Shown piece by piece: positions 1 through 34,987 of a stretch of DNA of 34,987 nt; within the stretch, counting starts at the first letter, position 1; the number at the start of each line of letters is the position of its first letter. Origin of the DNA: Candidatus Izemoplasma sp. Lineage in GTDB: Bacteria; Bacillota_I; Bacilli_A; Izemoplasmatales; Izemoplasmataceae. The DNA lies in the NCBI GenBank assembly GCA_007131405.1, contig SLQR01000029.1, forward strand, positions 1-34,987, given 5' to 3'. The position numbers were made by a program, and so were the translations under genes. Under the pieces are notes generated by a model. That model ran no database searches and had not been told where the DNA came from. It saw only the letters and a list, made by a program, of their open reading frames with translations.

Positions 1-1250
1 ACTTCGGTTCAATGTTAACCATTGGGATTATTGTTAGTTTTATTGTCGCGATATTAGTCTTATTGCCGTTATTATACGTTCGCGATACACACTTTAAAAA
101 AATCCCGAACCTGAAAGATAAGAAATCAAAAAAAGAAATGAAGTATGGTGCCATTTATCACATGACAAAATCATTAACTCGATTTCGTTTTGTGATTGTT
201 GCCTTAGCACTTGTAACTGCCGGGCTTGGGTTAATACTAGATCAAGAAGTCGGAGTTGAAACAGATATTGAAACGTTTATGCCGCAAGACAATAAAGCGC
301 TTGATGATATTCATCAATTAAGAAGTCTTGTCGGGTCTACTGAACAACTTTCAATTATCTATAAAGGTGATGTTTTGAGTGAGGAAATGATAGCCTGGTC
401 GAATCATGTGCAAGCAGTTCTACCAACCATTTACGCAAATGAAATTGTTGAAATAAGAAGCATTAACACACTTTTAAACCAAGCGTCTCAAGATGAAAGT
501 TTAAGTACGTTAGAAAAACTAGAGCTACTACCTGTAAATCAGAGAAAACTTATTGTTAATGATGATTACACGGTTGCAACGATGACGGTTATGATTGAGA
601 GTTTAGAAGCGAGTGAATTAGAGGCATTTGTGAAATCCCTTAATCGTACGATGAGCAATTTAGCTTTAGAGCAACTAGAAGTTCGTGTTACTGGACAAGC
701 AGTCATTGATGTTGAGATGATGCAAGGATTAACAACGGGACGATATACCATAACATTGCTTGGAATGTTTGCTGTGTTTATGGGACTATTAATTATTTAC
801 CGTAATCCACTAAAAGCATTAACTCCATTAATACCAATTACTTTGATCGTCGGATGGAGCGGATTATTTATGTATTTATTTGGGATTGATTATACGCCAC
901 TTACTGCTACACTTGGCGCATTAATCATTGGAATCGGGACGGAGTTTACAATTCTAATTATGGAGCGCTACGAACAAGAAAAAGCCCATCAGACAGACGA
1001 ACGTGAAGCCATTGCGGTAGCGCTGAGCAAACTCTCAAAACCAATTTTAGCATCGGCGTTAACTACCATTGGCGGATTTAGTGCACTTATCATTTCTGAC
1101 TTCCAAATTCTAAGTAACTTTGGTATAATGACCGTAGTTAATTTAACACTCGCTCTTATAAGCACAATCTTCATTATGCCTGCAATCCTTATTATTCAAA
1201 CAAGAGTATTTGCGAAGAAAGCTTATAAACTAAGAACAAAAACAGCCTAA
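1..1250 (+). CDS. RND/MMPL-type exporter, 3' part (5' end outside window)
   Basis: The frame is open from base 3, in frame with the ATG at 12, so the gene begins upstream and only its last ~415 codons are here. The visible part starts at the end of the first RND half: a transmembrane helix ending LLPLLYVRD, then helix FRFVIVALALVTAGL, an extracytoplasmic loop (about residues 80-230) and five C-terminal helices. The GIGTEFTILIMERY segment and the following TTIGGFSALIIS helix are typical of the HAE-3/MMPL branch of the RND superfamily, which exports lipids or hydrophobic compounds using the proton gradient. A TetR-type regulator starts 13 bases downstream, as is usual for such pumps. Substrate cannot be told. 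The stop and 3' end are intact. Confidence 0.82.
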   Translation, partial: FGSMLTIGIIVSFIVAILVLLPLLYVRDTHFKKIPNLKDKKSKKEMKYGAIYHMTKSLTRFRFVIVALALVTAGLGLILDQEVGVETDIETFMPQDNKALDDIHQLRSLVGSTEQLSIIYKGDVLSEEMIAWSNHVQAVLPTIYANEIVEIRSINTLLNQASQDESLSTLEKLELLPVNQRKLIVNDDYTVATMTVMIESLEASELEAFVKSLNRTMSNLALEQLEVRVTGQAVIDVEMMQGLTTGRYTITLLGMFAVFMGLLIIYRNPLKALTPLIPITLIVGWSGLFMYLFGIDYTPLTATLGALIIGIGTEFTILIMERYEQEKAHQTDEREAIAVALSKLSKPILASALTTIGGFSALIISDFQILSNFGIMTVVNLTLALISTIFIMPAILIIQTRVFAKKAYKLRTKTA

Positions 1251-1263
1251 AAGAGGTGACGAT

Positions 1264-1800
1264 ATGAAACAAACAGAAGCGCGTATAATTAAAGGTGCCT
1301 TAGAGGTGTTTTTAGATAAAGGATTTTTGCAAGCAACAACACAAGAAATTGCTAAAAAAGCAGAAGTAGCAGAAGTTACATTGTTTCGTAAATTCAAAAA
1401 TAAACAATCACTATTTGAGTTCACAATCACACATATTATTGCGGATACATTTGATGCTTCTCATATGGCAGAAATATATAAACAAGATGAACACTCTTTT
1501 TTAAAGACACTAATAACCAACCGCTTAGAGGTAATAAATGAACACCAGGCCTTATTTAAATTGATTATTGCTGAAAGTATTAGAGAACACTTACCAAAAG
1601 ATTTACAGTTTACCGAAGTAATTTACAGTCAGTTGAAAACATTGCTTGAACACCACTATATCTATCACCATAAAGAAGCAAATATTGAGATAAAAGCAAG
1701 ACTTATTGCAGGATTTTTACTTAGTGAAGTGATCTTACCTAGTAAAAACCCAGTGCTTAACCATCTTACTCATTACATAAAGGTTTTAACCACCATTTAA
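1264..1800 (+). CDS. TetR/AcrR family transcriptional regulator
   Basis: A 178-residue protein with a classical TetR N-terminal helix-turn-helix (about residues 8-50; TTQEIAKKAEVAEVTLFRKF carries the recognition helix), followed by an all-helical ligand-binding/dimerisation domain of ordinary length. The start follows an AAGAGGTGA ribosome-binding site. It lies 13 bases after the exporter gene and is almost certainly cotranscribed, so it probably represses the exporter operon and itself; the operator would lie upstream of the window. A hairpin terminator follows. The ligand is unknown. Confidence 0.88.
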   Translation: MKQTEARIIKGALEVFLDKGFLQATTQEIAKKAEVAEVTLFRKFKNKQSLFEFTITHIIADTFDASHMAEIYKQDEHSFLKTLITNRLEVINEHQALFKLIIAESIREHLPKDLQFTEVIYSQLKTLLEHHYIYHHKEANIEIKARLIAGFLLSEVILPSKNPVLNHLTHYIKVLTTI

Positions 1801-1803
1801 CAT

Positions 1804-1846
1804 AAAAAACACATCAGTTGTTAATGTAAAATGGATGTGTTTTTTT
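1804..1846 (+). terminator. Rho-independent terminator after TetR gene
   Basis: Arms AAAAAACACATC (1804-1815) and GATGTGTTTTTT (from 1834) pair over 12 bases with an 18-base loop and end in a T run. It closes the exporter-regulator operon. Confidence 0.7.
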
Positions 1847-1874
1847 AATACCTATCTTAGTGAGTGAAATTTTT

Positions 1875-2053
1875 TTAGGTCAAATTACGTTCAAAATAAT
1901 TTGGGTATTTTTCAAATGGAACAATCGTGCTTTTTGCTGTATATTGATACACTTGGGAGTGACTAATTCACTCAGCAAGTGCGAAGTCGGAATCTCTTGT
2001 TCAATTGATGTTGCAAATGCTGCTTCGTAAGTGTTGATACATTTACAACACAT
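1875..2053 (-). pseudogene. Frameshifted C-terminal gene remnant, function not recognised
   Basis: On the minus strand, 2053 to about 1952 reads as a protein-like segment (TYEAAFATSIEQEIPTSHLL and onward to ELVTPK). At about 1947-1955 the sense continues in another frame with YTAKSTIVPFEKYPNYFERN and two more residues to a TAA at 1875-1877. Joined, they give about 58 residues ending in a natural-looking C-terminus, so this looks like the tail of a gene truncated at its 5' side and broken by a frameshift. No start region or ribosome-binding site is evident beyond 2053. I do not recognise the family. It sits between the TetR terminator and the SDR promoter. Confidence 0.45.
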
Positions 2054-2167
2054 AGTTAATTACGCATTAAATTATTATCGCTTATAAGAAAATCTTCTGT
2101 TCTAGTGGTTTTATAGATAAGTTTAGACACCAAAAACTGTAAATAGTGGTTATTTATCAAGGTTTGC

Positions 2168-2196
2168 TTGAAAAATGGCTTGTAGTATTGGATAAT
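2168..2196 (+). promoter_or_regulatory. Promoter of SDR gene
   Basis: TTGAAA (2168-2173), a 17-base spacer and GATAAT (2191-2196) match the sigma-A consensus, about 50 bases before the SDR start. The 1801-2247 gap thus holds a terminator, a gene remnant and this promoter; nothing else is clear in 2054-2167. Confidence 0.6.
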
Positions 2197-2247
2197 TAAC
2201 TAAAGTTTATGGGGAATTTAACAACAGGATAATTAGGAGGAAAAATC

Positions 2248-2985
2248 ATGAAAAAACTAGAAGGAAACGTGGCGATTATTACTGGGGCAGCTCAAGGCAT
2301 TGGGGCCGCTTGTGCCAAACGCTTTGTAGAAGAAGGCGCGTACGTTGTCTTAACGGACATAAACATGGAAAAAGGCAAGGACCTTGCAAAAACATTAGGG
2401 GATCAGGCCACATTCATCTATCACGATGTCTCAAGCCGTGCAGACTGGGAAACGGTCGTAAAGGAAACCGAACAAACGTTTGGTCCCGTTAACACCTTAG
2501 TGAACAATGCCGGTATTGTGATCCAAAAACCTTTTGATGAGGCTACAGATGAGGATTTTCATAAAACCTACATGGTCAATCAGTTTGGGACCTATTTAGG
2601 CATGACGATTTGCTTGCCTTCAATGAAAAAAAGCGAGCGCGGCTCAATCATTAATGTCTCATCAACGTCAGGGTTCAGGGGAAAAGCTGGACTCATGGCG
2701 TACAACGCGTCAAAGTTCGCTGTAAGAGGCATGACAAAAAGTGCAGCATTAGAATTTGCGCCATACAATATCCGCGTTAATTCTGTGCACCCAGGCTTTA
2801 TTCACACCCCAATGACCGATGACCATATCACTGAAGCCTACAAGCAAAAAGCAATAAACGACACACCACTTAAACGCGGAGGCGAAGCATCTGAAGTCGC
2901 TCAGATGATTGTTTTTTTAGCGAGTGAAGATTCAAGTTTCTCTACAGGCAGTGAGTTTATTACTGATGGTGGACGATTGGCGTAA
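2248..2985 (+). CDS. Short-chain dehydrogenase/reductase (SDR), NAD-type
   Basis: A classical SDR of 245 residues, the usual length. TGAAQGIG (12-19) is the dinucleotide-binding loop. Asp37 at the end of the second strand favours NAD(H) over NADP(H). NNAG is at 86-89, Asn111 is the structural Asn, and the catalytic residues are Ser139, Tyr152 and Lys156. The ending (SEFITDGGRLA) is typical of FabG/hydroxysteroid/cyclopentanol-dehydrogenase-like members. It oxidises or reduces an alcohol/ketone pair in the cytoplasm; the substrate cannot be read from the sequence. A strong AGGAGG site precedes the ATG. It appears to be a single-gene unit with its own promoter. Confidence 0.9.
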   Translation: MKKLEGNVAIITGAAQGIGAACAKRFVEEGAYVVLTDINMEKGKDLAKTLGDQATFIYHDVSSRADWETVVKETEQTFGPVNTLVNNAGIVIQKPFDEATDEDFHKTYMVNQFGTYLGMTICLPSMKKSERGSIINVSSTSGFRGKAGLMAYNASKFAVRGMTKSAALEFAPYNIRVNSVHPGFIHTPMTDDHITEAYKQKAINDTPLKRGGEASEVAQMIVFLASEDSSFSTGSEFITDGGRLA

Positions 2986-3054
2986 TGTGACTATCTAATT
3001 TGTGGTAAAATAAAAATGATGGATTAAAAATTACATAATACAAAGGAGAAATCA

Positions 3055-3834
3055 ATGACATTTACGATGTGGAGTTTGGGACACTATCTGTTTATCTTAT
3101 CGCCGTTTGTTTTTTGGATGGGATTGCATTTTTTACTCAACGATAAACCGGAGCACGATAAACGAAAGTACGGTGTCTTATTCAGTGTGATTGGTATTGT
3201 GATTTTACTGTTTCGAAACATTGAGATTTTTGTACTAAGAGGTTTTGTTTTTCATTTTGAACTGGTGCCTTTACAGATTTGTCACTTTGCGAATTTCGTG
3301 TTGCTTTTTGCGTTTTTAAAAAACAACAAAACGCTTTTTGCGTTTGCTTGGTTATTTAATTTGCCTGCGGCATTTATGTCGATTGTGTTTGCGAATGGGT
3401 TAGAAAACTACGCAACGCTTGTGACTTTTCAAGGGTTTGCTTATATCAGTGGACACATGCTGATTGTGAGTTTAACACTATGGGCTTTCTCAAGCGGCTT
3501 TGTGGTTTTATCAAAACGCATTTTATACCGTCTCTACGTGATTTTAGTGCCGCTTTACGTGCTTGCACATGGCGTGAATCTTTTCTTCCGTGCGGTGCTT
3601 AATTCCGATTCAAACTATTTTTATACCATGCGACCAGAATCAGGAACCCCTCTTGAACTTTTTTATACGATGGGAACGACCTACCAAAGCGGCGCTTTAG
3701 AAATAAATCCAGTGTATTTAGCGCTTACAGGTATTTTTGGATTAGTGGTAACCTTAATCATGTTCTTACTGACATTCTATGCCCAAAAAACCGAGGAACA
3801 GTTAACATCAGAACAGCTTACGCAAAAGGGTTAA
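3055..3834 (+). CDS. YwaF-like (TIGR02206) integral membrane protein
   Basis: A 259-residue protein with about seven hydrophobic helices, beginning with WSLGHYLFILSPFVFWMG. The ELVPLQICHFANF segment near residue 80 and NYFYTMRPESGTPLE near residue 190 resemble the YwaF/TMEM164-type family of Bacillus and relatives, whose role is not established. There is no recognisable catalytic motif beyond conserved His/Cys in the 'LQICHF' helix. An AAAGGAG site precedes the ATG. The C-terminal tail (QKTEEQLTSEQLTQKG) is polar and likely cytoplasmic. The following 130 bases hold no gene; a -10-like TATAAT lies at 3946-3951. Confidence 0.6.
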   Translation: MTFTMWSLGHYLFILSPFVFWMGLHFLLNDKPEHDKRKYGVLFSVIGIVILLFRNIEIFVLRGFVFHFELVPLQICHFANFVLLFAFLKNNKTLFAFAWLFNLPAAFMSIVFANGLENYATLVTFQGFAYISGHMLIVSLTLWAFSSGFVVLSKRILYRLYVILVPLYVLAHGVNLFFRAVLNSDSNYFYTMRPESGTPLELFYTMGTTYQSGALEINPVYLALTGIFGLVVTLIMFLLTFYAQKTEEQLTSEQLTQKG

Positions 3835-3972
3835 TTATACATTGATAAAACATATCGTCATTATCAAAAGCTTTTGTTGTGCAATTAACCTATGAATTTG
3901 ATAATAAAAGAGTGCATCTAGATAATCCTTACTAATTAAATGTTTTATAATTAAAAAAAGGAGATGATGCAA

Positions 3973-4326
3973 ATGCGTGTATTTATGATTGCAATGACCA
4001 TTTTGAGTGTAGGCTTGTTAGCTGCCTGTGGCAACGACACAACCACGACACGTGACAATGGTGAACAAATCAACGACAATGGGGACTTAAGAGACTTTAC
4101 GCTTGAAGAATTATCGGCATACGATGGTCGTGATGGCCGCGATGCGTATATCGCAGTGGATGGGTTTGTTTATGATGTCTCGGATTCAAGTCTATGGCCA
4201 AACGGATTACACCGTAACACACACCAAGCGGGTCAAGATTTAACTGAGGCGATAACAGGGTCACCACACGGTGAAAGTGTTTTGGACAATATCCCTCGCA
4301 TTGGGCGTTTAATTGTTGAAGAGTAG
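3973..4326 (+). CDS. Cytochrome b5-like haem-binding lipoprotein
   Basis: A 117-residue protein. The start at 3973 is preferred over ATGs at 3964 and 3967 because the AAGGAG site (3958-3963) is 9 bases before it but would abut the others. The N-terminus is a lipoprotein signal with lipobox LLAAC (lipidated Cys19). A short Thr/Asn-rich linker leads to a compact cytochrome b5-like domain (about 40-115: FTLEELSAYDGRDGRDAYIA, then VDGFVYDVSDSSLWPNGLH). His80, His84 and His99 are the available axial ligands; in this family the pair is likely one of the first two plus His99 (PHG). The protein should be anchored on the outer face of the membrane, binding haem or another hydrophobic ligand. The next gene, 8 bases on, encodes a haem-type membrane reductase, its probable electron donor. 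Confidence 0.82.
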   Translation: MRVFMIAMTILSVGLLAACGNDTTTTRDNGEQINDNGDLRDFTLEELSAYDGRDGRDAYIAVDGFVYDVSDSSLWPNGLHRNTHQAGQDLTEAITGSPHGESVLDNIPRIGRLIVEE

Positions 4327-4334
4327 GTGAAGTA

Positions 4335-4985
4335 ATGGTAAGTTATTTGGGATTACTACTCGTGCCCATTGTTGGGGTCGTGTTCTTTCGTTATGGAAAA
4401 ACAATTCATAAAAACGAATACCGTATCTATTTCGTGTTTTTAGCCTTAAGCACTATGTTGATCCTACTGATTGTGTTTAACGTCGATGTGCGTAAACTTG
4501 TGGGGCTTTATGAAGTTTATTACAGTGGGCATTTAAGTTTTGCGTTATTCACGCTCGTGATGGCCGGTGGTGCCTTTAAAAAAAGACATAAACTAAAGAT
4601 TGCCATTATGCGTGTTCGACGTGAGATGGCGATTCTTGGGTTCATTACAGTCTTGCCACACGCTTTTTTACGACTTGATCTTGCGTTAAGTGGCTTTAAC
4701 TCAACAGGGCTTATAGCCTTGTTGATTATCATGCCACTTGTTGTGACTTCCTTACCGATTGTGCGCAAAAAGATGCAGCCTCGCATGTGGAAACGTGTGC
4801 ATTATTTGGCGTATATTGTCTATGCATTAATTTATATTCATTTAGTTTTTGATTTGTTTGTAACGAGCGAAATCTTCTATGTTCAGATCAAATCCACAGG
4901 ATGGGTATACTTGATGGTATTTACTGTGTATCTGATGATGAAGATTCGCGTTATTGTTATTGAACGCAAACCAAAAAGCACCTAA
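4335..4985 (+). CDS. MsrQ/ferric-reductase-like haem b membrane protein
   Basis: A 216-residue protein with about six transmembrane helices. It carries RREMAILGFITVLPH (95-109) and, later, His156 and His169. The spacing His...His-x12-His matches the three haem-ligating histidines of MsrQ (YedZ) and the ferric-reductase-like transmembrane domain; His66 in GHLSFALF is a fourth candidate. It therefore probably passes electrons across the membrane through haem b. There is no FAD/NAD(P)H domain, so electrons must come from a separate donor or from quinol. No MsrP-like molybdoenzyme is in the window; the partner in the operon is the b5-like lipoprotein 8 bases upstream. A terminator overlaps its stop. 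Confidence 0.75.
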   Translation: MVSYLGLLLVPIVGVVFFRYGKTIHKNEYRIYFVFLALSTMLILLIVFNVDVRKLVGLYEVYYSGHLSFALFTLVMAGGAFKKRHKLKIAIMRVRREMAILGFITVLPHAFLRLDLALSGFNSTGLIALLIIMPLVVTSLPIVRKKMQPRMWKRVHYLAYIVYALIYIHLVFDLFVTSEIFYVQIKSTGWVYLMVFTVYLMMKIRVIVIERKPKST

Positions 4986-5005
4986 GGGTATCTTAGGTGT
5001 TTTTT
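4979..5005 (+). terminator. Rho-independent terminator after b5/MsrQ-like pair
   Basis: Perfect 8-bp stem CACCTAAG / CTTAGGTG with a 5-base loop, then six T. The stem overlaps the TAA at 4983-4985. Confidence 0.85.
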
Positions 5006-5053
5006 AATGGCTTAACTGCATCTTTATGACGAATGATGCAGGATGAAAACCCC

Positions 5054-5082
5054 GTGACATTTTATTTATTCTACGCTAAACT
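5054..5082 (+). promoter_or_regulatory. Probable promoter of small membrane protein/Nudix unit
   Basis: GTGACA (5054-5059), 17-base spacer, TAAACT (5077-5082), placed 22 bases before the start at 5104. Confidence 0.45.
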
Positions 5083-5103
5083 AAAAGTAGTGAGGTGAAG
5101 ATC

Positions 5104-5286
5104 ATGGCAAGAAGAGTTATGCGATGGACAGGCTTTATCGGTCTTTTGCTTTTTGGTGGCATCACGTTATTTTTTTCATTTTACGACATGTTTAGTCGTT
5201 TGATTATCCTTGGTTTCATCCTTATTGGTGTTTCGATGTTTCTCGTGCTTATGTCGTTTGTGAGCAAGAATAATTATGAAACGTAA
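5104..5286 (+). CDS. Small two-helix membrane protein, unknown function
   Basis: A 60-residue protein starting MARRVMRW, with a basic N-terminus and two hydrophobic helices (about 10-26 and 31-53) separated by a short polar turn (YDMFSR). The ATG at 5104 is chosen over the in-frame GTG at 5095 because GAGGTG at 5092-5097 is the ribosome-binding site. The family is not recognised. It precedes the Nudix gene by 46 bases with no terminator between, so the two may be cotranscribed. Confidence 0.6.
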   Translation: MARRVMRWTGFIGLLLFGGITLFFSFYDMFSRLIILGFILIGVSMFLVLMSFVSKNNYET

Positions 5287-5332
5287 CACTCCGTGTGGGT
5301 AAACCGTATCGATCAAGAGAAGAGGGTTTAGT

Positions 5333-5803
5333 ATGAAAGAAACAACGCTTTGTTATTTAGAACAAGATGAACAGTATTTAATGCTTTACCGGGATAAAGA
5401 CGATCAAGACATTAACTATGGAAAATGGATCGGTGTTGGTGGGAAACTTAAAAAAGGTGAAACACCTGAAGCGGCGATGAAACGTGAAGTCAAAGAAGAA
5501 ACCGGCTACATGATCTCAGATTATGTCTATCGCGGAATGGTCATTTTTATTTCCAATCAAGCGCCGGATGAAACAATGCATCTCTTTACCGCAACGACAT
5601 GGCATGGAAGACAAATTGATTGCGATGAAGGGACACTTAAATGGGTGAAGAAAGACGAGGTATTCGCCCTTCCGATGTGGGCAGGCGATGCGATTTTTCT
5701 TGATTTATTAAGGAACAACTATCCTTTTTTTACGTTGACACTTTATTATGAGGGCGACACCCTTATTCGTACCGAGTTAAATGGTAAGACATACAAAGAT
5801 TAA
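5333..5803 (+). CDS. Nudix hydrolase, MutT/8-oxo-dGTPase-like
   Basis: 156 residues, the usual size for MutT-like enzymes. The complete Nudix box spans residues 37-59: Gly37, Glu43, Arg51-Glu52, Glu55-Glu56, Gly58. It hydrolyses a nucleoside diphosphate linked to another group, using Mg2+ bound by the REVKEE glutamates. The opening ETTLCYLEQDEQYLMLYR and 'KWIGVGGKLKKGE' resemble Bacillus MutT-type 8-oxo-dGTP diphosphatases, suggesting nucleotide-pool cleaning. The exact substrate is inferred. A GAAGAGGG site precedes the ATG. Confidence 0.88.
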   Translation: MKETTLCYLEQDEQYLMLYRDKDDQDINYGKWIGVGGKLKKGETPEAAMKREVKEETGYMISDYVYRGMVIFISNQAPDETMHLFTATTWHGRQIDCDEGTLKWVKKDEVFALPMWAGDAIFLDLLRNNYPFFTLTLYYEGDTLIRTELNGKTYKD

Positions 5804-5962
5804 TGCCGTAAAAGTGTGTTTGCGTAAATGGGTTACATGCTTTATTTCTAAGTGAATTTCGTGTATGATTATACCGTAACCTTATGGAACAATGCGTAAA
5901 CTAGTAGGCATAGAAACATTCATTAAGTTAAAGACATGATGACAAAGAAAAGAGGTAGTAAT

Positions 5963-6991
5963 ATGATTGATTTTCGAAGTGATACCGTCACCAAACCCAC
6001 CGCGTCAATGCGTGAAGCCATGCAAAACGCCGTTGTTGGGGACGATGTTTATGGTGACGATCCAACCATCAATAAACTTGAAGCCTATGCGGCAACCTTA
6101 ACAGGTAAAGACGCGGCACTGTTTGTGCCAAGTGGAACGATGGGCAATCAAATTGCCATCATGACGCACACAAAACGCGGCGATGAAATTATTGTCGGCG
6201 CAAACTCACACATTAAAAATTACGAAGTAGGCGCCGCCGCGGTGTTATCGGGTGTAAGTTATCACCTTGTACCTGAAACACGTGGGATGCTCAATCTTGA
6301 CGGCGTAAAACAAGGCATTCGCGGCCAAGACATCCATTACCCAGATACTGGGCTAATTTGTATAGAAAACGCGCATGGAACTGGTGTAGTAGGGTCACTT
6401 GAGTGGATGCAAGCCATCCATGAAACGGCTCAAGCCAACCGCATTCCAGTGCATCTTGATGGTGCGCGTGTGTTTAACGCTGCGGTGCATCTAAATGTTG
6501 AGGTAAAAACCATGCTTAAGTACACCGATTCGGCAATGTTTTGCTTATCAAAAGGACTTGCAAGCCCAATTGGTTCCATGCTCGTTGGTGAAAAAGCGTT
6601 TATTGAGCGTGCGCGTAAAATGCGAAAATTGCTTGGGGGTGGGATGCGACAAGTTGGTGTGCTAGGAGCGCCAGGCTTTATTGCGCTTGAGTCGATGCGT
6701 AGACGCTTAAAAGATGACCACACAAACGCAGATTATTTGGCTCAAGAACTCGATAAAATCGATTCCTTCACCGTTAATGGTGATGCCCGTGACATAAACA
6801 TGGTGTTTGTAACCACGACACTCGATCAAGAAAAACTGGCTGATTATCTCAGGACACACGATATTATTATCAGTGCATCACGTGGAGAAACGATGCGTTT
6901 TGTCTGTCACAATGACATTCAAAAAGAATCGATAGACAAGCTTATAGATGCGATTCATCGCTACATCAAGAAGGAGGCACACCATGATTAA
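5963..6991 (+). CDS. ltaE: Low-specificity L-threonine aldolase
   Basis: A 342-residue PLP enzyme that splits threonine/allo-threonine to glycine and acetaldehyde. The ATG at 5963 is preferred over the in-frame one at 5936 because AGAGG lies just before it and the product then begins MIDFRSDTVTKP, the canonical N-terminus. Key residues: PSGTMGNQ (57-63) binding PLP phosphate, His83 stacking on the ring, HLDGAR with Asp166, and Lys197 in CLSKGLASPIGS forming the Schiff base. The end overlaps the next gene by 8 bases, indicating translational coupling. The region 5804-5962 has no gene and no obvious terminator for the Nudix gene. Confidence 0.9.
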   Translation: MIDFRSDTVTKPTASMREAMQNAVVGDDVYGDDPTINKLEAYAATLTGKDAALFVPSGTMGNQIAIMTHTKRGDEIIVGANSHIKNYEVGAAAVLSGVSYHLVPETRGMLNLDGVKQGIRGQDIHYPDTGLICIENAHGTGVVGSLEWMQAIHETAQANRIPVHLDGARVFNAAVHLNVEVKTMLKYTDSAMFCLSKGLASPIGSMLVGEKAFIERARKMRKLLGGGMRQVGVLGAPGFIALESMRRRLKDDHTNADYLAQELDKIDSFTVNGDARDINMVFVTTTLDQEKLADYLRTHDIIISASRGETMRFVCHNDIQKESIDKLIDAIHRYIKKEAHHD

Positions 6992-7337
6992 AAAAATAGA
7001 CTTTGCTTTTGTTTTACCGATTGCTTATTTCTTTATTGCTGTTTGGTACTTAATTGGGTATTATTATCATTTCGGCGTGTACACACAACTTGGCTTTTTC
7101 TTTTTACCTGTTTTGATTGTTTTTGTTTTAGCCATCGTTCAGAAGACCTCAAAAGCCGATACAGTATTTATCCCCATCAAAGGGTTGGTAGCGGTACTCA
7201 TCTTATCTGTTTGGGGCAATAGCTATTCACCTATAACTGCTGGTCGTATTGTGCCGCTTTGGGTATGGTTAAGTTCAGTTATTTTTCTTTTGCTCCTGAC
7301 GTACATTGAATTTTTAAGACACACGGCTAAACCTTAA
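6984..7337 (+). CDS. Four-helix membrane protein overlapping ltaE, unknown
   Basis: 117 residues from the ATG at 6984, which has a strong AAGGAGG (6971-6977) inside the end of ltaE; the frame is also open upstream but lacks a comparable site. Four hydrophobic helices: about residues 8-26, 33-50, 65-80 and 88-108. The loop between helices 3 and 4 holds a polar GNSYSPITAGR stretch. I do not recognise the family. Overlap with ltaE means coexpression, but a functional link (for example amino-acid export) is only a guess. A terminator starts at its stop. Confidence 0.7.
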   Translation: MIKKIDFAFVLPIAYFFIAVWYLIGYYYHFGVYTQLGFFFLPVLIVFVLAIVQKTSKADTVFIPIKGLVAVLILSVWGNSYSPITAGRIVPLWVWLSSVIFLLLLTYIEFLRHTAKP

Positions 7338-7365
7338 AACCACACGTTTAAAAAGTGTGGTTTTT
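7336..7365 (+). terminator. Rho-independent terminator
   Basis: Perfect 10-bp stem AAAACCACAC / GTGTGGTTTT (7336-7345 with 7355-7364), 9-base loop, T run. It closes the ltaE operon. Confidence 0.85.
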
Positions 7366-7429
7366 ATATGCTTGAAATGTTGAAAAATACGGTACAATAG
7401 ACATAACGTTAAACGTATAGGAGGTAACA

Positions 7430-7951
7430 ATGGAACGAAGACTTGCGCTTATTTCACCTTTAAAGATTCATCAAAACGATTGTGAAGACTACATTAAAGA
7501 ATGTATTCAGTTTGGTGTTGAAACACATGGGACTTCACGCATTGATGAAATGCCTTATGACGCTTGGTTGCAACAAGTTTATAAGGATTTATTTGGTGAT
7601 GTGGATTACAAAACACGTGTCCCTGCAACCACTTTCTTAGTTTATCATCACGCGGTGCTTGTTGGCTTTGTCAATATTCGTCACGAACTGAACGATTTCT
7701 TACTCAACTATGGTGGGCATATTGGGTACATGATTCGTCCGAGTCAGCACAATAAAGGGTACGGAACTGAAATGCTTTCGTTGGTACTCGATTATTGCAA
7801 GACAGCTTTAAAACTGGATAAAGTCTTGCTCGCAACCTCACCAGGAAATAGTGCGAGTGAACGCGTTATCATCAAAAATGGCGGTATCTATGAAGATACA
7901 CGGTATTCAGAAATCCATGGGGATTCAAAGCGCTATTGGATAAAAATATAA
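7430..7951 (+). CDS. GNAT family N-acetyltransferase
   Basis: 173 residues. The acetyl-CoA-binding core is HIGYMIRPSQHNKGYGTEML (about 110-129), with the K-G-Y-G pyrophosphate loop, followed by LDKVLLATSPGNSASERVI, where the Asn-Ser-Ala-Ser motif and the later NGG mark the C-terminal GNAT fold. It most resembles YkwB/RimJ-like small-molecule or peptide acetyltransferases, which use acetyl-CoA in the cytoplasm. The acceptor is unknown. The ATG follows AGGAGGT. It ends in a hairpin shared with the convergent MATE gene. Confidence 0.85.
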   Translation: MERRLALISPLKIHQNDCEDYIKECIQFGVETHGTSRIDEMPYDAWLQQVYKDLFGDVDYKTRVPATTFLVYHHAVLVGFVNIRHELNDFLLNYGGHIGYMIRPSQHNKGYGTEMLSLVLDYCKTALKLDKVLLATSPGNSASERVIIKNGGIYEDTRYSEIHGDSKRYWIKI

Positions 7952-7977
7952 AAGACAGCCTAACTAAGCTGTCTTTT
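7950..7977. terminator. Bidirectional terminator between GNAT and MATE genes
   Basis: Perfect 10-bp stem AAAAGACAGC / GCTGTCTTTT (7950-7959 with 7968-7977), 8-base loop; A/T tracts on both flanks serve both strands. The MATE stop codon lies within the loop. Confidence 0.8.
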
Positions 7978-9355
7978 GTCTTAAGTGCTGTTTTTCTTTT
8001 AAGGTTTTCATCTCGAATCGATACATAATGTATGAAATTGTACCGGTAATGAGATCCGCTAAGAAGAACGTCCACCAGATTCCCTCAACACCCATAAAAT
8101 GCGTCAGCAACAAAGCAATGGGAATAAAGGCAATAAAGCGTCGAGACAGGGCGATAAAGAAAGCCCGTGTTGCAAAGCCCATGGCTTGATACACACTTGA
8201 TAAAATGACTTGGAAGGTAATAAATGAAAACCCAAGCGCAACAATTCTAAAGGCATAAGCACCATGTTCAATAAAGTATTGATTGCCTTCGCGTTCGAAG
8301 AGCCCAAATAACTGTTCGGCAAACACCATCACAATAAAGAAGACAACGGTGAAGTAAATAAACAACATTTTAGAGGTCTGCCGGATGACGTCAAAGACTC
8401 GGTCATGGAATTGAGCACCAAAGTTAAATCCGACAATTGGAATCATTCCTTGAACGAGCCCGAATCCAGGCATCAGACTAAACCGGAGAAGTCGGTTAAT
8501 GACCCCATAAATTGAAATGTAAATTGCAGGGTCACCGACCGCATAGCGGTTAATTAGGTTGTTGACAATGATAATAAGCACACCACCCATCGCGGTACGC
8601 ACAAAGGATGGCAAGCCAATGGCTATTATCTCTTTTACCATGGAAAAATCGATTTTATACAGTGTTTTTAAATCAATAATTAAAGACGATTTCGGTTGCA
8701 TTGCGCGACTAAAGACATAGACAAACGAGAAGGTTTTCCCAATTGCTGTGGCAAGTGCTGCCCCAGAAACACCCATACCAAGACCCCAATCAAAAATAAA
8801 GATTGGATCGAGCACAATGTTCACAATGGCACCAATCATCAACGATATCATCGCCACTTTTGGTCGCCCTTCGGCGCGTGTTAAGTTATTAAATGTAATG
8901 GACAATGAAAAAGGCACTAAGGCAATTAAAATAATGCTTAAGTATTCACGCGCAAACCCAATGTTGCTTGCGGTTGCGCCAAAAAGCGTAAGCAAAGGAT
9001 CTAAAAATATAAAGGCAAGCACAGAAATCGTTAAGGTTAAACTAAAATTCATCACAAGCGCGGTATTGACCGCGCGCTTCATCGCTTTTTCATCCCCACG
9101 CCCAAAGGCACGCGAGAAGATGGATGCACTCCCAATCCCAATCATCATACCAATCGCCAAAACAATCATTTGAATTGGGTAAGCGATGGTTAAAGCGCCA
9201 ATGGCTAGTTGACCCGATCCCCAAGCCACAAAAAAAGTATCTACTAAATTGTAGAGAGCATTTATAATCATTGCTGCTGTGGCAGGCACAGCGAGCTTAA
9301 AAAGCAGTTTTTTAATTTGCATGTTGCCGAGCATATCGTGGTTTTGTCTATTCAT
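7964..9355 (-). CDS. MATE family multidrug/cation efflux transporter
   Basis: 463 residues from the ATG at 9353-9355, chosen because GGGAGTGG lies just upstream; the frame extends 26 codons further without a good site. Twelve transmembrane helices in two halves. The first half has LYNLVDTFFVAWGSGQLAIG, a hallmark of the DinF/NorM-like bacterial MATE branch, and the N-terminal LAVPATAAMIINAL helix. Length is standard (440-470). It probably exports organic cations or drugs in exchange for Na+ or H+; the coupling ion cannot be assigned. It is a single-gene unit read against its neighbour. Confidence 0.9.
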   Translation of the reverse strand: MNRQNHDMLGNMQIKKLLFKLAVPATAAMIINALYNLVDTFFVAWGSGQLAIGALTIAYPIQMIVLAIGMMIGIGSASIFSRAFGRGDEKAMKRAVNTALVMNFSLTLTISVLAFIFLDPLLTLFGATASNIGFAREYLSIILIALVPFSLSITFNNLTRAEGRPKVAMISLMIGAIVNIVLDPIFIFDWGLGMGVSGAALATAIGKTFSFVYVFSRAMQPKSSLIIDLKTLYKIDFSMVKEIIAIGLPSFVRTAMGGVLIIIVNNLINRYAVGDPAIYISIYGVINRLLRFSLMPGFGLVQGMIPIVGFNFGAQFHDRVFDVIRQTSKMLFIYFTVVFFIVMVFAEQLFGLFEREGNQYFIEHGAYAFRIVALGFSFITFQVILSSVYQAMGFATRAFFIALSRRFIAFIPIALLLTHFMGVEGIWWTFFLADLITGTISYIMYRFEMKTLKEKQHLRQKTA

Positions 9356-9465
9356 AATGTCCACTCCCAAAATTATTATAACATGTGATTTATATTTGTT
9401 AAGGGCTTGACTAAAATTCAATAAAAAATGCAATTAACCTAGGGCTAAAAAACGCATAAAGCAAA

Positions 9466-9499
9466 TAAAAAGGACTCAAACCACAAAGGGTGAGTCCTT
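9466..9499 (-). terminator. Rho-independent terminator (minus strand)
   Basis: Stem AAGGACTCA (9470-9478) / TGAGTCCTT (9491-9499) with a 12-base loop. Read on the minus strand it ends in TTTTT, so it ends the 9505-9792 gene. Nothing else is clear in the ~150 bases between the two minus-strand genes. Confidence 0.75.
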
Positions 9500-9504
9500 G
9501 ATTG

Positions 9505-9792
9505 TTATGCCGCATAAAACAATTGCGTGACAAACCACGAAAGTGGAATGGCTAAAAACATGATGAGAATCGATAGACGGAACCGTTTAAGCAACGGCTT
9601 TGGCACATGAAAGAAATGCAGGATAATAACGGTCACGATGTATAAAACCCCTAAGAATGGCATGCCATACATCACCAAGAGCCCATACTGATGTTGCGCA
9701 AAGACAAGAAAGAAACCTAATGCGAATAAGGGGATGGCAGTAAAACCGATAACGAAACCAATAACAAGCGGTAATATTGGTGCTAGCTTCAT
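9505..9792 (-). CDS. Small three-helix membrane protein, unknown
   Basis: 95 residues starting MKLAPILP from the ATG at 9790-9792, just downstream of a GAGGTGA site. Three hydrophobic helices: about 5-30, 38-60 and 72-92; the KPLLKRFR stretch forms a basic cytoplasmic loop. The family is not recognised. It has its own terminator and divergent neighbours, so it seems to be transcribed alone. Confidence 0.65.
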   Translation of the reverse strand: MKLAPILPLVIGFVIGFTAIPLFALGFFLVFAQHQYGLLVMYGMPFLGVLYIVTVIILHFFHVPKPLLKRFRLSILIMFLAIPLSWFVTQLFYAA

Positions 9793-9866
9793 CAAATCAC
9801 CTCATGTTTAGTATAAACCGATTCCCAATAAGTAAAAAGGGATAAGCATAGCGTTTTCGATAGGTA

Positions 9867-9905
9867 TTGAAAAATCGGATTATCCATTTTATAATATGGT
9901 ATAAT
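9867..9905 (+). promoter_or_regulatory. Promoter(s) of the mini-thioredoxin gene
   Basis: TTGAAA (9867-9872), 17-base spacer and TATAAT (9890-9895) form a near-consensus sigma-A promoter. A second, extended -10 (TGGTATAAT, 9897-9905) overlaps it ten bases on. Confidence 0.65.
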
Positions 9906-9954
9906 ATATCATCAATAAACACGAGCACGATATTTGATTGATAGGAGGATACCT

Positions 9955-10185
9955 ATGGTTATTAAAATTTTAGGTAAAGGGTGTAAAAAATGCGACTTAC
10001 TTGAGAAGAATGCGCGTTTAGCTGCTCAAGAACTTGATCTTGATGTCACCATTGAAAAAGTAGAAGACATCAATGCCATTGCTGAACATGGAGTATTTCA
10101 AACCCCAGCACTCGTCATCGACGGCCAAGTAAAACTTGCCGGGAAAGTGGCATCAGCGAAAAAGATTAAAACATTCTTAGCGTAA
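9955..10185 (+). CDS. Mini-thioredoxin/redox-active disulfide protein
   Basis: 76 residues starting at the ATG at 9955, 7 bases after AGGAGG. Single thioredoxin fold of the small archaeal-type family (TIGR00412): active-site C10-K-K-C13 close to the N-terminus and a cis-proline at 51 in FQTPALVIDG. In this family the partner is usually a thioredoxin or glutaredoxin reductase-like protein; none is adjacent. Many relatives sit next to permease or arsenic-related genes, but that is not the case here. It probably acts as a cytoplasmic dithiol/disulfide carrier, distinct from the classical thioredoxin at 20529-20843. Confidence 0.85.
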   Translation: MVIKILGKGCKKCDLLEKNARLAAQELDLDVTIEKVEDINAIAEHGVFQTPALVIDGQVKLAGKVASAKKIKTFLA

Positions 10186-10208
10186 AACAAGTCATTTGAC
10201 TTGTTTTT
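10184..10208 (+). terminator. Rho-independent terminator
   Basis: AAAACAAGTC / GACTTGTTTT hairpin with a 4-base loop, overlapping the stop codon and running into a T tract. Confidence 0.8.
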
Positions 10209-10241
10209 CTTTTGAGTTGTTATGTCATATTAATAATTTTA

Positions 10242-10250
10242 TGCTATAAT
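10242..10250 (+). promoter_or_regulatory. Extended -10 promoter
   Basis: TGCTATAAT, an extended -10 element, 37 bases before the start at 10287. No good -35 is seen, which is normal for extended -10 promoters. Confidence 0.55.
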
Positions 10251-10286
10251 TTGAAAGAGTTCAACGAACATGAAGAGGTGCTGACG

Positions 10287-11108
10287 ATGGAAGAAAAAAC
10301 CTTATCCTATAAAGAAAAAGCGTTAAAAAACGGCAAACAAACCTTAGCCTTGCAAGTCATCATCATTTTTGCTTTTGTGGGCATGATGCTCATGCGCACA
10401 GATGAAGTGGTTGTTGCTTTTGGTTTTTTTGCTTTTTTTGGTTCGCTCATAATGCTCGCGCTAATGCTCGATTACCGCGAAGCGAACCGTCTGTTTTTGT
10501 ATCCCAAAGGCATAGTGGCGGTCGTTTTTAACGCCATCAATTATTTAATGTTAATCTATCTTTTTGACTATGCAACGGGCTTATTTATGATGTTAAGCAT
10601 GCTGTTTATTATAATAAGTACATACATACTGATTAAGCAATATATGATCGGTTTACGTTTAAATGAAGCAGACTATATCAATTATATACGTCACTATCCA
10701 GTGACACTCGATACCATGAAACGCCACGTGTATGTGACCATGAATGAACGGTTAAAGCGCATTGTTTATCTTGGTGTTATCTACGCCATCATTGTAAGTT
10801 TATTTCCTGAAGCACACGCGTCGTTTATGGTGTTGTTCTTGATGATTGTTTACTGGCAAGTGGCGATGAGTTTTTATCTTTTTAAGTACGATAAGTGGTT
10901 TACGATTAAGCATTTATTCCATTTAACGAGTTGGATTCTAGTGTATTTTGTGCTCGTTCATTTTGAGGTGACTCGTCACGATATTATGGGTATTCTTTTA
11001 TTTGTGATTATTGCGTATGCACCGCTTTTTGCTTTTGTGAGTTCGATTGAAGGCCAGTTACGTAAACTGGATGAGAAACAACGATTCACAAACAGTATTC
11101 AGGATTAG
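10287..11108 (+). CDS. Eight-helix membrane protein, family not recognised
   Basis: 273 residues from the ATG at 10287, which follows GAAGAGGTG; the extra 25 codons upstream in frame would overlap the promoter. A charged cytoplasmic N-terminus (about 1-20) is followed by about eight hydrophobic helices. The loop of about 105-150 is polar, with NEADYINYIRHYPVTLDTM and YVTMNERLKR, and could be a cytoplasmic domain. The C-terminus is charged (GQLRKLDEKQRF). There is no transporter signature, catalytic motif or signal peptide that I recognise. It has its own promoter and sits before a solitary Mrp/NuoN-like antiporter gene, but a promoter between them argues against an obligate operon. Confidence 0.65.
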   Translation: MEEKTLSYKEKALKNGKQTLALQVIIIFAFVGMMLMRTDEVVVAFGFFAFFGSLIMLALMLDYREANRLFLYPKGIVAVVFNAINYLMLIYLFDYATGLFMMLSMLFIIISTYILIKQYMIGLRLNEADYINYIRHYPVTLDTMKRHVYVTMNERLKRIVYLGVIYAIIVSLFPEAHASFMVLFLMIVYWQVAMSFYLFKYDKWFTIKHLFHLTSWILVYFVLVHFEVTRHDIMGILLFVIIAYAPLFAFVSSIEGQLRKLDEKQRFTNSIQD

Positions 11109-11116
11109 ACAAAATA

Positions 11117-11125
11117 TGCTATAAT
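11117..11125 (+). promoter_or_regulatory. Extended -10 promoter of antiporter gene
   Basis: TGCTATAAT at 11117-11125, nine bases after the preceding stop. With a start near 11132, the ATG at 11159 is a better translation start than the GTG at 11141, which would leave almost no leader. Confidence 0.55.
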
Positions 11126-11158
11126 AGTAAAAGATAATTTGTGAAAGTAGGGTACGTT

Positions 11159-12769
11159 ATGACATTTATACCAATTTACATCATTGTGATACCGATTGTC
11201 ACATCGATTCTTATCTATATTTTTAAGAATAAACATATTAATTATTTAGCACTTGTCAGCCAACTTGTGATTACGGCTTTGGCAATTCTTTATTTTTATG
11301 TGCACCGTGTTGATGGAACCTTCTTACCACAGACTTTTGTGGTTGGGTTGTGGGATGATCGCATCGGCATAAGCCTTCGTAATGACTATTTAAGTATGTC
11401 GTTTGTGTTTTTATCCATTTTCAGTTGGTGGATGGTGCTATTATATACCTTTAACAAAGAGAAAACAGATCACGACTTTTTGTTCTTTTTGACCTTTTTA
11501 CAAGGGGTCTTTTTAGGCCTCCTCCAAACCAACGATTTATTTAATATGTTTGTGTTTATGGAGTTAACAACGATTATCGTGACGATTTTGATTGCGTTTA
11601 ATAAAGCGGGAACATCCTTCCGGGCTGGGTTGTATTATTTACTTGTAAACACCAGCGGTGTTTTGGCTTTTTTAATTGGAATTATTTTCCTATACAATAC
11701 GTTTGGCACGATTAATATCCAACACATCACCAATGGCATGGGTGATGTGAGTGATACCATGGTGATTCGCTTTACCTATGTGTTAATGCTTGCAGGTATT
11801 AGCGTTAAGGCGGCATTCTTTCCAGTCTTTACGTGGTTACCAAGAGCACATGGTGCAGCGAAAAGTGGCATTAGTGCATTATTAAGTGGATTGATTGTCA
11901 AAGGTGGCCTTTATCTTTTTATTCGTATTAATGAAATGTTTGCGCTCGCCGATTATCATTACGCGGATTTCTTCTTTGTGATCGGCGCACTAACAGGGAT
12001 TGTAGGGATTGTCTTTGCGATTACACAAACCGATATCAAGCAGATGCTTGCGTATTCAACGGTGAGTCAGATTGGTTTAATCATCATTGGGTTATCAAGT
12101 TCCGATGTGAATGTCTATCTTGGTGGCCAACTGCATATTTTTAACCACGCCCTTTTCAAAATTTTACTGTTTATGGGTGCAGGGATGATTATTCATGTTT
12201 TCCATACAAAGAGAGTTACTGAGTTACGCGGCGTGTTTAGGGCCATGCCACTTGTGAGCATTGCGATGATTATTGGGATGTTATCGATCACGGGGGCCCC
12301 ATTGCTTAATGGGTTTATTAGCAAGTCTGCGATTATGTATGGCTTTGAATCAACGGATTTACGCTATTGGATTTTGTTTTTAATCAATATTGGAACGGCA
12401 ACGCTTTTTGTTAAGATGAGTCAAATCTTCTTTGGCAAGAAAAGTTTGTCTTTCCGTTTCCAAAATTACATACAGGATGCTGCACTCATCATTATCGCTT
12501 TTGTTATTATACTATTTGGAAACTTTTACATTCCAATTGGCCAAGGATTCTTTGGCGCAGATTTCTCAAATATTCAGTTTACGCTATGGAAACTGGTGGA
12601 ATATTTAATCATTATCGGGGTGGCCTTTGGGATTTTCTACTTCCTGATTCGACCGGATTACAAAGGGGTAAAACTGATACGAAATTACACCGTATCTTTT
12701 GAGTCAGCGAATTACTTATTTGTGATGTATATTGTGACCATGGTTATCTATTTCGTTATTTTATACTAA
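11159..12769 (+). CDS. Solitary complex-I/MrpD-type ion-translocating subunit
   Basis: 536 residues, about 14 transmembrane helices, of the NuoL/M/N-MrpD family (Proton_antipo_M). Conserved proton-path residues are present: Glu135 (FVFMELTT), Lys217 (GISVKAAFFP), Lys248, His330 and Lys334 (FNHALFK), and Lys389. The GISVKAAFFPVFTWLPRAHG segment is diagnostic. The closest general resemblance is to MrpD and NuoN-like subunits. Normally such subunits sit in a multi-subunit Mrp antiporter, hydrogenase or complex I, but no other subunit is nearby. Whether it works alone or with partners elsewhere cannot be decided. Its ribosome-binding site (GTAGGG) is modest; the in-frame GTG at 11141 is a possible alternative start. 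Confidence 0.87.
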   Translation: MTFIPIYIIVIPIVTSILIYIFKNKHINYLALVSQLVITALAILYFYVHRVDGTFLPQTFVVGLWDDRIGISLRNDYLSMSFVFLSIFSWWMVLLYTFNKEKTDHDFLFFLTFLQGVFLGLLQTNDLFNMFVFMELTTIIVTILIAFNKAGTSFRAGLYYLLVNTSGVLAFLIGIIFLYNTFGTINIQHITNGMGDVSDTMVIRFTYVLMLAGISVKAAFFPVFTWLPRAHGAAKSGISALLSGLIVKGGLYLFIRINEMFALADYHYADFFFVIGALTGIVGIVFAITQTDIKQMLAYSTVSQIGLIIIGLSSSDVNVYLGGQLHIFNHALFKILLFMGAGMIIHVFHTKRVTELRGVFRAMPLVSIAMIIGMLSITGAPLLNGFISKSAIMYGFESTDLRYWILFLINIGTATLFVKMSQIFFGKKSLSFRFQNYIQDAALIIIAFVIILFGNFYIPIGQGFFGADFSNIQFTLWKLVEYLIIIGVAFGIFYFLIRPDYKGVKLIRNYTVSFESANYLFVMYIVTMVIYFVILY

Positions 12770-12772
12770 TAA

Positions 12773-12811
12773 AAAGAACAAGCACATTTGTTGTGTTTGT
12801 TCTTTCTTTTT
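12773..12811 (+). terminator. Rho-independent terminator
   Basis: A 14-bp stem with one G-T pair (12773-12786 with 12792-12805), 5-base loop, then a T-rich tract. Confidence 0.85.
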
Positions 12812-12852
12812 TATACAATTAGTTCGTACTACAAAATAGATGAGGTGATTAC

Positions 12853-13269
12853 ATGAAACCCTTTTTAAGCCGAAAAGCAACCATTCGTGGTGGGCGTGAT
12901 GGCGATATCCAAGCCGCAACTTCCGGATTGGATTTATCCATGGCAAAACCCCCTGAGATGGGCGGAGAAGCAAGCAAGAAAACAAACCCAGAAGAGATAT
13001 TTTCAATGGGTTACGCAGCGTGTTTTGCAAGTTCACTTGAGTACCTTCTTCAAAACAGCATGACGAACTTTGAAGCGATTGAAGTTGAAGCCACAACGCA
13101 TCTTGTCGCTGATGGGGATCAAGGCTTTAAATTTAGCATTGATTTAGAAGTTGAAGTGCGTGGACTGAACAAAGAGGTTGCTCAAGCATTTACGGCGAAA
13201 GCATTAAACTTTTGCCCGTATTCAAAAGCGATTAAAGGCAATGTTGACGTAACCACACAAATAAAGTAG
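12853..13269 (+). CDS. Organic hydroperoxide resistance protein (OsmC/Ohr family)
   Basis: 138 residues, the standard Ohr length. The two redox cysteines are present: Cys57 in MGYAACFASSL and Cys121 in LNFCPYSKAI, with the Glu/Arg-containing environment of the family (GGEASKKTNPEEIF). It reduces organic and lipid hydroperoxides in the cytoplasm, regenerated by lipoyl or low-molecular-weight thiols. The NFCPYSKAIKGNV ending is Ohr-like rather than YhfA-like. The ATG follows GAGGTGA. No OhrR-type regulator is adjacent. A bidirectional hairpin follows. Confidence 0.88.
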   Translation: MKPFLSRKATIRGGRDGDIQAATSGLDLSMAKPPEMGGEASKKTNPEEIFSMGYAACFASSLEYLLQNSMTNFEAIEVEATTHLVADGDQGFKFSIDLEVEVRGLNKEVAQAFTAKALNFCPYSKAIKGNVDVTTQIK

Positions 13270-13288
13270 CCAATGGGTTACTTTTTTT
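13264..13288. terminator. Bidirectional terminator between ohr and DUF1295 genes
   Basis: Arms AAGTAGCC / GGTTACTT (one G-T pair), 4-base loop, seven T on the plus strand and a T-rich stretch on the minus strand. It overlaps the stops of both convergent genes. Confidence 0.7.
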
Positions 13289-14069
13289 GTGGCAATGGAA
13301 AAAACACATTGGTGCGCGCTTTATACGCTTCAAAATCGTCGCGTCCTTTATAGCGCTTTTCAAGCAATGGCACCCCAGAAACAAAACGCACAAGCACCGT
13401 AATTAAGATTGGGGACATAAGACCAATCAGACCCATTAAAGACGGTGAAGCCATCATTAGAATAAAAATTCCCCACCACATAAGGGATTCACCAAAATAG
13501 TTTGGGTGGCGTGTGTATTGCCAAAGCCCACTTTGCATTATTTTCCCTTTATTATCTGGGTTTTGTTTAAACTGCTTGAGTTGACGGTCACCGACTGATT
13601 GAAAGAAGAACCCAATGACCCAAAGACCAATCCCACTACCAAGAAGCACTATATATAGTGTATCGACTTGATAGGTTATACGCGAAGCAAGCATAATCGG
13701 GAGAGCAATGATATACAGCAGTATTGCTTGAAGCATAAAGACTTTTCCATACGCAGCGAAACGCGGGTAACGCCAGTTTTGACGCATCGCTTTATACCGT
13801 GGGTCTTCACCTTGTTTACGGTTGCGCTTAAAAATATAAAAACTCAAACGGAGTCCCCACACAAGCACAAAAAAGGTGATAAGCCATTGCACGAGTTCGA
13901 TCGAACTACTTGTTATAAACTGGTGCACTAGGGCGGTTAATGCAATAACGATAAACCCCAGTCCCCAAGCAATATCGGCAACGGAGTAATCGTTCTTGAT
14001 TAACGCAACAAGATATATTAGATGAAAAAACAAAAATAAACTGATTCCACTATAAATAAATTCCATCAT
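13278..14069 (-). CDS. DUF1295 membrane protein (steroid 5-alpha-reductase-like)
   Basis: 263 residues, six or seven transmembrane helices. The C-terminal half has the DUF1295/ICMT-like cofactor region: [20 protein letters not shown] (about 180-199), followed by [20 protein letters not shown]. These R-H-P-N-Y and E-K-R motifs bind NADPH in steroid 5-alpha-reductase/ergosterol-reductase relatives. It therefore probably reduces a double bond of a lipid or isoprenoid in the membrane. It begins one base after the stop of the DUF2177 gene (TGACATG), so the two are translationally coupled. The exact substrate is unknown. Confidence 0.85.
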
Positions 14070-14070
14070 G

Positions 14071-14475
14071 TCACATCCAAATCCATTGATATATTAAATA
14101 ACTAAAAACGCTGGTCATTGCACCAAGTGTCGTCCCCCATGCAAGATCAATTGCGGTGATTTTTAAGGGCCAGTTTTCAAGCGTGGCCAGGTTCGTTAAA
14201 TCGTAGGTTGCATAGGTAATGAAACCAAACAATCCCCCAACTAATAAAGCGTAGTGCCATTGGCCTTTATCAACCGCGGGCATTAATACAAAGAAAACAA
14301 TGCCGCCGATAAAGAGTAAGTAAAATAGCATCGCAGCAAGCCACTTAACACGCGTTGCCATTAGGTGACCAAGATAGTGCTTGTATACGTTTTTAGCAAT
14401 CACGCCAAGCCAAAGCATATCGATTAGAAAAAAGATGATAAATGTAATGAGATAAAGTTTGAAAAATAACAACAT
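14071..14475 (-). CDS. DUF2177 family membrane protein
   Basis: 134 residues from the ATG at 14473-14475, chosen for the AAAGGAGGGG site; the frame is open 24 codons further without one. Four transmembrane helices. The segment [20 protein letters not shown] followed by [13 protein letters not shown] (about 84-116) is the DUF2177 signature, with conserved Asp/Thr/Trp inside the membrane. The function is not established. It forms a two-gene operon with the DUF1295 protein; the families are also neighbours in other bacteria, often with lipid-modifying genes, so a joint role in membrane lipid modification is a reasonable inference. Confidence 0.85.
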
Positions 14476-14574
14476 AACAACCCCTCCTTTTATTACTTTA
14501 ATCATATCATGAAAACGAAAAAATGCATCGTGTGTGCTTGAAAACAAAAAAAATCTTTAAATGATGACTATATT

Positions 14575-14583
14575 TGGTATAAT
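14575..14583 (+). promoter_or_regulatory. Extended -10 promoter of the DUF1576 operon
   Basis: TGGTATAAT (14575-14583), 32 bases before the start at 14615. No good -35 is visible. It lies in the divergent gap between the DUF2177 and DUF1576 genes. Confidence 0.6.
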
Positions 14584-14614
14584 AAGTGTGACTTTATATA
14601 AGGGAGTACATACG

Positions 14615-15895
14615 ATGATTAATCTTTACAGAGCACTCAAGAAAAAAATGATGTTACCAATGATTTTTATTGTTTTATTCACGATGGCCTTTCTTTTTGA
14701 TGATCTTTCCTCAATTGCTCAAGGCTATTTAAACATTCTTCAAAGTCCGAGTGTATTAATTAGCGATTACTTGCACATTGGTGGACTTGGCGCAACGTTA
14801 TTTAATGTTGCGACCATTATGCTTATTAATATTTTGATGCTCCGCGCTTTGAAACTAAAAATGTCTGGACCCATCTTTGCAGGCTTGTTAACGATTGCTG
14901 GGTTTAGTTTTTTTGGAAAGAACATTTTTAATACAATTCCTATTTACTTCGGTATTTACTTGCATGCTAGGCATCAACGTTTACCGTTTAAATCGTTTAT
15001 TATTGTTGTGTTGTTTTCAACCGGGATTTCACCCATTGTTAGCTTCTTAATTTTTGGAACGGGATGGCCATACTATATTGGGATTCCTGCCGGGACAGCG
15101 GCCGGGATATTGACAGGCTTTACGTTGCCGGCCATTAGTGCTCATGTGATTCGCTTTCATAAAGGATATAACCTATATAACATCGGGTTTGCGATGGGTA
15201 TTTTGTCGATGCTTTATGCGGCAATACTCACGACGTTATTTGGGTTTGATCTATTCGTGTTTGAATCGACCACCAGCGAAGCCTACCACACCGAACTGTT
15301 GGTATTAACATTAATATTATCAGGAATTTTTATTGCGAGCGGGTTTATAAACGACCCACACGTCTTAAAAAAATACCCCAAGCTTTTAAACAGCACAGGA
15401 CGCCTTGTATCCGACTTTATTCGTGACGCGGGACGGGATATTTCCATGGTTAATGTTGGTGTTATGGGACTGATATCCGTGCTCGCCATTACGGTATTAA
15501 GGATTCAAATCAACGGCGCAGTCATGGGTGGAATATTGACGGTCATGGGCTTTGGCGCTTTTGGGAAACATCCGCGCAACTCAATTCCGGTTATGCTTGG
15601 GGCGTCTATATGGTTCTTATTAAGCCCAATCGTAACGGGCGAAGAAGCAGGCGTTGGCCTTGCCATTGCGGTGTTGTTTGTGACCGCAGTTGCACCGATT
15701 GCGGGACGTTTTGGTATTTTTCTCGGTATATTTGCCGGATTTGTCCACATTGTCTTAACGCCGTTTACTTACGTCTTTCAAGGCGGATTCGATTTATACA
15801 ACAATGGGTTCGCAGCTGGGTTCGTTGCAGCTTTGCTTGTTCCTGTTTTTGAATTTTTAACGAAAAAGAAGGAAGTTGAAGAAGGAGAGGCTTAA
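14615..15895 (+). CDS. DUF1576 multi-pass membrane protein with internal duplication
   Basis: 426 residues from the ATG at 14615, after AAGGGAG; the frame extends 18 codons upstream but that stretch overlaps the promoter. About ten or more hydrophobic helices. Two similar halves are visible: GPIFAGLLTIAGFSFFGKNI (85-104) matches GAVMGGILTVMGFGAFGKHP (301-320), both continuing N-x-IP; GYNLYNIGFAMG (184-195) matches GFDLYNNGFAAG (391-402). This is a direct duplication with about a 210-residue period, a design typical of channels and transporters. The family has no established function. It leads a four-gene operon with a 116-residue protein, flavodoxin and FMN-binding protein. Confidence 0.85.
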   Translation: MINLYRALKKKMMLPMIFIVLFTMAFLFDDLSSIAQGYLNILQSPSVLISDYLHIGGLGATLFNVATIMLINILMLRALKLKMSGPIFAGLLTIAGFSFFGKNIFNTIPIYFGIYLHARHQRLPFKSFIIVVLFSTGISPIVSFLIFGTGWPYYIGIPAGTAAGILTGFTLPAISAHVIRFHKGYNLYNIGFAMGILSMLYAAILTTLFGFDLFVFESTTSEAYHTELLVLTLILSGIFIASGFINDPHVLKKYPKLLNSTGRLVSDFIRDAGRDISMVNVGVMGLISVLAITVLRIQINGAVMGGILTVMGFGAFGKHPRNSIPVMLGASIWFLLSPIVTGEEAGVGLAIAVLFVTAVAPIAGRFGIFLGIFAGFVHIVLTPFTYVFQGGFDLYNNGFAAGFVAALLVPVFEFLTKKKEVEEGEA

Positions 15896-15896
15896 G

Positions 15897-16247
15897 ATGA
15901 ATAACCAAGAAGTTAAAATCATTTCAAAGATTATTCGCGAATTAAGTCACTATGTGATGATTCACGGGTATAAAAACTACACACTCGAAACCCGCATCGA
16001 AGAAAAAGTCACCTATTTTAAACTCAGTATCCAGAACCCTTCCAAAGCGATGCTAGAAAAAATGAAAGAAAAGGTTAGCCGTGAGCGTGAACTTGAAGTT
16101 GAAACGTATGGATGGGAATTGATTGGCGACATCGATGAAAAAACTGAACTTGAAATATTAGGCCTGCTGATTGATGAAATGGTGATTGAGAAAAAAGAAG
16201 ACATGACACACATCACCTTGATTCGCGAAAGTCGTTATAAAGAATAG
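15897..16247 (+). CDS. 116-residue soluble protein, family not recognised
   Basis: Starts at the ATG at 15897, one base after the DUF1576 stop; its site GAAGGAGAGG lies inside the end of that gene, so the two are coupled. An in-frame TTG at 15876 is less likely. The protein is charged, without membrane segments. A helix (IISKIIRELSHYVMIHGY) is followed by alternating strands (YTLETRIEEKVTYFKLSIQN), a basic helix, a third strand-like VETYGWELIGDI, and ITLIRESRYKE. The order loosely recalls an alpha/beta sandwich such as a partial HATPase-like fold, but no nucleotide motif is present. It may be a cytoplasmic partner of the DUF1576 protein. Confidence 0.7.
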   Translation: MNNQEVKIISKIIRELSHYVMIHGYKNYTLETRIEEKVTYFKLSIQNPSKAMLEKMKEKVSRERELEVETYGWELIGDIDEKTELEILGLLIDEMVIEKKEDMTHITLIRESRYKE

Positions 16248-16256
16248 GGGAGTACG

Positions 16257-16751
16257 ATGCAAATTGCTGTTGTTTATGTTAGCAATACAGGGGTCACGGA
16301 AACGGTCGTGGATAAGCTGAAAAAAGCGACGAAGAAAACACTATCGGTCTACAATGTAAAAAATGAAGACCCAGAGATGAGATTGTCGGATGTGGTCATT
16401 ATTGCCGCACCAGTCTACATCGGCCGTACGCATAAGCTAATGCGGAAATGGGTGAAAAAACATCAAGATGTGTTAAAGCGTAAACACCTTATTTTTGTCT
16501 TAGTTGGTGGGGAGGAAACTGTCAACCCACTCGATACGTTAAAAAATTCATACCCAGAAGCCATCCTTAAAAAACACCATAGTGTGTATCACTGTGGAGG
16601 CGAATTTCGTTTTGAGCGCATGGGCTTCTTTCGCCGATTCCTCATTAAGTTAGTGATTAAAAGCAAACAAAAAGAGTCTGGGTCGGATGCTCTGCCAACC
16701 TTAAATCAATCGAGCATCAATGCACTGACAAAGGCGATTGATGCCTTATGA
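16257..16751 (+). CDS. Flavodoxin-domain protein
   Basis: 164 residues with the FMN phosphate-binding loop at residues 9-15 (SNTGVTE) after strand MQIAVVYV, strand LSDVVIIAAPVYIGRTHKLM around 43-62, and LIFVLVGGEE near 83-92. It belongs to the Flavodoxin_5 / HemG-like group rather than the long-chain flavodoxins. It carries FMN and shuttles electrons in the cytoplasm. The C-terminal part has a basic stretch (RRFLIKLVIKSKQK) that could sit at the membrane. Its stop overlaps the next start (ATGA), so it is coupled to the FMN-binding protein, a plausible redox partner. It starts 9 bases after the 116-residue gene. Confidence 0.85.
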   Translation: MQIAVVYVSNTGVTETVVDKLKKATKKTLSVYNVKNEDPEMRLSDVVIIAAPVYIGRTHKLMRKWVKKHQDVLKRKHLIFVLVGGEETVNPLDTLKNSYPEAILKKHHSVYHCGGEFRFERMGFFRRFLIKLVIKSKQKESGSDALPTLNQSSINALTKAIDAL

Positions 16752-17143
16752 GACGTGTGATAGCCTCGCTCGCCATCTTTGCAGGTATTGTGTTTCTTGT
16801 GATTGGTACATTCATGTTTATGTTGCTTCGCAATCAACAAACCGTCTTAAATGAAACCATTGAGCCCATTGAATTTCAAACACTAACCGATGGTATCTAT
16901 GAAGGTACTTACCACGGAACTCGTTGGGAAAATACCGTCCGAGTTACCATCGCAGAGGGTAAAATTATTGCCATTGAAGTGCTTGATGATATGATGATTG
17001 TTGATGATTTTGTTCAAGCTCAACTCTTTATTCGTGTTAAAGAAGCTGAGTCACTTGATGTCGATGCAATTAGTGGCGCCACGATTTCAAGCACCGCTTA
17101 TCTCAAAGCCATTGAAGATGCTTTGCTTCAAGCAAAAAAATAA
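16748..17143 (+). CDS. Membrane-anchored FMN-binding protein, covalent flavin motif
   Basis: 131 residues: a short basic N-terminus and one transmembrane anchor (4-27), then an FMN_bind domain on the outer side (about 48-130). The flavinylation motif is intact: Asp106-x-x-Ser109-Gly110-Ala111-Thr112, followed by ISS. By analogy with NqrC/RnfG, Thr112 is the residue to which ApbE attaches FMN by a phosphoester bond. It overlaps the flavodoxin gene by four bases. Probably an extracytosolic one-flavin electron carrier, receiving electrons from a membrane partner. No ApbE gene is in the window. A terminator closes the operon. Confidence 0.87.
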   Translation: MRRVIASLAIFAGIVFLVIGTFMFMLLRNQQTVLNETIEPIEFQTLTDGIYEGTYHGTRWENTVRVTIAEGKIIAIEVLDDMMIVDDFVQAQLFIRVKEAESLDVDAISGATISSTAYLKAIEDALLQAKK

Positions 17144-17145
17144 AT

Positions 17146-17183
17146 AAAACCCCTTATTTTTGTGAAAAAATAAAGGGTTTTTT
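17146..17183. terminator. Bidirectional terminator between FMN-binding gene and rnhC
   Basis: A 16-base stem with one mismatch (17146-17161 with 17166-17181), short loop, with A/T tracts on both sides; serves both convergent genes. Confidence 0.8.
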
Positions 17184-18053
17184 CTAGGCTTTATGTTTAT
17201 AGGTTGTTTTGAAGTGGAGTTTTGCAACCTGGTTGAGTTCCTGAACACCATGTTTTTTTATAAAGTCACCCACGGCTTCATCGACACGTTTGGATGCGCC
17301 TTTAGGTAAGGTCATAGTGTAGGCTTTTTCCAACACATCAAGTTGGGTGATAAAACTGTATCGAGCAATAATACTCGCAACCGCAACGGATGCGTAATGC
17401 GATTCCGCTTTGGTTTTAAAAATAGTCGGATGTGGCGCGTTTTTAAAGGATTTTAGATAACTTATATAGAGTTTTTCACTACAGAATTGATCGACGATAA
17501 TGGGTGGTTTTTTGGTAATTTTTTTGAGTAGGTGTTGATGGCACTGGGCATGTAAGTAAGCTTTTAGTTTATGGGCGTTATAGCCTTTGTCGATTTGACG
17601 ATTGTAATCGGGATTGGATAAAACCAGAAGCGAATAAGGGATTCGTTTAATTAACTTTGGTGCAATGGTTTTAATCCAGGCATCACTTAACCGTTTTGAG
17701 TCATCAATTTTTAAGTCTCTTAAAAAGAGTTCATCCTTTTCTTGCACGTATGCAGCGCAGACGGTTAAAGGACCAAAATAATCCCCTACCCCAGATTCAT
17801 CGCTACCGATGGAGGACATAAAGTAATCACCTTGTGTGTTTTTTAGGTTGAATGTATCCTCCCAAAATTGCAGTTCGTGTTCAGCGTTTTTGCCTTGAAA
17901 TAAGACTTTTTTGCTGTTGTATAGGGTAATCGTTACGCGATCTTTTTTAATTTGCGCGATGGCGTAGGGCACGGTGTTATTTTTTGCTTCATTTTTATAG
18001 TAATCAAGCATCGCTTCAATTTGTTTATCAGTGGCTTTCAACGAATAACTCAT
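17184..18053 (-). CDS. rnhC: Ribonuclease HIII
   Basis: 289 residues from the ATG at 18051-18053; a GTG nine bases earlier lies too close to the AAAGGA site. The N-terminal domain (1-80) is the TBP-like substrate-binding domain that separates RNase HIII from HII. The catalytic part begins GSDESGVGDYFGPLT (83-97), with Asp85-Glu86; the D-D-S-K segment near 117-120 and VDQF near 190 supply the other acidic residues. The GSDESG form (DE-D-E type) is diagnostic of HIII. It cuts RNA in RNA-DNA hybrids. The gene is divergent from mutS2, a common arrangement in Bacillota (often with zapA between, absent here). Confidence 0.93.
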   Translation of the reverse strand: MSYSLKATDKQIEAMLDYYKNEAKNNTVPYAIAQIKKDRVTITLYNSKKVLFQGKNAEHELQFWEDTFNLKNTQGDYFMSSIGSDESGVGDYFGPLTVCAAYVQEKDELFLRDLKIDDSKRLSDAWIKTIAPKLIKRIPYSLLVLSNPDYNRQIDKGYNAHKLKAYLHAQCHQHLLKKITKKPPIIVDQFCSEKLYISYLKSFKNAPHPTIFKTKAESHYASVAVASIIARYSFITQLDVLEKAYTMTLPKGASKRVDEAVGDFIKKHGVQELNQVAKLHFKTTYKHKA

Positions 18054-18123
18054 AAATTTCACGTCCTTTAATGTATTTTATCACGAAATAGTGTAAAATA
18101 ATACCGGTAAGGAGTGACGTATC

Positions 18124-20445
18124 ATGGCATTTGATTGGAAAACATTAGAATTTGACAAAATTGTGCATCGCATGAAAGATCATGCACAAACAAAAGCAGG
18201 AAAAGAACGGATAAGATCGTTAAAACCACTGAATGAAGAAACCAAGATAATTCAAAACCTAAACGAAACTGAAGAAGCATTGTGGTTCATTCAAGACACG
18301 ATTGAACCAAGTTTTGGGGGTATTTATGATTTAAGCGAAGCCTTAAAACGCGCGCGAATCGGGGGAACGCTATCGATTGGCGACTTTTTGGATATAAAGA
18401 GCCACATTGATGGAACTAAACGCTTAAAACGTGAAATGACACGTTTACGTGAACGTCTCGATAAACCCATTGACCTTGAACAGTATAGTGAGGAATTGAT
18501 TGTTTGTGTTGATCTGCGTAAAGCCATTGATCAAATCATTGATGAAACCGGTGAAATACGGTCAAGTGCGTCCACCGAACTATCGCACATACGACGCAGT
18601 CTTGACACGACCGAAAAACAAATAAAAACGGCGCTCGATTCGGTTTTAAAAAAAGAAGCGAAAAAATTAACGGAACAACTCATTACCATCCGTTATAATC
18701 GTTATGTCGTTCCTGTAAAATTATCGGAAAAAAACAACATGAAAGGGGCTATTTTAGATTATTCAAGCAGTGGGGAAACGGCCTACATTGAACCGGAAAG
18801 TGTGCGCGATTTATCCGCTAAAAAAGAGCGTTTTGAATCCGAAGAAAAGCGTGAAATTGAAAAACTGCTTTCAGCGTTAACCTATCAAGTTAAAGATTAC
18901 CTTGACGTCTTAAATAGAAACGTTGAACTTATCACCCATCTTGACAGCGTCTTTGCACGCGCAATGTACGGGCACATAAATGAATCTGTTAAAGTAACAA
19001 TTGGTGACCGCATTCAACTAATCAAAGCACGCCATCCATTGATTGAAGAGCATGAAGTCGTCGCCAACACCATCACCTTTGATGAAGGAGTTAAAACGAT
19101 GGTGATTACAGGATCAAATACAGGCGGAAAAACCGTGACACTAAAAACAGTGGGTCTGCTTGCGATGATGGCTCAAAGTGGGTGTTTAATCCCAGCGTCC
19201 CCAGGGAGTAAACTTCCGATTTTTACCCAAATTCGTGCCGATATTGGCGATGAACAAAGCATTGAACAATCGCTATCAACGTTTTCATCGCATATGAAAA
19301 ACATTGTGAATATTCTCGATACTGTTGATGATAACAGCCTTATATTACTCGATGAACTTGGAAGTGGGACAGATCCAAATGAGGGTGCTTCACTCGGAAT
19401 GAGCATATTGGAGTACTTAAGCCAAAAAAACGTGACCGTGATGGCCACAACCCATTACCCTGAATTAAAAGCATATGCTTACACCCGCGATTCCATTGTC
19501 AATGCGAGTGTTGAGTTCGACGAAAAAACCTTAAAGCCAACGTATCGTTTACTGCTTCGAACACCAGGGGAATCCCATGCACTTTTAATTGGGGAACGAC
19601 TCGGCTTAAATAAATCAATCATTGAGGAAGCAAAGAAACGAGTGCTAACTAGTGAAACCGAAGTCAGCGAACTCATTGATAACTTAAAAAATGAAAGCAA
19701 GCGATTCGACCAATTAGTAAATGAATATGAACAACTCCTAAAAAAGACAGAACAAGAACGCCACGATGTTTTAACTTTGAAGAAGTCGTTGCAAAAAGAG
19801 AAAGAAACATTGAAAGATCGGTTAGCGCTTGAAAATCGTCAACTCATTGAATCTTTAAGAAAAGAAGCAGAATCTTTAATTCAAGACCTCGAAGCCATGA
19901 AAGAAAAGTCGTATAAAGAACATGAACTTGCAACAATTAAGTACAAGACAAAAGAAATGGGCTTAACATCCGAAGAAAGTTCGCAAACGAAAGATCATAC
20001 GTACAGCGTGGGTGATTCGGTCTATATACTAAAATACAACCGCTACGGTGAACTCGTAGAACAACAAAAAAACAAACAGTGGCTCGTTCAGATGGGACGC
20101 TTATCAAGTGTGTTTAAGGAAAAAGAATTTGAGTTAGCCGAAGACAAACCAAAAGCTGCACTGCGCAAACCCCAGTCGTCTTCAACCGCACCGAAAAAAA
20201 CTGTTTCGAGTGAACTAGATTTACGCGGAATGCGTGTGCATGAAGCCGAAGAGGCATTGCATAAATACTTAGATGACTGCATGGTCGCTAACATGCCTTT
20301 TGCAAGCATCATCCATGGGTTTGGCACTTTAGCATTACGTAAAATGGTAAAAGAACTGGTTTCGCAAAACCCAATGATTGACTCCGTGCGTGATGGCAAG
20401 GGCAATGAAGGCGGTCAAGGCGTCACCATTATCTATTTCAAATAA
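18124..20445 (+). CDS. mutS2: Endonuclease MutS2
   Basis: 773 residues, the usual length. Order: clamp/core domains (1-300), ATPase with Walker A at 330-337 (GSNTGGKT) and Walker B at 406-411 (LILLDE) followed by LGSGTDPNEGAS, a coiled-coil (about 515-610), and a C-terminal Smr nuclease domain from about 697 (SSELDLRGMRVHEAEEAL). The Smr active-site motifs are LDLRG and HGFGTLALR. In Bacillota MutS2 works in ribosome-collision rescue and recombination control rather than mismatch repair. The ATG follows AAGGAGTGA. It is followed by trxA, a common neighbour. Confidence 0.95.
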   Translation: MAFDWKTLEFDKIVHRMKDHAQTKAGKERIRSLKPLNEETKIIQNLNETEEALWFIQDTIEPSFGGIYDLSEALKRARIGGTLSIGDFLDIKSHIDGTKRLKREMTRLRERLDKPIDLEQYSEELIVCVDLRKAIDQIIDETGEIRSSASTELSHIRRSLDTTEKQIKTALDSVLKKEAKKLTEQLITIRYNRYVVPVKLSEKNNMKGAILDYSSSGETAYIEPESVRDLSAKKERFESEEKREIEKLLSALTYQVKDYLDVLNRNVELITHLDSVFARAMYGHINESVKVTIGDRIQLIKARHPLIEEHEVVANTITFDEGVKTMVITGSNTGGKTVTLKTVGLLAMMAQSGCLIPASPGSKLPIFTQIRADIGDEQSIEQSLSTFSSHMKNIVNILDTVDDNSLILLDELGSGTDPNEGASLGMSILEYLSQKNVTVMATTHYPELKAYAYTRDSIVNASVEFDEKTLKPTYRLLLRTPGESHALLIGERLGLNKSIIEEAKKRVLTSETEVSELIDNLKNESKRFDQLVNEYEQLLKKTEQERHDVLTLKKSLQKEKETLKDRLALENRQLIESLRKEAESLIQDLEAMKEKSYKEHELATIKYKTKEMGLTSEESSQTKDHTYSVGDSVYILKYNRYGELVEQQKNKQWLVQMGRLSSVFKEKEFELAEDKPKAALRKPQSSSTAPKKTVSSELDLRGMRVHEAEEALHKYLDDCMVANMPFASIIHGFGTLALRKMVKELVSQNPMIDSVRDGKGNEGGQGVTIIYFK

Positions 20446-20468
20446 TTACTTATATACAAGCAATTTGA

Positions 20469-20497
20469 TTGTAATATTTAGCAATTCCATATATAAT
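20469..20497 (+). promoter_or_regulatory. Promoter of trxA
   Basis: TTGTAA (20469-20474), 17-base spacer, TATAAT (20492-20497); start codon 31 bases downstream with a strong AAAGGAGG site. Confidence 0.6.
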
Positions 20498-20528
20498 GAG
20501 TTTGTAAATTAAAAAGGAGGAAATTAAT

Positions 20529-20843
20529 ATGGCTGAAGTTGTATTTGCAGACAACACTAATTTAGAAGAAATTATAAAAGATGAATCACTCGTATTGCTT
20601 GACTTTTACGCTGACTGGTGTGGACCTTGTAAAATGATTGGTCCAGTTCTTGAACAAGTCGCTGGCGAAAATCCAGACATTAAAGTGGTAAAAATCAACG
20701 TTGATGAAAACATCTCACTTGCGCAACAATACGGTGTACAGGGTATTCCTGCACTCTTTGTTTTAAAAGACGGAGACGTCGTTGCACAAAAAGCTGGTTT
20801 CATGCCTAAAGACGCTCTCGTCACTTGGGTTAAAAGCGTTTAA
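20529..20843 (+). CDS. trxA: Thioredoxin
   Basis: 104 residues with the canonical active site W30-C31-G-P-C34-K, cis-proline in GIPALFVLKDG, and DFYADW strand. The main cytoplasmic dithiol reductant, kept reduced by thioredoxin reductase (not in window). Own promoter and own UUCG-loop terminator make it a single-gene unit between mutS2 and truB. Confidence 0.97.
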   Translation: MAEVVFADNTNLEEIIKDESLVLLDFYADWCGPCKMIGPVLEQVAGENPDIKVVKINVDENISLAQQYGVQGIPALFVLKDGDVVAQKAGFMPKDALVTWVKSV

Positions 20844-20856
20844 TTGAACTGAAAAC

Positions 20857-20884
20857 AAAAGCCTAATTCGTTAGGCTTTTTTTC
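20857..20884 (+). terminator. Rho-independent terminator with TTCG loop
   Basis: Perfect 10-bp stem AAAAGCCTAA / TTAGGCTTTT with a TTCG tetraloop and a T run. Confidence 0.9.
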
Positions 20885-20907
20885 TTGATTAAAAAGGCAT
20901 GATTTTA

Positions 20908-20936
20908 TTAAAAAAATCCGATAAATAGTGTATAAT
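20908..20936 (+). promoter_or_regulatory. Promoter of truB-ribF
   Basis: TATAAT at 20931-20936 with a weak TTAAAA 17 bases upstream. The -10 overlaps the in-frame ATG at 20935, which rules out that ATG as the start if this promoter is used. Confidence 0.5.
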
Positions 20937-20952
20937 GGTTACGGTGAAGCCT

Positions 20953-21810
20953 ATGAATGGAATTTTAGTTATTGATAAACCGACTGGCATTAGTAGTCAC
21001 GATTGTGTCAACATTGTCAGACGCACATATTCAACAAAAAAAGTAGGCCATTCAGGAACCTTGGATGTCGAGGCAAGTGGCGTGCTTATTTTAGGCGTTA
21101 ACAAAGGAACAAAACTCTTGAATTACCTAAATCAAGACGATAAAGCCTATGAATTTTCGGTGCAGTTCGGCGTAACGACCGATACATTAGATCACAGCGG
21201 AACCGTGACAGACACAAGTCCCGTCGATCAACTGGCTGATTTTGATCATGTGCTCGAATCGTTTAAAGGCGCCTACAGTCAAATGCCACCGGCGTATTCT
21301 GCGGTCAAAGTAAAAGGCAAAAAACTTTATGAATACGCACGGAATCAGGAAACCATTCCGGACGTTCAAGCACGGGACTTAATCGTGTATGCATTAAAAA
21401 AGCAACATGAGATTGTCTATAAAGATGGTCTTGCAGAAGTTAAACTGTATGTAAAGGGAAGCAAAGGGATTTATGTACGAAAACTGGCTGAAGATTTAGC
21501 TACGCGCTTAAACACGATTGCGCATACGACACGAATTCACCGGGTTCAAGCGGGTGATTTTACCATCGACGATGCCGTCAAACTGGACGCAATCACGTCG
21601 GATACACCGCTTATTTCACTTTCCGATGCCCTTAAATCGATCCCGGCTTATAGAGTTAGCGAAAAACAATTGTTTGCGGTATCAAACGGCCAAAAACTCA
21701 CCTTAAATCACGATGCGGACCTGCTGAAAATGGTAAACGAAGATGGCAAACTTCTTGCTATTTACGCAAAAGAAAATAATACATACAAAGCGAAAAACGT
21801 CTTTGTTTAA
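20953..21810 (+). CDS. truB: tRNA pseudouridine-55 synthase
   Basis: 285 residues from the ATG at 20953, giving MNGILVIDKPTGISSHD, the standard N-terminus. Catalytic Asp38 lies in VGHSGTLDVEASG; QMPPAYSAVKVKGKKLYEYAR is the second signature. It converts U55 to pseudouridine in the T-loop of tRNAs. A C-terminal PUA-like segment is present. The ribosome-binding site (CGGTGA) is modest. ribF follows 15 bases on, the conserved truB-ribF pair. Confidence 0.95.
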   Translation: MNGILVIDKPTGISSHDCVNIVRRTYSTKKVGHSGTLDVEASGVLILGVNKGTKLLNYLNQDDKAYEFSVQFGVTTDTLDHSGTVTDTSPVDQLADFDHVLESFKGAYSQMPPAYSAVKVKGKKLYEYARNQETIPDVQARDLIVYALKKQHEIVYKDGLAEVKLYVKGSKGIYVRKLAEDLATRLNTIAHTTRIHRVQAGDFTIDDAVKLDAITSDTPLISLSDALKSIPAYRVSEKQLFAVSNGQKLTLNHDADLLKMVNEDGKLLAIYAKENNTYKAKNVFV

Positions 21811-21825
21811 AGAAGGTTATATACA

Positions 21826-22743
21826 ATGGAAATTATTAAACTCAATGGTGTAAAAATAAAACCAAACACAGTGGCAGCAATCGGTTTTTTTGATGGGGTT
21901 CACAAAGCCCATCGAAGTCTAATTGACGCGGCGAAAACCATCGCAAAAAAACAAGATATGCACACCGCAGTCATCACTTTTGATGTCCACCCAAAAAGTG
22001 TGTTGTTCGACCTTGATTATCATTACATTACCCCACTTAAGAAAAAACTTGATATCATTGAAACGTATGGAATTGATACGCTTTACCTTATTGAATTTGA
22101 TGCCGATAAAGCAAAACTTACACCCGATACATTTATTAACTATTACTTGAATGGTCTTCACACACTCGTATGTGGGTTTGATTTTAAGTTTGGAACCCGT
22201 GGATCGGGTAATGTTCAAACCCTTTATCGTCACCCAACCATTAAAAGTGTTGTCGTGGATGAACTTACCCATGAAGGATACAAAATTGGCAGCACCCATA
22301 TTCGTGATCTCATCATGAGTGGCCAAATGCATCATATTAAACCCATTCTTGGCCGTTACTATAGCATTGAAGGCAACGTTCAACACGGCGCATCAAAAGG
22401 CCGTGGCATCGGCTACCCAACCGCGAACATTGATACTGGGGATTACCTCATCCCTAAAAAAGGTGTCTATGCTTCGTTTACACGCTATAAAGATAAGTGG
22501 TACCCATCCATGAGCACAGTTGGTCACAATCCCACAATGAACTGTCAAAGCGACATCAGTGTGGAAAGCTACCTGTTTGATTTTAACGAAACCATCTACG
22601 GAGAGAACATCGAAATTGCCTTTATTAAACGGCTTCGGGATGAACAAAAATTTGATTCCGTTGAAGCGTTAGTCGAACAAATAAAAACCGATGAAAAAGA
22701 AACACTAACACTCTTGAATAATCAAGAATTTGACTTGCATTAA
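21826..22743 (+). CDS. ribF: Bifunctional riboflavin kinase / FAD synthetase
   Basis: 305 residues. The N-terminal FAD synthetase (adenylyltransferase) domain has IGFFDGVHKAHRSLID (20-35) and the later GFDFKFGTRGSGN. The C-terminal riboflavin kinase domain has KGRGIGYPTANID (about 190-202) and the SVESYLFDFNE metal-site region (about 246-256). It makes FMN and FAD from riboflavin, feeding the flavodoxin and FMN-binding proteins elsewhere in this window. Note 'VHKAHRSLI' in place of the more usual VHxGHQ-L, a mild deviation (Ala for Gly) in the HxGH nucleotidyl-transfer motif. Likely cotranscribed with truB. Confidence 0.95.
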   Translation: MEIIKLNGVKIKPNTVAAIGFFDGVHKAHRSLIDAAKTIAKKQDMHTAVITFDVHPKSVLFDLDYHYITPLKKKLDIIETYGIDTLYLIEFDADKAKLTPDTFINYYLNGLHTLVCGFDFKFGTRGSGNVQTLYRHPTIKSVVVDELTHEGYKIGSTHIRDLIMSGQMHHIKPILGRYYSIEGNVQHGASKGRGIGYPTANIDTGDYLIPKKGVYASFTRYKDKWYPSMSTVGHNPTMNCQSDISVESYLFDFNETIYGENIEIAFIKRLRDEQKFDSVEALVEQIKTDEKETLTLLNNQEFDLH

Positions 22744-22846
22744 TTGAAAACTATGCTATAATTATTATCGCGCCTATTTCTTGGTTGTCTGTTCTCCGGC
22801 AAGCGACGAGGATCTAGGGTAAAAAAAACTATAAGGAGGAAACAAA
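22735..22846 (+). promoter_or_regulatory. rpsO promoter and leader, possible S15 autoregulation
   Basis: TTGCAT (22735-22740) and extended -10 TGCTATAAT (22754-22762), 16-base spacing, overlapping the end of ribF. The ~78-base leader can form CCTA/TAGG (22773-22776 with 22815-22818) and TTGTC/GACGA (22785-22789 with 22805-22809) pairs enclosing a GC-rich loop. S15 commonly represses its own translation through leader structures, but this one is only a by-eye fold. Confidence 0.45.
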
Positions 22847-23116
22847 ATGGCTCTTTCAAAAGAAGATAAACAAGCAATTGTTGAAGAGTACCGTCAAAAA
22901 GAGGGCGACACAGGATCCCCTGAAATTCAAATTGCTATTTTAACAAAAGAAATTAACGAACTGAATGGACATTTAAAAACGCATAATCACGACTACCATT
23001 CACGTCGTGGATTGATGAAAAAAGTTGGACATCGTCGTAACTTAATGAAATACTTAGCGAAAAAAGATGTCGGACGTTACCAAGCACTCATTAAAAAACT
23101 TGGATTAAGACGATAA
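22847..23116 (+). CDS. rpsO: 30S ribosomal protein S15
   Basis: 89 residues, exact family length. Signatures [14 protein letters not shown] (about 21-34), the [19 protein letters not shown] segment (about 45-63) that contacts 16S rRNA helix 22, and the LIKKLGLRR ending. It nucleates assembly of the 30S platform. Strong AAGGAGGA site. It is monocistronic here: a perfect terminator follows, and pnp, its usual neighbour, lies 3 kb away. Confidence 0.97.
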
Positions 23117-23144
23117 AAATAAGCGCTTTGGCGCTTATTTTTTT
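23115..23144 (+). terminator. Rho-independent terminator after rpsO
   Basis: Perfect 12-bp stem AAAAATAAGCGC / GCGCTTATTTTT with TTTG loop and T run, starting at the stop codon. Confidence 0.92.
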
Positions 23145-23156
23145 CTTTTTATGGCT

Positions 23157-23184
23157 TTCATAAATACCGGCTTTACTATATAAT
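23157..23184 (+). promoter_or_regulatory. Promoter of the AI-2E/amidohydrolase operon
   Basis: TTCATA (23157-23162), 16-base spacer, TATAAT (23179-23184), 30 bases before the start. Confidence 0.5.
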
Positions 23185-23213
23185 AAACTGAGAGATAGAT
23201 AAGGTGGTGCGGT

Positions 23214-24344
23214 ATGGACAAAAAAGAAAAACGCATGAAACTGATCATGAATTTAGCGATTTGGGCACTAGTACTAATTATTTTATTATTAGTGCGTGAA
23301 CTATTCTCTTATTTTATTGGGTTATTTATGTCGGCATTTATCGCAATTTTATTGCCGTTTTCGATTGCGTTATTTATTAGTTATTTGGTGGCACCAATCT
23401 TTAAATTACTCGAACGCAGGCTTAAGTTTAAGTACCGCTCGGTGAATATCGTTATTGTCTTTGTTGGACTCGCCATCTTGCTTTATTTCTTTGGCCGTTT
23501 TGCAGGAACGCTAATTTACGAACAAGGCATTGCATTTATTGAAAATGACTGGCCACGAGTGGTTGCGTATTTTGATGATTTCTTTTCGGAAGAATCACGA
23601 TTTCGTTCCATTTACATTTGGTTCACCAACTATGTTGAAATCGGTGAGAGTGAGAAAATCACGCTCGATTTAATGGCTGTTTTTCAAAGTTTAACCACCA
23701 TTATTTTAACCATCGTGTTAGTCCCAGTCTTTCTTTTCTTTTTGCTAAATGATCGTCAACGTATTTATGAAGCACTTGTACGGTTGTTTCCTAAAAAATG
23801 GCGCGACCATGTGATTGAATTAACCTCACGTGCAAATCGTGTTGTTGAAAATTACTTTAGCGGACGCTTTACCACGATGTTTGTGATGGCGATTTTCTTT
23901 ACAACGGTGCTTTTTATTCTCGGCTTTAAAGAACGCAGTATCCTGTTTGGCTTTATGTTAGGCTTTTTTGACATCGTGCCTTATGTGGGACCATTTATTG
24001 CGATTATTTTACCAGTGCTTTACGCGTTTGCCGAACCGGAATCGTTACGTTTTGGTGAATACGCACCCTACGTTATACTTGGCGCAAACATTATCGGACA
24101 AATTATCCAAAATAATGTTGCTCAACCGATTATTATGGGACGAGAAACAAAGCTACACCCATTACTGATTCTTAGTGCATTTGTCTTTTTCTCTTATCTC
24201 TTTGGCATTGTCGGCTTGATTTTAGCGATACCAATTACAGGAACCATTAAATCAACCGTAGATTATATTACTGAACTACATAGTGAACGCATCAAACTAA
24301 ATGAAGACCAAATTACAAAAATACGGGAGGACTCTGAAGAATGA
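23214..24344 (+). CDS. AI-2E family (PerM/YdbI-like) membrane transporter
   Basis: 376 residues, about eight transmembrane helices with a large central extracytoplasmic/amphipathic region (about 95-145). LGFFDIVPYVGPFIAIILPV (about 248-267) and the following LGANIIGQIIQNNVAQPIIMG are the family hallmark, and LILSAFVFFSYLFGIVGLIL near the C-terminus confirms it. Members export small molecules or act as Na+(Li+)/H+ antiporters; the AI-2 role applies only to some. The stop overlaps the start of the amidohydrolase gene (ATGA). A GGTGGTG-type site precedes the ATG. Confidence 0.9.
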   Translation: MDKKEKRMKLIMNLAIWALVLIILLLVRELFSYFIGLFMSAFIAILLPFSIALFISYLVAPIFKLLERRLKFKYRSVNIVIVFVGLAILLYFFGRFAGTLIYEQGIAFIENDWPRVVAYFDDFFSEESRFRSIYIWFTNYVEIGESEKITLDLMAVFQSLTTIILTIVLVPVFLFFLLNDRQRIYEALVRLFPKKWRDHVIELTSRANRVVENYFSGRFTTMFVMAIFFTTVLFILGFKERSILFGFMLGFFDIVPYVGPFIAIILPVLYAFAEPESLRFGEYAPYVILGANIIGQIIQNNVAQPIIMGRETKLHPLLILSAFVFFSYLFGIVGLILAIPITGTIKSTVDYITELHSERIKLNEDQITKIREDSEE

Positions 24345-25507
24345 TTTTAATTAAAAATGCAACGCTTTACACCATGGACAAAATTAATGGTGAAACTGGT
24401 TACGTAGCACTTAAAGACGGGCGTGTCGAAGAAGTGGGGACGAAACTTGATGAATCACGCTTTGAGAACTATGAAATTATTGACGCAAACGGACGCACAG
24501 TTACACCCGGTCTTGTGGATCCACATTGCCATGTCGGTGTGATGGAAGAAGGCATCCAATTTGAGGGCAATGACACCAATGAGATGACCAATCCAATTTA
24601 TCCAGAACTTCGTGGACTTGACAGTGTTTATCCGCAAGATCGTGCCTTTGATTATGCAATGAAAAGTGGTGTAACATCCGTTGTAACTGGACCAGGAAGT
24701 GCCAATGTCATTGGTGGAACATTTACCGCGCTTAAAACGGTTGGACAGACCGTTGAAGCGATGATGTTTAAAGATGAAGTTTGCATGAAAATGGCTCTTG
24801 GGGAAAACCCAAAGCGCGTGTATTCTGGACAGAAAAAAGCGCCCTCAACACGCATGGCAACTGCCGCGTTAATGCGTGAGTGGCTTCAAAAAGCCAAGGA
24901 GTACCATAAGCAACTTAAAGACTTTGATAAGGGTGTTGAAGGTGTGACAAAACCACCGTTTGATATGAAACTCCACAGTTTAATGCGACTCTTTGATGGA
25001 ATGCTTGTAAAAATTCATGCACATCGCAGTGATGACATCATGACGGCGATTCGTATTGCTAAAGAATTTAATCTGAACGCGACAATTGATCATGCAACAG
25101 AAGCCTATTTAATTCCTGAGGCGATTAAAGAAAGTGGTGTGCCACTGATTATTGGCCCTACCCTGGGTGCTTCATCAAAGTACGAGTTGATCAACCGTTC
25201 ATTTAAAAGCGCCAAAGTACTCGAAGCATTTGACATTCCGTTTGCGATCATGACAGACCATCCGGTCATTACGCTTGATGTGACGCTGATACAAGCTGCA
25301 CTGTTTATTAAAGATGGATTAAGCCGTCAAAAAGCACTCGATGCGTTAACGTTAACCGCCGCAAAGCTTAACGGTATTGACGATCGCGTTGGTTCACTTG
25401 AAAAAGGAAAAGATGGCGATGTAGTAATATGGGATAATGATCCATTTGATTTAATGACACGCACCGCGCTTGTCATCATCGATGGGAAGATTGTCCACCA
25501 AGTTTAA
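24341..25507 (+). CDS. Metal-dependent amidohydrolase (imidazolonepropionase-like)
   Basis: 388 residues. A composite beta-sandwich (1-55) leads to VTPGLVDPHCHVG with metal ligands His62 and His64. Further ligands: His226/His228 (MLVKIHAHRS), His251 (IDHATEAY) and Asp306 (IMTDHP). The C-terminal GSLEKGKDGDVVIWDNDPFD is the standard return to the sandwich. It belongs to the COG1228-like group, acting on cyclic amides or peptides (related proteins include isoaspartyl-dipeptidase-like and imidazolonepropionase-like enzymes); the substrate is undetermined. No signal peptide, so cytoplasmic. Overlaps the AI-2E gene by 4 bases and precedes a UPF0316 gene by 11, forming a three-gene operon. Confidence 0.9.
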   Translation: MILIKNATLYTMDKINGETGYVALKDGRVEEVGTKLDESRFENYEIIDANGRTVTPGLVDPHCHVGVMEEGIQFEGNDTNEMTNPIYPELRGLDSVYPQDRAFDYAMKSGVTSVVTGPGSANVIGGTFTALKTVGQTVEAMMFKDEVCMKMALGENPKRVYSGQKKAPSTRMATAALMREWLQKAKEYHKQLKDFDKGVEGVTKPPFDMKLHSLMRLFDGMLVKIHAHRSDDIMTAIRIAKEFNLNATIDHATEAYLIPEAIKESGVPLIIGPTLGASSKYELINRSFKSAKVLEAFDIPFAIMTDHPVITLDVTLIQAALFIKDGLSRQKALDALTLTAAKLNGIDDRVGSLEKGKDGDVVIWDNDPFDLMTRTALVIIDGKIVHQV

Positions 25508-25518
25508 GAGGTGATTTT

Positions 25519-26061
25519 GTGAGTGAAGTATTGGATGCAATCCATCCACTGATTCTGTATATATTAATTTTTGTGGTTAAAATCATTGAAGTAGCCATGG
25601 CTGTGGTTCGCATTGTTTTAATTACAAAAGGTGAAAAAGTTAAAGGCGCAGTAATTGGCTTTTTTGAAGTAATTATTTGGGTGATCTTAGCCGCAACAGT
25701 CTTAACCAATGTAACGGATGATCCCTTTAAAGTTGTTGTGTATTCATTGGCCTTTGCGATTGGAAATTACTTAGGCAGCATGATTGAAGCAAAACTTGCG
25801 CTTGGAACGGTTAGTATTCAAGCGATTGTGAAAAAAGTGCAAGGCAAAGATTTGTCAAAAGCTCTACGTACACAAGGGCTTGCGGTCACTGCCGTTGATG
25901 CCTATGGACGCGATGACCGTAAAGAAATCTTATACATGCATGTACCACGCCGTAAGATTCAAAAAACCATCAACACCATCAAATCATTTCAAAAAGATGT
26001 GGTTATTACGGTGAATGATATTCGACCGGTCTATGGAGGTCATGGAATTTTACGAAAATAA
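25519..26061 (+). CDS. UPF0316 protein (DUF5698/DUF2179)
   Basis: 180 residues starting at GTG 25519 after AAGAGGTGA. Three N-terminal helices (about 10-95: LILYILIFVVKIIEVAMAVV, then VIGFFEVIIWVILAATVL, then a helix with GNYLGSMIEAKLALG), followed by a cytoplasmic DUF2179 domain (about 100-180). This is the UPF0316/YebE-type architecture. DUF2179 also ends YitT-family membrane proteins. No function is established. Third gene of the AI-2E/amidohydrolase operon; a TTCG-loop terminator follows. Confidence 0.88.
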   Translation: MSEVLDAIHPLILYILIFVVKIIEVAMAVVRIVLITKGEKVKGAVIGFFEVIIWVILAATVLTNVTDDPFKVVVYSLAFAIGNYLGSMIEAKLALGTVSIQAIVKKVQGKDLSKALRTQGLAVTAVDAYGRDDRKEILYMHVPRRKIQKTINTIKSFQKDVVITVNDIRPVYGGHGILRK

Positions 26062-26065
26062 GCCT

Positions 26066-26087
26066 AGCGACTTCGGTCGCTTTTCTT
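26066..26087 (+). terminator. Rho-independent terminator with TTCG loop
   Basis: AGCGAC / GTCGCT stem with TTCG loop, then TTTTCTT. Confidence 0.75.
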
Positions 26088-26122
26088 ATGTAATACTATA
26101 CTTATAGGCAAAAATATGTTAA

Positions 26123-26128
26123 TATAAT
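26123..26128 (+). promoter_or_regulatory. Probable -10 element of pnp promoter
   Basis: TATAAT 41 bases before the pnp start. No convincing -35. Confidence 0.4.
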
Positions 26129-26168
26129 TAATTGTAGAAAATAATAATAAGAGAAAAGAGGAAAACAA

Positions 26169-28307
26169 ATGACAGAAGCCAAAAAGTTTACAATGGACTT
26201 TAATGGACGTAACCTCACCGTTGAAATCGGCGAGGTAGCGAAACAGGCAACGGCAGCAGCAATTGTTCGCTATGATGACACAGCAGTATTAAGTGTTACT
26301 CAAGCATCAAACAAGCCGTCAGACCTTAATTTCTTCCCGTTAATGCTCATGTATACTGAGAAACTCTATGCGGCTGGAAAAATCCCGGGGGGATTTTTGA
26401 AACGCGAAGGGCGACCTTCAGATCTTGAAACCTTAACTGCGAGACTTATTGACAGACCAATTCGTCCGCTCTTTCCAGATGGGTTCAAGAACGACATTCA
26501 AATTATTAACACCGTACTTAGTGGGGACATTGACCGAACGCCACCGATGACAGCAATGTTTGGAAGCAGTTTAACACTCGCTTTAAGCCCGATGCCTTTC
26601 GGCGGACCAATTGCTGGTGTTGTGGTTGGACGTGTTGATGGTGAATTTGTGGTGAACCCAACGGAAGATGATCTTGAACGTTCAGACATTGATTTGATCG
26701 TTGCAGGAACAAAACATGCTGTTAACATGGTTGAAGCTGGAGCGAAAGAAGTGCCAGAAGACGAAATGTTAGATGCAATTATGTTTGGGCACGAATGGAT
26801 TAAAAAACTGGTTGAATTCCAAGAGGAAATTGTTGCAGAAGTTGGCCAAGAAAAAATACCATATACACCAGAAAAAGACGATGAAGACCTTAAAAAGTAT
26901 ATTGATGAAAACGCAAAAGAAAACCTGATTCAAGCGATTAATTTACATAATCGTGATGAACGCTCTGTCGCTTTTGAAGCGATTCACAGTGTGATTGATG
27001 AAGGCTTAGAAAACATGTACAAAGATCTTGATAAATCGGATCGTTCAAACAAAATTAAAGAAGCAAAATCAATGATGGATACAATCGTTAAAAATGAATT
27101 CCGTCGCATGATTTTAGAAGAGCAAGTTCGTTCTGACGGGCGTAAACTCGATGAAATCCGTGAACTTAATTCACAAATTGACATCCTCGAGCGTCCACAC
27201 GGTAGTGCACTCTTTACTCGTGGGCAAACACAAGCGTTAAGTGTAACAACACTTGGTGCTCTTGGGGAACATCAAATTATTGATGGCCTTGGGGATACCG
27301 ATAACAAACGCTTTATGCTTCATTACAACTTCCCACCATACAGCGTGGGTGAAACAGGACGTTATGGGCCACCAGGACGTCGTGAAGTTGGTCATGGTGC
27401 TTTAGGTGAGCGTGCGCTTTCGCAAGTCTTGCCAAATGAAGAAGATTTCCCATACACAATTCGTATTGTGTCTGAAATATTAGAAAGCAATGGCTCAACA
27501 TCACAAGCAAGTATATGCGCTGGATGCATGAGTTTAATGGCGGCTGGCGTTCCAATCTCTGCAGCTGTTGCAGGGATTGCCATGGGACTTATTCACGAAG
27601 GTGAAACCAACCGTGTCTTGAGCGATATTCAAGGCCTTGAAGATCACCTCGGTGATATGGACTTTAAAGTTGCTGGAACGAAAAAAGGAATTACGGCCCT
27701 TCAAATGGACATTAAAATAGAAGGCTTAAGCAAAGAAATTTTACAAGAAGCACTAGAACAAGCACGTATCGGTCGCTTGAAAATTCTTGACAACATGCTT
27801 GAAGCAATACCAGCACCACGCGAAAAAGTGTCCAAGTATGCACCGAAAGTCAAAATCATGGTTATTGATCCAGAAAAAATCCGTGATGTTATTGGCCCAG
27901 GTGGAAAACAAATTTCGGCGATTATCGACGAATGTGATGGCGTAAAAATTGACATCGAGCAAGATGGTCGTGTGACGATTATGCATACGGACTTCGAACC
28001 GATTGAATGCGCGCTTAAACGCATCGAAGAAATTGTTCGTGTTGCTAAAGTCGGTGAAGTGTACAAAGGAAAAGTTGTTCGTATTGAAAAATTCGGATGC
28101 TTTGTTGAACTTTGGAAAGGCACTGATGGACTATGCCACATCTCAAAACTTGCACACGAACGTGTAAATACTGTTGAAGATGTTGTGAAACTTGGTGAAC
28201 GAATTGACGTTAAAGTTATTGGTATTGATGACCGCGGACGTATTGACTTATCCCGTAAAGCAACGTTACCAAGACCAGAACAAAAAGATCAAAAGGATAA
28301 AAAATAA
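26169..28307 (+). CDS. pnp: Polyribonucleotide nucleotidyltransferase (PNPase)
   Basis: 712 residues, full length. Two RNase PH domains (about 10-210 and 310-540; RGQTQALSVTTLG and FPPYSVGETGRYGPPGRRE), a linking helical domain, a KH domain (about 555-615, with GPGGK) and an S1 domain (about 625-695, GEVYKGKVVRIEKFGCFVEL). It degrades RNA from the 3' end using phosphate, in the RNA degradosome. RBS GAGAAAAGAGGA. The C-terminus is short and lysine-rich (EQKDQKDKK). It abuts the next start codon directly (TAA then ATG), so the BFD-like protein is cotranslated. Confidence 0.97.
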   Translation: MTEAKKFTMDFNGRNLTVEIGEVAKQATAAAIVRYDDTAVLSVTQASNKPSDLNFFPLMLMYTEKLYAAGKIPGGFLKREGRPSDLETLTARLIDRPIRPLFPDGFKNDIQIINTVLSGDIDRTPPMTAMFGSSLTLALSPMPFGGPIAGVVVGRVDGEFVVNPTEDDLERSDIDLIVAGTKHAVNMVEAGAKEVPEDEMLDAIMFGHEWIKKLVEFQEEIVAEVGQEKIPYTPEKDDEDLKKYIDENAKENLIQAINLHNRDERSVAFEAIHSVIDEGLENMYKDLDKSDRSNKIKEAKSMMDTIVKNEFRRMILEEQVRSDGRKLDEIRELNSQIDILERPHGSALFTRGQTQALSVTTLGALGEHQIIDGLGDTDNKRFMLHYNFPPYSVGETGRYGPPGRREVGHGALGERALSQVLPNEEDFPYTIRIVSEILESNGSTSQASICAGCMSLMAAGVPISAAVAGIAMGLIHEGETNRVLSDIQGLEDHLGDMDFKVAGTKKGITALQMDIKIEGLSKEILQEALEQARIGRLKILDNMLEAIPAPREKVSKYAPKVKIMVIDPEKIRDVIGPGGKQISAIIDECDGVKIDIEQDGRVTIMHTDFEPIECALKRIEEIVRVAKVGEVYKGKVVRIEKFGCFVELWKGTDGLCHISKLAHERVNTVEDVVKLGERIDVKVIGIDDRGRIDLSRKATLPRPEQKDQKDKK

Positions 28308-28475
28308 ATGCATGATGATGACATCGTATGTTACTGTCGCGAAGTGACAGTAAAAACGATTCGTCACGCCATACATGAAGGGGCTAGGACCGTTGAAGCC
28401 ATCACGGATATAACGGACGCCGGCCTTGAATGTGGGACATGCATTGAACATCTTGAAACATTACTTGAGGATTAG
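28308..28475 (+). CDS. BFD-like [2Fe-2S] mini-protein
   Basis: A 55-residue reading frame whose ATG follows directly on the pnp stop; AAAGGA at about 28291-28297 inside pnp is its ribosome-binding site. It reads IVCYCREVTVKTIRHAI, then EGARTVEAITDITDAGLEC, then GTCIEHLETLLED. Four cysteines in the pattern C8-x-C10 ... C42-x2-C45 match the Fer2_BFD fold of bacterioferritin-associated ferredoxin and of NAD(P)H nitrite-reductase/NifU-like modules. The helix-turn-helix length and the G-x-x-C-G-T-C motif fit. It should bind one [2Fe-2S] cluster in the cytoplasm, as an electron donor or iron/redox sensor. Its length falls below common gene-calling cutoffs. No bacterioferritin is nearby. Confidence 0.82.
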   Translation: MHDDDIVCYCREVTVKTIRHAIHEGARTVEAITDITDAGLECGTCIEHLETLLED

Positions 28476-28477
28476 TT

Positions 28478-28830
28478 AATCTTACGTTCGGACAATCGAG
28501 CCTGCCCTTGAGGCAGGTTAGGAAAGTCCATGCTAGCACAAGCTGTGAAGCTTGTAGTGTTTGTGATAGCGGAAACCATAACGCTATGCACCCTTAGGGG
28601 TGACGGCTGAGAACATACCTGTTAAATGGTATAAGTATCTTTAAAAGTGCCACAGAGACGAGCTCGGAAAGAAATAACCGAGGTGGAACGGGTAAACCCC
28701 ACAAGCTAGAAACCCAAAATTTGGTAGGGGCACTCTTAGAGGAGAAACGAATCCAACAAGAGGCGGCTTGCCGCAGATAAATGATTGTCGCCGGAAACGG
28801 TACAGAACATGGCTTACAGAACGTGAGATT
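28478..28830 (+). ncRNA. rnpB: RNase P RNA, class B (Bacillus type)
   Basis: The catalytic RNA of RNase P, which trims tRNA 5' ends. P1 arms AATCTTACGTTC (28478-28489) and GAACGTGAGATT (28819-28830) pair over 12 bases with one G-T. Conserved blocks in order: GGAAAGTCCATGCT near 28520, GTGCCACAGAGACGA near 28646, GTGGAACGGGTAAACCCC near 28683, AGAAACCCAAAATTTGGTAG near 28708, and ACATGGCTTACAGAACG near 28807, which pairs back to the first block. The GAAACCCAAAATTTGGTA element and overall layout are those of class B RNA. It begins two bases after the BFD-gene stop and ends in a terminator. A weak promoter (TTGAAC at 28444, GAGGAT at 28467) lies inside the BFD gene. Confidence 0.95.
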
Positions 28831-28832
28831 TT

Positions 28833-28858
28833 AAAAAGACGCGTAATGCGTCTTTTTT
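28833..28858 (+). terminator. Rho-independent terminator of rnpB
   Basis: AAAAGACGC / GCGTCTTTT stem, 5-base loop, six T. Confidence 0.9.
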
Positions 28859-28867
28859 CAATTACAA

Positions 28868-28896
28868 TTGCAAAGTAAAGCCAATTGTTGTACAAT
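28868..28896 (+). promoter_or_regulatory. Promoter of lepA
   Basis: TTGCAA (28868-28873), 17-base spacer, TACAAT (28891-28896); start codon at 28925 after AAAGGAACG. The long in-frame extension upstream of 28925 overlaps this promoter and is not translated. Confidence 0.65.
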
Positions 28897-28924
28897 AATT
28901 AAGGCGTTGAAAGGAACGATGACG

Positions 28925-30757
28925 ATGAATGACAAAACGATTATGGAAGCGATTAAAAATCGTCAAAAGCGAATCCGAAACTTCTCAATAATTGCCCATA
29001 TTGATCATGGGAAAAGCACGTTAGCTGACCGCATTTTAGAACACACAAAATCCATTACTGCACGTGAAATGCGTGAGCAACTTCTTGACTCGATGGACCT
29101 TGAACGTGAACGTGGCATTACCATTAAACTGAATGCCGTTGAAATTAATTACGTGCATACCGATGGGGAAACCTATATATTCCACCTCATCGATACACCA
29201 GGTCACGTCGATTTTACGTATGAAGTTTCACGAAGTTTAGCCGCCTGCGAAGGCGCCCTTTTAGTCGTTGACGCTGCCCAAGGTATTGAAGCACAAACCT
29301 TAGCCAATGTTTATTTGGCTTTAGATAATGATTTAGAAATTATTCCAGTTATAAATAAAATTGATTTACCCAATGCTGACATCCCAAAAGTTAAAGAAGC
29401 GATTGAAGATGTCATTGGCTTAGATGCGAGTGACGCCGTGCTTGCAAGCGCGAAAGAAGGCATCGGTATTGAAGACATCATGGATCAAGTCATCCAAAAA
29501 ATACCAGCTCCTCAAGGCGACCCGGAAGCACCACTTAAAGCGCTTATATTTGACTCAATCTATGACCCTTATCGTGGCATTATCCCATCAATTCGTATTG
29601 TAGAAGGGGTGCTAAAAAAAGGCGACAAAGTAAAAATGATGTCCACAAACAAGACGTTTGAAGTCATTGAAGTGGGCGTAACAACCCCAAAACAAGTTCA
29701 AAGGGATTACCTCGGTCCGGGCGATGTTGGCTACATGACGGCTTCAATTAAAAATGCCTCGGATGTACGTGTTGGGGATACGATTACCCACCATAAACCA
29801 GCCGCTAATAAACCGTTACCTGGGTATCGTCAATTAAACCCAATGGTCTTTTGTGGGTTGTTCCCAATTGATTCAAATGCCTACAACGATTTACGCGAAG
29901 CGTTAGAGCGATTAAAATTAAATGATGCAAGCCTCATCTACGAACCAGAAAACTCACAGGCTTTAGGCTTTGGGTTCCGTACTGGGTTCTTAGGCATGTT
30001 GCACATGGAAATCATTCAAGAACGCATTGAACGGGAGTTCAATATTGATTTAATTGCGACGGCACCAAGTGTTATCTATCATGTGTACATGGAAGATGGT
30101 ACGATGAAAAAAATAGATAACCCGAGTACGTTACCGGAAACACAACTAATTGATCACATTCAAGAACCTTACGTTGAAGCAACCATTATGACACCAAAAG
30201 ACTATGTTGGTAACGTGATGGAACTGTGTCAAAACAAACGTGGAAACTTCAAAAACATGAAGTATCTCGGTGAGACCCGTGTTCAATTAACCTATCATTT
30301 ACCATTGCTTGAAATTGTCTATGACTTCTTTGACAAACTTAAGTCATCAAGTAAAGGGTACGCCTCATTTGATTATGAGTTTCACAGTTACCAAACCAGT
30401 AAACTCGTTAAGATGGATATTTTAATAAACAGTGAAGTTGTCGATGCACTTTCAACCATTGTGCACCGTGAGTTTGCCTTTAAACGCGGCAAAGCGATTA
30501 CGGATAAGTTAAAGGATTTAATCCCGAGACATATGTTTGAAGTGCCTATTCAAGCTGCCATCAGCAATAAAATTATTGCACGCAGCACGATTCGTGCGAT
30601 GCGTAAAAACGTCCTTGCTAAATGTTATGGTGGCGACATCACGCGTAAAAAGAAATTATTAGAAAAGCAAAAAAAAGGGAAAAAACGCATGAAGAGTGTC
30701 GGAAGTGTGGACGTCCCACAAGAAGCATTCCTAACGGTTTTATCCATTGATGACTAA
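28925..30757 (+). CDS. lepA: Elongation factor 4 (LepA)
   Basis: 610 residues from the ATG at 28925 (9 bases after AAGGA; 28919 is too close). GTPase motifs: G1 AHIDHGKST (24-32), G3 DTPGHVDF, G4 NKIDLP. The EF4-specific C-terminal domain is present ([20 protein letters not shown], then [11 protein letters not shown]). It binds ribosomes and back-translocates or rescues stalled ones. In most Bacillota hemW follows lepA directly; here a ZIP transporter intervenes. Confidence 0.96.
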
Positions 30758-30782
30758 ATAGCACATAATGTGCTATTTTTTT
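30756..30782 (+). terminator. Rho-independent terminator after lepA
   Basis: Perfect 10-bp stem AAATAGCACA / TGTGCTATTT, TAA loop, T run, starting at the stop codon. Confidence 0.9.
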
Positions 30783-30790
30783 ATCAATCA

Positions 30791-30821
30791 TATACCAAAA
30801 ATTGCATCATTATGGTATAAT
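30791..30821 (+). promoter_or_regulatory. zupT promoter with overlapping inverted repeat
   Basis: Extended -10 TGGTATAAT (30813-30821). An inverted repeat TATACCA (30791-30797) / TGGTATA (30813-30819) spaced by 15 bases overlaps the -10, so it could be an operator for a metal-responsive repressor. Inference only. Confidence 0.4.
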
Positions 30822-30847
30822 GCTTTTAAGTAAAAAGGAGGGAAATT

Positions 30848-31687
30848 ATGGATTTTTCTACCAGTGAAATACTTTTCGCCTTTCTATTAACCACGTTAGC
30901 TGGCCTATCGACTGGGATTGGAAGTGCAATTGCATTCTTTGCTAAAAAAACAAATGAAACATTTTTAAGCATTGCGCTTGGGTTCTCTGCAGGGGTGATG
31001 ATTTATTTATCCTTCATCGAAATTTTTCCAGAAGCACTTGACTCGCTCGAACAAACGTCAATGGGCGCACAAACTGCTTACTTAGTGACAACACTTGCCT
31101 TCTTTGGTGGGATCGCGCTAACAGCGATGATTGATCGACTTGTGCCAAATGTCGCTAATCCTCATGAAATTCGTGATATCGAAGAAATGGAAGAAACCCC
31201 GGACCAAGAAGAACAACGCAAAGCGAAAGCACTTATGCGTATGGGTGTCTTTACCGCATTAGCCATCACACTGCACAATTTTCCAGAAGGTATCGCAACC
31301 TTCCTAGCAGCACTTGAAAACCCAGCGCTTGGGGTAAGCATTGCCATTGCGGTTGCGATTCACAACATTCCAGAAGGCATCGCGGTCAGTGTCCCTATTT
31401 ATTACGCAACGGGATCAAGAAAAAAAGCGTTTCTTTACTCGTTTTTAAGTGGACTTGCTGAACCGGTTGGTGCACTTGTGGCATTCTTTGTGTTAACCGC
31501 ATTTATGACACCTACGCTATTTGGTATTGTGTTTGCCAGTGTCGGTGGAATCATGGTGTACTTAGCCCTTGATGAATTATTGCCAACGGCTGAAAAATAC
31601 GGTGCGCATCACCGAGTCATTTACGGATTACTTGCTGGGATGGCTGTTATGGCATTTAGTTTACTTATTTTACCCGCTTGGTTTTAG
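30848..31687 (+). CDS. ZIP family metal transporter
   Basis: 279 residues, eight helices. Metal-path helices carry LHNFPEGIATFLAA and IHNIPEGIAVSVPIYYA, the H-N-x-P-E-G motifs of the ZupT/GufA branch. The loop between helices 3 and 4 is acidic (EIRDIEEMEETPDQEEQ), where other ZIPs have histidines. Imports Zn2+ or other divalent metals into the cytoplasm; specificity is unknown. AAAGGAGG ribosome-binding site. Its start is preceded by a promoter with an inverted repeat; a terminator follows. Confidence 0.92.
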   Translation: MDFSTSEILFAFLLTTLAGLSTGIGSAIAFFAKKTNETFLSIALGFSAGVMIYLSFIEIFPEALDSLEQTSMGAQTAYLVTTLAFFGGIALTAMIDRLVPNVANPHEIRDIEEMEETPDQEEQRKAKALMRMGVFTALAITLHNFPEGIATFLAALENPALGVSIAIAVAIHNIPEGIAVSVPIYYATGSRKKAFLYSFLSGLAEPVGALVAFFVLTAFMTPTLFGIVFASVGGIMVYLALDELLPTAEKYGAHHRVIYGLLAGMAVMAFSLLILPAWF

Positions 31688-31694
31688 AAAGATG

Positions 31695-31724
31695 AAAGAC
31701 AACGTTCGTGTTGTCTTTTTTTTT
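31695..31724 (+). terminator. Rho-independent terminator
   Basis: AAAGACAAC / GTTGTCTTT stem with TTCG-containing loop and nine or more T. Confidence 0.88.
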
Positions 31725-31781
31725 GTTCTCTTCAAGCGTATTTTGTTGGATTATGTTACAATATATACAGGTGGTGATTGC

Positions 31782-32888
31782 GTGAAAGGTCTTTATATAC
31801 ACATTCCTTTTTGCCAGTCTATATGTACATATTGTGATTTTGCCAAAGAAATAGCGACACCGAAAAAACAGGCAAATTACATCGATGCACTTATACAAGA
31901 ATTTCATGGCTATAAAGAAGAACACAAGGCATTAACCACCATCTATATTGGTGGTGGCACACCAAGTGCTTTGAAAAATGATGATTTAGACCGTCTTTTA
32001 GCCACGATTTACGACCATATTTCGATGCAAACCATTGAAGAATATACCGTGGAGTGCAATCCGAACGATGTCACTGTGGAAAAAGCAAAGCTATTAAAAA
32101 AATACGGTGTGAACCGCATAAGTTTAGGGGTCCAAACCTTTAATGATCATCATCTTAAATTTATCAATCGCGATCACCGCGAAGCGGATATCTATCAAGC
32201 GTTGACGATTTTAAGAGAAGTGGGTTTCGACAACATCAGTTTGGATATGATGTTTGGTCTTGTGGGTCAAACGTTAGATGAACTTAACGATGATTTACAA
32301 AAAGTCATTCGCTTAAACCCAAATCACATATCTTATTACAGTTTAATCTTAGAAGAGGCAACACCGTTATTTTATCTTGTCAATAAAGGTCAAGTCACGA
32401 TGATTGATGACGATTTAGAAGGCAGCATGTATGAAACGGTGATGGACACACTTATCGAAGCAAAATACGCGCAATATGAAATTAGCAATTTTGCAAAAAA
32501 AGACTACGCGTCAAAACACAATACGATTTATTGGAAAAACGATGATTACGTGGGTATTGGCGCGAGCAGTCATGGAAAACTTAACAACAAACGCTACGCG
32601 AATATTCGTAGCGTAAAGCGATACATCGAATCGGTTGCTAGTCGCGGGATGCCGGAAAACACGTCGTACCCTTATGAACCGTTACGCGATTATCTTCTCA
32701 TGGGGTTACGCCTTCTTGAAGGAGTTTCACTCGATGCGATTAAAGAGCGATTCGACGTTGATTTACTTGAGCACTACCCAAAACTAAACCCAATGCTTGA
32801 ACAAGGCTTTTTAACGATTGAACAAAACCACTTAAAATTCACTCGAAGAGGCTTATTGCTGGGTAATGATGTCTTTGTACTATTTTGA
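31782..32888 (+). CDS. hemW: HemW-type radical SAM haem chaperone
   Basis: 368 residues from the GTG at 31782 (site AGGTGGTG), giving MKGLYIHIPFCQSICTYCDF. The frame is open 71 codons further but overlaps the terminator and lacks a site. Cys11, Cys15 and Cys18 hold the radical-SAM [4Fe-4S] cluster; Phe20 marks the HemW rather than HemN group. IYIGGGTPSAL binds SAM. The C-terminal HemN_C region is present (YLLMGLRLLEGVSL). HemW is a haem-binding chaperone for respiratory proteins, not a coproporphyrinogen oxidase. Its presence agrees with the haem-type proteins at 3973-4985. It precedes the recombinase by 8 bases. Confidence 0.93.
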   Translation: MKGLYIHIPFCQSICTYCDFAKEIATPKKQANYIDALIQEFHGYKEEHKALTTIYIGGGTPSALKNDDLDRLLATIYDHISMQTIEEYTVECNPNDVTVEKAKLLKKYGVNRISLGVQTFNDHHLKFINRDHREADIYQALTILREVGFDNISLDMMFGLVGQTLDELNDDLQKVIRLNPNHISYYSLILEEATPLFYLVNKGQVTMIDDDLEGSMYETVMDTLIEAKYAQYEISNFAKKDYASKHNTIYWKNDDYVGIGASSHGKLNNKRYANIRSVKRYIESVASRGMPENTSYPYEPLRDYLLMGLRLLEGVSLDAIKERFDVDLLEHYPKLNPMLEQGFLTIEQNHLKFTRRGLLLGNDVFVLF

Positions 32889-32896
32889 GGTGAGGT

Positions 32897-33799
32897 ATGC
32901 TGAAACAACTATTAAAAGAGTACGAATATGAACTTAAATCGTCCCAAGCGTTGAGCAAGAACTCAGTCTCAGCGTACATGGCAGATTTAAAAGCGTATGT
33001 TGAGTATTTATTGCGTAAAGACATAAATCGACCGGAATCAATCACAAAAGACCACATCAAGCAGTATTTAATGACATTAAGAAAAAAGCATTCATCGAGT
33101 TCAACAATCAGCCGCAAACTAAGCGCTTTGCGTAAATTTCATCAGTTTATGCTCGAAGAGAAATTAGTGGATGAAAACATAATTTTAGGCATCCACCGAC
33201 CGAAACAAGCAAAACGCTTACCCGATGTGCTATCGCTAGAAGAAATTGAACGCCTTATTACCTTAACGCAAGATAAAACCCCACTCGCTAAACGCAATCT
33301 AGCAATGATTGAGTTGCTTTATGGATCGGGGTTACGAATTTCGGAATTATTGGACTTAAAAACGGATGATTTGCATATAAATATGGGATTTATCAATGTC
33401 ATTGGTAAAGGCTCAAAAGAGCGTATTGTTCCGATTGGTTCGGAAGCCGCTATGGCGCTAAAAGCCTATTTAGAAGATGGGTGGTTAACCTTACGTAAAA
33501 AACCCACACCGCATGTTTTTCTAAACCGTTTTGGTAACAAAATGAGTCGTGTTGGATTTTATAAAATAATTAAAGAATTGGCCGCAAAAGCTGACATCAA
33601 AAAAGACGTAAGTCCACATACGTTACGTCACAGTTTTGCGACGCATTTACTTGAAGGTGGTGTTGATTTGCGCTACGTTCAAGAAATGCTTGGTCACAGC
33701 GATGTTTCAACCACAGAAATTTACACACACATTAATAAAAAACAACTAATTGCAGTGTATGATGCTTATCATCCACATGCAAAGAAGAAGGAGCGATAA
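32897..33799 (+). CDS. xerD: Tyrosine recombinase, XerD-like
   Basis: 300 residues. The N-terminal SAM-like DNA-binding domain (1-105) and C-terminal catalytic domain carry all six active-site residues: Arg147 (GSGLRISE), Lys171 (GKGSKER), His241-x-x-Arg244 (HTLRHS), His267 (LGHSD) and Tyr276 (EIYTHI). It should resolve chromosome dimers at dif with a partner XerC. The xerD-deoB order matches Bacillus. Overlap with deoB is nil: TAA, one base, ATG. Alternatives (XerC, phage integrase) are less likely given this context and length. Confidence 0.92.
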
Positions 33800-33800
33800 T

Positions 33801-34976
33801 ATGTTTAAACGTATTTTTTTAATTATCATTGACAGCGTTGGTGTTGGTGAAATGCCTGATGCAAAAGAGTATGGTGATGAAGGAGCCAATACGATTCGCA
33901 ATATCAGTTTGGCAACTGACGGACTGCATCTACCTGTGATGCAATCACTAGGCTATGGAAATCTAACTGATATTAAAGGGGTTGCCCCAACGAATAATGC
34001 AAAGGGTTACTACACGAAAATGGCAGAAGTCAGTGTTGGAAAAGACACAATGACAGGGCATTGGGAATTGATGGGGTTGAAAATTGAAACGCCATTTCAA
34101 ACCTTTACCGAAACTGGATTTCCGGATGAATTGATTGAAGAACTTGAAAAACGCACCGGCCGTAAGATTGTTGGCAACAAAGCAAGCAGCGGAACCGTCA
34201 TCTTAGATGAATACGGTGAACACCAATTAAAAACAGGGGATTTGATCGTCTACACAAGCGCAGACAGCGTTTTACAAATTGCGGCTCATGAAGAAAAAGT
34301 TGGTCTTGATGAACTTTATAAAGCGTGTGAAATTGCGCGTGAACTTACACTTCAAGATAAATACAAAGTCGGTCGCGTGATTGCACGTCCCTTTCTTGGG
34401 GATAAAAAAGGCGAATTTGAGCGTACCGCAAACCGTCATGACTACGCATTAAAACCATTTGGTGATACCACATTGAATTTCTTAGAAAATGATGGGAAAG
34501 ATGTTATTGCTTTTGGTAAAATCAATGATATTTATGTTGGTGAAGGCATTAAAGAATCCTATAAACAAGCTTCAAACAAAGAAGGCATGGAAAATTATAT
34601 TGCCTACGCAAAAAAAGATTTCGAAGGCCTTGCGTATTTGAATCTCGTCGACTTTGACGCACTTTACGGTCATCGACGTGACCCTGATGGGTACAAAAAA
34701 GCCTTAGAAGAGTTTGATGGTCAACTAAAAGAACTTATGCAAGAACTTAAAGAAGATGATCTATTGATGGTGACGGCAGATCATGGAAATGATCCGACCC
34801 ATGAAGGAACCGATCACACTCGTGAGTATGTGCCGCTACTCGTCTATAGTCCGCGTCTTTCAGGTGGTGAGTTGCCGCTCCGTGAGAGTTTTGCTGACAT
34901 TGGCGCAACAATCTCAGATAACTTTGGTGTTAAGCAAACCAAACTTGGGAAAAGTTTCTTGCCGTTACTTAAGTAA
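33801..34976 (+). CDS. deoB: Phosphopentomutase
   Basis: 391 residues from the ATG at 33801 after AAGGAGCG. N-terminal metal-binding [20 protein letters not shown] with Asp11; Thr85 in [10 protein letters not shown] is the residue phosphorylated in the alkaline-phosphatase-superfamily mechanism; ADHGNDPT (near 330) and [13 protein letters not shown] supply the other Mn2+ ligands. It interconverts ribose/deoxyribose 1- and 5-phosphate in nucleoside salvage. Nucleoside phosphorylase genes usually follow but would be beyond the window. The stop is followed by 11 A that run to the window end. Confidence 0.96.
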
Positions 34977-34987
34977 AAAAAAAAAAA

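Follow-up and report, generated by a model that had tools for sequence, protein, structure and literature searches.

The question raised by this locus is what a duplicated membrane protein of a family to which Pfam assigns no function (DUF1576, PF07613), and which is mentioned in no paper of the literature searched, does in the same operon as two flavin genes. The window, i.e., the whole stretch of DNA analysed (34,987 nucleotides), comes from Candidatus Izemoplasma, which is related to the wall-less bacteria, and belongs to a genome of 1.46 Mb that is distributed over 118 contigs and is 86% complete, and the closest relatives of its DUF1576 protein are found in Candidatus Izimaplasma MAGs. 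Four genes of the + strand occupy positions 14615-17143, with one base, nine bases and, finally, a four-base overlap at their junctions. The first-pass annotation described them as a coupled operon under one extended -10 promoter and one terminator, and suggested a transmembrane flavin electron-transfer or redox-coupled transport system. The features of this region are the following:

14556..14583, + strand: likely promoter, TTTAAA-16-TATAAT, the -10 being extended by TG, assigned by position
14615..15895, + strand: DUF1576 membrane protein, 426 aa (PF07613, 329.4 bits)
15897..16247, + strand: 116-aa protein, predicted cytosolic, without Pfam or NCBIfam family, characterised by its occurrence with DUF1576 and its predicted fold
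16257..16751, + strand: Flavodoxin_5 (HemG-like) flavodoxin, 164 aa (PF12724, 80.1 bits)
16748..17143, + strand: FMN_bind protein, 131 aa, with one N-terminal membrane helix and an extracytosolic domain (PF04205, 40.6 bits)
17146..17181, no strand assigned: terminator-like inverted repeat of 16 pairs, bidirectional

The four-gene operon is real. Its order and spacing are borne out by the coordinates and the Pfam assignments, and the layout is found again in relatives and, therefore, is not due to chance. The 16-pair repeat agrees with the single terminator proposed and is common to the operon and to the convergent RNase HIII gene downstream. The promoter fared less well: although it ranks in the top two by score and lies where a promoter of this operon is expected, eight promoter-like sites were observed in the region versus 7.8 by chance. 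Upstream, divergent genes for a DUF1295 (steroid-dehydrogenase-like) and a DUF2177 membrane protein are located one base apart (13278-14482), and divergent genes of similar size are also present upstream in some loci of the same genus (L084, L086).

A survey of 392 phylum genomes, 49 family genomes and a genome collection yielded 141 DUF1576 loci, 109 of them distinct, whose neighbours were labelled by calling open reading frames and then applying iterated profiles. The DUF1576 tree comprised 105 proteins, and the motif, loop-charge and Pfam cross-match sets 104 sequences. The protein of the window matches the family over its full length, far above the PF07613 cut-off (25 bits) and in two stretches that include both repeats, with the same domain order as all relatives. 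Viral contigs contained no relatives, and weak PF07613 matches in other proteins (G248, G251, G145 and G430) were attributed to chance after inspection, as they corresponded to flippase-, glycosyltransferase-, ABC-permease- and antiporter-like proteins.

The 116-aa protein, which the first-pass annotation had treated as incidental, turned out to be the constant partner of DUF1576. A homologue is encoded near 69 of the 109 distinct loci, generally as the gene that immediately follows DUF1576, and the two genes usually overlap or abut, often with overlaps of 1-4 bases, from Bacilli to Clostridia; the unit also occurs in two MAGs named Chloroflexi/Anaerolineaceae. Moreover, the 116-aa family was detected in 19 of the 392 phylum genomes, every one of which carries DUF1576, and always at the DUF1576 locus, while a further match in G272 (E 2e-4, within a 267-aa frame) was taken as spurious. 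No other operon partner recurs: among 69 neighbours, 98 Pfam families are represented, and none of these was seen in more than three members. Thus, the 116-aa protein is an obligate companion of DUF1576, and the two proteins constitute the system. Conversely, 40 of the 109 distinct loci have no 116-aa protein nearby, so DUF1576 can act alone or with a diverged partner. Given that DUF1576 goes unmentioned in the literature searched, neither the obligate partner nor the flavin variant seems to have been described. At L077 and L055, DUF1576 is in pieces in one genome (G211), where the 116-aa gene is retained, and split into two frames in another (G158), which could reflect a decaying copy or an assembly error.

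By sequence profile, the 116-aa protein has no significant match in the PDB. Its model (pLDDT 82.8) predicts an alpha-beta-beta-alpha-alpha-alpha-beta-beta domain, and GHKL histidine-kinase ATPase domains account for most of the 50 Foldseek matches listed, with probabilities up to 1.00 and TM about 0.5 but a best E-value of 0.0077, which is not significant. The predicted fold may be the Bergerat fold of GHKL domains such as those of DesK and CheA P4; however, the protein has only 116 residues, and both the asparagine N box and the DxGxG motif (G1 box) involved in ATP binding are absent from the family alignment, in which only M1, I12, R64, E69, Y71, L75, G77, D93 and R110 are near-invariant. 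Therefore, even if the protein is related to GHKL proteins, canonical ATP binding is unlikely.

The internal duplication of DUF1576 that had been noticed in the first pass was confirmed, as two repeats of about 180 aa (about residues 12-209 and 225-416) align with each other with an hhalign probability of 99.9 and an E-value of 1.4e-36. Across 104 sequences, the N terminus and the C-terminal tail are basic, and loop 29-51 is acidic while its counterpart 247-267 is basic. This charge bias indicates that the protein starts and ends in the cytosol and that the first helix of one repeat runs opposite to that of the other, so that, judging from the sequence, the repeats are antiparallel and form an inverted repeat. 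Several polar residues are conserved in both halves (D51/D267, N64/N280, K102/H319, N106/N322 and Y188/Y395), and the motifs S/T-D-Y/F, N, G-F-x-x-F-G-K-N/H-x-x-N-x-x-P and G-Y/F-x-L-Y-N are mirrored between them. The helices predicted around the F-G-K-N motif span 13-17 residues, and the predicted secondary structure, from which the helix count also derives, suggests that they are broken or re-entrant.

No PDB match was obtained for DUF1576 by sequence profile. An AF2 model built from 37 sequences reached a pLDDT of 92.2 and a pTM of 0.92, and its best PDB relatives in Foldseek, ranked by probability, were urea transporters (0.63 and 0.38), followed by ClC and AmtB, although the urea-transporter match is weak (E 0.41 at probability 0.63; TM 0.32-0.38) and no E-value fell below 0.001. 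Like NqrB/RnfD (PF03116) and urea transporters (PF03253), DUF1576 contains two inverted repeats and similar-looking G-x-N-x-x-N stretches; it has, however, no flavinylated threonine motif, and no significant sequence-profile match to these proteins was found. Sequences of urea transporters for the profile comparison were sought in 382 genomes, none exceeding the cut-off. With its antiparallel repeats and mirrored polar motifs, the architecture of DUF1576 is likely of the transporter or channel type, with transport as its presumed activity.

The flavin genes have a far narrower distribution. FMN_bind adjoins nine of the 109 distinct DUF1576 loci, all in one clade (the Candidatus Izimaplasma family), and flavodoxin adjoins four, namely that of the window and three others. 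The expectation that flavin genes would generally accompany DUF1576 homologues was, therefore, largely contradicted: an FMN_bind gene of the operon's kind is absent near 100 distinct loci (91%), and a flavodoxin near 105. On the 105-protein tree, the nine FMN_bind rows form one group (SH-aLRT 86) and require one change, while flavodoxin, missing from five of these nine loci, requires three, which a single gain plus two losses would explain. Each of the nine clade members sampled, from five genera in total, has retained FMN_bind beside the DUF1576-116-aa pair, mostly with start-stop overlaps, and dN/dS values of 0.15-0.16 in two close pairs denote purifying selection. This pattern identifies FMN_bind as a single, late and stably kept addition to the operon, and the single gain, full retention and purifying selection argue that it belongs with DUF1576 in that clade. 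Between the window and L129, identity decreases from DUF1576 (72%, partial) through the 116-aa protein (54%) and FMN_bind (46%) to flavodoxin (28%), as expected of a core and its accessory parts. The flavin part is, therefore, a local accessory of one small branch and not the core of the DUF1576 system. In a relative (L106), the flavodoxin position is empty, and the operon continues behind FMN_bind, after a four-base overlap, with a gene for a hydrophobic, membrane-like protein of 261 aa (9091-9876).

The FMN_bind protein of the window combines an export anchor, i.e., a single N-terminal hydrophobic helix, with an intact D-x-x-[S/T]-G-A-[S/T] motif (DAISGAT, 17063-17083), as the first reading had stated, and matches the solved FMN domain 8p2b (E 4e-6). 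The flavodoxin retains its phosphate loop, SNTGVT, and its best NCBIfam match, a weak one, is PRK11104 HemG. The first reading was right that the membrane protein is flanked by a flavodoxin and by an FMN domain that can be loaded, but DUF1576 is not defined by these genes. All nine clade loci preserve the modified threonine, while the residues preceding it depart from [S/T]GA in five of them (SEAT twice, SGGT, AGST and AGAT). Flavinylation drops to roughly one half upon single G-to-A or A-to-V substitutions and is lost upon T-to-A, whereas G-to-E is not among the substitutions described (review PMC12052999). In view of these partial effects, the altered forms may still be flavinylated, albeit less well. 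The SEAT proteins (L053, 5147-5542; L094, 1660-2055), which are under purifying selection with a dN/dS of 0.15, could possibly function without flavinylation or with poor flavinylation.

ApbE is present in the genome and is encoded on another contig (contig 5, 173.5 bits). Its locus (L078; G000 contig 5, 511-5788) is an RNF-like extracytosolic electron-transfer cluster with RnfC-like, RnfD-like, NusG_II and Hpre_diP_synt_I genes and an FMN_bind-like lipoprotein. The FMN-loading enzyme exists in this genome, but it is likely to have other substrates. Gene clusters associated with flavinylation (Meheust 2021, PMC8238504; Huang 2024, PMC11334425) share three features with this locus, namely an FMN_bind protein whose ApbE motif is intact, an ApbE encoded by the genome and a membrane protein in the operon. 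Unlike in those clusters, the membrane protein is not NapH, MsrQ, PepSY, DsbD, NQR/RNF or DUF4405, apbE lies outside the operon and no cofactor ligands are recognised in DUF1576 (PMC8238504, PMC11334425). Moreover, ApbE was not detected in six DUF1576 genomes that are 96-99% complete, single-contig ones included (G088, G089, G307, G347, G351 and G370), which indicates that flavinylation is not needed for DUF1576 in general.

The reading that best accommodates these results, with a probability of about 0.55, is that transporter-like DUF1576 and the 116-aa protein form a core with a cytosolic regulator, which is redox-tuned by flavin genes in one clade. DUF1576 would function as a transporter or channel, its mirrored polar residues probably lining a central path, and the 116-aa protein would bind it on the cytosolic side and gate or regulate it. 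One Izemoplasma clade acquired two additions to this module, namely an external, membrane-anchored FMN_bind protein, on which the ApbE of the other contig probably acts, and a HemG-like flavodoxin in the cytosol. On the basis of gene order, these two proteins, one on each side of the membrane, most likely respond to the redox state or use it to tune the module.

A bolder form of this proposal, in which the DUF1576-116-aa pair is an undescribed class of inverted-repeat transporters that, in the Izemoplasma clade, is driven or gated by external covalent FMN and cytosolic flavodoxin, and is thus redox-coupled and distinct from NQR and RNF, is considered unlikely. Similarly doubtful is that DUF1576 itself, as a subunit resembling NqrB/RnfD, conducts electrons across the membrane between the cytosolic flavodoxin and the external covalent FMN. 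Such a conduit would fit the presence of ApbE in 36 of 42 DUF1576 genomes versus 112 of 350 others (odds ratio 12.8, uncorrected for relatedness or genome size and not relied upon here), the single gain and retention of FMN_bind and the weakly favoured urea-transporter fold, since the NqrB fold closely resembles urea and ammonium transporters (PMC10643135). However, no PF03116 cross-match was found in 104 DUF1576 sequences, and a relationship with NqrB/RnfD was rejected because hhalign probabilities to RnfD were 7-15% and the full-length score was almost equalled by a control in which both alignments were reversed. In the same 104 sequences no cysteine is conserved, the conserved histidines (182, 319 and 378) include no evident paired ligands, and an SGA[S/T] flavinylation motif is found in one. 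Considering also the six genomes without detectable ApbE, the 91% of loci without such an FMN_bind and the FMN_bind loci without flavodoxin, transmembrane flavin electron transfer was not borne out as the function of DUF1576, and electron transfer through this protein is possible but unsupported.

It is quite improbable that the flavin genes merely share transcription with the pair and serve the RNF/NQR or extracellular electron-transfer machinery of the genome. NQR genes (L079) and RNF genes (L080) are indeed encoded on other contigs, and the RNF-like ApbE/NusG_II locus has its own FMN lipoprotein, but the retention of FMN_bind beside the pair in every clade member sampled argues against mere co-transcription.

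Other DUF1576 lineages have different neighbours, with PAP2 near 12 and UppP near 11 of the 109 distinct loci, and the order UppP-DUF1576-116-aa-PAP2 in 11, mostly in Anaeroplasmataceae-type genomes. In three of the latter loci (L060, 2973-7992; L145; L150), from gut MAGs of the Anaeroplasma/Avacholeplasma type, ApbE-NusG_II-Hpre_diP_synt_I genes follow, a second and separate meeting of DUF1576 with a flavinylation gene set. That DUF1576 is a translocase of polyprenyl phosphate, or its helper, with incidental flavin genes, as this gene order might suggest, is very unlikely, given that the order is almost confined to one clade (two changes for PAP2 on the tree), UppP was not found in the 86%-complete genome of the window and, among the 49 genomes of the family, the distribution of DUF1576 is not complementary to that of DUF368, a known family of C55-P translocases (p 0.21). 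DedA, in turn, is present in most genomes of the family, a distribution equally unsupportive of such a role, and neither DUF368 (PopT) nor DedA (UptA) is related in sequence to DUF1576, as a Pfam scan of 104 members gave no credible match to any other family. These neighbourhoods indicate either that the membrane-side functions attached to the core vary from lineage to lineage or that the core acts on membrane lipids, an option that the distribution tests did not favour.

For a widespread membrane family lacking an assigned function, the analysis pins down an obligate partner, names the conserved residues and the inverted-repeat architecture of DUF1576, and separates the core from a clade-specific flavin accessory. 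The host organism also possesses NQR and RNF, which allows comparison. If the flavin part couples to transport, DUF1576 would extend the range of membrane components that are linked to the flavinylation of proteins.
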